From an uncultured Parvularculaceae bacterium (GTDB lineage Bacteria; Pseudomonadota; Alphaproteobacteria; Caulobacterales; Parvularculaceae): a stretch of 64,000 bases of DNA. Positions 1 through 64,000 of the stretch are shown piece by piece. The DNA lies in the NCBI GenBank assembly GCA_947259375.1, contig CAMYLZ010000025.1, positions 372,001 to 436,000 on the forward strand. Direction: 5' to 3'. Position 1 is the stretch's first letter; each line of letters begins with the position of its first letter. Under the pieces are notes generated by a model, which had not been told where the DNA came from, did not search any database, and worked only from the letters and a program-made list of their open reading frames with translations. Both the position numbers and the translations under genes were made by a program.

Positions 1-1
1 G

Positions 2-757
2 GAAGCCGCTCTCGCCGCCAATGCGCTCAAGACGCAATTGATCGCCAATATGAGCCACGAGCTGCGCACCCCGCTCAATGGCGTCATCGGTTTTGCAAGC
101 ATCATGAAAGACGAGATCTTCGGCGCGCATGCGACGCCGGAATACAAGGAATATGCACTGAACATTCATGATAGCGGCACGCGCCTGCTTGGCCTCGTCA
201 ACAATATGCTGAATATCGCAAAGCTTGACGCGGGCGAGTTTGAGATCGCCAAAAACCCGGCGGCGATTGATGAGATCTTTGAAAAGGCGCTCGCCAGTAG
301 TCGCCGCGATATCGAACGGCGCGCCGCCGCCGTTGTTGCGGATGTTCAGCAAGGATTGCCGGATGCGATGATCGACGCCAGCGTCATTCACGAAATGCTG
401 CTTCAGCTTTTGTCGAACGCGCTGAAATTCACTGGCGACAATGCCCGCGTGGATTTGCGCGCTCGCGATGAGGGCGGCGCGCTGGTCGTCGAAGTCGAGG
501 ATAATGGTTGCGGCGTCGACCCGGCCATGCTGCCAAAACTGACCCGTGTTTTCTATCAGGCCAACAGCACGCTGAACCGCAGCCATGAAGGGGCCGGTCT
601 TGGCCTTTATCTCGTGGCGAAATTCGCCGCGCTTCATGGGGCGTCGCTGACGCTTGAAAGCCAGGCTGGCGGCGGGTTTCTTGCTCGCTTGCAATTCCCA
701 GCCGCATTCAAAAGCGCATCCGCCCGCAACGCGGCGCCCGCGCGGCTCGCCGGCTAG
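2..757 (+). CDS. Sensor histidine kinase, C-terminal part (PleC/DivJ/PdhS type)
   Basis: The reading frame is open from the window edge, so the sensor domain lies upstream and only the kinase core is present. The phosphoacceptor helix carries SHELRTPLNG, with the phosphorylated His in this H-box, followed by GFASIMKDEIFG, a pattern typical of the PleC/DivJ/PdhS cell-cycle kinases of alphaproteobacteria. The ATPase domain follows in order: N-box LLSNALKF, G1 box EDNGCGV, F-box RVFYQAN and G2 box GAGLGLYL. The protein should autophosphorylate and pass the phosphate to a response regulator. No receiver domain follows; the protein ends about 50 residues after the G2 box. No partner regulator is visible in the window, so the pathway cannot be named. 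Confidence 0.9.
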   Translation, partial: EAALAANALKTQLIANMSHELRTPLNGVIGFASIMKDEIFGAHATPEYKEYALNIHDSGTRLLGLVNNMLNIAKLDAGEFEIAKNPAAIDEIFEKALASSRRDIERRAAAVVADVQQGLPDAMIDASVIHEMLLQLLSNALKFTGDNARVDLRARDEGGALVVEVEDNGCGVDPAMLPKLTRVFYQANSTLNRSHEGAGLGLYLVAKFAALHGASLTLESQAGGGFLARLQFPAAFKSASARNAAPARLAG

Positions 758-765
758 CCTCCCCA

Positions 766-812
766 TTGTTCTGCGAAGTCCGGACTGGCAGGGGCGGAGG
801 GGCTCGAACCCC
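766..812. repeat. 47-bp direct repeat, copy 1 (copy 2 at 882-928)
   Basis: Positions 766-812 and 882-928 are identical over 47 bp with an offset of 116 bp. The repeat covers the last part of tRNA-Trp (T-arm, acceptor 3' strand and encoded CCA) plus about 20 bp of its 3' flank. A repeated tRNA 3' end is the usual trace of site-specific integration at a tRNA gene, but no integrase is present here. Confidence 0.85.
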
Positions 813-870
813 TGTGCGCCTCCGGCGCACGAATCTTTAGAATCGGGGGGTCTGACCACCGAAACGTGGA
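786..870 (-). pseudogene. tRNA-like remnant sharing the tRNA-Trp 3' end
   Basis: On the minus strand this segment ends in the same T-arm, acceptor 3' strand and CCA as tRNA-Trp. Just 5' of the T-arm it has GTGCGCC-GGA-GGCGCAC, a perfect 7-bp hairpin like the long variable arm of a class II tRNA (Ser/Leu type), preceded by a GTGGTC D-arm-like segment. There is no 5' acceptor strand to pair with CGCCCCT, the anticodon-arm region has a mismatch and the loop lacks a clear U33. It is therefore read as a non-functional chimera or relic rather than a working tRNA. Confidence 0.4.
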
Positions 871-901
871 CATGCTTGCGCTTGTTCTGCGAAGTCCGGA
901 C

Positions 902-977
902 TGGCAGGGGCGGAGGGGCTCGAACCCCCGGCCCTCGGTTTTGGAGACCGATGCTCTACCAACTGAGCTACACCCCT
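902..977 (-). tRNA. tRNA-Trp (anticodon CCA)
   Basis: The reverse strand folds as a 76-nt tRNA: 7-bp acceptor stem AGGGGTG/CGCCCCT with one G-U pair, a D-arm GCTC...GAGC, anticodon arm TCGGT-CTCCAAA-ACCGA with anticodon CCA (complement of 942-944), and a T-arm with loop TTCGAGC. The 3' CCA is encoded (complement of 902-904) after discriminator G. It lies 64 bp downstream of lpxB on the same strand. In many alphaproteobacteria tRNA-Trp precedes secE-nusG; those genes are not here. Confidence 0.95.
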
Positions 978-1041
978 AGTCCGGACAGTTGCATTAAAGC
1001 CGTTAGACGCCGCATTCAATAGGGCTCCGGCCGTTTTTATC

Positions 1042-2178
1042 TCAACACCACTCAATAATCGCATCTGCGGCGCGCTCAGCCGCTGGGCCCTTCTCTCCGG
1101 CAAGCTGGCCGACAAGCGCCGGAAAGGCGGTAATCTGGGCATCGCGCGCAGGGCCGGGCTGAAGCAGCATTTCGAGCGCGTCAGCGACGTTCGCCGCCTT
1201 GAAATGCTGCTGGATGAATTCCGGCGCTACGGCCCTGCCTGCCGCGATATTGATGAGGGATGCGTAAGGCGTCGTCACGAATGAGCGCACATAGAGCCCG
1301 GTTAGCCAATCCATTTTGTAGCAGACGGCCATCGGCGTGCCATGAATGGCGAGCTCGGTCGTCACTGTGCCGGAAACGGCTAACGCCGCATCGGCGGCCG
1401 CAAAGGCGTCATAGCGCTCATCGGCATCTATGATGGTTACCGGCGGCGCCCAGCCTTTGATCATTTCCGGAATCAGTCCGGCGATGGCGGGCGCTGCGGC
1501 AATGACAATGCGCAATTCCGGCATGCGCACGGCGAGCCGGTTGACGATTTCCCCGAAACGCTCGTCATGCTGCGCGATTTCGCCGCGGCGGCTGCCCGGC
1601 AGAACGGCAAGCAGCGGGCCCGCGCCGATAGCATGGCGCTCGCGAAAATGCGCCCCGTCGCCGGGCTTCGCACGCGCTTGTTGAAAGCCCGAATGGCCGA
1701 TAGCGCGCACCTTGGCGCCAAATTTCTCAATATACGGAACTTCAAATTCGAAAAGACACAGGACGCCGTCAAACAGGCGCGCCAGCGTCTTGCCGCGACC
1801 GGGCCGCGCCGCCCAGATTTGCGGCGAAACATATTTGAACCGTTTGATCGCTGGCGCACGCTTTTTGAGCTTTTCGGCGGCGAGGCGCGAGAATGACCAG
1901 CTATCGATGAAGATTGCTGCGTCCGGCGTGCTTTGCGCAGCCGCCTCGGTGAGTTTATTCGCGGCATTGATCGCGGCCGGCAAGGCGCGCAAGGCGGCGC
2001 TCGGGCCGATGACCGAAAACGGCGCAATGTCGAACAGGCTCTCGAGCCCCCGCGCGGCCAGCAAAGGCCCGCCGCAGCCAATGATCTCGAGGTCATCGCA
2101 ACGTGCGCGCAGCGCATCCACGAGCGCCGCCCCGAGCGCGTCGGCAGAAGGTTCAACGGCGCTGATCAGGAGTTTCAT
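1042..2178 (-). CDS. lpxB: Lipid-A-disaccharide synthase
   Basis: LpxB (glycosyltransferase family 19) joins UDP-2,3-diacylglucosamine to 2,3-diacylglucosamine 1-phosphate, giving the lipid A disaccharide at the inner face of the cytoplasmic membrane. The 378-residue product has the usual family length. It opens with MKLLISAVEPSAD and carries the family motifs YVSPQIWA near residue 117, LPGSRRGEI near residue 194 and SGTVTTELA near residue 268. It is the last protein gene of the minus-strand array: it starts 17 bp after lpxI, and LpxI makes one of its two substrates. A strong intrinsic terminator was not seen before tRNA-Trp, so the transcript may run into the tRNA. Confidence 0.96.
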   Translation of the reverse strand: MKLLISAVEPSADALGAALVDALRARCDDLEIIGCGGPLLAARGLESLFDIAPFSVIGPSAALRALPAAINAANKLTEAAAQSTPDAAIFIDSWSFSRLAAEKLKKRAPAIKRFKYVSPQIWAARPGRGKTLARLFDGVLCLFEFEVPYIEKFGAKVRAIGHSGFQQARAKPGDGAHFRERHAIGAGPLLAVLPGSRRGEIAQHDERFGEIVNRLAVRMPELRIVIAAAPAIAGLIPEMIKGWAPPVTIIDADERYDAFAAADAALAVSGTVTTELAIHGTPMAVCYKMDWLTGLYVRSFVTTPYASLINIAAGRAVAPEFIQQHFKAANVADALEMLLQPGPARDAQITAFPALVGQLAGEKGPAAERAADAIIEWC

Positions 2179-2195
2179 GGCGCAACCGTTTCGGC

Positions 2196-3035
2196 CTAAT
2201 TGGCCACTTCGTCAGGACGGAAACCATAGGCGAACATGCCGGCGTCATCGAGGGCCGATATCACCGCGTCCCGGTCGAGAATGATGGTTCTTTCCGCCTC
2301 GAAGGCAATGCCCGCCAGGCCCGCGTCTATCGCGCGGCGAACTGTTTCCGCGCCGATGGTCGGCAGGTCGGTGCGTAATTCCTGCCCCGGTTTCGGCCGT
2401 TTGACCAGCACGCCGCCGCGCCCGACGCCGCCCGGCAGGCGCGCGCAGCGCGCGAGCATCTCATCGGTGCCTTCCGCCGCTTCGATGGCCAGAACAAAGC
2501 CGCGCGCGACGACGGCCCCCTGTCCAACATCGAATTCCCCGAGCGCGGCGATGATCGCGGCGGCCTTGGCGATGTCGGCCCGATGATCCGTATCCGGTGC
2601 ATATTCGCCGAGCGCGCCTTGCGCGCCGACAAGACAGGCAACCACGCTTTGCGCCCCTATGACGGTGAAGCCCTCATCCTCTACCGTGCGGACCAGCACG
2701 TCGAGGATGCGGCCGTCGCCTTGCGTTGCCGCGGCGATGATCTTCGGCAGCAGCGACACGCCTTTCATGTCGGCCTTTAGGGCCTTGAAATCGGGACGCT
2801 TGACCAGCCCGGCGAAAACAACCGCATCGCAGTCCTCTCGCCGCAAGATTTTGAGGATTTTTCCGGCCTCGCCCATGCCGCATTCATCGCCCGGAAAAGC
2901 CGCGATCGCCTTGCCGGCAAATCCGCTGAGCCGGATCACGTGAAATGCGCGATTGCCGGTCGCGCAAGCATTGGCGATCTGAACCGGCAGGCCCCCGCCG
3001 CCCGCAATAATGCCGAGCTTGCGCCAGCCCGTCAT
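2196..3035 (-). CDS. lpxI: UDP-2,3-diacylglucosamine pyrophosphatase (LpxI type)
   Basis: LpxI hydrolyses UDP-2,3-diacylglucosamine to the 1-phosphate and UMP; it replaces LpxH in alphaproteobacteria. The start was placed at 3035, where ATGA overlaps the lpxA stop; this gives 279 residues, the usual length, beginning MTGWRKLGIIAGGGGLP. A longer in-frame extension to 3119 would run inside lpxA and is not needed. Family features visible are the N-terminal GGGGLP loop, a central EGFTVIGAQSV stretch and a C-terminal GIAFEAERTIILDRD segment. The overlap with lpxA and the short gap to lpxB imply coupled translation within the lipid A block. Confidence 0.93.
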   Translation of the reverse strand: MTGWRKLGIIAGGGGLPVQIANACATGNRAFHVIRLSGFAGKAIAAFPGDECGMGEAGKILKILRREDCDAVVFAGLVKRPDFKALKADMKGVSLLPKIIAAATQGDGRILDVLVRTVEDEGFTVIGAQSVVACLVGAQGALGEYAPDTDHRADIAKAAAIIAALGEFDVGQGAVVARGFVLAIEAAEGTDEMLARCARLPGGVGRGGVLVKRPKPGQELRTDLPTIGAETVRRAIDAGLAGIAFEAERTIILDRDAVISALDDAGMFAYGFRPDEVAN

Positions 3036-3823
3036 TTTCCAGAACGCTCGGGCGTCATCAAAGCGCGCGAGCCGCTGGTTTCGACGAATTCCAGCACCCG
3101 CACGACATACGGACAGCACCCATGTTCCTGTCGCACGACCTCGATGCGCTCACGAAACACGCCTTGATCTGAAAAAAGCAGTTTATAGGCGCTGCGAAGG
3201 TTGCCGATCGCCTCACGAGAGAAGTTCCGGCGTTTTAGCCCAACAAGGTTGAGCCCGACCAATTTCGCGTGATTGCCGACTGCCGATCCGAACGGAATAA
3301 TGTCCGACGTCACCGCCGCGCAGCCGCCGACAAACGCATATTCGCCGATGCGGCTGAACTGATGAATAGCGCACAGCCCGCCGAGAAACGCGTAGGATCC
3401 GACACAAACATGCCCGCCCAGCGTCGCGTTATTGGCGAATATCACCCGCTCACCGACAGTGCAGTCATGGGCGACATGCGCGCCGGTCATGAAAAAACCG
3501 CCCTCGCCAATGTGCGTGACGCCGCCGCCAGACGCCGTGCCGCGATTCATGGTGACATGTTCGCGGATGATATTATTGGCGCCGATAACCAGCTCGGTCG
3601 GTTCGTCCTTATACTGTAAATGTTGCGGCGCCCCGCCAAGCACCGAAAACGGATGCACGACCGTGCCCGCGCCGATCTGCGTGCGCCCCTCGATCACTAC
3701 ATGGCTTTTCAATACAACGCCGTCTTCGAGCGATGCGGACGGCCCTATTTGGCAATAGGGCCCGATCTCAACATCGCCGAGCGCGGCGCCGTCCTCGACA
3801 ATCGCTGTGGGATGGATCTTCAT
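3032..3823 (-). CDS. lpxA: Acyl-ACP:UDP-N-acetylglucosamine O-acyltransferase
   Basis: LpxA performs the first step of lipid A synthesis, moving a 3-hydroxyacyl chain from ACP to the 3-OH of UDP-GlcNAc. The 263-residue protein begins MKIHPTAIVEDGA and is built of hexapeptide repeats (left-handed beta helix) to about residue 190, followed by the helical C-terminal region. The catalytic His region GAHVAHDCTVG lies near residues 117-127 and HQFSRIGEYAFVGG follows. It starts 8 bp after fabZ and overlaps lpxI by 4 bp (ATGA). Confidence 0.96.
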   Translation of the reverse strand: MKIHPTAIVEDGAALGDVEIGPYCQIGPSASLEDGVVLKSHVVIEGRTQIGAGTVVHPFSVLGGAPQHLQYKDEPTELVIGANNIIREHVTMNRGTASGGGVTHIGEGGFFMTGAHVAHDCTVGERVIFANNATLGGHVCVGSYAFLGGLCAIHQFSRIGEYAFVGGCAAVTSDIIPFGSAVGNHAKLVGLNLVGLKRRNFSREAIGNLRSAYKLLFSDQGVFRERIEVVRQEHGCCPYVVRVLEFVETSGSRALMTPERSGK

Positions 3824-3831
3824 AAACCGGG

Positions 3832-4296
3832 CTAGACCGCTTGCGCCAGCATCGCAGAGTAATTGGCTTCGGCGACGCGCTTGCCGTCGACGGTCGCAAT
3901 GCCTTCGAATTTCCAGACGGGGGCTCGGCGCTGGACGGTTCGCACGGCGATGCGCAACTGGTCGCCGGGAACGACGGGCCGGCGGAAACGCGCCTTGTCG
4001 ATGCCCATGAACAAGACGACCTTGCCTTCAACATCCAACTCTTCGGTATAGGCGACATATGCGGCGGCGGACTGGGCCATGGCCTCGACGATCATCACGC
4101 CCGGCATCACCGGCTTTTGCGGGAAATGCCCTTGGAATATCGGCTCGCCATAAGAGACATTCTTGATCCCGACCGCGCCTTCGCCGGGCCTGATATCCAC
4201 CAGGCGATCGACAAGCATAATCGGATAGCGATGCGGCAGAAGCTGCATCAACTCTTCGACTTCAAGAACGCTCTTACCAGGTTCGATCTTCGCCAT
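3832..4296 (-). CDS. fabZ: 3-hydroxyacyl-[ACP] dehydratase FabZ
   Basis: FabZ dehydrates 3-hydroxyacyl-ACP in fatty acid elongation and so competes with LpxA/LpxD for the same pool. The hot-dog fold signature is clear: LLPHRYPIMLVDR and GHFPQKPVMPGVMIVEAMAQ, holding the catalytic His and Glu. Two starts are possible. The one chosen (4296, MAKIEPGK, 154 residues) has AAGGA upstream, though 12 nt away; an ATG at 4308 would add MGSP and overlap the lpxD stop by 8 bp with no room for a ribosome site. The lpxD-fabZ-lpxA order is the classical one. Confidence 0.94.
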   Translation of the reverse strand: MAKIEPGKSVLEVEELMQLLPHRYPIMLVDRLVDIRPGEGAVGIKNVSYGEPIFQGHFPQKPVMPGVMIVEAMAQSAAAYVAYTEELDVEGKVVLFMGIDKARFRRPVVPGDQLRIAVRTVQRRAPVWKFEGIATVDGKRVAEANYSAMLAQAV

Positions 4297-4300
4297 GGGG

Positions 4301-5299
4301 CTACCCATTCCTTTTCTTCGTCAGCCTCGACAGTGTCGAGGTTTCACGTAACCAATCCTTTACCGGCCGCGCCGGGATGCCGCCCCATTTTTCGCCTGCC
4401 GGCACATTGCGCATCAATCCGGCCTTCGCCGCCAGTTGCGCTCTATCGCCAATGGTCAAGTGATCCGCAAGCCCCACCTGTCCCCCGATCATGACGCCGT
4501 CGCCGATGACGCAACTGCCAGATATGCCTGTTTGCGCTGCAATAACAGTATAGCGCCCGATTTGCACGTTGTGGCCAATTTGCACAAGATTGTCGATTTT
4601 GACGCCGGCGCTGATCCCCGTATCGCCCAGCGCGCCGCGATCGATGGTGGTGTTCGCGCCGATTTCCACGTCATCGCCAATCATCACCCGGCCGAGCTGC
4701 GGCACCCGAATCAGCCCGTCCTGCGTCTCGACAAAGCCGAAGCCGGCCTGGCCGATTTGCGCGCCCGCACAGATATGACAGCGCGCGCCAAGCACGGCGT
4801 TCGTCACGGAAACGCCTGCCTCGATCACAGTATCATCGCCAATGACGACGCCCGGACCGATATAGACATGCGGACCGACCGTTGCGCCCTTTCCCAGAGT
4901 CGCGGTTGTCGCCACAACAGCCGCCTCGCTGATCGTCGCATGCGGGTGCGCTGACGGCGCCGCCGCGCCGGCGCCCTCGCGCAGGCGATGCAGGCGACTC
5001 GCGATTTTGGCGAATGCGGCGCGCGGAGACTGCGACACGGCGACCGCGCCATGCGGCGCAAGTTTCACCGCTATTTGCTCCGTCGTCAGACATAAGCCGA
5101 ATTCGCGCCCCGCCAGGACATCCGCAAGCGCCGGGTTCTCGCAATAAACGACATGGTCCGGCCGCCCTTCGGCCTCGCAAAGAGCAACGCTGGTCAGCAA
5201 CACATTGCGGTCGCCCGATAGCAACGACGCGCCGGTCAGGACGAGCGCGTCATGAACCGTCAACGGGTCGCATGTTTCAAAAAACCTGGGATCTGGCAT
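4301..5299 (-). CDS. lpxD: UDP-3-O-(3-hydroxyacyl)glucosamine N-acyltransferase
   Basis: LpxD adds the N-linked hydroxyacyl chain in the third step of lipid A synthesis. The start at 5299 gives [12 protein letters not shown] and 332 residues, the usual length; an in-frame extension to 5383 would pass through the terminator hairpin and was rejected. An N-terminal uridine-binding domain (to about residue 100) is followed by hexapeptide repeats such as GVVIGDD and [10 protein letters not shown], with the catalytic His in [10 protein letters not shown]. The stop overlaps the longer fabZ start. An intrinsic terminator between skp and lpxD suggests lpxD-lpxB may have their own promoter or be attenuated. 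Confidence 0.95.
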
Positions 5300-5342
5300 C
5301 GCTGGTCTATTCGCCTGGATTGAAGAAATAACAGCATTGAAG

Positions 5343-5373
5343 AAAAAACGGCCGACGGAGACCGCCGGCCGTT
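5343..5373 (-). terminator. Intrinsic terminator after skp/ompH
   Basis: The stem AACGGCCG/CGGCCGTT spans 5347-5373, with an 11-nt loop that can pair further at its base. On the minus strand it is followed at once by a run of six T. It lies 23 bp beyond the skp stop and 43 bp before lpxD. Confidence 0.8.
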
Positions 5374-5396
5374 CGAAACTCATCCGGTGCGGCGCG

Positions 5397-6041
5397 CTAT
5401 TTCTTGTTGTTCGCTGCGTTCGCCTGATTTGCTTGCGCTTCGAGAATTCTCTTTTCGATCTCCGCCAGCGAGATTTTCTGGACTTCTACTTTCGGAAACT
5501 TCTTGTCCAAAGCAGCGATAACTTCTTGTGTTATGTCCGTCTCCGGGGCGGCATACATGACCGCCGACCGGTCAAGCAGAACCGTCGCGCCGCGGCGGTC
5601 GACGATCTCCTTCAGGATCGGCTGGCTTTCGATGAGGATCTGTTCCTGCGCGCGTTGGACGACGCCGGAGAATGCCTGTTCCATAATCTGCACGCGCTGC
5701 GGCAGACCATATTGGGAACGCACGGCCAGATCCTGCTCGGTTTTCTGGCGCACCTCATCCGACATCAGCGATGCGTTTTTCTGAAAACTCTCGATTTCTT
5801 TCTTAAGCTTGTCCGCTTCGGCCTCGAGCTCTTTTTCCACGCTGCCTTTGAGCGACTCGGCCTGATCGGGAATTGTCTTGCCCGCTTTGGACTGCGCGAT
5901 CACCTGCGCCCGATTGACGATAAGAATGACGGGCGCTTTTCCGTCGCTCTGCGCTTCGGCCTCGTTCACAAACGATCCGCCGATAAATCCAGCAGCAGCC
6001 AGCGCCACAGCGCCGGTCATTGCAATAATCTGCTTTTTCAT
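5397..6041 (-). CDS. skp: Periplasmic chaperone of the Skp/OmpH family
   Basis: Skp-type chaperones hold unfolded outer-membrane proteins in the periplasm and hand them to BamA. The 214-residue product starts [20 protein letters not shown], an N-terminal signal peptide, with cleavage likely after the Ala-rich stretch near residue 30. The mature part contains long charged helices (for instance [19 protein letters not shown]), as expected for the tentacle-like coiled coils of the trimer. It starts 15 bp after bamA, its functional partner, and is followed by a terminator. Confidence 0.9.
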
Positions 6042-6056
6042 GCCCTTACCTCTACC

Positions 6057-8711
6057 TTAAAAGCTCGTCCCAGCGCTGAAGCGGAAGCCCTCTGTCCGAT
6101 CATAGTCTTCTTTCAGCAAAATTTCAGCAAAATCAAATCGTACCGGCCCAAATGGCGAATCCCAACTGATGGTCACGCCAGCTGTCACGCGCAAGGACAA
6201 ATCGTCCTGGATCGGGGCCAGATCGCCGATCCCGTCGCCATCCGTATCGATAAAAAAGGAAGGATCGTTATTCAAGGCCTTCGTGGCGCTATCAACCAGT
6301 CCGACCGTACCGAAATCGCTGAATAATGCAGCGCGAATGCCATATTCCGGCGGCAATGGCAGCGGCAGCAGGATTTCCGCCGTGCCGATCGCATAGGCCT
6401 TGGCGCCGATCGACTGGCCGCGAATATTGCCGCTTCTGTCACGGTTGGGAATAACCCCGGCGCCTGTCGGAACGCCATTCGCGTCCGTAATCCGGGCCCC
6501 GGAAATAAACCGGGGACCAACGCCGGCGACCTCAAATCCGCGGAAAGTCGACGCGCCTTCGAAGAAACGGTCCGACAAACGCACTGAATCGCCCGCATAG
6601 CCGTCAATATATCCCGCACGGCCTTTCAGCGCGCCGATGAATTTGCCGATGATCGGGTGGTAGTACGCGCCCGAAAACTCCGTCTGGTAGTAATTCACGT
6701 CGCCGCCAAGGCCGGCAACGCTGACCGTGCCGCCCGCACGCCAGCCGCGGCTCGGGGTGATCGGATCGTTGCGCTTGTCGAAGGACAGGCTGAAACCGAC
6801 CAGCGACGTCAGGAATGTACCGCGCGATTCACATGTCGGGCTTAAAAACGCGCTGACTTCGTCGCAAGGCTGCCGATTGAACAAAAATAGTTGCTCGTCA
6901 TCGGTTCCGGTAATCGGATCGCCATTATTGTCGAACGCCGGCTCGAGCGTGAAATCAGAGCCGGCCACCAAAATCGTCGTCGGGTCGAAAGCCGCCGCCA
7001 CCAGCGACGTTGTCCGGTCGATACGCACCTTATCCCGCGTGAACAGGTAATTCAGCCCGCCGCGGCCATATTCTGACACCTGGAAGCCGGCATTCAGGCC
7101 GAAGCCGATCCGGTCGCGGACAAAGCCCGATTCACGGAAATCGGTACGCTGGTTGAACAACGAACCGCCCGCCGCAAGGTTTCGGTCAAGGAAATAGGGC
7201 TGGGTGAACCGCAGATCGACCTGCCGCGTGCGTGAACTCGCCTGTATCCGGAACCGCAGGAACTGCCCGCGCCCCATCAAATTGCGCTCTTCAACCGATA
7301 GATCGACGATGAAGTTTTCGGTCGATGAAATACCGACGCCGACGCTGAACGAACCGGTCGAGCGCTCTTCGACCGATACGTCGAGTTCAGTCCGGTCGGG
7401 CGCCGAACCCGGCTTTTCCTCGATCTCGACATTGCCGAAATAACCGAGCGAACGCACGCGGGCCCGCGAGCGGTCTACGAGCACGCGGTTGAACGCATCG
7501 CCTTCCGCAATGCGGATCTCGCGCCGGATGATCTTGTCGAGCGTACGGACATTGCCCTTGATATTGATCCGCTCGACATAAACGCGGGGCCCTTCATTGA
7601 CTTCGAATGCAACGTCAATGGTGTTCGATTCTGCGTGCCGGGTGAGGCGCGGATTGACATCAACGAAAGCATAGCCGGTCGCACCAGTCGCGAAGGTAAT
7701 CGATTCGACCGATTTTTCGACCTTGTCAGAGTCGAAAATCTGGCCTTCGCGCATCGGGACGAACCGGGTCAGGGCGTCGCCATCGAGCTTGGCGAGCGTG
7801 GTTTTCACGCGAACTTCGCCAACCGTATATTTGGGGCCCTCTTCAACCGTAAAGGTGATGAAAAAGTCCTTGCGGTCCGGCGTCAGTTCCGCGACCGCCG
7901 AGACCACCGAAAAGTCGGCATAGCCATTCTGGCCGTAATGCTGGCGCAACAGTTCGCGCTCAAATTCGAGGCGGTCGGGGTCGTAATTGTCGAAGCTGGT
8001 GAAAAAGCGCCACCAGCGGCTTTCCTTGGTCAGGATGACGCCGCGCAGCTCATTATCGGTGAACACTTCGTTGCCGATGAAATTGACTTTCGCGATGCCG
8101 GTCTTCGGTCCCTCATCGATTTCGTAAATCACGTCGATGCGGTTTTGCGCCAGCGGCGTGACTTTTGGCGTCACTGTCGCGGCGAAGCGGCCCTTGGCGC
8201 GATAAAGCTCGATGATCTTCTGGACATCCGCCTGCACTTTTGCGCGGGTGTAAATGCCGCGCGGCGCAAGCTGGATCTCCTCGGTGATCTTGTCTTCCTT
8301 GAGCTTGCGATTTCCTTCGAACAGCACCCGGTTGACGATCGGGTTTTCAATGACCTCGATCAAGAGGACGCCGCTCGGCTGCATTTCAAGCTTCACGTCG
8401 GAGAACAGTCCGGTCCGGAACAGCGTCTTGAGCGAGATGTCGAGCAGTTCTTCATCCGCCGGCATGCCCGCCTGAACCGGCAAATAGGATGCAACCGTAT
8501 CCGGTTCGATACGCTGGTTGCCGGTTACCGTGATGCCTTGAATGATCGGCGGCGGCGCTTCATTAAACAGGCTAGGCGCAACCGCGCCGCCCTGTTGCGG
8601 CGGCTGCGCCGCCGGTTGTTGCGCCGAAGCGACTGTTACTGACACCGCAATTGCTGCGATCGCTATCCCGAAATTGCGTATCACGCCGCCCCCCGACTTG
8701 TACAAACCCAT
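6057..8711 (-). CDS. bamA: Outer membrane protein assembly factor BamA
   Basis: BamA is the central channel of the beta-barrel assembly machine in the outer membrane. The 884-residue product has an N-terminal signal ending near ASAQQ, then POTRA domains starting at IIQGITVTGNQRIEPDTV (about residue 57) and spanning roughly residues 55-450, then a 16-strand barrel. Barrel landmarks include RGFEVAGVGPR, the conserved loop RGF motif, and the C-terminal strand ending GFRFSAGTSF with a terminal Phe, the insertion signal. It starts 9 bp after rseP. Overall length is somewhat above the E. coli protein, with longer barrel loops. Confidence 0.96.
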   Translation of the reverse strand: MGLYKSGGGVIRNFGIAIAAIAVSVTVASAQQPAAQPPQQGGAVAPSLFNEAPPPIIQGITVTGNQRIEPDTVASYLPVQAGMPADEELLDISLKTLFRTGLFSDVKLEMQPSGVLLIEVIENPIVNRVLFEGNRKLKEDKITEEIQLAPRGIYTRAKVQADVQKIIELYRAKGRFAATVTPKVTPLAQNRIDVIYEIDEGPKTGIAKVNFIGNEVFTDNELRGVILTKESRWWRFFTSFDNYDPDRLEFERELLRQHYGQNGYADFSVVSAVAELTPDRKDFFITFTVEEGPKYTVGEVRVKTTLAKLDGDALTRFVPMREGQIFDSDKVEKSVESITFATGATGYAFVDVNPRLTRHAESNTIDVAFEVNEGPRVYVERINIKGNVRTLDKIIRREIRIAEGDAFNRVLVDRSRARVRSLGYFGNVEIEEKPGSAPDRTELDVSVEERSTGSFSVGVGISSTENFIVDLSVEERNLMGRGQFLRFRIQASSRTRQVDLRFTQPYFLDRNLAAGGSLFNQRTDFRESGFVRDRIGFGLNAGFQVSEYGRGGLNYLFTRDKVRIDRTTSLVAAAFDPTTILVAGSDFTLEPAFDNNGDPITGTDDEQLFLFNRQPCDEVSAFLSPTCESRGTFLTSLVGFSLSFDKRNDPITPSRGWRAGGTVSVAGLGGDVNYYQTEFSGAYYHPIIGKFIGALKGRAGYIDGYAGDSVRLSDRFFEGASTFRGFEVAGVGPRFISGARITDANGVPTGAGVIPNRDRSGNIRGQSIGAKAYAIGTAEILLPLPLPPEYGIRAALFSDFGTVGLVDSATKALNNDPSFFIDTDGDGIGDLAPIQDDLSLRVTAGVTISWDSPFGPVRFDFAEILLKEDYDRTEGFRFSAGTSF

Positions 8712-8720
8712 GCCGCCGCC

Positions 8721-9995
8721 CTAGCTGAATGAAGAGATTAAGTTATTGATGTCGTTCCAGGTCACAAAGATCATGAGCGACGCAAGCAATACGAAGCCCA
8801 ACCGAAAACCCATCGCCTGCGCCCTTTCCCCCAGGGGCCGGCCAGCGACAGCCTCATATGCGTAGTACATTAGATGGCCTCCGTCGAGAACCGGTACCGG
8901 CAACAAGTTCAGGAATCCGATCGAAACCGACACCAGCGCCGCAAGGGAGATGAAATCGATGAGGCTCGACCGCAACCGAACGCCCAAGCTCGGCGGCTCA
9001 CGATAGGATGATTCATCGAAGCCCGACATGACCGACTGGCCGGCATATTGGGCCATTTTGATCGGTCCGCCGAGCTGGCTGGCGTCTTCCTTGCCGAGGA
9101 TGATCTTGCCGAGGAAATTGACGGTCAGCTTGAGGATGCGCCCAAGCTCGCCAACGCCTTCGCCCAGCGCCTCGAAAGGCCCATATCGTTTGAAAACGTA
9201 ATGATCGGCGCCCGGCGACGCGATTCCGAGCTGCCAGCGCTCGATCATGTTGCCATAACGGTCGGTATCCTCGATCCGGCGCGGCGTCACATCGATAGCG
9301 ATGATCTGGTAATCGCGCTCGACCTCGAAATGCAGCTCGTCGCCGCCGCTCACCAGAACAACATCGAGTAGCTGATTGAATGATTCGATATTCCGGCCGT
9401 CAACCGTGACCACCCGGTCGCCCGCCATGAAGCCCGCTGCTTCGGCCGGGCTTTGTTCGGCGACCGCGCCGACCAGCGGCGCTACATAGCCGCGCCCGAG
9501 GGTCAGGAAGAGTGCGGCGAATATAAACACCGCCAGCACGAAATTCGCGAGCGGTCCCGCTGCGACGACCGCCGCGCGCTGCCAGACCGGTTTGAAATGA
9601 AAGCAGACCTTGCGCTCTTCCGCGGTCATGCCGCCTTCAAGGGCGTCCGCCTCGCCCGGCGTCGGAAATTGCGTCGTCACCGGCTTTGCGCCCGCCTTTG
9701 CCTTGCCTTTTGGCGGCGCTTGCGAGGCGGCGTTCACATCGCCGAAAAATTTCACAAAACCGCCAAGCGGCAGCAGCGCGATGCGCCATTCGGTGCCCTT
9801 CTTGTCCACCCAGCGCAACAGCGGCTTGCCGAAACCAATGGAAAAGACGTCAACGCGGACGCCGAACAACCGCGCAACCGAAAAATGCCCATATTCGTGG
9901 ATGAAAACGATGATCATCAGCAGGAAGAGGAACGCGACAATTGAAACTGGCAAAATAACAAGCGCCTCTAACAGGTTTCCGGCTAACGACATCAC
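8721..9995 (-). CDS. rseP: Site-2 zinc metalloprotease RseP (M50)
   Basis: RseP cleaves membrane-embedded anti-sigma factors in the envelope-stress response. The 424-residue protein has an N-terminal membrane helix carrying the zinc motif HEYGH near residue 34, a periplasmic PDZ domain (around EQSPAEAAGFMAGDRV), and a C-terminal membrane segment with LLPVPVLDGGH, which provides the third zinc ligand. A low-complexity insert with KGKAKAGAKP lies between the first helix pair and the HFKP stretch. Only one PDZ domain is evident, whereas the E. coli protein has two. It lies 14 bp after dxr and just before bamA, matching an envelope-assembly block. Confidence 0.94.
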   Translation of the reverse strand: MMSLAGNLLEALVILPVSIVAFLFLLMIIVFIHEYGHFSVARLFGVRVDVFSIGFGKPLLRWVDKKGTEWRIALLPLGGFVKFFGDVNAASQAPPKGKAKAGAKPVTTQFPTPGEADALEGGMTAEERKVCFHFKPVWQRAAVVAAGPLANFVLAVFIFAALFLTLGRGYVAPLVGAVAEQSPAEAAGFMAGDRVVTVDGRNIESFNQLLDVVLVSGGDELHFEVERDYQIIAIDVTPRRIEDTDRYGNMIERWQLGIASPGADHYVFKRYGPFEALGEGVGELGRILKLTVNFLGKIILGKEDASQLGGPIKMAQYAGQSVMSGFDESSYREPPSLGVRLRSSLIDFISLAALVSVSIGFLNLLPVPVLDGGHLMYYAYEAVAGRPLGERAQAMGFRLGFVLLASLMIFVTWNDINNLISSFS

Positions 9996-10009
9996 TCTTT
10001 CCTGAATTG

Positions 10010-11194
10010 TCAGGCCGCTGCTTTCGCAGCGACACTTTCCTCCGCCAGACGGCGCGCCGCGAGATCGGCCGCGATGGCGTCTTCCAGCGTCGACAGGCTC
10101 GCCGGCCCGTTCTGTCCCACAGTCCGGTCCATGACCTGCTCGGTAATCGAGGCAATATCAAGGAATTTGATCCGCCCGCCAAGGAAAGATGCCACGGCAA
10201 CCTCATTCGCTGCATTGAGCGCGGCTGGCATGACGCCGCCGGCATTGATCGCCTCACGCGCGAGACGAAGCGCAGGAAAGCGTTCTATATCAGGTGCTTC
10301 GAACGTTAATTTCGCAACCTCTGCAAAGTCAAGTCGAGGACTGGGGCTCGGCGTGCGTTCCGGCCAGGCGAGCGTAGTGGCGATCGGCGTGCGCATATCC
10401 GGCGTGCCGAGCTGGGCGAGCACCGACCCGTCCACATATTCGACCATGGAATGAATGACGGATTGGGGGTGCACCAGGATTTCGATCTGATCCGGCGCAA
10501 TCGGGAATATATGCGCGGCTTCAATCAGTTCGAGGCCCTTGTTCATCATCGTCGCGGAATCGACGGAGATCTTCGCCCCCATGGACCAGTTCGGATGGGC
10601 GACCGCTTGGGCCGGCGTTGCTTCGGCCATGGCCTCGCGGGTCCAACTGCGGAACGGTCCGCCCGAGGCGGTGAGGATTAGCCGCGATACCCGGTTTGGC
10701 TGATCGAAGTCAAAGACCTGGAAAATCGCGTTATGTTCGCTGTCTACCGGCAACAGCGTGCCGCCGGCGGATTTCACCGCCGCTTTCACCACATCGCCCG
10801 CGCAGACCAGACATTCCTTGTTCGCCAGCGCAATGTCCGCGCCGCGCATCGCCGCTTTCAGGGTCGGTTTCAGCCCGGCCGCGCCGACGATCGCCGCCAT
10901 CACCCAGTCGGCGTTGCGGCTTGCCGCTTCTTCGACCGCCGCCGGTCCGGCGCCGGTCTCGACCTCAAGGTCGCGAACCGCGGATTTCAGCGCATCACCA
11001 AGAGTCTCATCGGCAATGGCGATAAATTGCGGTTTGACGCGGCGGGCTTGCGCCGCCAGCTTTTCGACATTGGTGTTCGCCGTCAGCGCCACCACTTCGA
11101 AATTCGCCTCGCCCAACGCCGCCGCATGTTCCAGCACGCTCAGCGTTGATTCCCCAATCGACCCTGTAGACCCCAATATCGTGATTTTGCGCAT
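10010..11194 (-). CDS. dxr: 1-deoxy-D-xylulose 5-phosphate reductoisomerase
   Basis: Dxr makes 2-C-methyl-D-erythritol 4-phosphate, the committed step of the non-mevalonate isoprenoid pathway; its products feed UppS two genes upstream. The chosen start (11194, [14 protein letters not shown]) places the NADPH-binding GSTGSIG loop at the expected N-terminus and has AGGCGG six bases upstream; an ATG at 11233 would add 13 residues and leave only 11 bp to cdsA, so it remains possible. Metal- and substrate-binding stretches [17 protein letters not shown] and [10 protein letters not shown] are present. Length about 394 residues, normal for the family. Confidence 0.95.
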
Positions 11195-11244
11195 GTCGGA
11201 CCGCCTGGCCCCTTCTTTGTTCCCGATCGTCATCCCATACCCTG

Positions 11245-12078
11245 TTACGCCAACATATAGACGAGAAGCCCCGCCGTCATCGCCGAAGTGGCGAAAATCA
11301 TTCCGTCCAGCCGGTCAAGCGCGCCGCCATGGCCCGGAATAAGGCCGGAAATGTCCTTCATCCCGAAATTCCGCTTGAAAGCAGACTCTGCAAGGTCGCC
11401 GGCGACCGACGCCGCGCCCAGCGCGCCGCCAACCAGCAAGAAAGCAGCCGCGCGATCCGCCCCCAGCAGCACCCAGGCGGTCGCTCCCCCGATCAGGCAA
11501 CCGCCCAGCACGCCCCCGCCAATTCCGGCCCAGGTCTTTTGCGGCGACAGGCTGTAGCTGATTTTCGGCCCGCCAATAAATTTGCCGAAAACAAACGCGC
11601 CGGTGTCGGCCGCCCAAACGACCGCATAAAGCAGCAGCGTCAGCGATCGCCCTTCCGGCGCATCGAGCCGCAACCACATCAGCGCCACGCATGGCGCGAG
11701 AATGTAAAATGCGGAAACGAACATCCATATGCCGACCCCGCTTTCGCGCTTGGAAACCAGTCCGGCGACAACCCCGCCCAGCAAAGTCAGCGCAATCGCT
11801 GCGCCGTAACTGCCCCGCGCCGCGAAGAACATCGCCGCGCAGGTGCATGAGGCCATGGCGTAGAACGCGCAGCTCAAGGGCCGGCGCTCGACCATGCGCG
11901 ACCATTCGAACAACATGACGATGCTGGCGAAACCGATCATCGCGGCGAAATAGGCGCCGCCCGCATAAACGCCGGCGATGACAAGCGGTATCAGCAACGC
12001 CGCCGAAACGATACGCAATAATAACGAGCCCGATGATGCGGGCCGTAATGTGTCGAGTTTATCTAATGCCGGCGTCAC
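11245..12078 (-). CDS. cdsA: Phosphatidate cytidylyltransferase
   Basis: CdsA converts phosphatidic acid and CTP to CDP-diacylglycerol, the precursor of all phospholipids, in the cytoplasmic membrane. The 277-residue product is strongly hydrophobic with about eight membrane helices. The family signature lies near the C-terminus: [19 protein letters not shown] followed by [14 protein letters not shown], containing the conserved Asp and Lys residues. It is 10 bp downstream of uppS and precedes dxr, the standard order. Confidence 0.95.
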
Positions 12079-12088
12079 TTATCCTGCT

Positions 12089-12853
12089 TTATCCGGCGCT
12101 TTCGCCAACGCCGCCATAGCGCCGCTCGCGCTGGCGAAACTCGTCGATAGCTGCGGACAACGCCTCTGCTGAAAAGTCCGGCCACAGAATGTCGAGGAAA
12201 ATATATTCCGCATACGCTGCTTGCCAGATCAGGAAATTCGACACGCGCTTTTCACCGCTGGTGCGAATGACGAGGTCCGGGTCCGGCACGCCTTTGGTGT
12301 CGAGGTGATCGCTGATGATCGCTTCATCGATATCCTTGGCCGAAAGCGTTCCTGTTTTCACCGCCGCCGCCACGGCGCGAGCGGCCCTGACAAATTCGTC
12401 CCGGCCGCCATAATTGAACGCAATCTGCAATATGAAATGCGAATTTTCTTTGGTTTCGCTTTCGGCCCTGCGGACCAGCGCCTTGATATCCGGCGAAAGA
12501 TTGTCGCGATCGCCGATGATGCGAACCTTGACGCCTTCCGTTTTGAGGCGCGGCAGATCGTCGACGATGAACTGGCGCAGCAGGCTCATCAAATCGCGGA
12601 CCTCGCCCGCCGGCCGGCGCCAGTTTTCCGTCGAAAAAGAATAAAGCGTCAGCACGTCAAGCCCGAGATCGCGAGCGGCCTCGACCGTGCGTCGGGCAGC
12701 TTCAACGCCCTTGCGATGGCCTTCGCTGCGCGCCAGACCGCGCGCATGCGCCCAGCGCCCGTTGCCGTCCATGATGATCGCCACATGCCGGAGCGCGCGC
12801 GATCCCCCGCCGCTGGCGACGAGGGAAGGCTCTTGTGCTGGCGAGGCCGTCAT
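12089..12853 (-). CDS. uppS: Isoprenyl transferase (undecaprenyl diphosphate synthase)
   Basis: UppS adds isopentenyl units to farnesyl diphosphate to give the C55 carrier for cell wall and surface polysaccharides. The 254-residue product has the cis-prenyltransferase motif HVAIIMDGNGRWA near residue 25 (Asp of MDGNGRW binds the diphosphate), LTLYSFSTENWRRP near residue 80, and RTSGEKRVSNFLIWQ plus a YAEYIFLD segment near residue 200. The first 20 residues are a poorly conserved extension. It is followed closely by cdsA. Confidence 0.95.
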   Translation of the reverse strand: MTASPAQEPSLVASGGGSRALRHVAIIMDGNGRWAHARGLARSEGHRKGVEAARRTVEAARDLGLDVLTLYSFSTENWRRPAGEVRDLMSLLRQFIVDDLPRLKTEGVKVRIIGDRDNLSPDIKALVRRAESETKENSHFILQIAFNYGGRDEFVRAARAVAAAVKTGTLSAKDIDEAIISDHLDTKGVPDPDLVIRTSGEKRVSNFLIWQAAYAEYIFLDILWPDFSAEALSAAIDEFRQRERRYGGVGESAG

Positions 12854-12931
12854 GAACCGGCTCTTTCAAACATGGGATGACTCTGGGAACATTTGGGGGG
12901 GCGCTATCAACTCTCGGTCCTCTGGCTCCTC

Positions 12932-13477
12932 TCAGACCTGCATAATTTCGGTTTCTTTCGCGGCGAGCGCTTCATCGACCTTTTTGACCAATTCGTCGGT
13001 GAGCTTTTGCACTTCTTCGGAATGCTTTTTCTGCTCGTCTTCGCCGCCTTCGGTAGTCCTCACCGCTTCCATGCCTTCACGGCGGACATTGCGGATGGCG
13101 ATTTTCGCTTGTTCGGCGTATTTCGCTGCGACCTTGGCAAGCTCGGCGCGGCGCTCCTCGGTGAGCGGCGGCACCGGCACGCGGACATTCTGGCCGTCGA
13201 CCACCGGATTGATGCCGAGACCAGATTCGCGGATCGCCTTTTCGACGGCCCCGACAAGACCCTTGTCCCAGACATTGATGGTGATCATGCGCGGCTCGGG
13301 CACGGACACGGTGCCGACCTGGACCATCGGCATTTTCGACCCGTAAGCATCAACGTCGATCGGCTCGACAAGGCTTGCCGATGCGCGCCCGGTCCGAAGG
13401 CCGGAAAATTCAGTCTTGAGCGAGACAATTGCGCCTTCCATCCGCTTGCGCAGTTCCTTGAGGTTGAATTCGCTCAT
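12932..13477 (-). CDS. frr: Ribosome recycling factor
   Basis: RRF splits the post-termination ribosome together with EF-G. The 181-residue product begins [17 protein letters not shown] and contains the domain II border [21 protein letters not shown] and the conserved LTEERRAEL...VRR helix of domain I, where Arg residues contact rRNA. Near the C-terminus the helix reads [13 protein letters not shown] as in other RRFs. It follows pyrH by 68 bp, the common bacterial pairing. Confidence 0.96.
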
Positions 13478-13545
13478 GCTGTTTATTCTCCTTATTTTCT
13501 TGTGACCTGATTTTACGTTGAAAATCGGCTTCTGTCTTGTTCAGA

Positions 13546-14298
13546 TTATGGCGTGTCGTCAGTAATGACAGTGGATTGACCTTGTCCCGTGAGCGCATCG
13601 ACGACGCCGCCGCGCTCGCCAATCGGGAAAACGACGATCGGAATGCCGCTCTCGCGGGTCAGCGAAATCGCCGCCTGATCCATGACCCGCAAATCGCGCA
13701 TCAGCACTTCGTGATAAGTGAGATGGTCGAACCGTTCCGCATTCGGGTCGGTTTTCGGGTCAGCGGCGTAAACGCCGTCAACCTGGGTGCCTTTGAGCAG
13801 CGCGTCGCAGCTCATTTCCGCGGCCCGCAAGGCAGCGGCGGTATCGGTTGTGAAGAACGGGTTGCCTGTGCCCGCGGCGAAAATCACGATCCGGCCTTTT
13901 TCCATGTGCCGCAGCGCGCGCCGGCGAATATAAGGCTCGCAAATGGCGGTCATCTCAATGGCGGAAAGAACGCGCGTATAAAGCCCTATGCTTTCCAGCG
14001 CGTTTTGCACGGCGAGCGCGTTCATCACCGTGGCCAGCATGCCCATATAATCGGCGCTCGCCCGCTCCATGCCTTGCGCGGCCGGGGACACGCCCCGGAA
14101 AATATTGCCGCCGCCAATGACCAGCGAGATTTCCGCCCCCAGTTCCTTGGCGTCCTTGACCTCGCTGGCGATCCGTTTGCAGGTTTCATTGTCGATGCCG
14201 TATTCGCCATCGCCCATCAACGCCTCGCCGCTGATTTTGAGGAGAATCCGGCGATATTTGAGCGTTTTCGGTTTTTGCTCGGCTTTCGACTGGGGCAT
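13546..14298 (-). CDS. pyrH: UMP kinase
   Basis: PyrH phosphorylates UMP to UDP and is a hexameric member of the amino-acid kinase family. The 250-residue product has the nucleotide-binding [14 protein letters not shown] near residue 14, GGGNIFRG near residue 62, and the phosphoacceptor/GTP-loop region [20 protein letters not shown] near residue 137. The gene lies between tsf and frr; the terminator upstream at 14386-14421 suggests that part of the rpsB-tsf transcript stops before pyrH. Confidence 0.96.
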
Positions 14299-14385
14299 AG
14301 ATATCGGCTTTCTCGATTCGCGGTGTGCAGCCTAGCGTTCACGCGCGCTAAAGGGCAGCCCTGCCGCGTATTACGCAACTGATGA

Positions 14386-14421
14386 AAAAGCGCCGCGTGG
14401 GGCCTTCCACGCGGCGCTTTT
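14386..14421 (-). terminator. Intrinsic terminator after tsf
   Basis: A perfect 15-bp stem with a 6-nt loop (14386-14400 pairs with 14407-14421) ends in a T-run on the minus strand, 43 bp beyond the tsf stop and 88 bp before pyrH. The A/T ends also make it usable on the plus strand. Confidence 0.88.
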
Positions 14422-14463
14422 GACTGTTTTGGGCCCCGGCGTCAAACGCCTGGAGCGAACGGA

Positions 14464-15372
14464 CTAGTCTTCGTCGTCGTTTTTCTCGATTCCGTCGCCC
14501 AGCTCGAGCCGTGCGAAGCCGACCAGCTCGATCGGCGCGCCAGCGTCCTTGGCGGCGTTTTCGATCACCTTGCCGACTTTGGTTTCGCCGTCGATGACGA
14601 AAATCTGCTCAAGCAGCACTGATTCTTCGTAGAATTTGCGCAGGCGGCCTTCGACCATCTTCTCGATGATGTTTTCCGGCTTGCCCGATGCGCGCGCCTG
14701 ATCGGCGAGGATGTCGCGTTCTTTCGCGATCACCGTCGGGTCAAGCTCTTCGACCCGCGCCGACAACGGACGCGCCGCCGCCACATGCATGGCGATCTGC
14801 TTGCCGACAGCGTGCAGCTTGTCTTTGTCGCCCGAAGATTTGAGACCGACGAGCACGCCGATCTTTCCAGCGCCGTCTGTCGCTTGTCCGTGGACGTAAG
14901 ACGCGACAACGCCTTCTTCGACGACGATGCCGACTGAACGGCGTAGGTTCATGTTTTCGCCGATCTGACCGACCATTTCGGCGACATGCTCCTCAACGGA
15001 TTTCTCAGCACCCGGATAAATCGCCGAGCGCAGCTTGTCATAATCGCCTTCCACGCTCACCGCGGTTTGCGCGATGTCGGAGACCATGTTCTGGAACAAC
15101 TCGTTGCGGGCGACGAAGTCCGTCTCTGAGTTAACTTCGACGACAACGCCCGTGGCGCCCGCGCCGTTGTTTTCCACAGCGATCGCAACCAGACCTTCCG
15201 CCGCCGTACGGCCGGCTTTCTTCGCCGCCTTGGAAAGGCCCTTCTTGCGGAGCCAGTCAACCGCCGCTTCCATATCGCCGCCGGTTTCATTCAGCGCCGT
15301 CTTGCAGTCCATCATGCCTGCGCCAGTCATCTCGCGCAGTTGCTTCACCGTCGCGGCCGTAATGCCAGACAT
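14464..15372 (-). CDS. tsf: Elongation factor Ts
   Basis: EF-Ts exchanges GDP for GTP on EF-Tu. The chosen start gives 302 residues beginning MSGITAATVKQLREMTGAGM; an in-frame extension to 15477 lacks conservation. The TGAGMMDCKTAL signature lies at residues 16-27, followed by the tandem core domains (TDFVARNELF near residue 80). The C-terminus ends in an acidic tail, KNDDED. It follows rpsB by 138 bp and is closed by a strong terminator. Confidence 0.96.
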   Translation of the reverse strand: MSGITAATVKQLREMTGAGMMDCKTALNETGGDMEAAVDWLRKKGLSKAAKKAGRTAAEGLVAIAVENNGAGATGVVVEVNSETDFVARNELFQNMVSDIAQTAVSVEGDYDKLRSAIYPGAEKSVEEHVAEMVGQIGENMNLRRSVGIVVEEGVVASYVHGQATDGAGKIGVLVGLKSSGDKDKLHAVGKQIAMHVAAARPLSARVEELDPTVIAKERDILADQARASGKPENIIEKMVEGRLRKFYEESVLLEQIFVIDGETKVGKVIENAAKDAGAPIELVGFARLELGDGIEKNDDED

Positions 15373-15510
15373 CGTTTGCTCCTTCGTCTTTTCGTATTGG
15401 CCGCCTTTTACAATTGCGGCCCTAATCGGCTTATCGTCACCATCATTTATGACGGGCCTGTGACGGTTGAATGTCACGAGGCCCGCACAAACCGTTTATC
15501 GGCTGGTCGT

Positions 15511-16320
15511 TCAGGCGCTTGCCTGCTCCGCCGCCTGGGCGTCGGCGCCCGCCTCGACCGGGGCTTCGTCGGCGACGACCGGCTCGGCCGGAACGTCTTC
15601 AAGCGCGCCAAGATCGACGCCCAGCGCCGCCTGGCTTTCGCCGATGCCGTCGATCACCGCGTCAGCGATGAGATTGCAGTAAAGCGCAATCGCGCGGGAT
15701 GCGTCGTCATTACCCGGAATGACGTAATCGATATTGTCCGGGTCGCAATTGGTATCGACAACGGCGATGACCGGAATACCGAGCTTCTTGGCTTCCTGAA
15801 TCGCGATCGCTTCTTTCTTGACGTCGATCACGAACATCAGATCCGGCAGGCCGCCCATTTCACGGATGCCGCCAAGCGAAGCGTCAAGACGTTCGCGCTC
15901 GCGATTGAGCTGAAGTTGCTCTTTCTTGGTGAGACCGGAACCGCCGCCGGCGAGACGCTCTTCCATCTCCTTGAGGCGACGAATGGAATTTGAGATCGTT
16001 TCCCAGTTGGTCAGCGTGCCGCCGAGCCAGCGCACATTCATGTAATATTGCGCGCAGCGCGATGCGGCTTCGGCTACCGGCCCTTGCGCCTGGCGCTTGG
16101 TGCCGACGAACAAAACGCGTCCGCCGCCAGAGACGACATCGCGCACCTTGACGAGCGCCTGGTGCAGCAGCGGCACGGTTTGCGACAGATCGACAATGTG
16201 AATGCCGTTTCGGTCGCCGAAGATGTAGGATTTCATTTTCGGATTCCAGCGATGGGTCTGGTGTCCGAAGTGAACGCCAGCTTCCAACAGCTGGCGCATT
16301 GAATATTCTGGCAGCGCCAT
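15511..16320 (-). CDS. rpsB: 30S ribosomal protein S2
   Basis: S2 is a structural protein of the small ribosomal subunit. The product (269 residues from start 16320) begins [20 protein letters not shown] and has the S2 signatures [10 protein letters not shown] near residue 66 and [12 protein letters not shown] near residue 158. The last 30 residues form an Ala/Asp/Glu-rich extension ([14 protein letters not shown]) seen in many alphaproteobacterial S2 proteins. An in-frame extension to 16491 covers the probable promoter and leader and was rejected. It heads the array rpsB-tsf-pyrH-frr. Confidence 0.96.
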
Positions 16321-16713
16321 TTCTTGCTCCTTCAGTTTTTCCGCCGCGGCGCGCTGTTCATCCGGATGACGCTCGATTGCGCCCGCCAGATCACTGAGGA
16401 TCACGCCGCGTGTGAGATGGCCGCGCCTATACGCGCTCTTTGTCCCCAACGCAACTGCGCCAGATCGGCGGGACCGCGAAAAAACCCGCATCAGAACGCC
16501 GCCGGGGCGCGCGGCGGGCTTAAAGCCGCTCTGATGGCCTAAAACCGGGCCAAATCAGCCTGGAGACGCCGCGCAGAAGGCATCCAAAACCGCCAGCCGG
16601 CCGTATCGCACAGCAACATCGCGCCGCAGCGGCGGACTTCGCGATTTGCGGCGCTTTCCAATTTGGCTTGGCGGCCTTGGGCGGGCGCCTTTAGGCTGGA
16701 TCCGGATGCGCAT
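16321..16713. other. Divergent intergenic region rpsB / phr
   Basis: This 393-bp stretch separates rpsB (minus) from the photolyase gene (plus). It holds the candidate rpsB promoter; no conserved coding frame or RNA gene was recognised. Open frames crossing it on both strands are extensions of rpsB and phr without recognisable family features. Confidence 0.5.
16426..16454 (-). promoter_or_regulatory. Candidate promoter of rpsB-tsf
   Basis: On the minus strand TTGCGT (16454-16449) and TATAGG (16431-16426) are separated by 17 bp, a fair match to a housekeeping sigma-70-type promoter. Transcription would start near 16418, giving a leader of about 100 nt before rpsB, long enough for S2 autoregulation. 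Weak match to consensus; not tested. Confidence 0.4.
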
Positions 16714-18156
16714 ATGACCGAACGCCCTGCCCTTGTCTGGCTGCGACGCGACCTTCGGATCGCCGATAACCCGGCGCTGCACGCTGCACGCGAATCGGGC
16801 GCGCCGGTCATTCCCGTCTTTATTCTCGACGATGATGAGCCCCACTTCATGGGCGCAGCGTCGCGCTGGTGGCTGCATCACAGCCTTGCGGCGCTCGGCG
16901 AGGCGCTGGCCCGCGCTGGGGCGCCGCTGGTCTTGCGCCGCGGGGAGACAGTCGAAGCGATGACGGCGCTGGCGCAGGAGACCCGCGCGCAAGCGGTTTT
17001 CTGGAATCGGCGTTATTTCAACGGGCATATTGCGCTCGACAAGGCGATTAAATCGCGGCTGCAGGATAAAGGCGTCGCAGTGCAAACGTTCAACGGCGCG
17101 CTGTTGCGCGAGCCGTGGGAGGTCAAGACCGGGGATGGCGGGCCATATCGCGTATTTTCCCCTTTCTGGCGGGCGCTGCGACGGCTTGGCCCCGCGCGCA
17201 GGGCGCCGCTCGCCGGCATGCGCAAAATCCCCGGCCCGGCGTCGCCGGTCAAAAGCGACACCCTCGCCGATTGGGCGCTGACGCCCGATGATCCCGACTG
17301 GGCCGCGGAATTTTCCGAAAGCTGGACGCCCGGCGAGAATGGTGCACAGGCGCGGCTAAAATCGTTCCTCGATGGCGCGATCAATCATTACCGCGACGGG
17401 CGCAATCGTCCGGACCGGGAACATGTCTCGCGCCTGTCGCCGCACCTCGCCCATGGCGAGATCAGCCCGTTGCAGATATGGAGCGCTATCGAGACCAGGG
17501 TCGCGCAAGGCGAGGCCGATGAGAACAGCGCGGAGACGTTTCTTTCAGAGCTCGCTTGGCGCGAATTTTCCTACGGCCTCCTCTATTTCAATCAGGACTT
17601 GCCGCAAGCGCCCTTGCGCCGGGAATTTTCCGCCTATCCATGGCGCGACGACGCCAAGGGGCTGCGCGCCTGGCGAAAGGGCCTGACTGGTTATCCGATC
17701 GTCGATGCAGGCATGCGCCAGCTCTGGCGTACCGGCTGGATGCATAATCGCGTGCGCATGATCACGGCGAGTTTTCTTATCAAGGACCTGCTGGTCCCTT
17801 GGCAACAAGGCGAAGCGTGGTTTTCGGACACGCTTGTCGATGCGGACATCGCCAACAACGCCGCAAGCTGGCAATGGGTCGCCGGCTGCGGCGCGGATGC
17901 GGCGCCCTATTTCCGCATTTTCAATCCGGTGACGCAGGGCGAAAAATTTGATCCGAATGGCGATTATGTCCGCGAATTTGCGCCCGAGCTTAAAAAATTG
18001 CCGGCGAAATATATTCATGCACCCTGGAAGGCCCCCAAAGACGTACTTGCAACTTCAGGAATAGTGCTTGGAAAAACCTATCCATTTCCTATTATAGATC
18101 ATGCAGAGGCGCGCAAGCGCGCCCTTGCCGGGTATGACGACATTCGAAATACATAG
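16714..18156 (+). CDS. phr: Deoxyribodipyrimidine photolyase (class I, cryptochrome/photolyase family)
   Basis: The enzyme uses blue light, FAD and an antenna pigment to split UV-induced pyrimidine dimers. From ATG 16714 (MTERPALVWLRRDLR) the product has 480 residues, normal for class I. The N-terminal alpha/beta antenna domain runs to about residue 130; the C-terminal FAD domain contains the signature WMHNRVRM-ITASFLIKDLL and then WFSDTLVDADIANNAASWQW, with the DADxANN FAD-binding motif near residue 378. A 17-residue upstream extension to 16663 has no conserved features. The enzyme could act on cyclobutane dimers; (6-4) specificity cannot be excluded from motifs alone. Confidence 0.92.
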   Translation: MTERPALVWLRRDLRIADNPALHAARESGAPVIPVFILDDDEPHFMGAASRWWLHHSLAALGEALARAGAPLVLRRGETVEAMTALAQETRAQAVFWNRRYFNGHIALDKAIKSRLQDKGVAVQTFNGALLREPWEVKTGDGGPYRVFSPFWRALRRLGPARRAPLAGMRKIPGPASPVKSDTLADWALTPDDPDWAAEFSESWTPGENGAQARLKSFLDGAINHYRDGRNRPDREHVSRLSPHLAHGEISPLQIWSAIETRVAQGEADENSAETFLSELAWREFSYGLLYFNQDLPQAPLRREFSAYPWRDDAKGLRAWRKGLTGYPIVDAGMRQLWRTGWMHNRVRMITASFLIKDLLVPWQQGEAWFSDTLVDADIANNAASWQWVAGCGADAAPYFRIFNPVTQGEKFDPNGDYVREFAPELKKLPAKYIHAPWKAPKDVLATSGIVLGKTYPFPIIDHAEARKRALAGYDDIRNT

Positions 18157-18234
18157 TCCGAGGAAATGCGTAGTCTGAGCATGCAGTGATTTCACCATCG
18201 ATCCAGACGGGGTCACATAGGGGAATGCGCGGCC

Positions 18235-19458
18235 ATGAGCGACGAAAGCAAGGCGCTGATTGAAGCAGGCGATCAGTCACACTATCCGTTCTTTTTCCAG
18301 CAAGTCTTGAAAATTGCTGCGCGCATTCGCTATGGCTCGCTGATTTTCGAATTACCCGGCGGGCGCACGCTGACATTTCGCGGCAAGGAAGAACAAGACG
18401 CGGTCGGTGTGATAATCGTGCGTGATTTCGCTTTCGCCCGGCGTACGGTGCTCGGCGGCGATATCGGGTTTTTCGAAAGCTACGCAGACGGGCAATGGGA
18501 CACGCCGGCGCTCGCGGATTGCCTCTATATTTTCGCGCGCAATGCCGATCATGTGCAAGAAGCCTTTACCGCCTCGCCGCTGATCGGCCTTGTGCAGAAC
18601 CTTCGCCACGCCTGGAACAAGAACACCAAGGCCGGCTCGAAACGCAACATCGCCGCCCATTACGATCTCGGCAACGCCTTTTACGAAAAATGGCTCGACG
18701 ACACGATGACCTATTCATCAGCGCGCTACGCCGGGCCGCAGGGCGCGCTGCAGGATGCGCAGCTCAACAAATATCGCAGCCTTGCCGCAGCGATTGACCT
18801 CAAACCCGGCGACCATGTGCTCGAAATCGGCTCTGGCTGGGGCGGTTTCGCTGAATTCGCAGCAAAGAATGCCGGCGCGAAGGTCACGGGGCTGACGATT
18901 TCTCCGTCGCAATATGATTACGCCCGCAAACGGATTTTTCGCCAAGGCCTGAACGACAAAGTGGAATTCCGTCTGCTCGACTATCGCGACATTGACGAGA
19001 CATTCGACAAGGTCGCCTCGATCGAAATGTTCGAGGCGGTCGGCAAGGAATATTGGCCGGCCTATTTCGACAAGGTGCGCGACGCCTTGAAACCCGGCGG
19101 CGTCGCGGGGCTGCAAATCATCACCATCGCCGACCGGTTCTTCGACCGTTATTTGCGGTCAACGGATTTCATCCAGCGCTATATCTTTCCCGGCGGCGTG
19201 TTGCCGAGCGAGAAAATTCTCGGCGATCTTGTCGCCCAGGCCGGCCTCACCATGCGTAGCGTTTCCGCCTTTGGCGAGGATTATGCGCGCACCTTGTCCG
19301 AATGGCGCGAGCGTTTTCTGACCGCATGGGACGAAATCAGCCCGCTCGGCTTCGATGAGCGGTTTAAAAAACTCTGGCGGTTTTACCTCGCCTATTGCGA
19401 GGCGGGTTTCAAAGCGGGCACCACCAATGTCTGCCAGATCGCCGCGCAGCGGGCTTAA
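18235..19458 (+). CDS. cfa: Cyclopropane-fatty-acyl-phospholipid synthase family methyltransferase
   Basis: Members of this family use S-adenosylmethionine to modify unsaturated acyl chains of phospholipids, usually by forming a cyclopropane ring. The 407-residue product has an N-terminal lipid-binding-like domain (to about residue 140), the family stretch NIAAHYDLGNAFYEKWLDDTM near residue 142 and SAM motif I VLEIGSGWGGFAEF near residue 197, then IEMFEAVGKEYWP near residue 264. No signal peptide. The gene stands alone after phr, separated by 78 bp, and a gene-free stretch follows. Related family members make tuberculostearic-type or other methylated lipids, so the exact product is inferred. 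Confidence 0.88.
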   Translation: MSDESKALIEAGDQSHYPFFFQQVLKIAARIRYGSLIFELPGGRTLTFRGKEEQDAVGVIIVRDFAFARRTVLGGDIGFFESYADGQWDTPALADCLYIFARNADHVQEAFTASPLIGLVQNLRHAWNKNTKAGSKRNIAAHYDLGNAFYEKWLDDTMTYSSARYAGPQGALQDAQLNKYRSLAAAIDLKPGDHVLEIGSGWGGFAEFAAKNAGAKVTGLTISPSQYDYARKRIFRQGLNDKVEFRLLDYRDIDETFDKVASIEMFEAVGKEYWPAYFDKVRDALKPGGVAGLQIITIADRFFDRYLRSTDFIQRYIFPGGVLPSEKILGDLVAQAGLTMRSVSAFGEDYARTLSEWRERFLTAWDEISPLGFDERFKKLWRFYLAYCEAGFKAGTTNVCQIAAQRA

Positions 19459-19474
19459 AGCCCTGTCTCCGCCG

Positions 19475-19501
19475 GCGCCGCGATAAAGTCGTGGCGAGTC
19501 G
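19475..19501. repeat. 27-bp imperfect direct repeat, copy A (copy B 19610-19636)
   Basis: The two copies share 24 of 27 positions with the core AAGTCGTGGCGA and lie 135 bp apart. They look like parts of a dispersed intergenic repeat family; other genomic copies cannot be checked here. Confidence 0.7.
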
Positions 19502-19533
19502 AGCGTTAAGATGCTTGATCTCCACCCGCGACT

Positions 19534-19555
19534 CCCCACGGCCCCGACCGTGGGG
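19534..19555. repeat. Hairpin CCCCACGG/CCGTGGGG
   Basis: A perfect 8-bp inverted repeat with a 6-nt loop lies between the two direct repeat copies. No T-run follows on either strand, so it is not a typical terminator of the convergent genes. Confidence 0.6.
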
Positions 19556-19746
19556 CCCAGCTCCCGCCCTTGCCGCAAATGCATCAAATGCGGTTGGATC
19601 CGGTGATGGGCGCCACGATCAAGTCGTGGCGAATCGGCGCGCGAGGATAGGTCAAAAAACCCCTCGAATCCGCCTGCACGCATAGCGCGCATACCCCCGT
19701 CAAAAATACCTCATATCTGATGAAAATCTTCATGAATCCCGCCTTT

Positions 19747-19764
19747 GGTGGATAGTTATCCACC
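19747..19764. promoter_or_regulatory. Perfect palindrome GGTGGATA-GT-TATCCACC
   Basis: Two 8-bp arms separated by 2 bp pair perfectly. One arm includes TTATCCACC, one base from the DnaA box TTATCCACA; the other arm reads CTATCCACC on the opposite strand. It may be a protein-binding site; no adjacent gene reads away from it. Confidence 0.4.
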
Positions 19765-20002
19765 CCCTTTGCCGGCGGCCTTATCATGCATCTCACGTTG
19801 AAAGGCGGCCTCGAAACAAGGCGTCAGCAGGCGGATCGATCGCCGGGCGCGAACCCCTCACAAGGCCCTCTTCAATGTCGCGCCGCAGGCATCGCGCTGC
19901 AGCAGGCTGTTTGACATCGTAAAGAAGGTCCGCGCGACCGGTGCATTTGCAAAGCTGGCGCGCGGAGGGAAACAAAGGCGCGGCAAACCTCCGCCCTCGC
20001 CC

Positions 20003-20890
20003 CTAGCGAGTTTTCGCTAGGAACCGGCCGGCCACTGCGTCAAGCTTTTCGAGTAACGCCGGGTCGCGCGCCTCCGGCGCAGTGATCACAGCCATGTCGA
20101 GCGCGGTTTCTGCGCCAGACGGCGACGGGGCGCGCACCGGGCCGAGGCGTTTGGTCACCGCATCGACGAGCCGCGCAGCGTTCGCCGTATTGGCTTTCAA
20201 CGTCTCGAGGATCTTGCCGACCTCCACCGGACCCTCGGTTTCGTGCCAGCAATCATAGTCGGTGACCATGGCGAGCGTGGCGTAAGGCAGCTCCGCCTCG
20301 CGGGCGAGCTTGGCTTCCGGCATGCCGGTCATGCCGATGACGTCGCAGCCCCAGGAACGGTAAAGGTTCGATTCCGCCAGCGACGAAAATTGCGGCCCGT
20401 CAATCGCGATATATGTCCCGCCGCGATGATGGGGAATGCCGAGCGCGGCGCAGGAGGCGTCAAGCGCGTCGCCGAGCGCCGCGCACACCGGATGCGCCAT
20501 GGAGACATGGGCGACGAAGCCGGGGCCGAAAAAGCTTTTCTCGCGCTGGCTCGTGCGGTCGATGAACTGATCGACGGTAACGAATGTTCCGGGCGATAAT
20601 TCCTCGCGAAACGATCCGCAGGCGGAAATCGAAATCACATCCGTGACGCCCGCCCGCTTCAACGCATCGATATTGGCGCGATAATTCACATGCGAGGGCG
20701 GCAGGCGGTGCCCCGCCCCATGCCGCGCCAGGAACACCACCTCAACGCTGTTCATTCGCCCGCGCATCAGCGCATCCGAGGGCGCGCCCCAGGGCGTTTC
20801 AATGTCCAACCGCTCGGCGCCTTCAAGCGCGTCGACGGCGTAAACGCCCGACCCGCCGATGAAACCGAGAACGCGTTGATGATCAGTCAT
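20003..20890 (-). CDS. mtnP: S-methyl-5'-thioadenosine phosphorylase
   Basis: MtnP splits methylthioadenosine with phosphate into adenine and methylthioribose 1-phosphate, recycling the by-product of polyamine synthesis. The 295-residue product has the PNP/MTAP fold: GFIGGSGVYAV at residues 9-19 (phosphate loop), FLARHGAGHRLPPSHVNYRANI near residues 53-74, SISACGSF near residue 87, and GMTGMPEAKLARE near residue 180 with the adenine-pocket residues. Length matches the human-type trimeric enzyme. It is the last minus-strand gene before the gene-free stretch and is separated from petC by a terminator, so it is probably transcribed alone. Confidence 0.92.
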   Translation of the reverse strand: MTDHQRVLGFIGGSGVYAVDALEGAERLDIETPWGAPSDALMRGRMNSVEVVFLARHGAGHRLPPSHVNYRANIDALKRAGVTDVISISACGSFREELSPGTFVTVDQFIDRTSQREKSFFGPGFVAHVSMAHPVCAALGDALDASCAALGIPHHRGGTYIAIDGPQFSSLAESNLYRSWGCDVIGMTGMPEAKLAREAELPYATLAMVTDYDCWHETEGPVEVGKILETLKANTANAARLVDAVTKRLGPVRAPSPSGAETALDMAVITAPEARDPALLEKLDAVAGRFLAKTR

Positions 20891-20915
20891 GAAATGGCTC
20901 CTGAAGAAAATAAAA

Positions 20916-20943
20916 CCGGCGCTGCAATATCATGCAGCGCCGG
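20916..20943 (-). terminator. Intrinsic terminator of the petABC operon
   Basis: An 11-bp GC-rich stem CCGGCGCTGCA/TGCAGCGCCGG with a 6-nt loop is followed on the minus strand by TTTTATTTTC. It lies 28 bp beyond the petC stop and 25 bp before mtnP. Confidence 0.9.
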
Positions 20944-20971
20944 CGCAATCACAAAACGAAAACCCGTGAGG

Positions 20972-21895
20972 CTAGTGCTGGTCCGCCCAAATCTTGCGGT
21001 AGGACCAGTAAAGGATGCCGGCGAGGATGATCAGATAGATGATCGACATGACGCCAAGCGCCTTGCGCGCCTCCATCTTAGGCTCGGCAGCCCACATCAG
21101 GAACTCGGTGACGTCCTTGGCGTATTGCTCGACCGTCTGCGGCGAGCCGTCGCCATATTCGATGATGCCGTCCGCCAGCGGCGGGGCCATGGCGAGAACG
21201 CCGCCGACCGGCACCTTGACGCCGTCCACCGGATGACCGTCATGCATGAATTCCGGTTTCATTGCTTGCGACATGTCGCCGTGGAAATACGGGTTGTAAT
21301 ACTGGCCCGGCGCAATTTCGACCGTCTCAGGCGCTTCCTCATAACCGACCAGCAGGCTGTAGACATAGTCCGGGCCCGCATGGCGCGCCTTGGTGATCAG
21401 CGACAGATCAGGCGGCAGGGCGTTGTTATTGGCGAGCCGCGCCAATTGTTCATTGGCGAAGGGCCCCGGAATGCGATCTGACGGAATCGCCGCCCGCGTG
21501 AACATGTCGCCCGTATCGTCGGGACCGTCGACGACCTGGTATTTGTATTTCGAGGCCAGCGCCTTGACGATCGGATTGTCGTTCGGGTTCGAACAATCGA
21601 GCTCTTCCGGGAAACCTTCCGGGCAGCGATCGAGATAGAACGGCCCGCCCTTCTGGCCGAGATTGCGGAACGCCACCAGATCGAGACCATGGCAATTAGA
21701 GCACACGGTTTCATAGACCTGATAGCCGCGTTGCAGCGCGTTCTGATCAAATGTCCCGAAGGCGCCGTCAAAATGCCAGTGCTGATGTTCAGGATGTTTG
21801 ACCTCGCCGCCGGCAGCGAGCGCACCGGATGTTGCGGCGAGCCCGGCGGCTGCGGCGACGGCGAAAGAGCGAAGGATATTCATCGTTTTCATCAT
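20972..21895 (-). CDS. petC: Cytochrome c1 of the bc1 complex
   Basis: Cytochrome c1 passes electrons from the Rieske centre to soluble cytochrome c on the periplasmic side. The 307-residue product has a signal peptide (residues 1-28, ending SGALAAG), a CSNCH haem-c motif at residues 65-69, a Met-containing stretch LAMAPPLADG that supplies the axial ligand near residue 232, and a single C-terminal anchor helix (SIIYLIILAGILYWSYRK). A second in-frame ATG follows the first directly. It starts 6 bp after petB. Confidence 0.96.
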   Translation of the reverse strand: MMKTMNILRSFAVAAAAGLAATSGALAAGGEVKHPEHQHWHFDGAFGTFDQNALQRGYQVYETVCSNCHGLDLVAFRNLGQKGGPFYLDRCPEGFPEELDCSNPNDNPIVKALASKYKYQVVDGPDDTGDMFTRAAIPSDRIPGPFANEQLARLANNNALPPDLSLITKARHAGPDYVYSLLVGYEEAPETVEIAPGQYYNPYFHGDMSQAMKPEFMHDGHPVDGVKVPVGGVLAMAPPLADGIIEYGDGSPQTVEQYAKDVTEFLMWAAEPKMEARKALGVMSIIYLIILAGILYWSYRKIWADQH

Positions 21896-21901
21896 TGGTC
21901 C

Positions 21902-23197
21902 CTACTCCGCCGGAGCTGCTGCGACGCCGGGCGCGGCGGAAGTTTCAGGTTTTGACGATTTTTTCAGAACGGCTTCCGAGATCGAACGCGGCAGCGGCTT
22001 GGGCGTTTCAAGAATGCCGAGCAGCGGCAGGATGATCAGGAAGAACCCGAAATAATACGCCGTCGCGATCTGCGAGCCGATCACATACCAGCCTTCCGGC
22101 GGCTTGCCGCCAAAGAAGCCGAGCGCGAGGCAGGCGATCACGAACAGCCCGAACCACATTTGCGCAATCGGGCGATAACGCATCGAGCGGACTTTCGACG
22201 TATCGAGCCACGGCAGCACGAACAGGACCAGGATCGATGCGAACATCGTGATCACGCCGCCGAGTTTCGCCGGGATAAAGAAGATGTCGAAGGTGATCGC
22301 GCGCAGCATCGCGTAGAACGGCAGGAAGTACCATTCGGGCACGATCAGCGGCGGCGTCGCCAGCGGGTTCGCCGGAATGTAATTGTCCGGGTGGCCGAGG
22401 CTGTTCGGGTTGAAGAACACGAACGCCGCGAACAGGATCAGGAAGACGACGATCGCGAAGCCGTCCTTCACCGTATAATAGGGATGGAACGGCACGGTGT
22501 CTTTCTTGACGTCTTTGACTTCAACGCCTGACGGATTGTTGTTGCCGCTGGTGTGGAACGCCCAGATATGCAGCGCCACCACGCCAAAGATCGCGAACGG
22601 CAACAGATAGTGCAGCGAGAAGAAGCGGTTGAGCGTCGGATTGTCGACCGAGAACCCGCCCCAGAGCAGCGTGCGGATATCGTCGCCAATGATCGGGATC
22701 GCCGAGAACAGGTTGGTGATCACCGTCGCGCCCCAATAGGACATCTGGCCCCAGGGCAGCACATAGCCCATGAACGCCGTCGCCATCATCAGCAGGAAGA
22801 TGACCACGCCGAGCATCCAGGTGACTTCGCGCGGTTCCTTGTAGGAGCCGTAATAAAGGCCGCGGAACATGTGGATATAAACAGCGAGGAAGAACATCGA
22901 CGCGCCATTGGCGTGCACATAGCGCATCAGCCAGCCGTAATTCACGTCGCGCATGATGTGCTCGACGCTTTCAAAGGCGAGCGAGGTGTGCGGCGTGTAA
23001 TGCATGGCGAGCACGATGCCGGTGATGATCTGGATCATCAGGCAAACGGTCAGGATGCCGCCGAAGGTCCACCAGTAATTGAGATTTTTCGGTGTCGGAA
23101 AATCCATGAAATCCGCGCTCATGCGGATGATCGGCAGGCGCTTGTCCAGCCATTTCTCGACGCCCGTTGAAGGCTGATAATTGGAAGCGTGGCTCAT
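21902..23197 (-). CDS. petB: Cytochrome b of the bc1 complex
   Basis: Cytochrome b carries the two b haems and the quinol oxidation and reduction sites in the membrane. The 431-residue product has about eight membrane helices, the [17 protein letters not shown] segment near residue 78 and [13 protein letters not shown] with haem-related residues, [12 protein letters not shown] at the Qo site near residue 150, and the PEWY motif within [16 protein letters not shown] near residue 287. A 20-residue Ala/Pro/Lys tail extends the C-terminus. It lies 14 bp after petA. Confidence 0.97.
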
Positions 23198-23211
23198 CAG
23201 TCTTTTTCCCC

Positions 23212-23808
23212 TTAGCCGATTTTCACGACGGTATCGGAGGTGAATTCATAAGGCGGGATCGGCAGGTTCTCCGGCGCCGGGCCTTTGCGGATCCGGCCCG
23301 ACACATCGTAGTGCGAGCCGTGGCAGGGGCAGAACCAGCCATTATATTCGCCGCGATTCTCGCCGGCGCTGGTGCCGAGCGGGATGCAGCCGAGATGCGT
23401 GCAGACGCCGACGAGGATCAGCCATTCCGGCCGGGCGACGCCGTCAGCGTCGGTGACGCGCGCGGCGTCAGACGCATCGGCGTCGGTTCCGACATTCGAA
23501 TTGCGCGCGGTCGCGTCTTTTAACTCGGCGATCGGCGTTGCTTCGGCTTCGGCGATTTCCTCAGCCGTGCGATGGCGAATGAACACCGGTTTGCCTTGCC
23601 ACATCACTTTGATCGCCTGGCCTGCCGGCACGGCGGACAGATCGACCTCTTTGGTAGAGAGCGCCAGCACAGAGGCGTCCGGGTTCATCTGGTGAACCAG
23701 CGGCCAGAGCACCGCGCCGGCCCCGGCGGCGGCGGTCGCCGCGCCGAAGATGTGAATGAAATCGCGGCGGGTCGGTTCGCCGTCTTCCGGTAAATCGGAT
23801 GTCGTCAT
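23212..23808 (-). CDS. petA: Ubiquinol-cytochrome c reductase iron-sulfur subunit (Rieske)
   Basis: The Rieske subunit takes the first electron from quinol. From start 23808 ([17 protein letters not shown]) the product has 198 residues. The N-terminal [19 protein letters not shown] is the twin-arginine type signal-anchor found in Rieske proteins. The [2Fe-2S] ligands are in CTHLGC (near residue 138) and CPCHGSHYD (near residue 158), including the two Cys that form the stabilising disulfide. An extension to 23874 would add 22 residues ahead of the usual N-terminus. First gene of petABC; divergent from trmL. Confidence 0.95.
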
Positions 23809-23966
23809 GGCTGTTTCTTCGCCCTTAGGAATCTGCGCCCATAAAACAAGTAGAATCGCCGGGGTGTTTGACATGTCCTTTGTCGAAAGTCTAGGTGACC
23901 AAGCGCTGCGGCCTAGCGTCGCGACAGGGACGAGACAGCGTACGAAAACTGTGCAAAAACAGTTGC

Positions 23967-24443
23967 ATGCGGCTTGCTCTTTATCAACCGGACATCCCCC
24001 AGAATGTCGGCGCGGCGATTCGCGCGGCGGCCTGTTTCGGCGCGCGGCTCGACGTCATCGAGCCCTGCGGCTTTCCCCTCAATGCGCGCGAGGTTCGGCG
24101 GGTGGCGATGGACTATGGCGCGGGCGCGGCGCCGCTGGCCCACCGGGGCTGGAACGCCTTCCTCGAAACGCGCGGCGGATCGCGGCTTTTGCTTTTGACC
24201 ACAGCCGCCGACGCGACGATCTGGGACTTTGCTTTCCGGTCGGACGATATCTTGTTAATGGGACGCGAAAGCGCCGGCGCGCCGGAAGAAGTTCACGCGG
24301 CGGCCGACGCCCGCTTGCGCATCCCCCTCGCCCCGGCCGCCCGCTCGCTGAATATTCATGTGGCCGCCGCTGTGGCGCTCGCCGAAGCGCGCCGGCAGGT
24401 CGGGTGGGATGATGCGGCTTCAAATTCAGGAAACGCCGAATGA
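23967..24443 (+). CDS. trmL: tRNA (cytidine/uridine(34)-2'-O)-methyltransferase TrmL
   Basis: TrmL methylates the wobble ribose of certain tRNA-Leu species. The product from ATG 23967 ([16 protein letters not shown]) has 158 residues, the normal size for this minimal SPOUT enzyme. SPOUT motifs are [14 protein letters not shown] near residue 13, [14 protein letters not shown] near residue 97 and [26 protein letters not shown] near residue 118, which form the knot that binds SAM. Earlier in-frame codons reach 23895 but are not conserved. The stop overlaps the next start (ATGA). Confidence 0.93.
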
Positions 24444-24871
24444 AACAATCGATCGTTCACATCGCCCTTGTCGTGCGCGATTATGACGAGGCGCTCGACT
24501 TTTACACGCGCAAGCTGAACTTCACCCTTGTCGAGGACACCTATCAGCCCGAGCAAGACAAGCGCTGGGTGGTGGTGGCGCCGCCGGGGGGAGCCGGAAC
24601 CACCATCCTGCTCGCGCGGGCCTCGAAACCGGAACAGGAGCCCTTTATCGGGAATCAGGCCGGCGGTCGCGTATTCTTGTTTCTCAACACCGATGACTTC
24701 TGGCGTGATTACAACGAAATGAAAGAGCGCGGCGTTCGTTTTATCCGCGATCCCAAGGAAGCCGATTATGGAACCGTCGCCGTGTTTGAAGACCTCTACG
24801 GCAATTTATGGGATCTTGTGCAATTGAAGGCCAGCCATCCGCTCGCGATCCAACCGGGGAAAAGCAACTAA
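24440..24871 (+). CDS. VOC (glyoxalase/bleomycin-resistance fold) protein
   Basis: The 143-residue product is a single-domain vicinal-oxygen-chelate protein: it begins [26 protein letters not shown], the typical first beta-alpha unit with a metal-ligand His, and repeats the fold near residue 70 (VFLFLNTDDF) ending with VAVFEDLYGNLWDLVQ, with a Glu ligand near residue 116. Members include glyoxalases, dioxygenases and resistance proteins, so the substrate is unknown. Its start overlaps trmL by 4 bp and hemF follows after 3 bp, so the three are probably co-transcribed. Confidence 0.85.
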   Translation: MKQSIVHIALVVRDYDEALDFYTRKLNFTLVEDTYQPEQDKRWVVVAPPGGAGTTILLARASKPEQEPFIGNQAGGRVFLFLNTDDFWRDYNEMKERGVRFIRDPKEADYGTVAVFEDLYGNLWDLVQLKASHPLAIQPGKSN

Positions 24872-24874
24872 GAC

Positions 24875-25747
24875 ATGTCGCTAGAGAGTAATAAACAAAC
24901 CGCCCAAGCATGGTTCGAAACCTTGCGCGACCAGATTTGCGGCGCGTTTGAACGGCTCGAGGATGAAGCCGGCCCGCTTTACGCCGACATGCCGGCGGGG
25001 CGGTTCGAAAAGACGCCATGGACGCGCGGCAATGGCGATGAAGACCAGGGCGGCGGCGTCATGGGCATGTTGCATGGCCGGGTCTTTGAAAAAGCCGGCG
25101 TTCACATCTCGACCGTCCATGGCGAGTTTTCCGAAGAGTTCCGCGCGCAAATCCCCGGTGCGGAAGAAGACCCGCGTTTCTGGGCGTCCGGCATTTCGCT
25201 GATCGCCCATCCGCGCAATCCGCATGCGCCGGCCGCGCATATGAACACGCGGATGATCGTCACCACGAAATGGTGGTTCGGCGGCGGCGGCGACTTGAAC
25301 CCTATGCACCCGGCCTATCGCAACGAGACGCATCAAGACACGCTCGACTTTCATGCCGCGATGCAGGCGGCCTGCGATGCGCATGACCCGGCCTATTTCG
25401 AAAAGTTCAAAAAATGGTGCGACGACTATTTCTTCCTGCCGCACCGGAACGAGCCGCGCGGCGTCGGCGGCATATTCTACGACCGCCACAATAGCGGCGA
25501 CTGGGCGCGCGACTTTGCCTTCACGCAGGATGTGGGCAGGGCGTTCCGCGACATCTATCCGCAACTCGTCGCCAGGCGCATGGACCAGCCCTGGACGGAT
25601 GATGATCGCGAAAAACAGCTCATCCAGCGCGGGCGCTATGCGGAGTTTAATCTGCTTTACGATCGCGGCACCACATTCGGCCTCAAGACCGGCGGCAATG
25701 TGAATTCCATTCTCTCCTCCCTGCCGCCGGAAGCAAAATGGCCTTGA
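24875..25747 (+). CDS. hemF: Oxygen-dependent coproporphyrinogen III oxidase
   Basis: HemF oxidatively decarboxylates coproporphyrinogen III in haem synthesis, using oxygen and no iron-sulfur cluster. The 290-residue product has the family signatures [17 protein letters not shown] near residues 72-88 (written here in part), [13 protein letters not shown] near residue 114 with the proton-donor His, and the [17 protein letters not shown] stretch near residue 258. An alternative early start exists but this frame matches family length. It lies 3 bp after the VOC gene. Haem supply fits the nearby bc1 complex. Confidence 0.95.
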
Positions 25748-25790
25748 CCTCCCTATGGTGCGGCGGCGGCCATCGCCTTTGCGCGGACGC

Positions 25791-25810
25791 CTCCTCCGCA
25801 AGCGGAGGAG
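25791..25810 (+). promoter_or_regulatory. Hairpin hiding the ribosome binding site of the ABC operon
   Basis: CTCCTCCGC (25791-25799) pairs perfectly with GCGGAGGAG (25802-25810). The right arm is itself the Shine-Dalgarno sequence GGAGGAG, placed 4 bases before ATG 25815. The hairpin would mask the ribosome site. No T-run follows, so it is not a standard terminator of hemF. Confidence 0.6.
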
Positions 25811-25814
25811 TAAG

Positions 25815-28376
25815 ATGAGCGCCGCGACGAAAGCAGGCGTGATGCTCCGTCTACTCTTCATTTCGCTGATCGCTGCATTCCTGCCGGCAAAGCTGCACGC
25901 CGCCGGGGCGCTGAATGTCGGCGTGCAATTGGAGCCGCCCAATCTCGACCCGACCAGCGGCGCGGCGGCGGCCATAGACGAGATTGTCTACGCCAATCTG
26001 TTCGAAGGGCTGACCCGCATCAATGAAGACGGCTCGGTCGCGCCCTTGCTGGCCGCAAGCTGGACGGTTTCCGATGACGGCCTGATCTATGAGTTCACCT
26101 TGCGCCGGGGCGTCAGGTTTCATGACGGTACGAATTTTGACGCGGGCGATGTTGTATTCTCGCTCAATCGCGCGCGGGCGCCGGGCTCGACCAACGCCCA
26201 GCGGGTGATTTTCGAGCTGATCGACGATGTTGTCGCGACCGGCGATCATACTGTCCGTATTCGCCTCAAAGAACCGCTCGGCGCCTTTCCCACTTATCTC
26301 GGCTGGGGCGATGCGGTGATCGTTGCCGCCGAAAGCGCCGCGACCAACGCCGTCAATCCGGTCGGCACCGGACCGTTCAAATTCCAGCGCTGGCGCAAAG
26401 GCGCCTCGGTTACGCTCAACCGCAATGACGATTATTGGGGCGCGCGCCCCGCCCTCGATCAGGTGAATTTCATCTTCATTCCCGATCCGTCGGCGGCCTT
26501 CGCCGCACTGATGGCCGGCGATGTGGACGGCTTTCCGAATTACCCGGCGCCGGAAAATCTCGCGCTGATCGAACGCGACGCGCGCTTCCGCATCGTCACC
26601 GGCACCGGCGAAGGTGAAATGCTCCTCGCCATCAACCATGCCCGCGCGCCGTTTGACGATATCCGCGTCCGCCGCGCGCTCAATCACGCCATCGACAAGC
26701 GCGCCGTGATCGAGGCGGGCCTGTTTGGCTATGGCGCGCCGATCGGCAGTCATTTCCCCCCGCACCACCCGGCTTATGTCGAGCTTGCGGATCGCTACCC
26801 ATACGACCCGGCCGAGGCGCGCCGCCTGCTCGCCGCCGCCGGTTACGCGGACAGTCTTGACGTGACGCTCACCCTGCCGCCGCCGGCCTATGCGCGGCGC
26901 GGGGGCGAGGTCATCGCCGCGCAACTCGAAGCGATCGGCGTCAATGTCGCCATCCGCAATATGGAATGGGCGCAATGGCTCGACCAGGTGTTCGCCAACA
27001 AGGCTTATGACCTCACCATCGTCTCGCATACCGAGCCGCTGGATATCGATATCTATGCGCGGGACGATTATTATTTTCAGTATGCAAATGACGCGTTTGA
27101 CGCGGTGATCGCCGATCTGCGCGGCGCCGCCGACCCGGCCCGGCGCGATGCGCTGTTCAAGCAGGCACAGGAAATTCTCGCCGACGATGCGGTCAATGTC
27201 TTCATCGCGTCGGGGCCGAAGATCGCTGTCTGGTCAAAAGACGTCGCCGGCGTCTGGGCGAATGCGCCGCTTCAGGCCAATGACTTCACCCGCGCCGATA
27301 TTGCAGGGCGTGCGCCGCTCCCCGCCGAAAGCGCAGGCGCGCCGGCCGCCTTGCCCATATGGGCCGTGTTCATCGCCATTGCCGGCGCTTTTGCATTCGT
27401 CATCTTCTATTCAAAAGCGAGCCCGGCGTTCCTCGCGGGCCGGGCGCTATCGATGGCGGCGACGCTCGCCGCCGCATCTCTGGTGATCTTCATGCTGATC
27501 GAAGTCGCGCCAGGCGATCCCGCCGCATTCATGATGGGGCTTAACGCAGACCCCGCCGCCCTCGCCGCATTGAAAGCCGAGCTTGGCCTCGATCAGCCCT
27601 TGCCCATGCGCTATCTCGACTGGGTGGGCGGCATGCTCATGGGCGATTTCGGAACCAGCTATACCTACCGCACGCCGGTGGCTGAGCTGATGGCCGAGCG
27701 CTTATGGGTCTCGCTGCCGCTCGCCATTGTCGCTTTTGCGATCTCAACCGCCATCGGGCTGCCGGCGGGGCTCGCCGCTGCGTCGCTCGCCCGCAAACCT
27801 GCCGGCAGGGCGATCTTTGGCGCGGCCCAAGCAGGCGTCGCGATCCCGAATTTCTGGCTCGCCATCCTGTTCGTGATGTTCTTCGCCGTAACGCTGCGCT
27901 GGTTTTCCGCCGGCGGCTTTCCGGGCTGGCATGTGGGCCTTGCGCCGGGCCTCAAGGCGCTGTTGCTGCCGGCGTTCGCGCTCGCCCTGCCCCAGGCGGC
28001 GATCCTCACGCAGATCATGCGCTCCGCCGCGATGGAAACCTTGCGCGAGGATTATATCCGCACTGCGCGCGCCAAGGGGCTGACGCGCAAGCAAACCGTT
28101 CGCAATCACGCGATGCGCAACGCCCTGATCCCGGTGCTGACGATCCTCGGCCTACAATTTTCCTTTTTGCTGGCGGGCGGCGTCATCATCGAAAATGTCT
28201 TTTATCTCCCTGGTCTCGGCCGGCTGATCTTCCAAGCCATCACCCAGCGCGACCTGATCGTTGTTGAAAGCGTCGTCATGGCGCTGGTGTTCGTCGTCAT
28301 CATGATTTCTTTCCTCATCGATCTTGCCTATGCGCTTGTCGACCCGCGCCTGCGCCAACAACGGAGCGCGTCATGA
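25815..28376 (+). CDS. Fused solute-binding protein and permease of a peptide-type ABC transporter
   Basis: One frame of 853 residues joins two components that are normally separate. Residues 1-32 are a signal sequence (LRLLFISLIAAFLPAKLHA). Residues about 35-490 are a family-5 (DppA/OppA-type) solute-binding protein: GVQLEPPNLDPTSG, LYANLFEGL-like NLFEGLTRI and FKFQRW. A membrane helix (IWAVFIAIAGAFAFVIFY, about residues 513-531) returns the chain to the cytoplasm, so a DppB-type permease can start correctly at about residue 540 with IFMLIEVAPGDPA. Its EAA loop, REDYIRTARAKGLTRKQ, lies near residue 742. The start was chosen for its strong GGAGGAG ribosome site. Substrate is inferred to be peptides or similar. 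No frame break lies between the parts. Confidence 0.88.
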   Translation: MSAATKAGVMLRLLFISLIAAFLPAKLHAAGALNVGVQLEPPNLDPTSGAAAAIDEIVYANLFEGLTRINEDGSVAPLLAASWTVSDDGLIYEFTLRRGVRFHDGTNFDAGDVVFSLNRARAPGSTNAQRVIFELIDDVVATGDHTVRIRLKEPLGAFPTYLGWGDAVIVAAESAATNAVNPVGTGPFKFQRWRKGASVTLNRNDDYWGARPALDQVNFIFIPDPSAAFAALMAGDVDGFPNYPAPENLALIERDARFRIVTGTGEGEMLLAINHARAPFDDIRVRRALNHAIDKRAVIEAGLFGYGAPIGSHFPPHHPAYVELADRYPYDPAEARRLLAAAGYADSLDVTLTLPPPAYARRGGEVIAAQLEAIGVNVAIRNMEWAQWLDQVFANKAYDLTIVSHTEPLDIDIYARDDYYFQYANDAFDAVIADLRGAADPARRDALFKQAQEILADDAVNVFIASGPKIAVWSKDVAGVWANAPLQANDFTRADIAGRAPLPAESAGAPAALPIWAVFIAIAGAFAFVIFYSKASPAFLAGRALSMAATLAAASLVIFMLIEVAPGDPAAFMMGLNADPAALAALKAELGLDQPLPMRYLDWVGGMLMGDFGTSYTYRTPVAELMAERLWVSLPLAIVAFAISTAIGLPAGLAAASLARKPAGRAIFGAAQAGVAIPNFWLAILFVMFFAVTLRWFSAGGFPGWHVGLAPGLKALLLPAFALALPQAAILTQIMRSAAMETLREDYIRTARAKGLTRKQTVRNHAMRNALIPVLTILGLQFSFLLAGGVIIENVFYLPGLGRLIFQAITQRDLIVVESVVMALVFVVIMISFLIDLAYALVDPRLRQQRSAS

Positions 28377-29218
28377 TCGCAAGATTCAGGCGCCGCCTGC
28401 CGCATTTCAGCGCCGCTGCTTTGGCCGGCGCCGCGATCGTCGCCGCCTTCGCACTGATGGGGCTCGTCTCGCTCCTCTGGACGCCGCATGATGTTACGAC
28501 GATTGACGCTGGCGCGCGGCTTGGCGCGCCGTCATGGGCCCACCCGCTCGGAACCAATCATCTGGGACGCGACGTGCTGTCGATGATCATGGTCGGCGCG
28601 CGCGCTTCGATCATCGTCGCGACCATGGCTGTCGCCATCGGCCTCGGGCTCGGCGCGCCGCTCGGCCTTTTCGCCGCCGCCTCGCGCGGGGTTGCCGAAG
28701 ACGCCGTGATGCGCATGAGCGATGTGATTTTCGCGTTTCCCGCGCTCATTCTCGCCATTCTCATCGCCGCGGTTTACGGGCCCGGCGCCATGAACGCCGT
28801 CATCGCCATCGGCGTATTCAACATTCCGGTCTTTGCGCGGCTGGCGCGCGGCGCGGCGCTGTCGATCTGGACGCGCGGCTATGTGCTCAGCGCCCGGACG
28901 GCCGGCAAGAGCGCTTTGCGCATTTCGCTGGAACATGTGCTGCCGAATATCGCGCCGGTGCTGATCGTTCAGGCGACGGTGCAGCTTTCCCTCGCGGTGC
29001 TTGCCGAAGCCGGGCTGTCCTATGTGGGGCTCGGGGTGCAGCCGCCGGCGCCGAGCTGGGGGCGGATGCTCGCGGATAGCCAGACCATGGTCAGCTTCGC
29101 ACCGTGGCTGGCGATCTTTCCGGGCCTTGCGATTTTCCTGTTCGTCTTCGGGCTCAACCTGCTGGGCGATGGATTGCGCCGCCGGCTCGATCCGCATCGC
29201 GAGGCGCGACCCGCATGA
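28373..29218 (+). CDS. ABC transporter permease, DppC/OppC type
   Basis: The second membrane subunit of the transporter, 281 residues. It has an N-terminal helix, the family motif LGTNHLGRDVLSMIMVGAR near residue 60, five further membrane helices, and the cytoplasmic EAA-type loop RGYVLSARTAGKSALRI near residue 166 that contacts the ATPase. It overlaps the fused binding protein/permease gene by 4 bp (ATGA) and the ATPase gene by 4 bp, so all are translated together. It would pair with the permease half of the preceding protein. Confidence 0.92.
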   Translation: MIARFRRRLPHFSAAALAGAAIVAAFALMGLVSLLWTPHDVTTIDAGARLGAPSWAHPLGTNHLGRDVLSMIMVGARASIIVATMAVAIGLGLGAPLGLFAAASRGVAEDAVMRMSDVIFAFPALILAILIAAVYGPGAMNAVIAIGVFNIPVFARLARGAALSIWTRGYVLSARTAGKSALRISLEHVLPNIAPVLIVQATVQLSLAVLAEAGLSYVGLGVQPPAPSWGRMLADSQTMVSFAPWLAIFPGLAIFLFVFGLNLLGDGLRRRLDPHREARPA

Positions 29219-30834
29219 ACAACGCCATCAGCATCAATAATCTCTCTTTGTGTATTGGCGCGTCTGACATTTTGAACGATGTCACGCTCTCCCTCGGCGC
29301 CGGGCGAATAACCGCGCTGATCGGCAGATCCGGGTCCGGCAAGTCGATGACTGCGCTGGCGATGATGGGATTGACGCCGGACGCCGCAGAGGCCGCCGGC
29401 GCGATCATGCTGGATGGGGAGAACCTCCTCGAGCGCGACGAACCCAGCCTTTGCGCCATTCGCGGCGGCAAGATCGGCATGGTGTTCCAGGAGCCGATGA
29501 CCGCGCTCAACCCCTTGCAGACCATCGGCGCGCAGGTCGCGGAGACCATTCGCATTCATACGGCGCTGTCGAAACACGCAGCGGCGGCGCGCGCGGGCGA
29601 GACCCTCGCCCGCGTCGGCCTCGACCCGGAACAGATTTCACCGGACCGCTACCCGCATGAGCTTTCCGGCGGCCAACGCCAGCGCGTGGTGATCGCCATC
29701 GCTATCGCCATGAAGCCGAAAGTGCTGATCGCCGATGAGCCGACCACGGCGCTTGACGTTACCACGCAGGCGGAGATTTTGGCGCTGTTGAAGCAATTGG
29801 CGCAGGAAGACGGCGTCGCGGTGTTGCTGATCACCCATGACCTCGCGATCGTGTCAGATCTGGCTGATGAAATCGCGGTGATGCGCGACGGCGCGATCGT
29901 TCATGCTGAAAGCGCGGACCGGTTTTACGCTTCGGGACCGGATCCGGCCGCGCGCGAATTTTTGCCCGCGCGGGTGACGCGTAATGCGCCGGAACGCTCA
30001 ATTGATGCGCCGGTCCTCAGTGTCGAGAATGTTTCTTGCGATTATGCGCATCGGCGGCGCTCGCTGTTCGCTGCGCCGGGCCGGTTGCGCGCGGTCGATA
30101 ATGTGTCTTTCGAGCTTCAAAAAGGCGAAAATCTCGGCCTTGTCGGCGCATCCGGTTGCGGCAAGTCGACACTGGCGCGCGCACTGCTTGGCCTTGCGCC
30201 GCTTGCCGAAGGACGCATGCGCCTTGCGGGCGAGGCGTTTCCCGCCGCCGATCCGAAGGCGATGCGCCGGCTGCGCCGCAAGATCCAGATCGTTTTTCAG
30301 GATCCCTATTCAAGCTTCAACCCGCGCCAGCGCATCGCCGATATCATCGCCGAGCCTTTGCACCTGCTCGATGCGCGGCCAGCCAAAGCGGAACGCGACG
30401 CCCGCGCGGCGCGCTTGCTCGAAAGCGTCGGCCTGCCGGCGGAAATTCTTGACCGCTACCCGCATCAATTCTCCGGCGGCCAGCGCCAGCGCATTGCGAT
30501 TGCACGGGCGCTGGCGACCGACCCCGAAGTGATCATTTTCGACGAAGGCACGTCCGCGCTCGACATCGCCTCGCGCAACCGCATTCTCGAATTGCTGGAA
30601 CATCTTTCAGAAACGCGCGGCGTGTCGCTCTTGCTGATCACCCATGATCTGTCGGTCATTCGCGACATCGCTGACCGCGTCATGGTGATGCGCGACGGGC
30701 GCATTGTCGAGACTGGCGCGGCCCGCGATATTTTCGAGACGCCGCAAGACGCTTATACCAAGGCGCTGATTGACGCCGCGCCTGTGATAAGGTGGCGCGT
30801 GGCCGCACCGGTCGAAGGAGAGACAGATGGCTGA
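29215..30834 (+). CDS. Tandem ABC ATPase (DppD-DppF type fusion)
   Basis: The 539-residue product contains two complete nucleotide-binding domains, powering the transporter from the cytoplasm. Domain 1: Walker A GRSGSGKS (37-44), signature LSGGQRQRV, Walker [13 protein letters not shown]. Domain 2, from about residue 262: Walker [10 protein letters not shown], signature [15 protein letters not shown], Walker [13 protein letters not shown]. Fused DppD-DppF ATPases are known in this family (YejF, GsiA type). ATG 29215 overlaps the permease stop; a longer frame to 29104 lies inside the permease gene. Its stop overlaps the next gene by 8 bp. Confidence 0.93.
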
Positions 30835-31831
30835 CACCGCATGCAAGCCGGGGCCGCGCAACCTGATTACCGATATTGCCGGGATCACGGTCGGCAATGC
30901 CGATGACGTGAAAGCCGGCACCGGCGTCACGGCGCTGCGCTGCGCGCATGCCTTCATCGCCGCGGCCGACATTCGCGGCGGCGCGCCGGGCGCGCGTGAA
31001 ACCGATGTTCTGTCAGCGGAAAATCTGGTCGGCCGCGCGGACGCCGTCATTCTTGCGGGCGGATCGGTATTCGGTCTTGCCGCGGCGGACGGCGCCGTCA
31101 ACGCGCTTTCAGCCGCCGGCGTTGGCTTGCGGCTCGGCGATAAGGGCCCGGCCATCCCCATCGTTCCCGCCGCCGTGCTGCACGATCTTGGCAATGAAGG
31201 CGACAAGGAGTGGGGCGAGACGCCGCCCTATCGCGCGCTCGGCGCCGAAGCGGTGAAATGCGCCGGCGCGGATTTTGCGCTTGGTTCCGCCGGCGCCGGC
31301 CGCGGCGCCATGGCCGGGACGCTGAAAGGCGGTCTCGGCTCCGCGTCGATTATGCTGGATGACGGCCTCGTGGTTGGAGCGCTGGTCGCCGCCAATCCGG
31401 TCGGCTCCGTCGTCATGCCGGATGGCGAGACTTACTATGCCTGGCCGTGGGAACTTGATGACGAGTTCGGCGGACAGACCCCGCCGCAGGGTAAAGACGC
31501 CCCCGCGCCCTTTCCGCCGCATTCGCGCCTTGCCGAACGGCTGGCGGCGCGCGCCAACACCACCATTGCCGTCGTCGCGTCGAATGCGGCCCTTACGAAT
31601 GTCGAAGCCAAACGCGTCGCCATCATGGCCCATGACGGCATCGCCCGTGCGGTGCGCCCGGCGCATACGGCCTTTGACGGGGACATCGTTTTTTCCATCG
31701 CCACCGGCGAGAAGCCCTTGCCCGCCGAACCGGCCATGGCCCGGCATGGGGCTGTGGCGGCGATCGGCGCGGCGGCGGGCGATTGCCTCGCGCGGGCGAT
31801 TGCCCGCGCGGCTTATGAGGCGCGCCGTTAA
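30827..31831 (+). CDS. P1 family peptidase / oligoamide hydrolase (DmpA-NylC family)
   Basis: The 334-residue protein belongs to the DmpA/NylC family of self-processing N-terminal-nucleophile hydrolases. N-terminal landmarks are DIAGITVGNADD and GGAPGARETD; AGGSVFGLAAADGA lies near residue 78. The expected self-cleavage site is Asn244-Thr245 in ARANTTIAVVASNA: NylC also cleaves Asn-Thr and uses Thr, whereas DmpA uses Gly-Ser. That makes a NylC-like nucleophile the better reading. No signal peptide, so it acts in the cytoplasm. It overlaps the ATPase gene by 8 bp, implying that it degrades what the transporter brings in (peptides, beta- or D-peptides, or oligoamides; not known). Confidence 0.85.
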   Translation: MADTACKPGPRNLITDIAGITVGNADDVKAGTGVTALRCAHAFIAAADIRGGAPGARETDVLSAENLVGRADAVILAGGSVFGLAAADGAVNALSAAGVGLRLGDKGPAIPIVPAAVLHDLGNEGDKEWGETPPYRALGAEAVKCAGADFALGSAGAGRGAMAGTLKGGLGSASIMLDDGLVVGALVAANPVGSVVMPDGETYYAWPWELDDEFGGQTPPQGKDAPAPFPPHSRLAERLAARANTTIAVVASNAALTNVEAKRVAIMAHDGIARAVRPAHTAFDGDIVFSIATGEKPLPAEPAMARHGAVAAIGAAAGDCLARAIARAAYEARR

Positions 31832-31928
31832 CGATTGCGCGCCTAAAATACAGCGCCCGGCGGCCCGATCCTTGAATCTATGCTTAACTGGCGGCGGAAC
31901 ATTCCCGCGTTGAACCGGTCAAGGCCAC

Positions 31929-33263
31929 ATGCGCGACCTTATATTGCTTGGTTTCACGGCGTTATGCCTGATGGCGGCGCTCCGGCATCCCTTTGCCGGG
32001 CTGCTGACATGGGCGTGGTTTACGCTGATGACGCCGCATCAGGCCGCTTATGGCGTTTACGGCGTGCCGCTCAACGTCATTATCGCCGGGGTCACGATCG
32101 GCGCCTATGCGGTCTCCGGCGAGATCGCAAAGTTTCGCTTTGACGCTATCACCTCGCTGATCATCGCTTTCGCCGGCTGGCTGACCCTGTCTCAGGCGCT
32201 GTCGCTCGACCCGGTCAACTCCGCGCCCTATTTCGACCGTTTCATCAAGACGCTGCTATTCGTGCTGCTCTGCGCGCAAATGGCCGGCGGCAAGTTGCGC
32301 TTCAACGCACTGGTCTGGACGCTGGTCGCGTCGATCGGCTTCTTCGCCGCGAAAGGCGCGCTCTTCACGCTCGCGACATTTGGGCAATATCGCGTGCAGG
32401 GCCTTCAGAACACCGTCCTTGAAGACAACAATCATTTCGGTATTGCGGTGGCGACAATCCTGCCGCTGGTCCTTTATCTGCGCGGCGAGGCGGCGAATAT
32501 ATGGGTGCGGCGCGGGCTCGCTTTGCTGTTTTGCCTCGCCATCGTTGCGATCATCGGCACCCATTCGCGCGGCGCGTTTATTGCGCTTGTCGTTTTTGGC
32601 GGGTTCTTCTGGCTGCGCGCCCGGCATAAATTCGCAATCCTCGCGGGGCTCATTTTGCTGATGACGCCGACCATCGCCTTCATGCCCGGCAAATGGACTG
32701 AGCGGATGATGACCATCGGCGAAGCGACACAAGACGCGTCTTTCATGGGCCGCGTCGACGCCTGGGTCATCAACATCAAGCTGGCGAATGAAAATCCCGC
32801 AAGCGGCGCCGGGCTGCGCAATTCCTACCAAAAGGAAATCGCCCAATCGGTCGACATTGAGCGCGCCGAAAGCGCGAAGGCGGCGCACAGCATTTATTTC
32901 GAGGTGCTGGGCGGCGCTGGTTATGTGGGCCTTATCATCTATCTCGCCGTTCTCGCGACGGCGTTCCTATCCGCTTGGAGCATTTATCTGCGCCGGCGCG
33001 ACCCGCGCCTTGCGCCGTGGAAATGGCGTTTTGCCTATTACGCGCAAATATCGCTGGCGGTCTTTGCGGTGGGCGGCGCCTCGACATCGATGGAAATGTG
33101 GGACGGCTATCTCGTCATCGTCGCTCTGGTTAGTGCACTGACGAAAATGAGCGTCGCGGAAAGAAAGCCGACAGGTTTCGCGCTCGCCGCCGCGCGCGCG
33201 CGCAATTGGCGCGGCCGCAAACGGATTGAAGAGCTTCTGGATAAGCCGGTCGGCGCGCCCTGA
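31929..33263 (+). CDS. Putative O-glycosylation ligase, exosortase A-associated
   Basis: A 444-residue polytopic membrane protein of the O-antigen ligase/Wzy superfamily. The N-terminus MRDLILLGFTALCLMAALRHP with TWAWFTLMTPHQAAYG and the DNNHFGIA segment (about residue 161) match the subfamily that accompanies exosortase A/PEP-CTERM systems. About 11-12 membrane helices; the large periplasmic loop (residues about 255-320) includes FMGRVDAWVINIKLANENP and AHSIYFEVLGG. The ligase would transfer lipid-linked glycans to proteins or lipids in the periplasm. It stands 97 bp after the peptidase gene; the exosortase itself is not in the window. Confidence 0.82.
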   Translation: MRDLILLGFTALCLMAALRHPFAGLLTWAWFTLMTPHQAAYGVYGVPLNVIIAGVTIGAYAVSGEIAKFRFDAITSLIIAFAGWLTLSQALSLDPVNSAPYFDRFIKTLLFVLLCAQMAGGKLRFNALVWTLVASIGFFAAKGALFTLATFGQYRVQGLQNTVLEDNNHFGIAVATILPLVLYLRGEAANIWVRRGLALLFCLAIVAIIGTHSRGAFIALVVFGGFFWLRARHKFAILAGLILLMTPTIAFMPGKWTERMMTIGEATQDASFMGRVDAWVINIKLANENPASGAGLRNSYQKEIAQSVDIERAESAKAAHSIYFEVLGGAGYVGLIIYLAVLATAFLSAWSIYLRRRDPRLAPWKWRFAYYAQISLAVFAVGGASTSMEMWDGYLVIVALVSALTKMSVAERKPTGFALAAARARNWRGRKRIEELLDKPVGAP

Positions 33264-33281
33264 GCGCGGCTCGGCGCGCAG

Positions 33282-34283
33282 CTATTCAGGCGCGGCGAAC
33301 GCCGCCGCGCCGCCCGAGCCGATTTTGCCAGCGGCCGGCCGGGCGTCCTTGGGCGCATTTACCGGCGCGATTGCGGCAAGATCGCCATTTGCAGCATCCG
33401 GACATTCATCGCCGATCTCGATCTGAATAGTCGACTCGCGGATAGCGAACTCTTTTTCAAGATAGCACTTCGCCGCTTCGAGCGCGTCCGCCGCATCGCC
33501 AGCGCTATCGACGCAGGCATGCAAGGTCAGCCGCGGCTGCTCCGGCGTGATTTGCGAAATCTGGACATGATGCACGCCCTTGATTTTATCGGACGCGTCT
33601 TTCAGCCCCGCCGCCAGCGCCTCAACATCGATATCCGATGGCGCGCCCTCCAGCAGGATGAACCCGGTTTCGCGCACCAGCCGATAGGCGGAAACGCCAA
33701 TCAGCACCGCAACGGCGATCGACAAGACCGGGTCGATCGCCATCCAGCCCATCGTCATGATCACGATCGCCGCGATAATCGCCGCAACCGATCCCATCAT
33801 GTCGCTGATGACATGCAGGAGCGCGCCCCTGATATTGAGATTTTTCTCGCCGCGCCGGTGCAGGATCGCGAAGGCCGCGCCATTGGCGCCAAGGCCGAGC
33901 ACCGCGACGACCAGCATCAGCTCGGCATTGACGCTGACCGGCGAGACGAAGCGCATCGCCGCTTCATAGACAATCCAGCACAACAAGATGGCCAGCAGAA
34001 TGCCGTTGACGAACGCCGCGAGCACTTGCGCGCGGCGATAGCCGAAATGCAGGCGCGAATCCGCCGGCCGCGCCGCAAAGAATTGCGCACTCGCCGCCAG
34101 CGCCAGCGCCGCTGCATCGGTCAGCATATGCGTCGCGTCGGCGATCAGCGCCAGCGAGCCGGAAATCACGCCGCCGACGACTTCGACCACCATAAATACG
34201 ACAATGACGGCTAACGCCGCCAGTAAACGCCCCTTGGCCGTGTTCGGCCTGACATGACTGTCATGATGATGGCAGTTAACCAT
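33282..34283 (-). CDS. Cation diffusion facilitator metal exporter (CzcD/ZitB type)
   Basis: CDF proteins export Zn2+, Co2+ or Cd2+ in exchange for protons. From ATG 34283 (MVNCHHHDSH) the product has 333 residues: a His-rich N-terminus, six membrane helices, and the paired metal sites HMLTD (near residue 55, within ADATHMLTDAA) and HVISD (near residue 158), each HxxxD. The C-terminal cytoplasmic domain (from about residue 210) includes HHVQISQI and ends in a poorly conserved tail. It points away from a ZIP transporter gene across about 205 bp. Confidence 0.92.
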   Translation of the reverse strand: MVNCHHHDSHVRPNTAKGRLLAALAVIVVFMVVEVVGGVISGSLALIADATHMLTDAAALALAASAQFFAARPADSRLHFGYRRAQVLAAFVNGILLAILLCWIVYEAAMRFVSPVSVNAELMLVVAVLGLGANGAAFAILHRRGEKNLNIRGALLHVISDMMGSVAAIIAAIVIMTMGWMAIDPVLSIAVAVLIGVSAYRLVRETGFILLEGAPSDIDVEALAAGLKDASDKIKGVHHVQISQITPEQPRLTLHACVDSAGDAADALEAAKCYLEKEFAIRESTIQIEIGDECPDAANGDLAAIAPVNAPKDARPAAGKIGSGGAAAFAAPE

Positions 34284-34340
34284 GTGTTTGCTTGTCGCTT
34301 CCCGTTTTGGGGGGCATTGAACACTACGCAACGTAAAAAA

Positions 34341-34379
34341 CCTTAGTCTGTTGCTACGATTGAGAGCAAGCAACTAAGG
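34341..34379. promoter_or_regulatory. Imperfect inverted repeat between metal exporter and importer
   Basis: Arms 34341-34355 and 34365-34379 pair at 12 of 15 positions (outer CCTTAGT/ACTAAGG perfect) around a 9-nt centre. Located between two divergent metal-transport genes, it could be a regulator site or an RNA hairpin in the exporter leader. A second short repeat AACAT-N10-ATGTT lies at 34454-34473. Confidence 0.35.
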
Positions 34380-34491
34380 CATTGTTTCCCACGAATTTCA
34401 CTCCGGCGGCGCGAAGATTGAATTTTGCGCATGTCAGAAAAAAGTGACGTGATAACATTTTCATTGCTATGTTCGCCCCAGCTAGCCATTG

Positions 34492-35289
34492 ATGCGGCGT
34501 CAGGCGCGAAGCGCGGCAAGAAAAGGGCCTTGCGGGTTGTTTGGGGATGATTTCAGATATTTCGGGCTGATTGCGAGCCTGGCCGCCGCCGGCGTCAGCA
34601 TGGTCGGCGTCTTCGCCATGTCGATGTTCGACGACTGGGCGAAACGCAATTCCGCCTATTGTTCCGCTTTCGCCGTCGGCCTGTTGTCGGTCAGCATCCT
34701 GTTTCATCTGATACCCGAAGCGCTCAGCCTGTCGCGGTTGGCGCTAAGCTGGGTCGCCGGCGGCTTCGCCTTCATGGTGCTGGTCGGGATCGCCGTGCAG
34801 GCCGCAGTCAGCCGCAGCGCCGAAGGGGCGGCGTTGACCTTCGGCTATGCGTCGATCATCGGACTCGCGGTTCATTCCTTTCTTGACGGCGGCATCTACG
34901 CAGCCTCGTTCCAGGAAGAAGCCTTCACCGGTTGGCTGGCGACCAGCGGGCTGATGTTTCATGAATTCCCAGAGGGCGTCATCGCCTTCGCCCTGCTCGC
35001 GCAAGCCGGCCTGTCCCGCAGCCGCGCGATCCTGCTGGCCTTCGCCGCTGCGGCGCTGACCACCATTTCAGGCAGCCTCGTCGCCTATGCCATTATCGGC
35101 TGGGTCGACACTTTGCCGATCGCCGCGATGCTGGGAACGGCGGCGGGCGCGCTGATATATGTGCTAATCGTGCATCTCGGGCCGCATGCGGCGAAAACGC
35201 CAAACAAGCTCGGCTATGATATTGCATCCGCCGGGGTCATTGTCGGCACGACCGCCATCATGCTGGAAAGCCTGAGCGGCTTGCACTGA
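34492..35289 (+). CDS. ZIP family metal transporter
   Basis: ZIP proteins import Zn2+ and related metals. The product (about 265 residues) has eight predicted membrane helices and the family metal-site motifs in order: HLIPEAL near residue 68, HSFLDGG near residue 125 and HEFPEG near residue 157. The N-terminal start is uncertain: the first ~25 residues are basic and poorly conserved, and TTG codons at 34489 or 34537 are alternatives. It is divergent from the CDF exporter and convergent with the lipoprotein gene, whose stop is only 5 bp away. Confidence 0.88.
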   Translation: MRRQARSAARKGPCGLFGDDFRYFGLIASLAAAGVSMVGVFAMSMFDDWAKRNSAYCSAFAVGLLSVSILFHLIPEALSLSRLALSWVAGGFAFMVLVGIAVQAAVSRSAEGAALTFGYASIIGLAVHSFLDGGIYAASFQEEAFTGWLATSGLMFHEFPEGVIAFALLAQAGLSRSRAILLAFAAAALTTISGSLVAYAIIGWVDTLPIAAMLGTAAGALIYVLIVHLGPHAAKTPNKLGYDIASAGVIVGTTAIMLESLSGLH

Positions 35290-35294
35290 CCGCC

Positions 35295-35792
35295 TCACCG
35301 GCAGCCGGCAATCCCAGCTGTCGGCGCCACCATGCTCCAGCCGGCGCTGTCGGTGATCCGGATCAGCCCTTTTTCGAGATAAGCGCCATTATTGAATTCC
35401 AGCCCGAAACGGGCGGTGATTTCCATCTGCAAGCCTTCGGCGGAGGTGAAACGCTGTTTTTCATAAACACCATAACCGCTGGCGCCGCTAAACTCTGCAA
35501 GGCTGAGGATCACCGGCCGGCCGGAAAAATTGATCTCCGCCTCGCCGCCGGAAACAAAGCGGAAGATCGCCGCCGGCCGCGCGCCTTCGAGCGTCCATAA
35601 CAGCATGCCGCATTTGCTTTCCGGCAGCACCGGATCAGCGAGCGGACCGAGCCCTTTTTGGGCGCCATCATCGCCCGCCAGCGACAATGGCAGCCCGTTG
35701 CCGGCCTTTGCTGCGCCAGCGCCGCCCCCCGTCGTGGCGCAGGCCGCCGTCAGTACGACAAGCGCCGCTAACGCCATCATCCGTTTCATCAT
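35295..35792 (-). CDS. Unrecognised lipoprotein at the end of the type II secretion operon
   Basis: The 165-residue product starts MMKRMMALAALVVLTAACAT, a lipoprotein signal with lipobox TAAC (Cys 18). After a Gly/Ala-rich linker the mature domain (residues about 58-165) is predicted beta-rich, with two further Cys (KCGMLLW near residue 61 and the C-terminal AGCR) that may form a disulfide. I do not recognise the family. Its start overlaps the gspN stop (ATGA), so translation is coupled to the secretion operon. It could be a pilotin guiding GspD to the outer membrane, or an envelope accessory factor; the known GspS pilotins are smaller and helical, so this is only a proposal. Confidence 0.75.
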   Translation of the reverse strand: MMKRMMALAALVVLTAACATTGGGAGAAKAGNGLPLSLAGDDGAQKGLGPLADPVLPESKCGMLLWTLEGARPAAIFRFVSGGEAEINFSGRPVILSLAEFSGASGYGVYEKQRFTSAEGLQMEITARFGLEFNNGAYLEKGLIRITDSAGWSMVAPTAGIAGCR

Positions 35793-36568
35793 GACCCCGC
35801 TCCCTTGAAAACGCCCGCTGCGCCATATGTCAGCGCGCCATCATCATCTTCAAATCCGTAAAGCCGCAGGGCCGATGCGATGCCTGGTTCGCTCGCCCGC
35901 GCCTCGGCGGTGACTTCATAGGTTAGGTTGGGCAAGACCCGCACCGACATTTCCGCGCTGCTGCGCTCATTCGCGCCCGCCATAGTGATTACGACCGCAC
36001 TGCCCTCGCAGCGCACGCCGCCGGAAAGCGGCAGCGCCGGCAAGTCGTAGCGCTTGGACGGCGCGTTCAGCACATCGGTCCAGATCGTTCCCTCCGCCGC
36101 CTGACAGCCTTTCTTGAGGCTGAAATCAAACCGGTCAATAGCGATCTCGGCAACCCCTTGCGCCGGTTGGCCGAGAACGCCGCGCGGCGCCGACGCATTA
36201 AGATCAATGCGTGCATTGAGATCCGACACCGTCACCCGCCCGCCTGCGCTCAGCGAAAACCTTCCGCGCCCCAACACGGCGCCCTCTTGTGCGCTGAGCG
36301 TAATTTGCGGCGCGAGGCGCAGCAATGACAGCGCCGAAAGGCGGTATTCCATATCGCCCAGCGGAATGCCGGCGGCGGAGACCCGCTCGATCGATCCGCG
36401 CCAGATCGTACCCTGAATATTGTGGTAAGCAATCCGCTGGCGTTCAAAATCGATGAAGCCGGCGGCGATGGTCGCCGGCGCGGCGGCAAGCGCTGTCGCA
36501 ACAAACGCGGCTGCCCCGAGGCCTGCAAGCGCCGGCGGCGCGGATTTATGTCCTTGTTTCCTGGTCAC
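35789..36568 (-). CDS. gspN: Type II secretion system protein N
   Basis: GspN is an accessory inner-membrane/periplasmic protein of unknown exact role, found in only some type II systems. The 259-residue product has one N-terminal membrane helix (LAGLGAAAFVATALAAAPA) and a periplasmic beta-rich domain with GTIWRGSIERV near residue 54 and DLNARIDLNA near residue 119, the profile of the family. It overlaps gspM and the lipoprotein gene by 4 bp each. Confidence 0.85.
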   Translation of the reverse strand: MTRKQGHKSAPPALAGLGAAAFVATALAAAPATIAAGFIDFERQRIAYHNIQGTIWRGSIERVSAAGIPLGDMEYRLSALSLLRLAPQITLSAQEGAVLGRGRFSLSAGGRVTVSDLNARIDLNASAPRGVLGQPAQGVAEIAIDRFDFSLKKGCQAAEGTIWTDVLNAPSKRYDLPALPLSGGVRCEGSAVVITMAGANERSSAEMSVRVLPNLTYEVTAEARASEPGIASALRLYGFEDDDGALTYGAAGVFKGAGS

Positions 36569-37029
36569 GAGCGTCTTTCAAACACCAGCACCTGGCCTGT
36601 CGCCACGCCTTCATCGCCGCGCGTGACATCGGCGAATGTCACATAAGCGCCGTAGCGGGTTTGCAAATCGCCGAGCCATGCAAACAGCGCTTCTGCGTCG
36701 GCGGGCGCGGCCTGGATTTCCACTCGCGTTGGGTCGTTCGAGGCGATGCGCACCAGTTCCACACCGGCGGCCCCGGCGGTTGAAATCACCGCCTGGCGCA
36801 GCGGCGTCGCCTCTTCCGGCGCCGAGGAGGACGTACCGGCAAGCGCCGCGGCGGCAACCGTAAGGTCATAGGCGTCGCGCGCCCGCGCCGCTTCGCGTTC
36901 GGCTTGCGCGTTCCACCCGATCAGTGGGCGGATGATGATGAGTGACGCCAGCAGCGCCGCCGCCAGTACGCCGGCAAATCCCAACAACAGGCGCTCGCGC
37001 GGGGACAAATCATTCCACCATGCGGTCAT
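36565..37029 (-). CDS. gspM: Type II secretion system protein M
   Basis: GspM is an inner-membrane assembly-platform protein that binds GspL. The 154-residue product has a short cytoplasmic N-terminus (MTAWWNDLSPRERLLL), a single membrane helix (GFAGVLAAALLASLIIIRPLIGW) and a periplasmic ferredoxin-like domain (residues about 75-150). Size and layout match the family. It overlaps gspL and gspN by 4 bp each. Confidence 0.9.
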   Translation of the reverse strand: MTAWWNDLSPRERLLLGFAGVLAAALLASLIIIRPLIGWNAQAEREAARARDAYDLTVAAAALAGTSSSAPEEATPLRQAVISTAGAAGVELVRIASNDPTRVEIQAAPADAEALFAWLGDLQTRYGAYVTFADVTRGDEGVATGQVLVFERRS

Positions 37030-38228
37030 GACAGGCTCACTTTCATTTCGCCGATATAGAAACCGCCGGAGCGGCGCACGCCGCCGGTCTCCGTAGCAAT
37101 GACGCCGCGCGCTTCAAGCGAGCGCTTGAAAGCGTCGAGTGATTCAACATCGCCAACCCGCAGATTGATCGTATATTCGCCGCGTTCGGCGTTGAATCGC
37201 ACGCGGTCAAGTTGCACGCCCTCAACATCGCCAAGCGATTCCGCGATATGCGTCGAGATCGGCAGGAACACCGGCGCGCCGCCGCCGCTCGCGAGGACAG
37301 TCCGCGCATAGGCGGCCGGCGCAACGCCGCCGGCATCCGGATAGGCCGCGCGATGCAGCGCCAGCGCGTCCGCCTGAAGCTGCTCGGCGATGCGCAGCGA
37401 GCGGACTGAATCCGCGACGGAAGTAAAAACCAGCGCGCCAAGGCATGCAGCAGCCAATATCGCCGCGCGCCGCCATGGCGCGGCCGCGCCCTTCCAGTCG
37501 CGCTTCTTGCGATACTCGCCCTGTAGAAAATTCGGCGCCCCGCCGGCCGAAAGCGATTCAGCAAACAGGCAAAACGCTTGCTCGTCGCTCAATGGCCCGC
37601 GCCAGTCGGCGCCGGTCTCGTCATCGGCGGCAAACCGCAGCTTGTCGCTTGTATGGATGACAATTTCGTCAAGCCCTTCGTCCGCCAGCAGGGACGGCAG
37701 GAACTCATCCGCAAGCGGACGCTCCATCGCAAAGCCTTGCAGGCCGACCGCGCCAAAGGCGCGCGCATGCGTCAGCACAATAATCGCCTTGGCGGCGCCG
37801 CCTCCCAAAAGCGAGAATTCCGCCGTCATGACACCCGGCGCGAGCCCGGCGCCGGCAAGCGCATCGCGCCAGCGTTCGATGCTTTCTCGCTTGGCCGCCA
37901 GCGCCTGTCCCGCGCCTTGCGGATGGCGGTGGACCGCAACATGCACATTCGCCGCCGGCTCGGCGAGTTCATCCTCAAGCAACAAGGACGCCGCCGCCCG
38001 GAATTGCGCATTGGAGCGCGGCGGCGCCGGCATCGCCCGCATCGCCGCTTCCTCGCCGCGCAAGACGGCGACGACCTGCCGCGCCGCGCGGGCCGCGGCG
38101 TCGATCCTGGCGAGCGCTGCGACATCATCCGCCTCGCCGGAAAGACGCGCCGCGCCATCCGCCATCAACGCCCATTTCACTGGCGCGTCAGGCGTCTCGC
38201 CGAGCCACAGGATTAGGGTTTCGTTCAC
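37026..38228 (-). CDS. gspL: Type II secretion system protein L
   Basis: GspL links the ATPase GspE to the membrane platform. The 400-residue product has an actin-like cytoplasmic domain (residues 1-245; LILWLGETP at the start, LADEGLDEIVIHTSD near residue 182), one membrane helix (AILAAACLGALVFTSVADS near residue 253) and a periplasmic ferredoxin-like domain ending GEMKVSLS. Overlaps with gspK and gspM (4 bp each) indicate one transcription and translation unit. Confidence 0.92.
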   Translation of the reverse strand: MNETLILWLGETPDAPVKWALMADGAARLSGEADDVAALARIDAAARAARQVVAVLRGEEAAMRAMPAPPRSNAQFRAAASLLLEDELAEPAANVHVAVHRHPQGAGQALAAKRESIERWRDALAGAGLAPGVMTAEFSLLGGGAAKAIIVLTHARAFGAVGLQGFAMERPLADEFLPSLLADEGLDEIVIHTSDKLRFAADDETGADWRGPLSDEQAFCLFAESLSAGGAPNFLQGEYRKKRDWKGAAAPWRRAAILAAACLGALVFTSVADSVRSLRIAEQLQADALALHRAAYPDAGGVAPAAYARTVLASGGGAPVFLPISTHIAESLGDVEGVQLDRVRFNAERGEYTINLRVGDVESLDAFKRSLEARGVIATETGGVRRSGGFYIGEMKVSLS

Positions 38229-39235
38229 TCTTCCGCTCCAATCCGGCGCGCGATCAGCCGGGTTTCGCCATCCTCGCCGATGGCGATATCCGTCGTCATT
38301 TCCAGTACCGCCCTATTATAAACAATCTCTGCACGCGCCCGCAGCCGCCGCGAGGTCACCGCAAATCGCCCTTCGACGCCCGCCGCCGGACGGGCCGACT
38401 GCACCAGCGATTCCGCCAGAAATTCCTCCACATTCCTGTAGCCGCCGACCGGACGCGCGCCGATGATGTCCGCCGCCTCGCGGATGGTGACTTCATCGCC
38501 AAGAACCGCCGCCAGCAGCGGCGCATGACGTTCGCTCAGCATATTGACGTTGATTACGGACGGGGTCGGCCCCGCGGCGCACATAAAGGGTTTCAACTGG
38601 GCGTAAATCTCTCGGGTAAAGCCGCGCGCGGCGCGCATCTCGCTTGCCGACGCCATCGGCTGATTGCCGGTGCGATATGGCGAGGGCAGCGCCGTGTAAT
38701 AACCGTCTTCCACGCCTTGCGGGCGGCGCGCGGCGTCTTCGTCGACCCAATCGCCGAGCGCTTCGGCTAGGCTCGTCGCATCAAATTCGCCAAGGCCGAG
38801 CAACACCGCAAGGCGCACGAATTCCGCCGACGCAGCCGCGCCGGCGCCGTCCTCACCGGCGGCTGCATCGCTCAGCGCCCCGCCTGCAAGGCTGTTGATA
38901 TTGAAGCACGCCGTTGCGTCGGCGAAGGTTAAGCGCGCGCCGCCTTCCTCGAACGGAATATCGAGCGGTTGCGCCGCCCACGGATCATCGAGCGACATCC
39001 GCCCGTCCGCAGCGGCATATGCCGCCTCGATCGCCGATTGCGCGAGCGCCTCCGCCGCAAAGGCGCGCCACAGGGCCTCGCCTCGCGCCTGTACATTGAT
39101 CGCACGCGCCGCCGCGCGCGAAGTCCGCTCCATGCTGGCGAGCGCCACAAAGGACAAGGTCGCCGCCAGCAGCAGCACGATCAGCAGCGCCGCGCCGCGC
39201 TCAGCCTGTTTTTTTTGGAAATGCGCTTCGGTCAT
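38225..39235 (-). CDS. gspK: Type II secretion system minor pseudopilin K
   Basis: GspK sits at the tip of the pseudopilus with GspI and GspJ. The 336-residue product has the processing site ERG-AALLIVLLLAATLSF: GspK lacks the usual Glu at mature position 5, and the position here is Ile, consistent with the family. The large globular domain between about residues 60 and 290 is the GspK-specific insertion (SLAEALGDWVDED). Cleavage is expected by the peptidase encoded at 48116. Confidence 0.93.
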   Translation of the reverse strand: MTEAHFQKKQAERGAALLIVLLLAATLSFVALASMERTSRAAARAINVQARGEALWRAFAAEALAQSAIEAAYAAADGRMSLDDPWAAQPLDIPFEEGGARLTFADATACFNINSLAGGALSDAAAGEDGAGAAASAEFVRLAVLLGLGEFDATSLAEALGDWVDEDAARRPQGVEDGYYTALPSPYRTGNQPMASASEMRAARGFTREIYAQLKPFMCAAGPTPSVINVNMLSERHAPLLAAVLGDEVTIREAADIIGARPVGGYRNVEEFLAESLVQSARPAAGVEGRFAVTSRRLRARAEIVYNRAVLEMTTDIAIGEDGETRLIARRIGAEE

Positions 39236-39885
39236 AAGCGCTCCGCCATTTCGCCGATCCAGAAACGTTGCTCAAGCGGCGCGCGATCCGGCCATTCCAG
39301 CCGCAACGCCACGGCCGGCGGCGGCGCCGAGGCGGCTGAAACCGGCCAGATATCGGCCCAGGCGAGTTCGCCGCGTTCCTCACCCACCAGGAACGCCGCA
39401 CTCGCGCCCTCGAGCCCGTCGAACAACACCCGTTCGATGACATCCGATTGCGCCGCTTCATCGAGATAAATCCGCGCCCGGCGAATGAGCGCGCCATCGC
39501 GAAAGATATATTCGACATATTGCAGCGCGCTGCGCGGCGCATGCGCGCCAGGATTGACCCAGCCATCGCGCACAAACGCCATCAGCACATTTTCGTCATC
39601 CTCGACCCGGCCGCCAAAAGTGACGAGATTGCCGCGAAACGCCGCCGGGCCGATCTCGCCGAATTCATCGCGCACCTTGCGCCGCGTGACTTGCGCCAGG
39701 TCTTCCTTGATCAGCGTGCGGGCGATCTGGAACGCCTTCAGCTCCGCATCCGCCGCCGCGAGCTGGTCGCGTGAATCGACCCCGAGCCGCAGCGCATAGA
39801 CACTGGCTGAGGCGATCGCCGCGAACACCAACAGCGCCACCAGCACTTCCGGCAAGGTCATGCCGCGTTGGCGCACACGGTTCAT
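39232..39885 (-). CDS. gspJ: Type II secretion system minor pseudopilin J
   Basis: A minor pseudopilin that completes the tip complex with GspI and GspK. The 217-residue product has the prepilin site RQRG-MTLPEVLVALLVFAAI with the conserved Glu at mature position 5, followed by a beta-rich globular domain (LEWPDRAPLEQRFWIGEMAE at the end). It overlaps gspI and gspK by 4 bp each. Confidence 0.92.
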   Translation of the reverse strand: MNRVRQRGMTLPEVLVALLVFAAIASASVYALRLGVDSRDQLAAADAELKAFQIARTLIKEDLAQVTRRKVRDEFGEIGPAAFRGNLVTFGGRVEDDENVLMAFVRDGWVNPGAHAPRSALQYVEYIFRDGALIRRARIYLDEAAQSDVIERVLFDGLEGASAAFLVGEERGELAWADIWPVSAASAPPPAVALRLEWPDRAPLEQRFWIGEMAERL

Positions 39886-40259
39886 TTCGCCCTCCGCAGA
39901 CTGACGGCGCCGGCGAGCACCTGATCGCTTTGCGGCGCGGTTATTTCGATATCGATCCTCAAAACGCCCTCAACTCCAGCTTCGGAGACCACCCGGCGAT
40001 ATTGCATCGGCCGGTCGCCGACGCTGACGCCGCCTTCGATCTCGCCGATCTCGAGCGCGCTGGTCAGGGTCAGCGCTTCGACCATCAGATTGTCCGCAGC
40101 GACGGCGGCGTAGGTCTTGTCCTCCATCGCGGCGGCGAAGCGCGTGTTTTGCCCGACAAGGACCAGCAGCCCAGAGATAACAAACCCCATCACTGCGAGC
40201 GCCACCAGCGTTTCGACCAGCGTAACGCCGGCCTGCGCATATTTGCGATCAGCGTTCAT
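39882..40259 (-). CDS. gspI: Type II secretion system minor pseudopilin I
   Basis: GspI nucleates the pseudopilus tip. The 125-residue product carries the prepilin site AQAG-VTLVETLVALAVMGF (Glu at mature position 5) and the AADNLMVEALTL segment typical of GspI near residue 55. It overlaps gspH by 11 bp and gspJ by 4 bp. Confidence 0.92.
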   Translation of the reverse strand: MNADRKYAQAGVTLVETLVALAVMGFVISGLLVLVGQNTRFAAAMEDKTYAAVAADNLMVEALTLTSALEIGEIEGGVSVGDRPMQYRRVVSEAGVEGVLRIDIEITAPQSDQVLAGAVSLRRAK

Positions 40260-40806
40260 CAGCGCCCGCCGTCAATGTCAGGCCGCCCGCGCCATCCAGC
40301 GAAACACGCGCCGCAGTGCGTTGCGCGCGAAAGGTCGCGACGAAGGGCGTGCTCTCGCCCGTCGGCGTGAACCGCACCGGCGGCGGCGCGTTTTCATCCT
40401 TTTCGTCGCCCGCCCTTTCCGGCGCATTCTTGATCGCCGCGTCCTCGACGATGGCCTCGAATGCGATCCCGGCCGGCAGCGCTTCGGCCGGCAACTGCGC
40501 CGAAGACGCCGGACGCCAGACGCCGCGCTCATATTCAACGAAGCGATAGCCGGCCTCGTCAAAATGGAGCCCGAGGGTCACGCCGGCGGTGACCGCCCGG
40601 CCGGCGGCAAAGTCGATGCGGGCGGCGAGCCTTTCGCTGGCGCGGGTCGCATCGCTGGCGGGCGGCGGCGCGTTCAGGACAACGACGCTCGCAATCAGGG
40701 CGATAATCGCCAGCACCACCAGCAATTCGACCAGCGTGACGCCGCGCTCTCCCGCACGGCCCGGAATTGCTGCGTTATTCCTGCGTCCAGTTGCCAATGT
40801 CAGCAT
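40249..40806 (-). CDS. gspH: Type II secretion system minor pseudopilin H
   Basis: GspH links the tip complex to the major pseudopilin filament. The chosen start at 40806 (MLTLATGRRNN, 185 residues) has GGGGAAGG five bases upstream and overlaps the gspG stop by 32 bp; a longer frame to 40857 is less likely. The prepilin site is GERG-VTLVELLVVLAIIAL with Glu at mature position 5. An acidic, Pro-rich insert (DEKDENAPPP) near residue 137 lengthens the globular domain compared with most GspH proteins. Confidence 0.9.
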   Translation of the reverse strand: MLTLATGRRNNAAIPGRAGERGVTLVELLVVLAIIALIASVVVLNAPPPASDATRASERLAARIDFAAGRAVTAGVTLGLHFDEAGYRFVEYERGVWRPASSAQLPAEALPAGIAFEAIVEDAAIKNAPERAGDEKDENAPPPVRFTPTGESTPFVATFRAQRTAARVSLDGAGGLTLTAGADER

Positions 40807-41242
40807 TAAGGCCTTCCCCGCCCGGCTCGCCGTCAGCGCCATAGGAAAACAAGTCAAACGCGCCGCCGCGCTCGCCTGGAATCCGGTATTGGTAAGAGTT
40901 GCCCCACGGATCGAGCGGCGCGCCGCCGCGCAAATAGCCGCCGGGACGATAGCGCGTCACATTGCGCGCATCGGCGGGCGCGGATTGCAGCGCCGACAAA
41001 CCTTGCTCCGTCGTCGGATAATTGAGCATGTCGAGACGATATTGGTCGAGCGCGGTTTCGATAACGCCGATATCGATGCGCGCCTTGTCTACCGCCGCCT
41101 GATCGCGCGCCGGCAGCACATTAATCACGACAATCGCCGAAATCAGCGCCAGGATCGCCAGCACCACCAGCAACTCCACCAGGGTAATGCCCCGCTGCGC
41201 CCGTTGGCGCGCCTTGCGCCATCGCGCATTGTTCCGTTGCAT
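40775..41242 (-). CDS. gspG: Type II secretion system major pseudopilin G
   Basis: GspG forms the shaft of the pseudopilus. The start at 41242 (MQRNNARWRK) is preceded by GGAGG five bases upstream; an ATG 12 bp earlier overlaps that site. The prepilin site is QRG-ITLVELLVVLAILAL, Glu at mature position 5. The hallmark YPTTEQGLSAL, the DPWGNSYQYR stretch, and the C-terminal calcium loop SYGADGEPGGEGLNADIGNW are all present. About 155 residues before processing. Confidence 0.96.
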   Translation of the reverse strand: MQRNNARWRKARQRAQRGITLVELLVVLAILALISAIVVINVLPARDQAAVDKARIDIGVIETALDQYRLDMLNYPTTEQGLSALQSAPADARNVTRYRPGGYLRGGAPLDPWGNSYQYRIPGERGGAFDLFSYGADGEPGGEGLNADIGNWTQE

Positions 41243-41268
41243 GCATTCCTCCATCGCGTTTTGCGCCT

Positions 41269-42483
41269 TTAGCCCGCCGCCAGCGCGTTGAGGCGCAGGA
41301 TCGGCAGCAATATCGATAGGACAATGACCAGCACAGCCCCGCCCATGGCGACAATAATCGCCGGTTCAAGCAGTCTCAACGCTACTGTCGAGGCGGTGTC
41401 AAATTCCTCCTCCAGTTGCAGCGCCGCCTTGTCCAGAAGCTCCGAAAGCGCACCCGCCCGCTCGCCGGCGGCGACCATATGCACCAGCATTGGCGGCAGG
41501 ACATTGGCGCGTTTGAGCGCCGCCGCCAGCGACGCACCCTCGCCGACCATAGTCACGGTGCGGTCCAACCGGTCGCGAATATGGCTGTTGGAAACCGTGC
41601 GCTGGGCGCCCACCAGACTGTCGAGCAGCGGCGCGCCGCCGGAAAAAAGCGTCGCCAGGGTGCGCGCGAAGCGAGCGCCGTCAACCGCGCGCATCAAGCG
41701 CCCGAGGATCGGCACACGCAAAAGGAACTCGTCAAAAGCGCGTTTCAGTTTCGGCTCCTTGAGGGCCCGCCAAGCGCCGACGCCGAGAACGATCAGCACC
41801 AGCAAGGCATAGAACCCATAAGCGACCGTCCAGTTGGAAACGCCAACAACCAGTTTGGTCAGGAACGGCAATTCCGCATTGAAGGCATTGAACTGAGCGA
41901 TGATCTTCGGCACCACGAAAATCATCAGCGCCGTGACGACGCCGGCGGCGATCAACGCGAGTGCCGCCGGGTAAATCAATGAGGCGATCGCTTTGTTCTT
42001 GATGGCGCGGTTTTTCTCCAACATGGTCGCCAGCCGCTCCAGCACCCCGGCGAGATCGCCAGAGGTTTCGCCGGCCGCGATCACCGCCCGGTACAGCGCC
42101 GGAAAGGACTTCCGGTCTTCGCCAAGCGCGTCGGCAAAGCGCCAGCCCTCCATCACGCGCTCACGCACGGCGATCAGGCGGGTGCGCGCCGGCGCGGATT
42201 CGGACTGCACCGCAACCGCGTGCAGCGCTTCCTCAAGCGGCGTGCCCGCGCCGATCAAAGCCGACAATTGCCGCGTCATCACGACGAGCTGGCCGCTTCT
42301 TATGCGTGGTTCGCTCGACCCTATGACACGCGCCGCTTTTTCATTACGCGGCTGGGAAAGTTTGACCGGCGTCAGATTGAGCCGGCGCAGTTCAAGGCGC
42401 GCAAGACGCTGGCTGTCGGCCGATAACACGCCCCGCCGCGTCTTGCCGCCAGTGTCGAGCGCCTCATATTCAAACGCCGGCAT
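41269..42483 (-). CDS. gspF: Type II secretion system inner membrane protein F
   Basis: GspF is the polytopic platform protein that works with the ATPase. The start at 42483 (MPAFEYEALDTGGKTRRG) is six bases after AGGAGG; the adjacent ATG at 42486 is closer than ideal. The 404-residue product has two repeated cytoplasmic T2SSF domains (residues about 70-195 and 275-395) and three membrane helices; PALYRAVIAAGETSGDL and its repeat PPMLVHMVAAGERAGAL are the paired family motifs. It overlaps the end of gspE by 14 bp. Confidence 0.95.
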   Translation of the reverse strand: MPAFEYEALDTGGKTRRGVLSADSQRLARLELRRLNLTPVKLSQPRNEKAARVIGSSEPRIRSGQLVVMTRQLSALIGAGTPLEEALHAVAVQSESAPARTRLIAVRERVMEGWRFADALGEDRKSFPALYRAVIAAGETSGDLAGVLERLATMLEKNRAIKNKAIASLIYPAALALIAAGVVTALMIFVVPKIIAQFNAFNAELPFLTKLVVGVSNWTVAYGFYALLVLIVLGVGAWRALKEPKLKRAFDEFLLRVPILGRLMRAVDGARFARTLATLFSGGAPLLDSLVGAQRTVSNSHIRDRLDRTVTMVGEGASLAAALKRANVLPPMLVHMVAAGERAGALSELLDKAALQLEEEFDTASTVALRLLEPAIIVAMGGAVLVIVLSILLPILRLNALAAG

Positions 42484-43975
42484 CATCGTCCTCCTGGCGC
42501 ACGACGCGCAGGACTTCCTCAATCGATGTCACGCCGGCACGCGCATGTCGAAAGCCCGACTGCGCCAGCGTTTCGGATTTCGCAAAAGCATGATCGCCCA
42601 GCGCATGTTCGCTGGCGTCGTCATGGATCAGCCGCTTCATCTTGTCATCGACGACAATCAATTCGTAAACGCCGACGCGGCCCTCATAGCCGGTATGGTT
42701 ACAGCGCCCGCAGCCTTTGGCGGCAGAAAGCGTCGCCGACGCGCCCTCCTCAAGGCCCAATAGCCGGCGCGTCGCCGCATCCGCCTCGTAAGGCTCTTTG
42801 CAGGATGGACAAAGCCGGCGCACCAGGCGCTGCGCCAGCACCGCCGCCACCGTTGAGGACAGCAAAAACGGCTCAACGCCCATATCGCGCAGCCGCGTGA
42901 TCGCCCCGACGGCGGAATTGGTGTGCACCGTCGATAGAACAAGGTGACCGGTCAGCGACGCTTGCACCGCAATTTCAGCGGTTTCAACGTCGCGAATTTC
43001 ACCGACCATGACAATGTCCGGGTCCTGACGAAGAATGGCGCGCAGCCCCGTCGCAAACGTCATCCCGACTTTCGGATTGATCTGCGTCTGGCCGACGCCG
43101 TCGAGCGCATATTCGACCGGATCTTCGACCGTCAGGATATTGCGGCTCGGATCGTTCAACAGCGTCAGCGCGCCGTAAAGCGTCGTTGTCTTGCCCGACC
43201 CTGTCGGCCCGGTCACCAGAATGACGCCGTTCGGACGGTTCAGCACATGCTTGAAGCGCGTCAGAATTTCTTGCGGCATGCCGAGACCGTCGAGATCGAG
43301 CCGCGCCTCGTCCTTGTCGAGGATCCGCATCACCACCCGTTCGCCGAACCGCGCCGGCAAGGTCGAAACGCGCACATCCACCGTCTTGCCGCCAAGCGCC
43401 AGCGAGATGCGCCCATCCTGTGGCACCCGGCGCTCGGCGATATCAAGCCGCGCCATCACTTTAACGCGCGAGGTCAGCACCGGCGTCATACGCGCCGGCA
43501 GCGACAGCACCTCGCGCAGCACCCCGTCGATCCGCAAACGGACGGATAGCGCGCTCTCATAAGGCTCAATGTGAATGTCAGACGCTTTGACCTTCACCGC
43601 CTCGGCGATCAGCGCGTTAATGAGCCGGATCACCGGCGCATCATTCTCGCTGTCGAGCAGATCGGCGGTCTTCGGCAAGCCTTCAGCCAGCGAGGCGAGA
43701 TCGCCGTCGCCGTCGTCCAACTCGAGATCAGATGTGGAGATTCCCTCTACGGAATAGACCTCAGACAAGCGCCGTTCGAATGCTTCGGGCGGCATCAGAT
43801 CAATACTGACCGGGGCCCCAACGGCCCGGCGCGCCTCGATCACCGCCCAGGGGTCCGGCTTGCCGCGCGCGCCGAGCACGATCGGGCGCGCCCCGCCGTC
43901 GAGAACGATCAGTCCGCGTTCCTTGGCGAAGGCGTAAGCGAGCCTGGTCGCTTTGATGTCAGCCGTTTCACTCAT
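42470..43975 (-). CDS. gspE: Type II secretion system ATPase E
   Basis: GspE is the hexameric ATPase that drives pseudopilus assembly. The 501-residue product has N-terminal domains to about residue 110, then Walker A GPTGSGKTT near residue 257, Asp box ILTVEDPVEY, Walker B IVMVGEIRDVETAEIA, His box GHLVLSTVHTN, and the zinc-binding tetracysteine CPSC...CGRC (about residues 391-427) that marks GspE-type ATPases. It starts 20 bp after gspD. Confidence 0.96.
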   Translation of the reverse strand: MSETADIKATRLAYAFAKERGLIVLDGGARPIVLGARGKPDPWAVIEARRAVGAPVSIDLMPPEAFERRLSEVYSVEGISTSDLELDDGDGDLASLAEGLPKTADLLDSENDAPVIRLINALIAEAVKVKASDIHIEPYESALSVRLRIDGVLREVLSLPARMTPVLTSRVKVMARLDIAERRVPQDGRISLALGGKTVDVRVSTLPARFGERVVMRILDKDEARLDLDGLGMPQEILTRFKHVLNRPNGVILVTGPTGSGKTTTLYGALTLLNDPSRNILTVEDPVEYALDGVGQTQINPKVGMTFATGLRAILRQDPDIVMVGEIRDVETAEIAVQASLTGHLVLSTVHTNSAVGAITRLRDMGVEPFLLSSTVAAVLAQRLVRRLCPSCKEPYEADAATRRLLGLEEGASATLSAAKGCGRCNHTGYEGRVGVYELIVVDDKMKRLIHDDASEHALGDHAFAKSETLAQSGFRHARAGVTSIEEVLRVVRQEDDDAGV

Positions 43976-43995
43976 ATCAACCCGGACGATCGATG

Positions 43996-46017
43996 CTATC
44001 GTTGTCCCGCCGTCACGCTATCGACGCCGGTTACTTCATTAATCAGCCGTTCCATTTCCGATGTCGGGCTGCCGTCCCGCAAGAGCTCACGGGCGCGAAT
44101 GTAGTCGAATTTGCGCCTGGTCGCCGCATCGGCGGTTTCCTGATCACGAATGATAGTCGGGCGGATAAACACCATCAAATTCTGACGGCGGCGCTCTTTC
44201 GAGGAGGTCTTGAAAAGATTGCCAACGCCCGGAATATCGCCGAGCAACGGCACTTTTTCCTGAAACTCTTCACGCTGATCGTCAATCAGCCCGCCAATCA
44301 CCAGAATATTGCCGTCATCGACCAGCGCCGTCGTCGAGATTTCCCGCTTGTTGGTGATAAGATCGGTCGAGGTTGAACTGATCGGCCCGGCAATCGAGGA
44401 AATCTCCTGCACGATCTCCATGGTCACCGTGTCGCCGTCATTAATCTGCGGCGTCACTTCCAGAATGACGCCGACCTGTTCGCGATTGACCGTGCGGAAC
44501 GCATTCTGGAAATTGTCGCCAACCGCCTCGCCGGTGGTGATCGGTATCTCCTGCCCGACCTGCAAACGGGCCGTCTGGTTATTCAGCGTCAGGACGGAGG
44601 GCGTCGATAACACATTGGAGTCGAGATCGTTTTTCAGCGCGGTCAGAATGCCGCCGAAAATATTGCCATTGCCGAAATCAAAGCCGCCGCCGAGCGTCAG
44701 CCCCTGAATCCCGATCAATGATTGCAGCGCCTGCGTCGCCAACTGCGATTGCAGGCCCTCGGTCTGAGCGTTGGTGACAACGCCATTGGCGTCAGTGATG
44801 GTCGTGTCCGGCGTTTCAAACACGTCGGTAAATTTGTCGCCGCTCAGCAGCGCCGCGCCCGCCGCAGGAAAAATGTTCGGCGCAGCGGCGAAGTTTGTCG
44901 CCGAAAACGGGATATTGTCGCCGGTCAGAAAATACTGAACGCCAAGCTCGCGCGCCGTGGTGTCGGAAATCTCGACAATGATCGCTTCAACCAACACTTG
45001 CGGACGGCGCACGTCGAGCTGCGCAATGACATTCTGCAAGGTGCGCTGAATGCTTGCATCGCCATTGATGAGAATGGAGTTTGTCGGACCGTGAAATGAA
45101 ACGGTCGCAATATTGCGCGCCGTCTGCGTTTCTCCGCCGGCGCCTGCGGTTGCATTATTCGCGACTTCCGACAGCAAGGGCGCAAGTTCTTCGGCATTCG
45201 CATGTTTGAGATGAATAACCGCGAGGTCGGATGTTTTTTCGCCAAAGCGGTCCAACTCGGCGATCACCAATTCGAGCCGCCGCATCAGGGCCGGTTCTGC
45301 GCGCACCAGCAAGGAATTGCTCGCATCGACCGGCACGACGGAAAATGCCGAGCGATTACTGCCTTCTTCAGTCAGTTCAGCAGCGAGATCTCGCACCAGC
45401 CGGGCGATTTCCGCGGCGGAGGCGTATTCGAGCGCGATCGTGCGGAAGATGGTCGCGTCCTGGTCGAGCCGCTGCAACACGCTCTCAATGCGCGCCACAT
45501 TGTCGGCGGTGTCGACGATGATCACCGCATTGCCGGTGCGCACCGGGCTGACCACGCCGTTCTGGCCGACAATTTGCGCGAGATTGGCGGCCGCCTCGCG
45601 GGCGTCAACATAGCTTAGCCGCACAATCTGCGTCACCATATCCGAGCCGCGGCCCTCGCCGACAACGCCTGCCGTGCGCGCTGCTTCCTGCAGCGGCACG
45701 ATCCGGTATTTCCCATCGCCCACCGGCGCGGCCACAAAGTCATTAACCCGCAGCATCGCCTGGAAAAGCTCCCAGGCTTCATCCGCACACAGACCGCCAT
45801 TGGGCGGCGACTTGACGGTGACGCGCCCTTGCACGGCTGGATCAAGCAGGAAGGTTCGCCCGGTCCTGATCGCAATTTCATCAATCACCGCGCGGATATC
45901 GGCCTCTTCATAATTGAGCGCCGCGCCGCAGTCTTCCTGTGCGAAGGCGGTATGCGGCGCAATGGCGGCGCCAATCGCCAGCCCGGCTGCGCACAGCGTT
46001 TTGCGTATCGTCCACAT
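43996..46017 (-). CDS. gspD: Type II secretion system secretin D
   Basis: GspD forms the outer-membrane channel. The 673-residue product starts with a signal peptide (residues 1-26, ending PHTAFAQ), then N0-N3 domains (N1 includes LSYVDAREAAANLAQIVG; N3 includes TNSILINGDASIQRTLQ), then the secretin core with QVGQEIPITTGE (near residue 502) and VPLLGDIPGVGNLF (near residue 601). A C-terminal S-domain-like tail of about 40 residues follows, the region that pilotins bind. The start shares one base with the gspC stop. Confidence 0.96.
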   Translation of the reverse strand: MWTIRKTLCAAGLAIGAAIAPHTAFAQEDCGAALNYEEADIRAVIDEIAIRTGRTFLLDPAVQGRVTVKSPPNGGLCADEAWELFQAMLRVNDFVAAPVGDGKYRIVPLQEAARTAGVVGEGRGSDMVTQIVRLSYVDAREAAANLAQIVGQNGVVSPVRTGNAVIIVDTADNVARIESVLQRLDQDATIFRTIALEYASAAEIARLVRDLAAELTEEGSNRSAFSVVPVDASNSLLVRAEPALMRRLELVIAELDRFGEKTSDLAVIHLKHANAEELAPLLSEVANNATAGAGGETQTARNIATVSFHGPTNSILINGDASIQRTLQNVIAQLDVRRPQVLVEAIIVEISDTTARELGVQYFLTGDNIPFSATNFAAAPNIFPAAGAALLSGDKFTDVFETPDTTITDANGVVTNAQTEGLQSQLATQALQSLIGIQGLTLGGGFDFGNGNIFGGILTALKNDLDSNVLSTPSVLTLNNQTARLQVGQEIPITTGEAVGDNFQNAFRTVNREQVGVILEVTPQINDGDTVTMEIVQEISSIAGPISSTSTDLITNKREISTTALVDDGNILVIGGLIDDQREEFQEKVPLLGDIPGVGNLFKTSSKERRRQNLMVFIRPTIIRDQETADAATRRKFDYIRARELLRDGSPTSEMERLINEVTGVDSVTAGQR

Positions 46018-46877
46018 TATCCGTTTCCTAACTCACTCAGGGACACTGTCACCGACTTCCGTTCGCCGCCCCGTTCAACCACAACTCGCGCCGATCCGAC
46101 ACGGGTGATTTCACTCAGCAGCCGCGTCAGCTCCGCCGGATCAAGCGGCGGCGGCCCGCCATTGATCGCGCGCAGGACGTCGCCGTCGCGAAGCCCGGTC
46201 TGCGCAAATTTCGCCCGGTCGCTCCCCGCGCGGATGATGATCGCCGGCGCGCCGGCGGCATCGGCGCCAGGCCCCAGCCGGAAAATCGTTTGCAGGGTTT
46301 CAATCGAAAATTGTTGTCCGGCGCCGGTGGTGCGCGGCGCATCAGCGGCGGCGGCCCTTGCCGCCGGGCGCGCCGAAGGATCGATCGCGACCTTGCCCTC
46401 GAACCTCAATGATTCACGCACGCCGCGCTGTTCGATGATGACGCGGTCGCCGAAAACCCCAACCATGCGAACGCCATTGACGATTTCATCACCAATGACA
46501 AACCGACCCTGTTTGCCGTCCGGCGTGCGGATGGTCGCGGATGATCGCTCGCCATTCGCCCAAACGCCTTTGAGTTCCAGATCAAGCGAAGTCTCCGCCA
46601 CATCCGGCGCAAGCTCGACCGGCGCCAGCGGCGCCTGGGATTTTGGAAAAGGGCTCGTCACATCCAGAGTAACGCTTGAACGCTGCGGCGCCGCGGTTAG
46701 CGCCGCCAGCGCATCGCCCTTCGGCGTCGGCAGCGGCGCAAACAGAGACAACAAGCCGAGCATCAGCAAAACGCCGAGCAGCACCGCGAGGCCGGCCTCT
46801 GCGAGGCGCGGCCCCAGCGGCGCGCTGAGCACGCCATTCAATCGATCAAAAACGCCTGACATGCCGAGACTGGCCAA
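46017..46877 (-). CDS. gspC: Type II secretion system protein C
   Basis: GspC connects the inner-membrane platform to the secretin. The 286-residue product has one N-terminal membrane helix (AVLLGVLLMLGLLSLFAP near residue 32), a periplasmic homology region (residues about 98-165: LDLELKGVWANGERSSA, IGDEIVNGVRMVGVF) that binds the secretin N0 domain, and a C-terminal PDZ domain (GLRDGDVLRAINGGPP near residue 236). First gene of the minus-strand operon gspCDEFGHIJKLMN; the 229 bp upstream to the pseudogene presumably holds its promoter. Confidence 0.94.
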   Translation of the reverse strand: MASLGMSGVFDRLNGVLSAPLGPRLAEAGLAVLLGVLLMLGLLSLFAPLPTPKGDALAALTAAPQRSSVTLDVTSPFPKSQAPLAPVELAPDVAETSLDLELKGVWANGERSSATIRTPDGKQGRFVIGDEIVNGVRMVGVFGDRVIIEQRGVRESLRFEGKVAIDPSARPAARAAAADAPRTTGAGQQFSIETLQTIFRLGPGADAAGAPAIIIRAGSDRAKFAQTGLRDGDVLRAINGGPPPLDPAELTRLLSEITRVGSARVVVERGGERKSVTVSLSELGNG

Positions 46878-47106
46878 TTTCTACCACCTGCGCCCCTTTA
46901 CGTGTCGGGGAAGAACTTCGTTGCAACAACACTTGGTAACCATAAAGCCTTATCAAAACGATATGCAGCCGCCCACTGCCCCTGGACGGCCGCATGCATG
47001 TCTTGTTCCTAATATTCCAGCAAAGGCGTTGAAATCGTTAAGATTTTTTCATTTGCCGTTTCGGGGCGCCGACCGCAATATCCGGCTTCCCCTTTCGGAT
47101 CGGCGG

Positions 47107-47797
47107 CTAGAATCGCGCGGTCAGGCTGGCGCTGATCGATCGCACGCGATCATAGCTGTTGAACTCGGCAACGCCGTCCGCTGTCGCCGCCGTGCCCTGC
47201 TGGAATTCGGCGGTGTTTGGTTTCAAGCAGATTGCGCGCTAAGACCAATGGTAAACGGCACGCCCCGTACTTCGATATTGTGCCGCAACACGGCGTCGAG
47301 CTGCACGCCCGGATCTTCGCACACGTCGAGCAAGCGGTTCGGATTGATCACACGCTCGCCGCGCGCCAACAGTCGTTCGCTGACCCGGCCGACAAGCAGC
47401 GTGACTTGGGTAGTGTCGCCTTCCCAGCCGAACTGCGAATTGACGATGTGCTTGGGCGCGCCCGCAAGCGCCGATCCGTCGAGCCCAAAGCTATCGCCCG
47501 GCTCGATCGTCAACACCGCCGCGTCGCCGCCCGGCGCCGTTCCGTCAAAACCAACCTCGACGCCAATGTCGACGCGACCATTGATGCGATATGCGACGCT
47601 TTTGCCGTCGCCATCCTCTTCTTTGTAAGGAAGAGTGAGATCGGAAAGGATCGCGCCGGCAATGTCGCAAACGACCTGACCGCCGGCGGACCCGCTTTCA
47701 GCGAAACCTGACGGGCAGCTATCCGCGGAAGCGCCGCCGCCAATGACAACGCAGCGCTAGCCAGGAGAATTGATTTGATCTTGGAGATTCGATTCAT
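47107..47797 (-). pseudogene. Chimeric remnant: surface-protein start joined to TonB-receptor end, two frameshifts
   Basis: Start ATG 47797 gives a signal peptide (MNRISKIKSILLASAALSLA). The sense then shifts frame near 47730 and continues ASADSCPSGF...VVCDIAGAILSDLTLP...VAYRINGRVDIGVEVG...VLTIEPG, resembling secreted repeat proteins with CPSG starts and VLTIEPG-type repeats. Near 47445 the sequence changes to VNSQFGWEGDTTQVTLLVGR and INPNRLLDVCEDPGVQLDAV, the C-terminal barrel of a TonB-dependent receptor, and after a second frameshift near 47230 ends EFNSYDRVRSISASLTARF. The simplest account is a deletion joining two neighbouring genes, then decay. Family names are from pattern recognition only. 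Confidence 0.65.
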
Positions 47798-47925
47798 CCG
47801 AGAGACCCCCGGAATTTTTTGCACGCTCAAACGCCGGCGCCCCGCGCGCCGGTTATGAAGCGGGATTAGTCGAGCGGTTTGACAAACGCCTAACAGCTTT
47901 ATTGCAATCGCGTGACAATGCTTGC

Positions 47926-47993
47926 GTACATATTCAGTGTGCACACCATGTGCGTGCGCCTAAAACGCACACAGTGCATATTCGAATGCGTAC
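47926..47993. repeat. Imperfect 68-bp inverted repeat upstream of gspO
   Basis: An inner perfect stem TGTGCGT (47949-47955) / ACGCACA (47965-47971) is extended outward by partial pairing, ending in GTAC...ATTC against GAAT...GTAC. It lies between the pseudogene and gspO and has a lower GC content than its surroundings. It may be a hairpin in the gspO leader or the remains of a small mobile repeat. Confidence 0.4.
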
Positions 47994-48115
47994 TGGTTGC
48001 ATTCCGGGCGGTTAATCGAAAACAATATCAACCCATTGCCGGACGGCGCCCTCGACGGGGTTCGCCCTTGCGTATATGCATAAGGCATTCAGCGGCAGCC
48101 GGGAATTTCGCTTGC

Positions 48116-48907
48116 ATGTGGATCATTTTCGCAACGATCGGCATCGCCGGCCTGTTTGTCGGCAGTTTCCTGAATGTCGTCATTCATCGCGGGCCGGTCA
48201 TGTGGGGGCTCGCGGACGGCGAACCGCGCGGCGACCTCGTTGCGCCCGGTTCTTATTGTCCGGCTTGCAAGGCGCCGATCAGACGCGCGCACCTCATTCC
48301 CCTAGTCAGCTTCGCAGCCCTTGGCGGAAAATGCGCCGCCTGTAAGGCGCCGATCCCGATACGCTACCCGGCAGTCGAGCTGCTCGGCGCCATTGCCGCC
48401 TTTACGGCCGTGTTGGTCTTCGGCCTTTCGCTCGCGGCGCTTTTCGCGTCGCTGTTTTTTTTCACGCTGATTGCGCTTGGCGTTATCGATGCGAAAACGG
48501 GCTATCTCCCCGATGCGCTGAGCCTGCCGCTGATCGCACTCGGCCTTGCCGTCAATGCTTTCGGCATGTTCGCAGCCCTGCCGCACGCAGCAATTGGCGC
48601 GGTCGCCGGATTTGTCTCATTCTTTCTGATCGGAGAGGCGTTTCGCCGGTTGCGCGGCGTTGACGGGCTCGGTCAGGGCGACGCGAAACTGCTCGCCGCG
48701 ATCGGCGCCTGGGCCGGCTGGCCGGCGCTCGCACCCGCCGTTTTCGCCGCCGCGATTTTCGCCTTGATCGTCGTCGCGGCAATGAAGCTCGCCGGCCGCG
48801 CCATCAGTCGGGAGACGCCGATCCCCTTCGGCCCGGCGCTCGCCATGGCCGCAGCCATGACAATGATCGCGCTCGGCCTCGACCTGCCGTCTTATTATTG
48901 GCGCTGA
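48116..48907 (+). CDS. gspO: Prepilin peptidase / N-methyltransferase of the type II system
   Basis: GspO cleaves and methylates the pseudopilins GspG-K. The start at 48116 (MWIIFATIGIAGLFVGSFLN) opens with the conserved first helix and gives 263 residues, normal length. The zinc-binding CPAC...CAAC pairs (YCPACKAPIRRAH, GKCAACKAPIPIRYP) lie near residues 44-82, and the two catalytic aspartates in IDAKTGYLPD (near residue 126) and GLGQGDAKLLAAIG (near residue 185). It points away from the gsp operon, 319 bp from the pseudogene start, rather than being part of the operon. Confidence 0.93.
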   Translation: MWIIFATIGIAGLFVGSFLNVVIHRGPVMWGLADGEPRGDLVAPGSYCPACKAPIRRAHLIPLVSFAALGGKCAACKAPIPIRYPAVELLGAIAAFTAVLVFGLSLAALFASLFFFTLIALGVIDAKTGYLPDALSLPLIALGLAVNAFGMFAALPHAAIGAVAGFVSFFLIGEAFRRLRGVDGLGQGDAKLLAAIGAWAGWPALAPAVFAAAIFALIVVAAMKLAGRAISRETPIPFGPALAMAAAMTMIALGLDLPSYYWR

Positions 48908-48920
48908 TAAGCACGCAGCA

Positions 48921-49691
48921 TTATTTGCCCTTGAATTCGGGTTTGCGTTTTTCAAACAGCGCACGCACCCCTTCGGCGCAGTCTTCGGTTGCGGCCAGCG
49001 TACGCTGCGCCATCGCTTCGAGCGCCATGGCGTTGCGCAAGCCGTTATCCCATGATGCACGGAAGGTGCGTTTGGTCATCGCCAGCGCCGCCGGTGCGCG
49101 CGCCGTCAAGGACGCGGCCCAGTCGAGCGCATTCGACAAGACATCATCCGCGCCCGTTACCCGGTTGACGAGGCCCCACTCCAGAGCGCGCTGCGCATCG
49201 AGCTTTTCGGCCTCGATCGCGAGCTGGTAAGCGCGCGCATAGCCGATCTGCCTGGTCAGCAGGAAAGAAAGCCCGCCATCCGGCACAAGCCCGATATTGG
49301 CGAAGGCGCTCATCAGATAGGCGTCCTTGCTCATCACCCTGAGATCGCATGTCAGCGCGGTCGTCATGCCAATGCCCGCCGCCGGACCATTGACCGCGGC
49401 GATGACCGGCTTCGGCATGGTCTGGATCGCCGACAGGAACGCCGCATATTCGGTGTTGAGAATCTCCTCGATATTGTACTTTTCATCCATCGAACTGACA
49501 TCGGCCCCAGCGCAAAACGCGCGCCCCGCGCCAGTGATCACCACGGCGCGAATTTTGTCATCGCCCGCCGCGCGTTTAACGGCGTCGGCCATATCGGCGC
49601 GCATCTGTCGGTCATACGCGTTGAGCCGTTCCGGCCGGTTGAGGGTGATCAGCGCGACGGCCCCGCGCGGGGTTTCATATTTGACGGTCAT
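48921..49691 (-). CDS. Enoyl-CoA hydratase/isomerase family protein
   Basis: Crotonase-fold enzyme, most likely hydrating enoyl-CoA in beta-oxidation. From start 49691 (MTVKYETPRGAVALITLNRPERLNAY) it has 256 residues; a longer frame to 50054 is not conserved. The oxyanion-hole motifs are AGRAFCAGADVSSMD near residue 59 and AVNGPAAGIGMTTALTCD near residue 98. The catalytic Glu pair seen in true hydratases is not obvious: the first site is replaced by Met-Thr, and GLVPDGG occupies the second. It may therefore be an isomerase or another crotonase. It is convergent with gspO (13 bp apart). Confidence 0.85.
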   Translation of the reverse strand: MTVKYETPRGAVALITLNRPERLNAYDRQMRADMADAVKRAAGDDKIRAVVITGAGRAFCAGADVSSMDEKYNIEEILNTEYAAFLSAIQTMPKPVIAAVNGPAAGIGMTTALTCDLRVMSKDAYLMSAFANIGLVPDGGLSFLLTRQIGYARAYQLAIEAEKLDAQRALEWGLVNRVTGADDVLSNALDWAASLTARAPAALAMTKRTFRASWDNGLRNAMALEAMAQRTLAATEDCAEGVRALFEKRKPEFKGK

Positions 49692-49823
49692 CCTGGATAT
49701 TCCTGTCATCGCTCGCGGACGCGAAGCCCGCGCCCGCCCGATCTTCCCCCCTGTCCGGCTTGATTGCAAAACAGTTTCGCAGTGCTTAAGCCTTTGGCCA
49801 GGCCGGATAAAAGGACACTCGCC

Positions 49824-51272
49824 ATGGCGCCCAGCCGTTTCTTTCGCGAAGCCTGTTTCATTGGCGGCGAATGGCTGCCCGCCGGCGCCGATTTCATCAA
49901 GGTCGACAACCCGGCGACCGGCAGGACGGTCGGGCGGGTTCCAAAACTCGGCCGCAATGAGGCGCATACGGCGATAGATGCGGCGTCGGGCGCCTTTCCC
50001 GCATGGCGCGCGGCCACGGCGGACGAACGCGGCGCCTATTGCCACGCCTTTCACGACGCGCTCATGGACAACCAGGCGGCGCTCGCCGAACTCCTGACCA
50101 TCGAAATGGGCAAACCGCTTGCCGAAGCGAAAGCCGAAATCGCCTATGGTGCGGCCTTTTTCAAATGGTTCGCCGAAGAAGCGCGCCGGGTTTATGGCGA
50201 CATCATTCCCGCGCCCTCGGCAAACAAGCGGATCATCGTGACGAAAGAGCCGGTCGGCGTCGTCGGCGCCATTACGCCTTGGAATTTTCCCAATGCGATG
50301 ATTGCACGCAAAGCCGCGGCGGCGCTCGCAAGCGGCTGCGCCATTGTCTGTAAGCCGGCGAGCCAGACGCCGTTTTCAGCGCTTGCCTTCGGCGTGATCG
50401 CCGAAGAGATCGGCTTGCCCAAGGGCGTCCTCAACATCATAACCGGTTCGGCGGAGGCGATCGCCGATGCGTTTTGCCAACATCCGGCGCTCAGGAAAAT
50501 CACCTTCACCGGCTCGACCGAAACCGGCAAATTGCTCGCCGCGAAAGCCATGGCGGGCATGAAGCGGGTTTCAATGGAGCTTGGCGGCAATGCGCCTTTC
50601 ATCGTCTTCGACGATGCGGATCTCGACGCAGCGATCGAGGGCGCCATTGCGTCAAAATTCCGCAATGCCGGCCAGACCTGCGTCTGCGCCAACCGTATTT
50701 ATGTGCAGTCCGGCGTGTACGAGTCTTTTGCGGAAAAGATGAGCGATCGCATGCGCGCGCTAAAAGTCGGCGACGGGCTGGATGCCGGCGTCGATCAAGG
50801 CCCGCTGATCGACGAGGCGGCCCTGCGCAAGGTTGAAGCGCATATTGAAGACGCCACGCAAAACGGCGCCCAGCTCGTCACCGGCGGGCGGCGCCATGAC
50901 AAAGGCGGAACGTTTTTCGAACCCACCCTGTTGCGCGATGTTACATCCGCCATGGCGATCGCCAGTGAAGAAACCTTCGGCCCCGTCGCGCCGCTTTTCC
51001 GCTTCGACACGGAACAAGAAGCGATCGCCATGGCCAATGACACAGAATACGGTCTCGCGGCTTATTTCTATACGGAAAATCTCGCCCGCGCCTGGCGCGT
51101 CATGGAAGCGCTTGAATATGGCATGGTCGCGGTCAATGAAGGCATCATTTCAACGCCCGCCGCGCCCTTCGGCGGCGTCAAGCAATCCGGCTTTGGCCGC
51201 GAGGGGTCGAAATACGGCCTCGATGATTATCTCAATATCAAATATGGGCTGATTGGCGGCCTCGGGAAGTAA
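49824..51272 (+). CDS. gabD: Succinate-semialdehyde dehydrogenase (NAD(P)+)
   Basis: GabD-type enzymes oxidise succinate semialdehyde from GABA breakdown to succinate. The start at 49824 (MAPSRFFREACFIGGEW) follows AAGGA by 9 bases; 482 residues is the family length. Dehydrogenase motifs: TPWNFPNAMIARKAAAAL near residue 149, FTGSTETGK near residue 228, catalytic Glu in MELGGNAPF near residue 254 and catalytic Cys in NAGQTCVCANR near residue 288. Related semialdehyde dehydrogenases share these motifs, so the substrate is inferred from overall similarity (notably GQTCVCANR and the C-terminal REGSKYGLDDYL). Confidence 0.87.
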   Translation: MAPSRFFREACFIGGEWLPAGADFIKVDNPATGRTVGRVPKLGRNEAHTAIDAASGAFPAWRAATADERGAYCHAFHDALMDNQAALAELLTIEMGKPLAEAKAEIAYGAAFFKWFAEEARRVYGDIIPAPSANKRIIVTKEPVGVVGAITPWNFPNAMIARKAAAALASGCAIVCKPASQTPFSALAFGVIAEEIGLPKGVLNIITGSAEAIADAFCQHPALRKITFTGSTETGKLLAAKAMAGMKRVSMELGGNAPFIVFDDADLDAAIEGAIASKFRNAGQTCVCANRIYVQSGVYESFAEKMSDRMRALKVGDGLDAGVDQGPLIDEAALRKVEAHIEDATQNGAQLVTGGRRHDKGGTFFEPTLLRDVTSAMAIASEETFGPVAPLFRFDTEQEAIAMANDTEYGLAAYFYTENLARAWRVMEALEYGMVAVNEGIISTPAAPFGGVKQSGFGREGSKYGLDDYLNIKYGLIGGLGK

Positions 51273-51278
51273 ACGCGC

Positions 51279-52478
51279 CTATTGGCCGCTCGCCGCCCCA
51301 AACAACGCAGCCAGCGTCGCCGCTTCCGTGTCGACATCATGAGCGGCTTCAACGCGGCGGCGCCCTTCCGCGCCTTTCGCGGCCAGCGTTGCCTCGTCTG
51401 CGTCAAGCGCCGAATCCATCGCCGCGACCAGCGCATCGCCATCGCCGGGCGGAACGATCCAGCCGCAATCCTCATCGACGAGTTCGGGAATGCCGGCGAC
51501 ATATGTCGAAATCACCGGCCGGGCGAGCGCAAACGCCTCCATGATCACCACCGGCAATCCTTCCGCGAAGGTTGGCAGCAAAAAGCAGCGTGCGGCCCTG
51601 ATCGCCTCGCGCACCTTGTCGTTTTCCATCCATCCGGCAATGAGGACATTGTCCGCGACGCCGCAGCGGGCAATCTCCGATTCGATTTCCGCGCGGGACT
51701 CGCCATCGCCGACGAGGATGACGTTGATCTCAGGATGTTTCGCTTTCAAGGCGGCGACCGCCGCCGGGATCTGCGCCTGGCCTTTTTGCGGACAAAGCCG
51801 CCCGACGCACACAAATGTCTTGTTCGCCGCCGGCGGGGCGGGATCGAAATCGCCAAGCTTCAGCCCGCAATGGACGATGCGGATTTTGCCGTCCGCCTCG
51901 ATCGATGAGAACCGGATGATTTGCGATTTGCAAAAATGCGATATGGCGACAATGAAACTTGCATGGTCGATCTTGGCCGGAAAGCTGAGCAGTGGCGCAT
52001 CGGTCAGCTCATCCGGTCCGTGTACGGTAAAGGAATAAGTCGGCCCGCCCATGATCCGCGCCAGCATGGCGACCGCCGCCGCATTGGTGGCGAAATGGAC
52101 ATGCACATGATCGATCTTGTCGCGCGCCGCCTGTTGGCGGAAATAGATCGCCTCCAGGAAATAGGCCGCGTGACGGATTATGCCGCCGCGCGCATTTTTG
52201 AGCAATGAAAACCAGGGGCCGACGGCCTTCGCCATTGCGGCCGGATTGGTAAAAAGCGCCCGGAAAAAAGCGGCCAAAAGCCCGCCCGCATTGCCCGAGA
52301 GAATGTAATGCGTTCGCTCGCCATCGGCCTTGTCGCCCGCATCGACCAGCGCGCCGTCCCAGCGCCGCATGGCGTAGCGCTTTACCGGCTGGCCCTGCCG
52401 CTCCAGCGCCTCGATCTCACGACGGATAAATGTCGTCGAGATTAAGGGATAGGTGTTCATGAGATAGGCGATGTTCAT
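51279..52478 (-). CDS. Glycosyltransferase family 4 protein
   Basis: A GT-B fold enzyme that transfers sugars from activated donors, probably in exopolysaccharide or surface glycan synthesis. About 399 residues. N-terminal acceptor domain starts MNIAYLMNTYPLISTTFIRREI and includes DHVHVHFATNAAAVAM and FTVHGPDELTD near residue 150; the C-terminal donor domain has VCVGRLCPQKGQ near residue 225, DNVLIAGWMENDKV and the family EX7E-type motif in PTFAEGLPVVIMEAFALARPV near residue 305. It is convergent with gabD (6 bp apart). With the O-glycosylation ligase at 31929 it points to surface glycan production, though the link is only inferred. Confidence 0.88.
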   Translation of the reverse strand: MNIAYLMNTYPLISTTFIRREIEALERQGQPVKRYAMRRWDGALVDAGDKADGERTHYILSGNAGGLLAAFFRALFTNPAAMAKAVGPWFSLLKNARGGIIRHAAYFLEAIYFRQQAARDKIDHVHVHFATNAAAVAMLARIMGGPTYSFTVHGPDELTDAPLLSFPAKIDHASFIVAISHFCKSQIIRFSSIEADGKIRIVHCGLKLGDFDPAPPAANKTFVCVGRLCPQKGQAQIPAAVAALKAKHPEINVILVGDGESRAEIESEIARCGVADNVLIAGWMENDKVREAIRAARCFLLPTFAEGLPVVIMEAFALARPVISTYVAGIPELVDEDCGWIVPPGDGDALVAAMDSALDADEATLAAKGAEGRRRVEAAHDVDTEAATLAALFGAASGQ

Positions 52479-52583
52479 CTGCATTTCTCTAGACGACGCT
52501 TTGCGTGCTTGCCTGCCGGCGCTTCGCTGAATTCACATGAGAGACTAAACCGCGCTCACTGCAATTTGGTTTACGCATGAAAA

Positions 52584-52611
52584 GGCCCTCTCCCGCCGCC
52601 GGAAGAGGGCC
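52584..52611 (-). terminator. Probable terminator after the cyclophilin genes
   Basis: Stem GGCCCTCT/AGAGGGCC with a 12-nt loop is followed on the minus strand by TTTTCATG, 44 bp after the ppiB stop. The T-run is short, so efficiency is uncertain. Confidence 0.6.
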
Positions 52612-52655
52612 GAATTGCTGTTTTGGCAAAGGCCGGCGAATGCCTGATTGCCCGC

Positions 52656-53102
52656 CTAAGCCGCGACGCGAAACTTGACGATTTTCGTCGGCGTCGCCGG
52701 CGGCTCGCCGCGGTTCATCGCATCCACACGCTCCATGCCGTCAACCACCTTGCCCCATGCCGTATACTGACCGTCAAGGAATGATGCGTCATCGAAACAG
52801 ATGAAGAACTGGCTGTCGGCGCTGTCCGGGTTTTGCGCCCGCGCCATGGAACAAACGCCGCGCTGATGGCTGACATCGTTGAATTCCGCCTTGAGGTTCT
52901 GGCCCGAACCGCCGGTGCCGTCGCCGCGCGGGCAACCCATTTGCGCCATGAAGCCTTCAATCACGCGATGCGCCGTCAGCCCGTCGTAAAACCCGTCTTC
53001 GGCGAGTTCCTTGATGCGCGCCACATGGTCAGGCGCCTTGTCTGGGAAGGTCTCGATCGTTACGTCGCCTGTATCAAGGCTCAAAATCAGTTTATCGCTC
53101 AT
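52656..53102 (-). CDS. ppiB: Peptidyl-prolyl cis-trans isomerase, cyclophilin type (cytoplasmic)
   Basis: Cyclophilins speed proline isomerisation in protein folding. The 148-residue product has no signal peptide and contains the active-site segments FYDGLTAHRVIEGFMAQMG (catalytic Arg), SMARAQNPDSADSQFFICF and FLDGQYTAWGKVVDGM. It overlaps the preceding gene by 4 bp (ATGA), so the periplasmic-type and cytoplasmic paralogues are made together. Confidence 0.93.
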   Translation of the reverse strand: MSDKLILSLDTGDVTIETFPDKAPDHVARIKELAEDGFYDGLTAHRVIEGFMAQMGCPRGDGTGGSGQNLKAEFNDVSHQRGVCSMARAQNPDSADSQFFICFDDASFLDGQYTAWGKVVDGMERVDAMNRGEPPATPTKIVKFRVAA

Positions 53103-54028
53103 CGCTCTATCTTTCCGTCCACTTTCACGGGCACGCGGATTTCACAAATATCCTTTACATACCCATTTTCGTTCAAATCGCCCGAAAGCATTAAATACTC
53201 CCGGAATGTGTCGCTATCGGTCTTCAGCACGCGAATGTTTTCGCGATCGCCAGACGGAACATCGGCGGCAACGCGCATGCGGATGATCGGCGTCGGGCGG
53301 CTGGGCGGCTCGCCGCGCACAATGCGCCGGGTCGCTTCGAACCCGTCAACGATCCAGCCCCAGCCGGTATAGCGCCGATCGAGGTTCAAACGCGAATCGC
53401 CAATCATCAAAAAGAACTGGCTGTTGGCGCTGTTCGGGTCCGTCGCCCGGGCCATGGACATGACGCCGGGGCAATGCACCGGCCAGAGATCGACATCGCG
53501 CGTCGTCAGGAATGAGCGCAGCCCCTCGGGCTGCGCCGCCGCCGGCATGCCATCCACATAACCGACGCGCGGCGCAATGCGGTCGCGGCCGATCTGCACA
53601 AAGTCAGCCACCGCACCTGAATCCCGAGTGAATTCCGCCTCAATGTCGGGTTTTTCCGAGCCGCCGGAGCCGTCGCCTTTCGGATCGCCGCCCTGCGCCA
53701 TGAACCCCTCGATAACGCGGTGAAAAGTCAACCCATCATAAAAGCCTTCCCGCGTCAGCTCCTTGACCCGCGCCACATGGTTCGGGGCGAAATCGGGGCG
53801 CAATTCGATCACCACCAGCCCGGCAGGCAAATCCATATAAATGGTGTTTTCAGGATCGAGCGGGCGCCAGTCGGCCTCCGGCGCGGCTTCAAGGAAGGCG
53901 CCCGGCGTCGGCCGTGCTTCCGCATCCTGGTCGTCTTTCGCCGCAGCGGGACCGAGATTGACCACCGCCGCTAACGCCCCGGTAATCGCCGCCAGTGAGG
54001 CCGCCGCCCAAATGGACTTTCTACGCAT
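53099..54028 (-). CDS. Exported cyclophilin-type peptidyl-prolyl isomerase with insert
   Basis: A 309-residue cyclophilin with an N-terminal signal or anchor (MRRKSIWAAASLAAITGALA; start 54028 is preceded by GGGAG, while ATG 54040 is also possible). The domain from about residue 60 has FYDGLTFHRVIEGFMAQGG and SMARATDPNSANSQFFLMI. Between these lies a long insert (residues about 130-180, with GRDRIAPRVGYVDGMPAAAQ), and a C-terminal extension of about 50 residues follows the fold (LSGDLNENGYVKD). Such inserts occur in periplasmic cyclophilins of alphaproteobacteria. The gene sits between coaD and ppiB with 4-bp overlaps or short gaps. Confidence 0.85.
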   Translation of the reverse strand: MRRKSIWAAASLAAITGALAAVVNLGPAAAKDDQDAEARPTPGAFLEAAPEADWRPLDPENTIYMDLPAGLVVIELRPDFAPNHVARVKELTREGFYDGLTFHRVIEGFMAQGGDPKGDGSGGSEKPDIEAEFTRDSGAVADFVQIGRDRIAPRVGYVDGMPAAAQPEGLRSFLTTRDVDLWPVHCPGVMSMARATDPNSANSQFFLMIGDSRLNLDRRYTGWGWIVDGFEATRRIVRGEPPSRPTPIIRMRVAADVPSGDRENIRVLKTDSDTFREYLMLSGDLNENGYVKDICEIRVPVKVDGKIER

Positions 54029-54096
54029 ATGCACTCCCATCAAGCCTTCGCCCTGTTGATTCACAGTCCTAAAGCAGCCTGCATCTATCCGAAAAA

Positions 54097-54600
54097 TCAA
54101 GCCTTGGAAAATTTGGCGTACAGCCTTTCGGCCGCATGCGCTGGCGTAAAGGCGTCAATATCACCGCCAAGCCGCGCGATTTCCTTGACGAGCCGCGAGG
54201 CGATTGACTGGTAGCGCGCATCGGCCATCAAAAACACGGTTTCGATCTCGTCATTCAGCACCTGGTTCATGCCTACCATCTGGAATTCATATTCGAAATC
54301 CGAAACCGCCCTGAGGCCGCGCACGATGATATTCGCCTTCACGTCCTCGGCGAATTTCATCAGCAGCGTTTCAAACGGGATCACTTTGATCGGCACGCCG
54401 GCATTTTTCGAAACGCGCGCCATTTCGGTTTCAACCATTTCGACCCGCTCTTCGAGCGAGAAGAGCGGGGCTTTGTCGCGATTGATCGCAACCCCGATGA
54501 CCAGCTCGTCGACGAGTTTCACCGCACGCTCTATAATGTCCACATGCCCGAGGGTGATGGGATCGAACGTGCCGGGATAAAGGCCAATCAGTTTGGTCAT
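54097..54600 (-). CDS. coaD: Phosphopantetheine adenylyltransferase
   Basis: CoaD makes dephospho-CoA from phosphopantetheine and ATP. From start 54600 (MTKLIGLYPGTFDPITLGH) the product has 167 residues, the normal size. The nucleotidyltransferase signature GTFDPITLGHVDII spans residues 10-23, with TxGH providing the catalytic His; IVRGLRAVSDFEYEFQM lies near residue 88 and the ATP-binding SIASRLVKEIA near residue 130. Start upstream at 54642 overlaps gyrA and is not supported. Confidence 0.95.
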   Translation of the reverse strand: MTKLIGLYPGTFDPITLGHVDIIERAVKLVDELVIGVAINRDKAPLFSLEERVEMVETEMARVSKNAGVPIKVIPFETLLMKFAEDVKANIIVRGLRAVSDFEYEFQMVGMNQVLNDEIETVFLMADARYQSIASRLVKEIARLGGDIDAFTPAHAAERLYAKFSKA

Positions 54601-54638
54601 CGAGAACTCGCTATTCTTGCCTGAAAGCGGCGCGTCCC

Positions 54639-57392
54639 TCACGCGCCTTCGTCCGTCTCCTCGGCTTCATCCTCATCATCCACTTCCTCGATGCGGCCGA
54701 CGGACACGACTTTTTCATCCTCGCGCGTGCGGAAGATCGTCACCCCTTGGGTGTTGCGCCCGGCAATGCGGATATCGTCAACCGGCGTGCGGATAAGCTG
54801 GCCGCCATCGGTGACCAGCATGATTTGGTCGCTCTCCTCCAGCGGGAAAGCGGCCACCACAGGCCCGTTCCGGTCGGTGGTCTGAATGGCGATGATGCCT
54901 TTGCCGCCGCGCCCTGACGTCCGGTATTCGTAAGACGATGTCCGCTTGCCATAACCGTTTTCGGTGACGGTGAGGATGAACTGCTCCGCCGCGCCAAGCT
55001 CAGCGAGCCGTTCCGGGCTGATCGCCACGTCTGACGCATCGCTGTCTTCCGGGTCTTCGGCGTCATGTTCGCCCGCCGCCCGGCGCATGGCGGCGGCGTG
55101 TTTGAGATAGGCTTTCGCCTCGTCAGACGACGTATTCACATGACGCAGGATCGCCATGGAAATCACGCTGTTGCCGCTGTCGAGCTTGATCCCGCGCACG
55201 CCTGTCGAGGTGCGCCCGGCAAAGACCCGCACCGCATCGACCGGGAAGCGAATGCACATGCCCTGCGCGGTCGTCAACAAGACGTCTCCATCCTCTCGGC
55301 AGATCTGCACGCCGATGATGCTATCGCCATCATCGAGCTTCATCGCGATCTTGCCGTTGCGGTTGACCCGCTGGAAGTCCGAAAGCTTGTTGCGCCGGAC
55401 ATTGCCGGACCTGGTGGCGAACATAACGTGGAGCTGCTCCCACGCTTCTTCGTCTTCGGGCAGCGGCAGGATATTGGTGACCCGCTCATCCGGCCCCAGC
55501 GGCAGCAGATTGACGAACGCCTTGCCGCGCGAATTCGGTGCGCCTTCCGGCAATCGCCATAGTTTCAGCTTGTAGGCCATGCCGGTGGACGTGAAAAACA
55601 ATAACGGCGTGTGCGTATTGCCGACGAAAAGCTGATTGACGAAATCCTCGTCCTTGAACTTCATACCGGCGCGGCCCTTGCCGCCGCGTTTTTGCGCCCG
55701 GTAGGTCGAAAGCGCCGTACGCTTCACATAACCGGCATGGGTCACGGTCACGACCATCTCGTCTCGGGCGATCAGGTCTTCGTCTTCGACCTCGCCTTCC
55801 GCCTCGACGATTTCTGTCTTTCGAGGCGTAGCGAACTCTTCTCGCACGGCGATCAGCTCGTCCTTGATGATCGTCATCACCCGGTCGCGATTGCGCAGGA
55901 TGTCGAGATAATCGGCGATTTTCTCCGCCAGGCCTTTCAACTCATCGCCGATCTCATCGCGGCCAAGCGCGGTCAAGCGCTGCAGGCGCAGATCAAGGAT
56001 GGCTTTAGCCTGCACTTCGGAAAGGCGCAGCGTGCCGCCTTCGGTCATCAGGTGGCGCGGATCGGCGACCAGCAGAACCAACGGCGCCAGATCCTTCGCC
56101 GGCCAGTCGCGCGCCATCAATTGTTCCTTCGCGGTGTTCGGATCCGGCGCATTACGGATCAGCGCAACCACTTCGTCGATATTGGCGACCGCAATAGCAA
56201 GACCGACCAGGACATGCGCCCGATCGCGCGCCTTGTTGAGATCGAATTTCGTCCGCCGCGTGATGACTTCCTCGCGGAAATCGATGAAAGCCGCCAACAC
56301 GTCGCGCAAGGTCAATTGCTGCGGCTTGCCGCCATTCAGCGCCAGCATGTTGACGCCGAAACTCGTCTGCAATTGCGAGTGGCGGTAAAGCTGGTTGAGC
56401 ACGACGTCAGGCGTCGCATCGCGCCGCAGCTCGATCACCACGCGAATGCCTTGCCGGCTCGATTCATCGCGAATATCGGCGATGCCTTCGATTTTCTTCT
56501 CGCGGACAAGGCCGGCGATACGCTCCACCATCAGCGCCTTGTTCACCTGATAAGGGATCTCGGTGATGATGACGGCGTAGCGGTCCTTGCGGATCTCCTC
56601 GATCGTCGCGCGCCCGCGCATGACCACCGAACCGCGACCGAGCATCAGCCCGGCTTTGGCGCCGGCGCGGCCGAGAATAGTGCCGCCGGTCGGGAAATCC
56701 GGGCCCGGCACCATTTCGAGAAGCGCGTCGTCTGAAATATCCGGGTCGTCGACCATGGCGACCGTCGCATCGACAATCTCGCCAAGATTGTGCGGCGGAA
56801 TATTGGTCGCCATGCCGACAGCGATGCCGCCCGAACCATTGACCAGCAAATTCGGAAAGCGCGCCGGCAGGACCGTCGGCTCCTGCTCGGAGCCGTCATA
56901 GTTGGTCTGAAACGCGACCGTGTCTTTTTCGATATCGGCGAGAAGCGAATTCGACACCTTCTCCATCCGGCATTCGGTATAGCGCATGGCCGCCGCCGGA
57001 TCGCCGTCAATCGAGCCGAAATTGCCCTGTCCGTCGATCAGCGGCAGGCGCATGGAAAAATCCTGCGCCAGCCGGACGAGCGCGTCATAAATCGCCTGGT
57101 CGCCATGCGGGTGATATTTACCGATCACATCGCCGACGATGCGCGCGGATTTACGATAGGGCTTGCTGAAAACATGCCCGTTTTCATGCATCGACCAGAG
57201 GATGCGCCGGTGCACGGGCTTCAGCCCGTCGCGCGCATCGGGAATGGCGCGGCTGACGATAACGCTCATCGCATAGTCGAGATACGACTTGCGCATCTCT
57301 TCTTCGATAGAGATCGTGGAAACCCCGTCCGAAGGCGCTACGGAAGCCGTTTCATCAGTATTTTCGGGAAGATCGCCGTCGTTGTCGGCCAC
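54639..57392 (-). CDS. gyrA: DNA gyrase subunit A
   Basis: GyrA breaks and rejoins DNA in negative supercoiling. The 917-residue product has the winged-helix/tower breakage domain with the catalytic Tyr 138 in [10 protein letters not shown], and a C-terminal beta-pinwheel domain with the GyrA-box-like [12 protein letters not shown] near residue 558. The quinolone-resistance region reads [14 protein letters not shown]: the position of E. coli Ser83 is Gln99 and that of Asp87 is Asp103. An acidic stretch ([11 protein letters not shown], near residue 775) extends the pinwheel domain. It is followed closely by coaD. Confidence 0.97.
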
Positions 57393-57526
57393 GTATAAAA
57401 CCTTTTGGAATCAGTTGGAAAAGAACACTTCCGCTTAGCATTGGCGCCCTTCAAAGCCAAGCTTTTGCGGGGATATCGGCCGAGTTTATCCCCTCGCGGT
57501 TCTGGTTTATGCTCTCCCTTGAGGCA

Positions 57527-58135
57527 ATGCTGAGGGTTCTCTTGTTTAAGTTCAAAAATAGTTGCGTAATTTCAGGTGTTTGCATGCTCCTTTTGGCGGC
57601 CTGCGGGAATGCCGGCGAGCCGGCACAGACAAGCGCGCCGCCATCGTCCCTCGCGCCGGCCGACTGGGCCGACGCCGCAGTCCTTTTCATCAGCCCGCAA
57701 GGCGCGCCGAACGGAGCAGCCATGTTCAAGGACACGCCGCATGGCGTTCTGATGCGGATCGAGCTGACCGGCCTCACGCCCGGCTGGCATGGCGTTCACC
57801 TGCATCAAGCCGGTGATTGCAGCGACGGCGCGGCAGGCTTCAAGGCGTCGGGCGGGCATATCGACCCTGAGGACAATGCGCATGGCTTGCTCAACCCGGC
57901 CGGCCCGGAAGCCGCCGACATGGCTAATGTCTTTGCCGGCGCCGACGGACGCGCGGTCGCAGAGATTTTCAACAGCGCCGTATTTTTTAAACCGCGTGCG
58001 GATAATACAAAGCCCGGACTGGCGGATGCGGACGGTTTCGCGATCATTGTTCATGAGAACGCCGACGACCACATGACACAGCCGATTGGCGGGGCCGGCG
58101 CGCGTGTTGCCTGTACCGCCGTGCGCGGGGTGTAA
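57527..58135 (+). CDS. sodC: Cu,Zn superoxide dismutase-like lipoprotein
   Basis: The product belongs to the periplasmic Cu,Zn superoxide dismutase family. From ATG 57527 (MLRVLLFKFK) it has 202 residues with lipobox LAAC (Cys 26), so it should be lipid-anchored. Copper ligands His91 and His93 (GVHLHQ) and bridging His111 (GGHIDP) are present, with a further His in FAIIVHENADD. Zinc ligands His119 and Asp131 are present, but the third, usually in GPHAGD, is Glu128 (GPEAAD). Activity is therefore likely but the metal site is unusual. An ATG at 57509 would add 6 residues. It is divergent from gyrA. Confidence 0.85.
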   Translation: MLRVLLFKFKNSCVISGVCMLLLAACGNAGEPAQTSAPPSSLAPADWADAAVLFISPQGAPNGAAMFKDTPHGVLMRIELTGLTPGWHGVHLHQAGDCSDGAAGFKASGGHIDPEDNAHGLLNPAGPEAADMANVFAGADGRAVAEIFNSAVFFKPRADNTKPGLADADGFAIIVHENADDHMTQPIGGAGARVACTAVRGV

Positions 58136-58171
58136 AGGCGACCATAAAGGAACGCTGCATTGGGGAAACGC

Positions 58172-59233
58172 ATGAACAACATCAACAGGCGATCAGTGCT
58201 TGCCGGCGGCGCCGGACTGGCCGCCGCGATTGCCGCAACGCCCATTAGGGCGTATGCGGATGCGCCCATGGGCGCCTGGTCGCCGCTCGCCGACATGCCA
58301 TTCCCGGTGCAGGAGATTTACCCCGCGCCGTTCCGAAAAAAGCGCGCGCCGGACGCCAGCCTCAAACCATCCGCGATGGACCTCGTGGTCAATGCCGGGG
58401 GGCTGACGCCGCAAGGCGCGTTCAACGTGACCGACGCCGTGACATTTTACGATCCGGCCTATGACGGCTGGGGCTATGGGACTTCCCTGCCCGAGCCGCG
58501 CCATCATATCGCCCTCGTCAACAATAATGGCCTGCTTTATGGCGTCGGCGGCTTTGCCCGCGATGCACGCGGCGGCTGGCGCATGCAGCCTAGTTGCTGG
58601 CGCTTGCGCGACCTTGACGGCGATTGGGAGGTGATGGTCGCCCTGCCGCACCCGCAAGCTGAAACGGTTTGCGCGTCGCTGAACGGCTACATCCATATCG
58701 CCGGCGGGCGCTCGCCATCAGGCAGCCGCAACGCCGAATGGTCCGACCATATCGATACCGATGAGCACTGGTATTACGACCCGTCCGACGGTCGCTGGCG
58801 CGCCCTGGCGCCGCTGCCGCGGGCCCGCAATTCCGCCGCCGGCGCCGTCGTCAATGGCGTGCTTTACGTTATTGGCGGGCGCACAGTGACCGATGGCAAT
58901 ACCGGCGCGGTCGATGTTTACGACCCGATGTCGGACCGGTGGGAGAAAGCGCGGCCCATGCCAAAGGGACAAGCCGGCCTCGCCGCCGCGGTGCTGAACG
59001 GAAAGATTTACGCCTTTGGCGGCGAATATTTCTCACCCCGCCCCGGCGGTGTTTTCGCCGAAAGCTGGGAATATGATCCCGATACGGACCAGTGGCGCGC
59101 CGTCGCCGCGATGCCCCGCCGCCGTCACGGGCTCGGCGCGGTCGCGCTGGGCGACGCCATCTATGTGCTTGGCGGCGCGGCAAAAGTCGGCGGCGACGAG
59201 ACGACAGCCGCCCTCGACCGGTTTGAAATCTGA
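58172..59233 (+). CDS. Tat-exported Kelch-repeat protein
   Basis: The product begins MNNINRRSVLAGGAGLAAAI, a twin-arginine signal, so it is folded before export. The mature part (about 320 residues) has Kelch/galactose-oxidase-type repeats with the YxxGG pattern: LLYGVGGF, YIHIAGGRS, VLYVIGGRT, KIYAFGGEY and IYVLGGAA, about 5-6 blades. No galactose oxidase copper site is obvious, so the role is probably binding or structural. ATG 58172 is 5 bases after GGGG. It follows sodC by 36 bp, suggesting co-transcription with an exported oxidative-stress enzyme. Confidence 0.8.
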   Translation: MNNINRRSVLAGGAGLAAAIAATPIRAYADAPMGAWSPLADMPFPVQEIYPAPFRKKRAPDASLKPSAMDLVVNAGGLTPQGAFNVTDAVTFYDPAYDGWGYGTSLPEPRHHIALVNNNGLLYGVGGFARDARGGWRMQPSCWRLRDLDGDWEVMVALPHPQAETVCASLNGYIHIAGGRSPSGSRNAEWSDHIDTDEHWYYDPSDGRWRALAPLPRARNSAAGAVVNGVLYVIGGRTVTDGNTGAVDVYDPMSDRWEKARPMPKGQAGLAAAVLNGKIYAFGGEYFSPRPGGVFAESWEYDPDTDQWRAVAAMPRRRHGLGAVALGDAIYVLGGAAKVGGDETTAALDRFEI

Positions 59234-59300
59234 TCAGCCCCTAGCGGGCGCCGGCGATGATCAGCCCCATGCCGATGATCGCCATCATGAACAGCGCGCC

Positions 59301-59522
59301 CTAGTGATTGTGAAAAGTCAGCCAAAAGACGCCAAGAATAGCGGCGTTCACCAGCGCCAGCGCCCGGTACGCTTCGGCCGGAAGACTTGCGCCGGGCGCC
59401 GCTCGCGCGCCCTTTTCGACCAGCTTCAAATGCGGGCGCGCCCCTTGGCCCGCGAGCGCGCTTGTGAGCTCGGCTTCAAAAACACCCGTTTCCATTGCTG
59501 TTGCGGGCAATCCCATCGCCAT
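59301..59522 (-). CDS. Small membrane-anchored protein, probably cut short by an in-frame TAG
   Basis: A 73-residue frame (MAMGLPATAMETGVF) ends with one membrane helix, AYRALALVNAAILGVFWLTF, then a stop. Reading on past that TAG (59301-59303) in the same frame gives GALFMMAIIGMGLIIAGAR, a second hydrophobic segment, before a stop at 59241-59243. The original protein may thus have had about 93 residues with two helices. I do not recognise it. Its start is divergent from nsrR, and a possible NsrR site lies between, so it may respond to nitric oxide. Starts at 59516 and 59495 are possible too. Confidence 0.5.
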   Translation of the reverse strand: MAMGLPATAMETGVFEAELTSALAGQGARPHLKLVEKGARAAPGASLPAEAYRALALVNAAILGVFWLTFHNH

Positions 59523-59540
59523 CGTTCCTATTCGTGGTAT

Positions 59541-59563
59541 TTGATATACTTCTTTTATATTGA
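59541..59563. promoter_or_regulatory. Possible NsrR operator
   Basis: TTGATATA-N7-TATATTGA is a 23-bp imperfect inverted repeat (6 of 8 arm positions pair), the size of known NsrR sites, in an AT-rich stretch between the small membrane gene and nsrR. The match is based on size, base content and position only. Confidence 0.4.
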
Positions 59564-59613
59564 GTCATGGTGGAATATTCAATATGCAAAATGCCTCTTT
59601 TCAGGACAGCGTC

Positions 59614-60054
59614 ATGCGACTAAATTTGCAAACCGATTATGCTCTCAGGCTGCTCATGCAGCTCGCCGTCAACACCGATCAGCTCGTCACGATCGCAGAT
59701 GTTGCTGCGCGTTATGACATTTCAAGAAACCATTTGATGAAAGTCGCGCATATTCTCGGCAAGGAAGGCGTTATTGAGACGGTGCGCGGGCGCAGCGGCG
59801 GTTTGGCGCTCGCCCGGAGAGCGGAAACAATCAATATCGGCGACGTAATCCGCCGCATGGAGGCGGATTTCTCGGTCGTCGAGTGCTTCCAGGGCGATGG
59901 CGGCGGTTGTCTGATCACGCCTGCTTGCCGCCTGAAAGGCGTTCTCAATGAAGCGATTGAAGCGTTTCTCAGCGTCGTCGATCAATACACGCTCGCCGAC
60001 CTCGTTCGCCGCAATTCGAAACTGCGCGCGCTGCTTGGCGCCGATGCGGCGTAA
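59614..60054 (+). CDS. nsrR: Rrf2-family nitric-oxide-sensing repressor NsrR
   Basis: NsrR binds DNA with an iron-sulfur cluster and releases it when nitric oxide attacks the cluster. The start at 59614 (MRLNLQTDYALRLLM) follows AGGA by 7 bases; 146 residues. The winged helix includes ADVAARYDISRNHLMKV and GRSGGLALAR. Cluster cysteines are Cys91, Cys99 and Cys105 (CFQGDGGGCLITPACRLK), and the downstream FLSVVDQYTLADLV closely matches E. coli NsrR. Upstream ATGs at 59560 and 59584 are possible but add unconserved residues. It is 31 bp ahead of a truncated haemoglobin gene. Confidence 0.92.
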   Translation: MRLNLQTDYALRLLMQLAVNTDQLVTIADVAARYDISRNHLMKVAHILGKEGVIETVRGRSGGLALARRAETINIGDVIRRMEADFSVVECFQGDGGGCLITPACRLKGVLNEAIEAFLSVVDQYTLADLVRRNSKLRALLGADAA

Positions 60055-60085
60055 CCGGGCGCCCGCAATACAGGAACATCCGACC

Positions 60086-60568
60086 ATGGCAGTAAAGAAC
60101 GGACAGACAAGGGTTCGAACCGCCGATGAACGCCGAAGCGAAATCCAGGCGACCGCGCAGGAGATGGGAATCGATGACGCTTTCATCGACACGCTTGTCG
60201 ATGCGTTTTACAGCAAGATTCGCGACCATTCGGTGCTTGGGCCAATCTTCAATGAAAAGATCGGCGAAAAGTGGGACGTGCATCTTGCCCGCATGAAAGA
60301 TTTCTGGGCGTCGGTCGCGCTCAATGCCGGGCGCTATTCAGGCCGCCCGGTTCCAAAGCACGCGGCGCTGACCAATGTCGAACCGCATCACTTCCAGATC
60401 TGGCTCGGGCTGTTTTATGAAACGCTGAAAGAAACCGCGTCCTCTCCGCAAACCGTCTCTTATTTCATGGTCCGCGCCGAACGAATCGCCGACAGCCTTA
60501 AGCTGGCGATGTTCGGCTTGCCGGGTCTGCCCTTGGAACGCCCCGGCGCACCCCCGCAGCAAGACTGA
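60086..60568 (+). CDS. Group III truncated haemoglobin
   Basis: The 160-residue product begins MAVKNGQTRV and then carries a group III truncated globin (residues about 15-145): DDAFIDTLVDAFYSKIRDH, VLGPIFNEKIG, MKDFWASVALNAGRYSGRP, and the proximal His in VEPHHFQIWLGLFYET. Group III globins are linked to nitric oxide detoxification or tolerance. Directly downstream of nsrR, it is the likely regulated target. ATG 60086 has AGGA 10 bases upstream. Confidence 0.9.
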   Translation: MAVKNGQTRVRTADERRSEIQATAQEMGIDDAFIDTLVDAFYSKIRDHSVLGPIFNEKIGEKWDVHLARMKDFWASVALNAGRYSGRPVPKHAALTNVEPHHFQIWLGLFYETLKETASSPQTVSYFMVRAERIADSLKLAMFGLPGLPLERPGAPPQQD

Positions 60569-60651
60569 TCCGGGGCAAAGGCGTTGATTTCCGCCGCAAA
60601 GCCTTGCCAACAATAAGCCGCATTCACCTATTCAATTCAGGAAAGCGCGCC

Positions 60652-61638
60652 ATGAAAATTCTCGTCACCGGGTCGTCCGGCCATCTTGGCGAAGCGCTGA
60701 TGCGCTTGCTGGCCGCAACCGGACATGACGCTGTTGGGCTCGATATCAAGCAAGGGCCTTACACCACGCATCCGGGATCGATCGCCGATCCCGATTTCGT
60801 CGACGAATGCGTGCGCGGCGCCGATGCGATCATCCATACGGCAACGCTGCACAAGCCGCATGTGGCGACTCATACGCGCCAGGAATTTATTGACGTCAAC
60901 ATCACCGGCACGCTGAACCTGCTCGAAGCAGCGCGCAAATTCGGGCTCGGCGCGTTCATCTTCACCAGCACGACCAGCGCTTTCGGCCATGTGCTGCGGC
61001 CGGAACAAGGCGCGCCTGCCGCCTGGGTGAGCGAAGAATTGCGGCCCCGGCCGAAGAATATTTACGGCATTACCAAATTGTCGGCGGAACATCTGTGTTC
61101 GCTGTTTCATGAAAAATACGCATTGCCGGCGCTCGTCTTGCGCACTTCGCGATTCTTTCCTGAGGAAGATGACAGCCGCGCGATCAGGGACGGCTATGAC
61201 GACCTCAACGCCAAGGTGAACGAGCTGGTTTACCGGCGCGTCGATATTGGCGACGCGGCGCGCGCGCATCTATGTGCGCTGGAGCGCGCGCGCGATATCG
61301 GTTTCGGCCGCTATATCATCAGCGCGACCTCGCCTTTCGCAAAAAGCGATCTTGAGGAATTGCGGCGCGATGCGCCGGCGGTGCTGCGCCGTTATGCGTC
61401 CTTTGACGAAGAATATGCGCGGCGCGGCTGGACGATGTTTCCTTCCATCGACCGGGTTTATGTAAATGACGCAGCGCGCCGCGATTTGGTCTGGGAGCCG
61501 CAAATCACTTTTCAATCCGCCATCGAACGCCTCGCTGCCGACACGCCGCCTTTCAGCGAATTGATGCACGATATCGGCGCCAAGGGCTATCACGACGAAA
61601 TTTTCGAAGACGGTCCATTTCCGGTGGATGAACGCTAG
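60652..61638 (+). CDS. NAD-dependent epimerase/dehydratase family protein
   Basis: An extended short-chain dehydrogenase of 328 residues acting on nucleotide sugars or similar. The Rossmann loop TGSSGHLGE starts at residue 6, and the catalytic YxxxK is in IYGITKLSAEHL near residue 140, with FTSTTSAFGH before it supplying the Ser/Thr. ATG 60652 is preceded by AGGAAA. The exact substrate cannot be told. It follows the haemoglobin gene by 83 bp and is convergent with the small gene at 61644. Confidence 0.87.
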   Translation: MKILVTGSSGHLGEALMRLLAATGHDAVGLDIKQGPYTTHPGSIADPDFVDECVRGADAIIHTATLHKPHVATHTRQEFIDVNITGTLNLLEAARKFGLGAFIFTSTTSAFGHVLRPEQGAPAAWVSEELRPRPKNIYGITKLSAEHLCSLFHEKYALPALVLRTSRFFPEEDDSRAIRDGYDDLNAKVNELVYRRVDIGDAARAHLCALERARDIGFGRYIISATSPFAKSDLEELRRDAPAVLRRYASFDEEYARRGWTMFPSIDRVYVNDAARRDLVWEPQITFQSAIERLAADTPPFSELMHDIGAKGYHDEIFEDGPFPVDER

Positions 61639-61643
61639 CGCGA

Positions 61644-61925
61644 TCAGTTTTGGTCCGTCGTCATGCATTCGGCAAAGATCGGATTGCCGACCACCTGGCG
61701 GCTCATCCAGTCTCGCGTTGCTTTCTCGCATTCGCCCTCGGTCGCATAAACGCCGATGACTTCCGGCTCGCTTGTCGGGCCCGGCGTTAAATATCCGAGC
61801 GCGGTCCATGCCTCATATCCGTCATGCTGAGTCGCGCATGCAGATGCAGAAAGCATGAAAAGCGTTGCCGCACTGCGAAACAAATTAGCGCGGTGGACCA
61901 CTCCAAGAAAACTCATTGAGCTCAT
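61644..61925 (-). CDS. Small exported protein of unknown function
   Basis: The 93-residue product has an N-terminal hydrophobic segment (LFRSAATLFMLSASAC) that looks like a signal peptide; the Cys that follows has a poor lipobox. The mature part contains WTALGYLTPGPTSEPEVIGVYATEGECEK and ends FAECMTTDQN, with two Cys that could pair. No family is recognised. GGGAGG lies 7 bases before ATG 61925. It is convergent with the epimerase gene, 5 bp apart. Confidence 0.6.
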   Translation of the reverse strand: MSSMSFLGVVHRANLFRSAATLFMLSASACATQHDGYEAWTALGYLTPGPTSEPEVIGVYATEGECEKATRDWMSRQVVGNPIFAECMTTDQN

Positions 61926-62333
61926 TGCTTCGCCTCCCCAAACGAATTGCGTTCAAAGCAAAACTATAACGGCAAGCTTGCCATGCGGACGGATAAGAAA
62001 CCGCCACAGCATATCATGCGGCAAGGGCGATCAGAAAACCGCAAGCGCTGAGCCGTTTGATCACGTCAAACCTGTGGAAAAAATAAAGCCCCGGCAATGC
62101 GCGCCGGGGCTTTTGATGAATTCGTTTGCGGAATTCCAGTGTCGTAAAACGCTTTGGGCGTTTTGATCTCGTCTTGTTGCGGAATACCCCCGCCTGTCAT
62201 CGGCCCGATTACCGCCGGCCCGATGAAAAGCCCTCTTTTTACGCAAGTGATGCTTCTATACATCACTTTTTTGAGCGGCGATTGATCAAAACAGACATGT
62301 TTCAGAACATTTGCGCCTGAAACACGGCGCCGA
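61926..62333. other. Intergenic region with a bidirectional terminator
   Basis: About 408 bp between the small exported gene and the histone-like gene. It holds the hairpin at 62085-62114; no protein family or RNA gene was recognised in the rest. A short minus-strand frame (62066-62266) runs through the terminator stem and is not considered real. Confidence 0.5.
62085..62114. terminator. Intrinsic terminator (bidirectional)
   Basis: Stem AAAGCCCCGGC/GCCGGGGCTTT with a 7-nt loop; T-run on the plus strand at its 3' end and A-run on its 5' side, so it can serve either strand. It likely ends the histone-like gene transcript on the minus strand. Confidence 0.75.
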
Positions 62334-62735
62334 TTACCGGCGCTTGGTTGCGCGTTTCGCCGTCTTGCGCTTGGTCGTTTTACGCTTGGCGGTTTTGCGT
62401 TTCACCGCTTTCTTCGCCGTCTTGCGCTTGGTCGTTTTCTTCTTCGCGGCCTTGCGCTTGGCAGGCGCTTTACGCTTCACGGCTTTCTTCGCCGTTTTGC
62501 GCTTTGCAGTTTTGCGCTTTGTCGTCTTGCGCTTAACCGCCTTGCGTTTCACGGCTTTTTTCGCCGTTTTACGCTTGGTCGCTTTCTTCTTCGTCGCTTT
62601 GCGCTTGGTTGTTTTGCGCTTGGCTGGCGCCTTACGCTTCACAGCCTTCTTCGCTGTCGACTTACGCTTGGTCGTTTTACGTTTCGCGGTTTTCTTCGCC
62701 GCTTTTCTCTTGGTCGTTTTTCTCTTGACCGCCAT
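62334..62735 (-). CDS. Histone H1-like lysine/arginine-rich repeat protein
   Basis: The 133-residue product is almost entirely Lys, Arg, Ala and Thr, with short repeats such as KRKTTKRKTAKKAVKRK and RKAPAKRK. This is the composition of bacterial histone H1-like proteins (HctB/BpH1 type), which bind and compact DNA. No globular part is present. The DNA is also repetitive, so length may vary between strains by repeat slippage. GGAGG lies 6 bases before ATG 62735. Isolated gene between the terminator region and ssb. Confidence 0.85.
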   Translation of the reverse strand: MAVKRKTTKRKAAKKTAKRKTTKRKSTAKKAVKRKAPAKRKTTKRKATKKKATKRKTAKKAVKRKAVKRKTTKRKTAKRKTAKKAVKRKAPAKRKAAKKKTTKRKTAKKAVKRKTAKRKTTKRKTAKRATKRR

Positions 62736-62860
62736 GGTTCACCTCCGAATCATGATTCGAAAGCTGAACAATAACCGAATTTACTAAAAAAGTATTGTAT
62801 GCGCGCAACGTCATGCGCGCGCATCAAACATTTTTTGGATTTTTTGATTCGTTTTGCGAA

Positions 62861-63319
62861 TTAAAACGGAATGTCGTCGTCCAACTCATAACTTTGTCCG
62901 CCAGAAGAACGGCCTTGTTCTGACATTCCGTTGTCGTCGCGTTGGTAACCGCCGCCACCGCCGCCGCTTCTTCCATCGAGCATCACCATCGATGAATTGA
63001 AATTACGCAAGACAACTTCGGTCGTATAACGGTCATTACCGTTTTGATCCTGCCACTTGCGCGTTTCGAGCTGGCCTTCGAGATAAACCTTCGAGCCCTT
63101 TTTCAGATATTGCTCGGCGACGCGCACCAGACCTTCGGAAAAGATCGCAACGGAGTGCCATTCGGTTTTCTCGCGCCGCTCGCCGGTATTTCTGTCTTTC
63201 CAGTTTTCTGACGTCGCCACGCGCAAATTGCAGACGGATCCGCCGTTCTGAAACTTGCGTACTTCCGGGTCGGCGCCCAGATTGCCGACCAAGATGACTT
63301 TGTTGACGCTGCCAGCCAT
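62861..63319 (-). CDS. ssb: Single-stranded DNA-binding protein
   Basis: SSB coats single-stranded DNA in replication and repair. From ATG 63319 ([20 protein letters not shown]) the product has 152 residues. An OB fold fills residues 1-110, followed by a Gly-rich linker ([11 protein letters not shown]) and the acidic partner-binding tip DDDIPF. Longer in-frame starts to 63379 are unlikely. Divergent from uvrA across an SOS box, as in other proteobacteria. Confidence 0.96.
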
Positions 63320-63422
63320 GAAATATCTCCTGAAATACCGTTCGGATAAGCTAATCGCGCGGATTCGCGCTGCATTCAACGATTGGTTCTCCCCAATCGC
63401 ACAGGCGCGGGGGCGACAAAAT

Positions 63423-63437
63423 GTTCACAGCTTGTTC
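63423..63437. promoter_or_regulatory. SOS box (LexA site, alphaproteobacterial type)
   Basis: GTTC-ACAGCTT-GTTC matches the alphaproteobacterial LexA motif GTTC-N7-GTTC exactly. It lies between divergent ssb and uvrA, both known SOS genes, and can control both. Confidence 0.88.
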
Positions 63438-63542
63438 TTCATGTCAACGGCGATATAAAGGCGCTTTGAGCCAAGTCGCCTAGCGCGGCACGGTCCAAAG
63501 CAGCCTGCCGTATTCTGCGTATAAAAGAGACGAAAGCCCCAG

Positions 63543-64000
63543 ATGAGTTTGAAATCGATCCGCATCGCCGGCGCGCGCGAGCACAATCTGAAGAACGTCA
63601 CCGTCGAACTGCCGCGCGACGAGTTGATCGTCATGACCGGCTTGTCCGGTTCCGGAAAATCCTCGCTCGCCTTTGACACGATCTACGCCGAAGGCCAGCG
63701 CCGCTATGTGGAAAGCCTGTCGGCTTATGCGCGCCAGTTCCTCGAACTGATGCAAAAGCCCGATGTGGACCAGATCGACGGGCTTTCCCCGGCGATTTCC
63801 ATCGAGCAGAAAACCACCTCGCGCAATCCGCGGTCGACCGTCGGCACGGTGACGGAAATCTACGACTATATGCGCCTGTTATGGGCGCGCATCGGCGTTC
63901 CCTATTCGCCGGCAACCGGCCAGCCGATTACCTCGCAGACTGTCACCGAAATGGTCGACCGTCTGATGAAGGAAGGCGAACGCGCGCGTTTTTATCTGCT
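63543..64000 (+). CDS. uvrA: Excinuclease ABC subunit A, N-terminal part
   Basis: UvrA recognises DNA damage in nucleotide excision repair. The gene runs off the window end; about 152 residues are present. The start [19 protein letters not shown] is standard, with Walker [10 protein letters not shown] at residues 33-41 and [22 protein letters not shown], the conserved UvrA signature, following. Its leader contains the SOS box 106 bp upstream of the ATG. Divergent from ssb. Confidence 0.96.

Follow-up and report, generated by a model that had tools for sequence, protein, structure and literature searches.

A lipoprotein family linked to the end of the type II secretion operon is a candidate accessory protein in Alphaproteobacteria

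The 64,000-nucleotide stretch of DNA analyzed here (the window), from an uncultured Parvularculaceae bacterium, encodes a type II secretion system (T2SS) on its minus strand. Twelve consecutive ORFs match the T2SS components C to N in Pfam and are followed by a thirteenth gene, here referred to as LIP, whose start codon (ATG, 35792-35790) overlaps the stop codon of gspN (TGA, 35791-35789). The original prediction, which gave no strand, had described a 165-residue lipoprotein tied to gspN by an ATGA overlap as the 13th gene of the operon, and both the overlap, on the minus strand, and the rank in the operon were borne out. The genes preceding LIP are listed in the order of transcription:

46017..46877, minus strand: gspC (PF11356), with a weak PDZ match (PF17820, below cut-off)
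43996..46017, minus strand: gspD, secretin with a C-terminal tail of ~50 residues (PF00263, PF21305)
42470..43975, minus strand: gspE (PF00437)
41269..42522, minus strand: gspF (PF00482)
40775..41254, minus strand: gspG (PF08334)
40249..40857, minus strand: gspH (PF12019)
39882..40259, minus strand: gspI (PF02501)
39232..39885, minus strand: gspJ (PF11612)
38225..39235, minus strand: gspK (PF21687, PF03934)
37026..38228, minus strand: gspL (PF12693, PF05134)
36565..37029, minus strand: gspM (PF04612, E 7.7e-25)
35789..36568, minus strand: gspN (PF01203, E 1.6e-27)

The 3' neighbor of LIP is a convergent ZIP transporter gene, so the gsp operon ends at LIP; a promoter and terminator scan at this locus was uninformative. 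The prepilin peptidase gene gspO (window positions 47912-48907, plus strand) is upstream of gspC and divergent from it, whereas some other genomes have gspO directly after LIP in convergent orientation. In Caulobacter crescentus, gspO is described as following gspN in the opposite orientation in the accessible part of the source (PMC2996285).

Coupling of the two last genes is conserved: between the end of gspN and the codon of the lipid-bearing cysteine there is about the length of a signal peptide (median 47 nt; 30-90 nt in 91/97 genomes). The lowest value comes from genome G190, in which gspN and LIP share one open frame of 437 codons (L240:2899-4209, plus strand), with the LIP signal segment and lipobox directly after the GspN part and inside the frame. 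Either a fusion or a nested start could account for this frame, and we give it little weight because the internal signal segment clouds the topology and because it was seen in one genome only.

The features of LIP itself are as follows:

35295..35792, minus strand: LIP, T2SS-linked lipoprotein gene without prior name, 165 aa (ORF; family in 141/249 genomes)
35789..35792, minus strand: ATGA start/stop overlap of LIP with gspN
35739..35792, minus strand: predicted signal peptide, residues 1-18 (lipobox pattern in 108/122 homologs)
35736..35738, minus strand: Cys 19, predicted to be lipidated, with ATTGGGA following
35649..35735, minus strand: low-confidence linker, residues 20-48 (AlphaFold2 pLDDT 60-65 over mature residues 1-30)
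35298..35648, minus strand: predicted eight-stranded all-beta domain, residues 49-165 (AlphaFold2 pLDDT ~97)
35610..35612, minus strand: invariant Cys 61, opening strand 1 (85/85 rows)
35301..35303, minus strand: invariant Cys 164, closing strand 8 (85/85 rows)

The signal peptide has the C-terminal end ...LTAAC. In an alignment of 85 non-redundant rows, from which eight of 108 homologs missed by the motif pattern had been left out, Cys 61, Pro 157 and Cys 164 were invariant and Gly 136 was present in 99%. An AlphaFold2 model based on these rows had a mean pLDDT of 89.8, rising to ~97 over the domain, with eight strands and no helix, and the model of a divergent member again had eight strands (mean pLDDT 91.0). 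The mature domain had been proposed to be beta-rich with two cysteines, and structure prediction had been suggested as a check; the confident all-beta domain and the conserved cysteine pair support that description. Given the position of Cys 61 at the start of strand 1 and of Cys 164 at the end of strand 8, a disulfide stapling the barrel is plausible.

Foldseek searches with the two models gave no match under E 1e-3; LolB (8cm1) was among the Foldseek rows at E 0.29. With VIA-align, the top rows were tied at Z 7-8.7 and belonged to unrelated barrels (avidins, designed barrels and others). The resemblance to avidin-type, NHBA-type and designed eight-stranded barrels is weak, with low sequence identity, and these matches may reflect only a common arrangement, with no shared function implied. 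The model of the divergent member also matched Brucella PhiA (Z 6.5) and Neisseria ACP (Z 6.3), both of which we take to be lysozyme-inhibitor-like, and LIP might on that basis inhibit lysozyme or a peptidoglycan hydrolase and so protect the cell wall near the secretin. However, these Z values are within the range of the common arrangement and below those of the unrelated barrels, and MliC was absent from the Pfam results of LIP members, which makes such a role very improbable.

Searches of LIP against Pfam and NCBIfam returned no family match, and nothing was found for the family in PHROGs. NF046038 covered only the signal peptide (E 0.29), and NF038353 was hit by 1 of 50 family members (E 0.0048), which we take as chance. 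The best PDB-sequence match of the LIP profile, to Rho GTPases (E 0.42), was likewise dismissed as chance. No description of the family was found in the accessible literature. Judged from its sequences, LIP is a real family without annotation and no chance ORF, since homologs occur in 141/249 genomes and the two cysteines are invariant in all 85 rows.

The 141 genomes with LIP, out of 249 examined in the order, were recovered by a combination of protein, profile and whole-genome searches. The protein search matched 133 genomes, of which G058 was dropped (two internal stops and no profile match); to the remaining 132 were added eight in which the profile found LIP beside gspN, and then G098 by whole-genome search. 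Nine further small matches in the protein search, mostly to residues ~30-91 and all in genus g10, are probably low-complexity. LIP lies directly after gspN in 131 genomes (116 by coordinates, six by profile [G112, G144, G178, G198, G207, G214], the eight later profile finds and G098), directly after gspM in eight whose operon no longer contains gspN (G010, G035, G069, G073, G078, G109, G177, G179), and at a contig end in two (G169, G184). Conserved linkage to gsp genes, set beforehand as a test, was therefore found in 139/141 genomes, the remaining two being those at contig ends, and the original description of a lipoprotein coupled to the T2SS operon holds across the order. In all 40 named GTDB loci, including Marinicaulis flavus, Amphiplicatus metriothermophilus, Aquisalinus luteolus and Parvularcula species, gsp genes precede LIP, although these overlap with the 249-genome set and are no independent sample.

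Wider sampling recovered few additional homologs. Among 385 genomes drawn from the class there were three matches, one of them (G397) outside the order, and among 398 drawn from the phylum there were ten, all in the same class and three outside the order. As far as searched, the LIP family looks alphaproteobacterial. Outside the order, the gene order gspM-gspN-LIP was found in G397, G897 and G915. G825 (L270) has a LIP homolog that is anchorless and unlinked to gsp genes, in a genome with no GspD over the cut-off; read by eye, it sits between thiolase-like and aldehyde-dehydrogenase-like genes.

Several operons have been rearranged around LIP. Four are split with the order gspC-gspD-gspN-LIP and a convergent gspO (G024, G029, G108, G168), and a fifth has gspD-gspN-LIP (G098). 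The retention of LIP beside gspD and gspN in all five suggests that it belongs to the secretin side. That LIP is simply an unrelated passenger at the end of the operon would fit the unlinked homolog in G825 and the GspD tree, on which the presence of LIP switches 4 times or more, but LIP has the same position in five family codes and beyond the order, and retains it through both gspN loss and operon splitting, and we consider a passenger highly unlikely. In our judgment LIP is likely to be some kind of accessory protein dedicated to the T2SS, and not cargo.

LIP is not found in every genome with a T2SS. A gspN match without LIP was seen in 21 genomes, of which four were set aside: in G204 the gspN match was apart from other gsp genes, in G209 the contig stops at gspN, and G229 and G244 were not listed over the GspD cut-off (best GspD-model E 3.8e-34 and 2.1e-33). 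The other 17 are clean cases, with gspN and with GspD over the cut-off, so LIP has been dispensable in evolution. Two properties expected of a core component diverge here: the in-operon position of LIP is conserved across genera, but LIP is not present wherever the T2SS is present. On the GspD tree, the LIP trait needs at least 4 changes and the gspN trait likewise 4. No signal of joint loss was seen on this tree (49 scored rows, four independent pairs; rows under 400 aligned residues excluded and G204 unscored), and a simple count of gspN and LIP co-occurrence would look strong but is confounded by descent. GspN and LIP are lost independently of each other. The loci in which LIP follows gspM with no gspN between (L060-L062, L064, L067, L071, L073, L076) belong to several genus codes, so that repeated loss of gspN within the order is probable.

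The coupling of the two genes raises the possibility of a joint role in lipoprotein export. In its accessible part, one study reports that T2SS lipoproteins of A. baumannii and K. pneumoniae depend on GspN, an AsmA-like protein, proposes unidentified hand-off proteins, and describes T2SS lipoprotein cargo as carrying GGG or ND(N/D) (PMC12802150). GspN could lift lipidated cargo off the inner membrane with an AsmA-like groove, with LIP as the receptor on the outer membrane side that hands it to the secretin. The coupling of LIP to gspN in most genomes and the single frame in G190 are in line with such a relay. Nevertheless, LIP persists in eight genomes after the loss of gspN from the operon (of these, G010 carries a GspN-like gene on a separate contig), which indicates that its partner is not GspN alone. 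Further points against it are the 17 clean genomes that keep gspN without LIP, the lack of joint loss on the GspD tree and the homologs that look anchorless (11/121). We consider this relay unlikely. LIP shares a link to GspN and predicted lipidation with InvL and PulA, named as GspN-dependent lipoproteins in the same part of that study (PMC12802150), and differs from them in its persistence after gspN loss and in the absence of a cargo sorting motif (0/108).

The anchor of LIP was assessed in 122 homologs from genomes with a LIP reading frame (121 from the order, and G397). The lipobox pattern was found in 108. For G020 and G184 the pattern overlooked a lipobox that is clear by inspection, and the frame of G169 is truncated where its contig stops. 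The last 11, G009 and G148 among them, look anchorless (11 of the 121 readable homologs), with a plain signal peptide that by eye has no cysteine. The +2 residue is Ala in 59/108 and Asp in none, which suggests that LIP, with its predicted lipidation, may sit in the outer membrane and face the periplasm.

Lipidated and plain-signal versions can also coexist in T2SS cargo, and LIP could accordingly be a small disulfide-bonded surface lipoprotein exported by the system, or secreted where the anchor has been lost. An NHBA surface-lipoprotein domain among the weak fold matches would agree with this, and there is a precedent in a related bacterium: ElpS of C. crescentus, a T2SS-dependent secreted lipoprotein of ~50 kDa, is encoded upstream of gspC together with a TonB receptor, according to the accessible part of the report (PMC2996285). 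LIP resembles ElpS in being a lipoprotein gene linked to the gsp cluster, but is small and lies downstream of gspN. Moreover, none of 108 homologs has at +2 to +4 the GGG or ND(N/D) that marks cargo in A. baumannii, although this rule may not hold in this class, and a fixed place in the operon of the machine in 139/141 genomes would be unusual for cargo. On balance, a cargo role for LIP is improbable.

A different possibility is that LIP is a pilotin of a new type for GspD, as the original prediction had put forward. The predicted outer membrane lipoprotein adjoins secretin genes, GspD carries a conserved C-terminal tail, and neither PF09691 (PulS/OutS) nor PF16549 (AspS) had a match in the genome of the window. 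There is also a beta-barrel precedent: MxiM, the pilotin of a type III secretion system (T3SS), folds as a cracked beta-barrel, and pilotins reportedly arose independently (PMC3276575, accessible part). The two Pfam families were equally absent among the Pfam matches of 85 LIP members, and membership of LIP in a known pilotin family was rejected on these tests. The prediction that LIP is unlike GspS/AspS is thereby supported, by the missing PF09691 and PF16549 matches and by the all-beta model. Its characterization of those pilotins as helical needs amendment, as the AspS-type is not purely helical: EpsS binds the secretin through a beta-sheet (PMC6532946, in the part accessible).

Comparison of the GspD tails does not favor a pilotin. 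GspD was read in 68 loci, and after omission of the LIP-negative locus L201, which yielded no tail, the tails of 40 LIP-positive and 27 LIP-negative loci showed no difference in length (median 63.5 vs 66) or in any obvious motif; the 27 include G204, a draft genome with the operon end off the contig. In genus g27 the same SSLESIVEMM-type tail occurs with and without LIP. In the GspD of the order generally, a tail of ~50 residues with a recurring S/D-L-D/E motif follows the secretin domain in LIP-positive and LIP-negative genomes. Together with the anchorless homologs (11/121) and the loss of LIP from 17 genomes that keep the T2SS, these alike tails lead us to disfavor a true pilotin, which we regard as possible but improbable. 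LIP is like PulS/OutS and AspS/GspS-beta in being a small T2SS-tied lipoprotein with a predicted outer membrane location, and unlike them in having no sequence match, an all-beta domain as opposed to a helical bundle or alpha/beta fold, a place as last gene after gspN, some anchorless members and no tracking by the GspD tail. It is predicted to share with MxiM, which serves a T3SS secretin, the character of a beta-barrel lipoprotein; no sequence match between the two was seen. MxiM and other known pilotin folds were not among the fold-match rows shown, an absence that proves nothing.

The reading that we tentatively prefer places LIP at the GspC-GspD-GspN part of the T2SS. After export, LIP would in most species receive a lipid and be anchored at the periplasmic side of the outer membrane, with the flexible linker extending from there to the eight-stranded beta domain, which a disulfide would close. 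The domain may dock on the secretin side, with GspC, GspD or GspN as the presumed contact, and the docked protein might help the complex to assemble, to remain stable or to pass cargo. This secretin-side placement draws on the operon linkage, the split operons, the survival of LIP after gspN loss, the +2 residues, the absence of a known pilotin match and the MxiM precedent; the 17 genomes without LIP, the alike tails, the anchorless homologs and the unlinked copy in G825 count against it. With a comparable degree of reserve, LIP can be regarded as occupying a pilotin-like place without pilotin ancestry. The other role named in the original prediction, a substrate-sorting or outer membrane factor, may also apply to LIP.

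The T2SS is treated as a set of 13-16 known genes in the accessible part of PMC12802150. LIP is probably an overlooked part of the system and a candidate extra subunit in many alphaproteobacteria. It bears on how secretins without a recognized pilotin are held in the alphaproteobacterial outer membrane, and on what takes lipoprotein cargo from GspN. A more specific and rather unlikely proposal is that LIP is the missing hand-off or gate factor on the outer membrane side, receiving cargo at the secretin, perhaps by the acyl chains of GspN-delivered lipoproteins; if this is true, Alphaproteobacteria would have a T2SS subunit of a new class. GspN-like genes were also observed away from the gsp operon, at G010:C2:129354-129950 and in L046 (G204).
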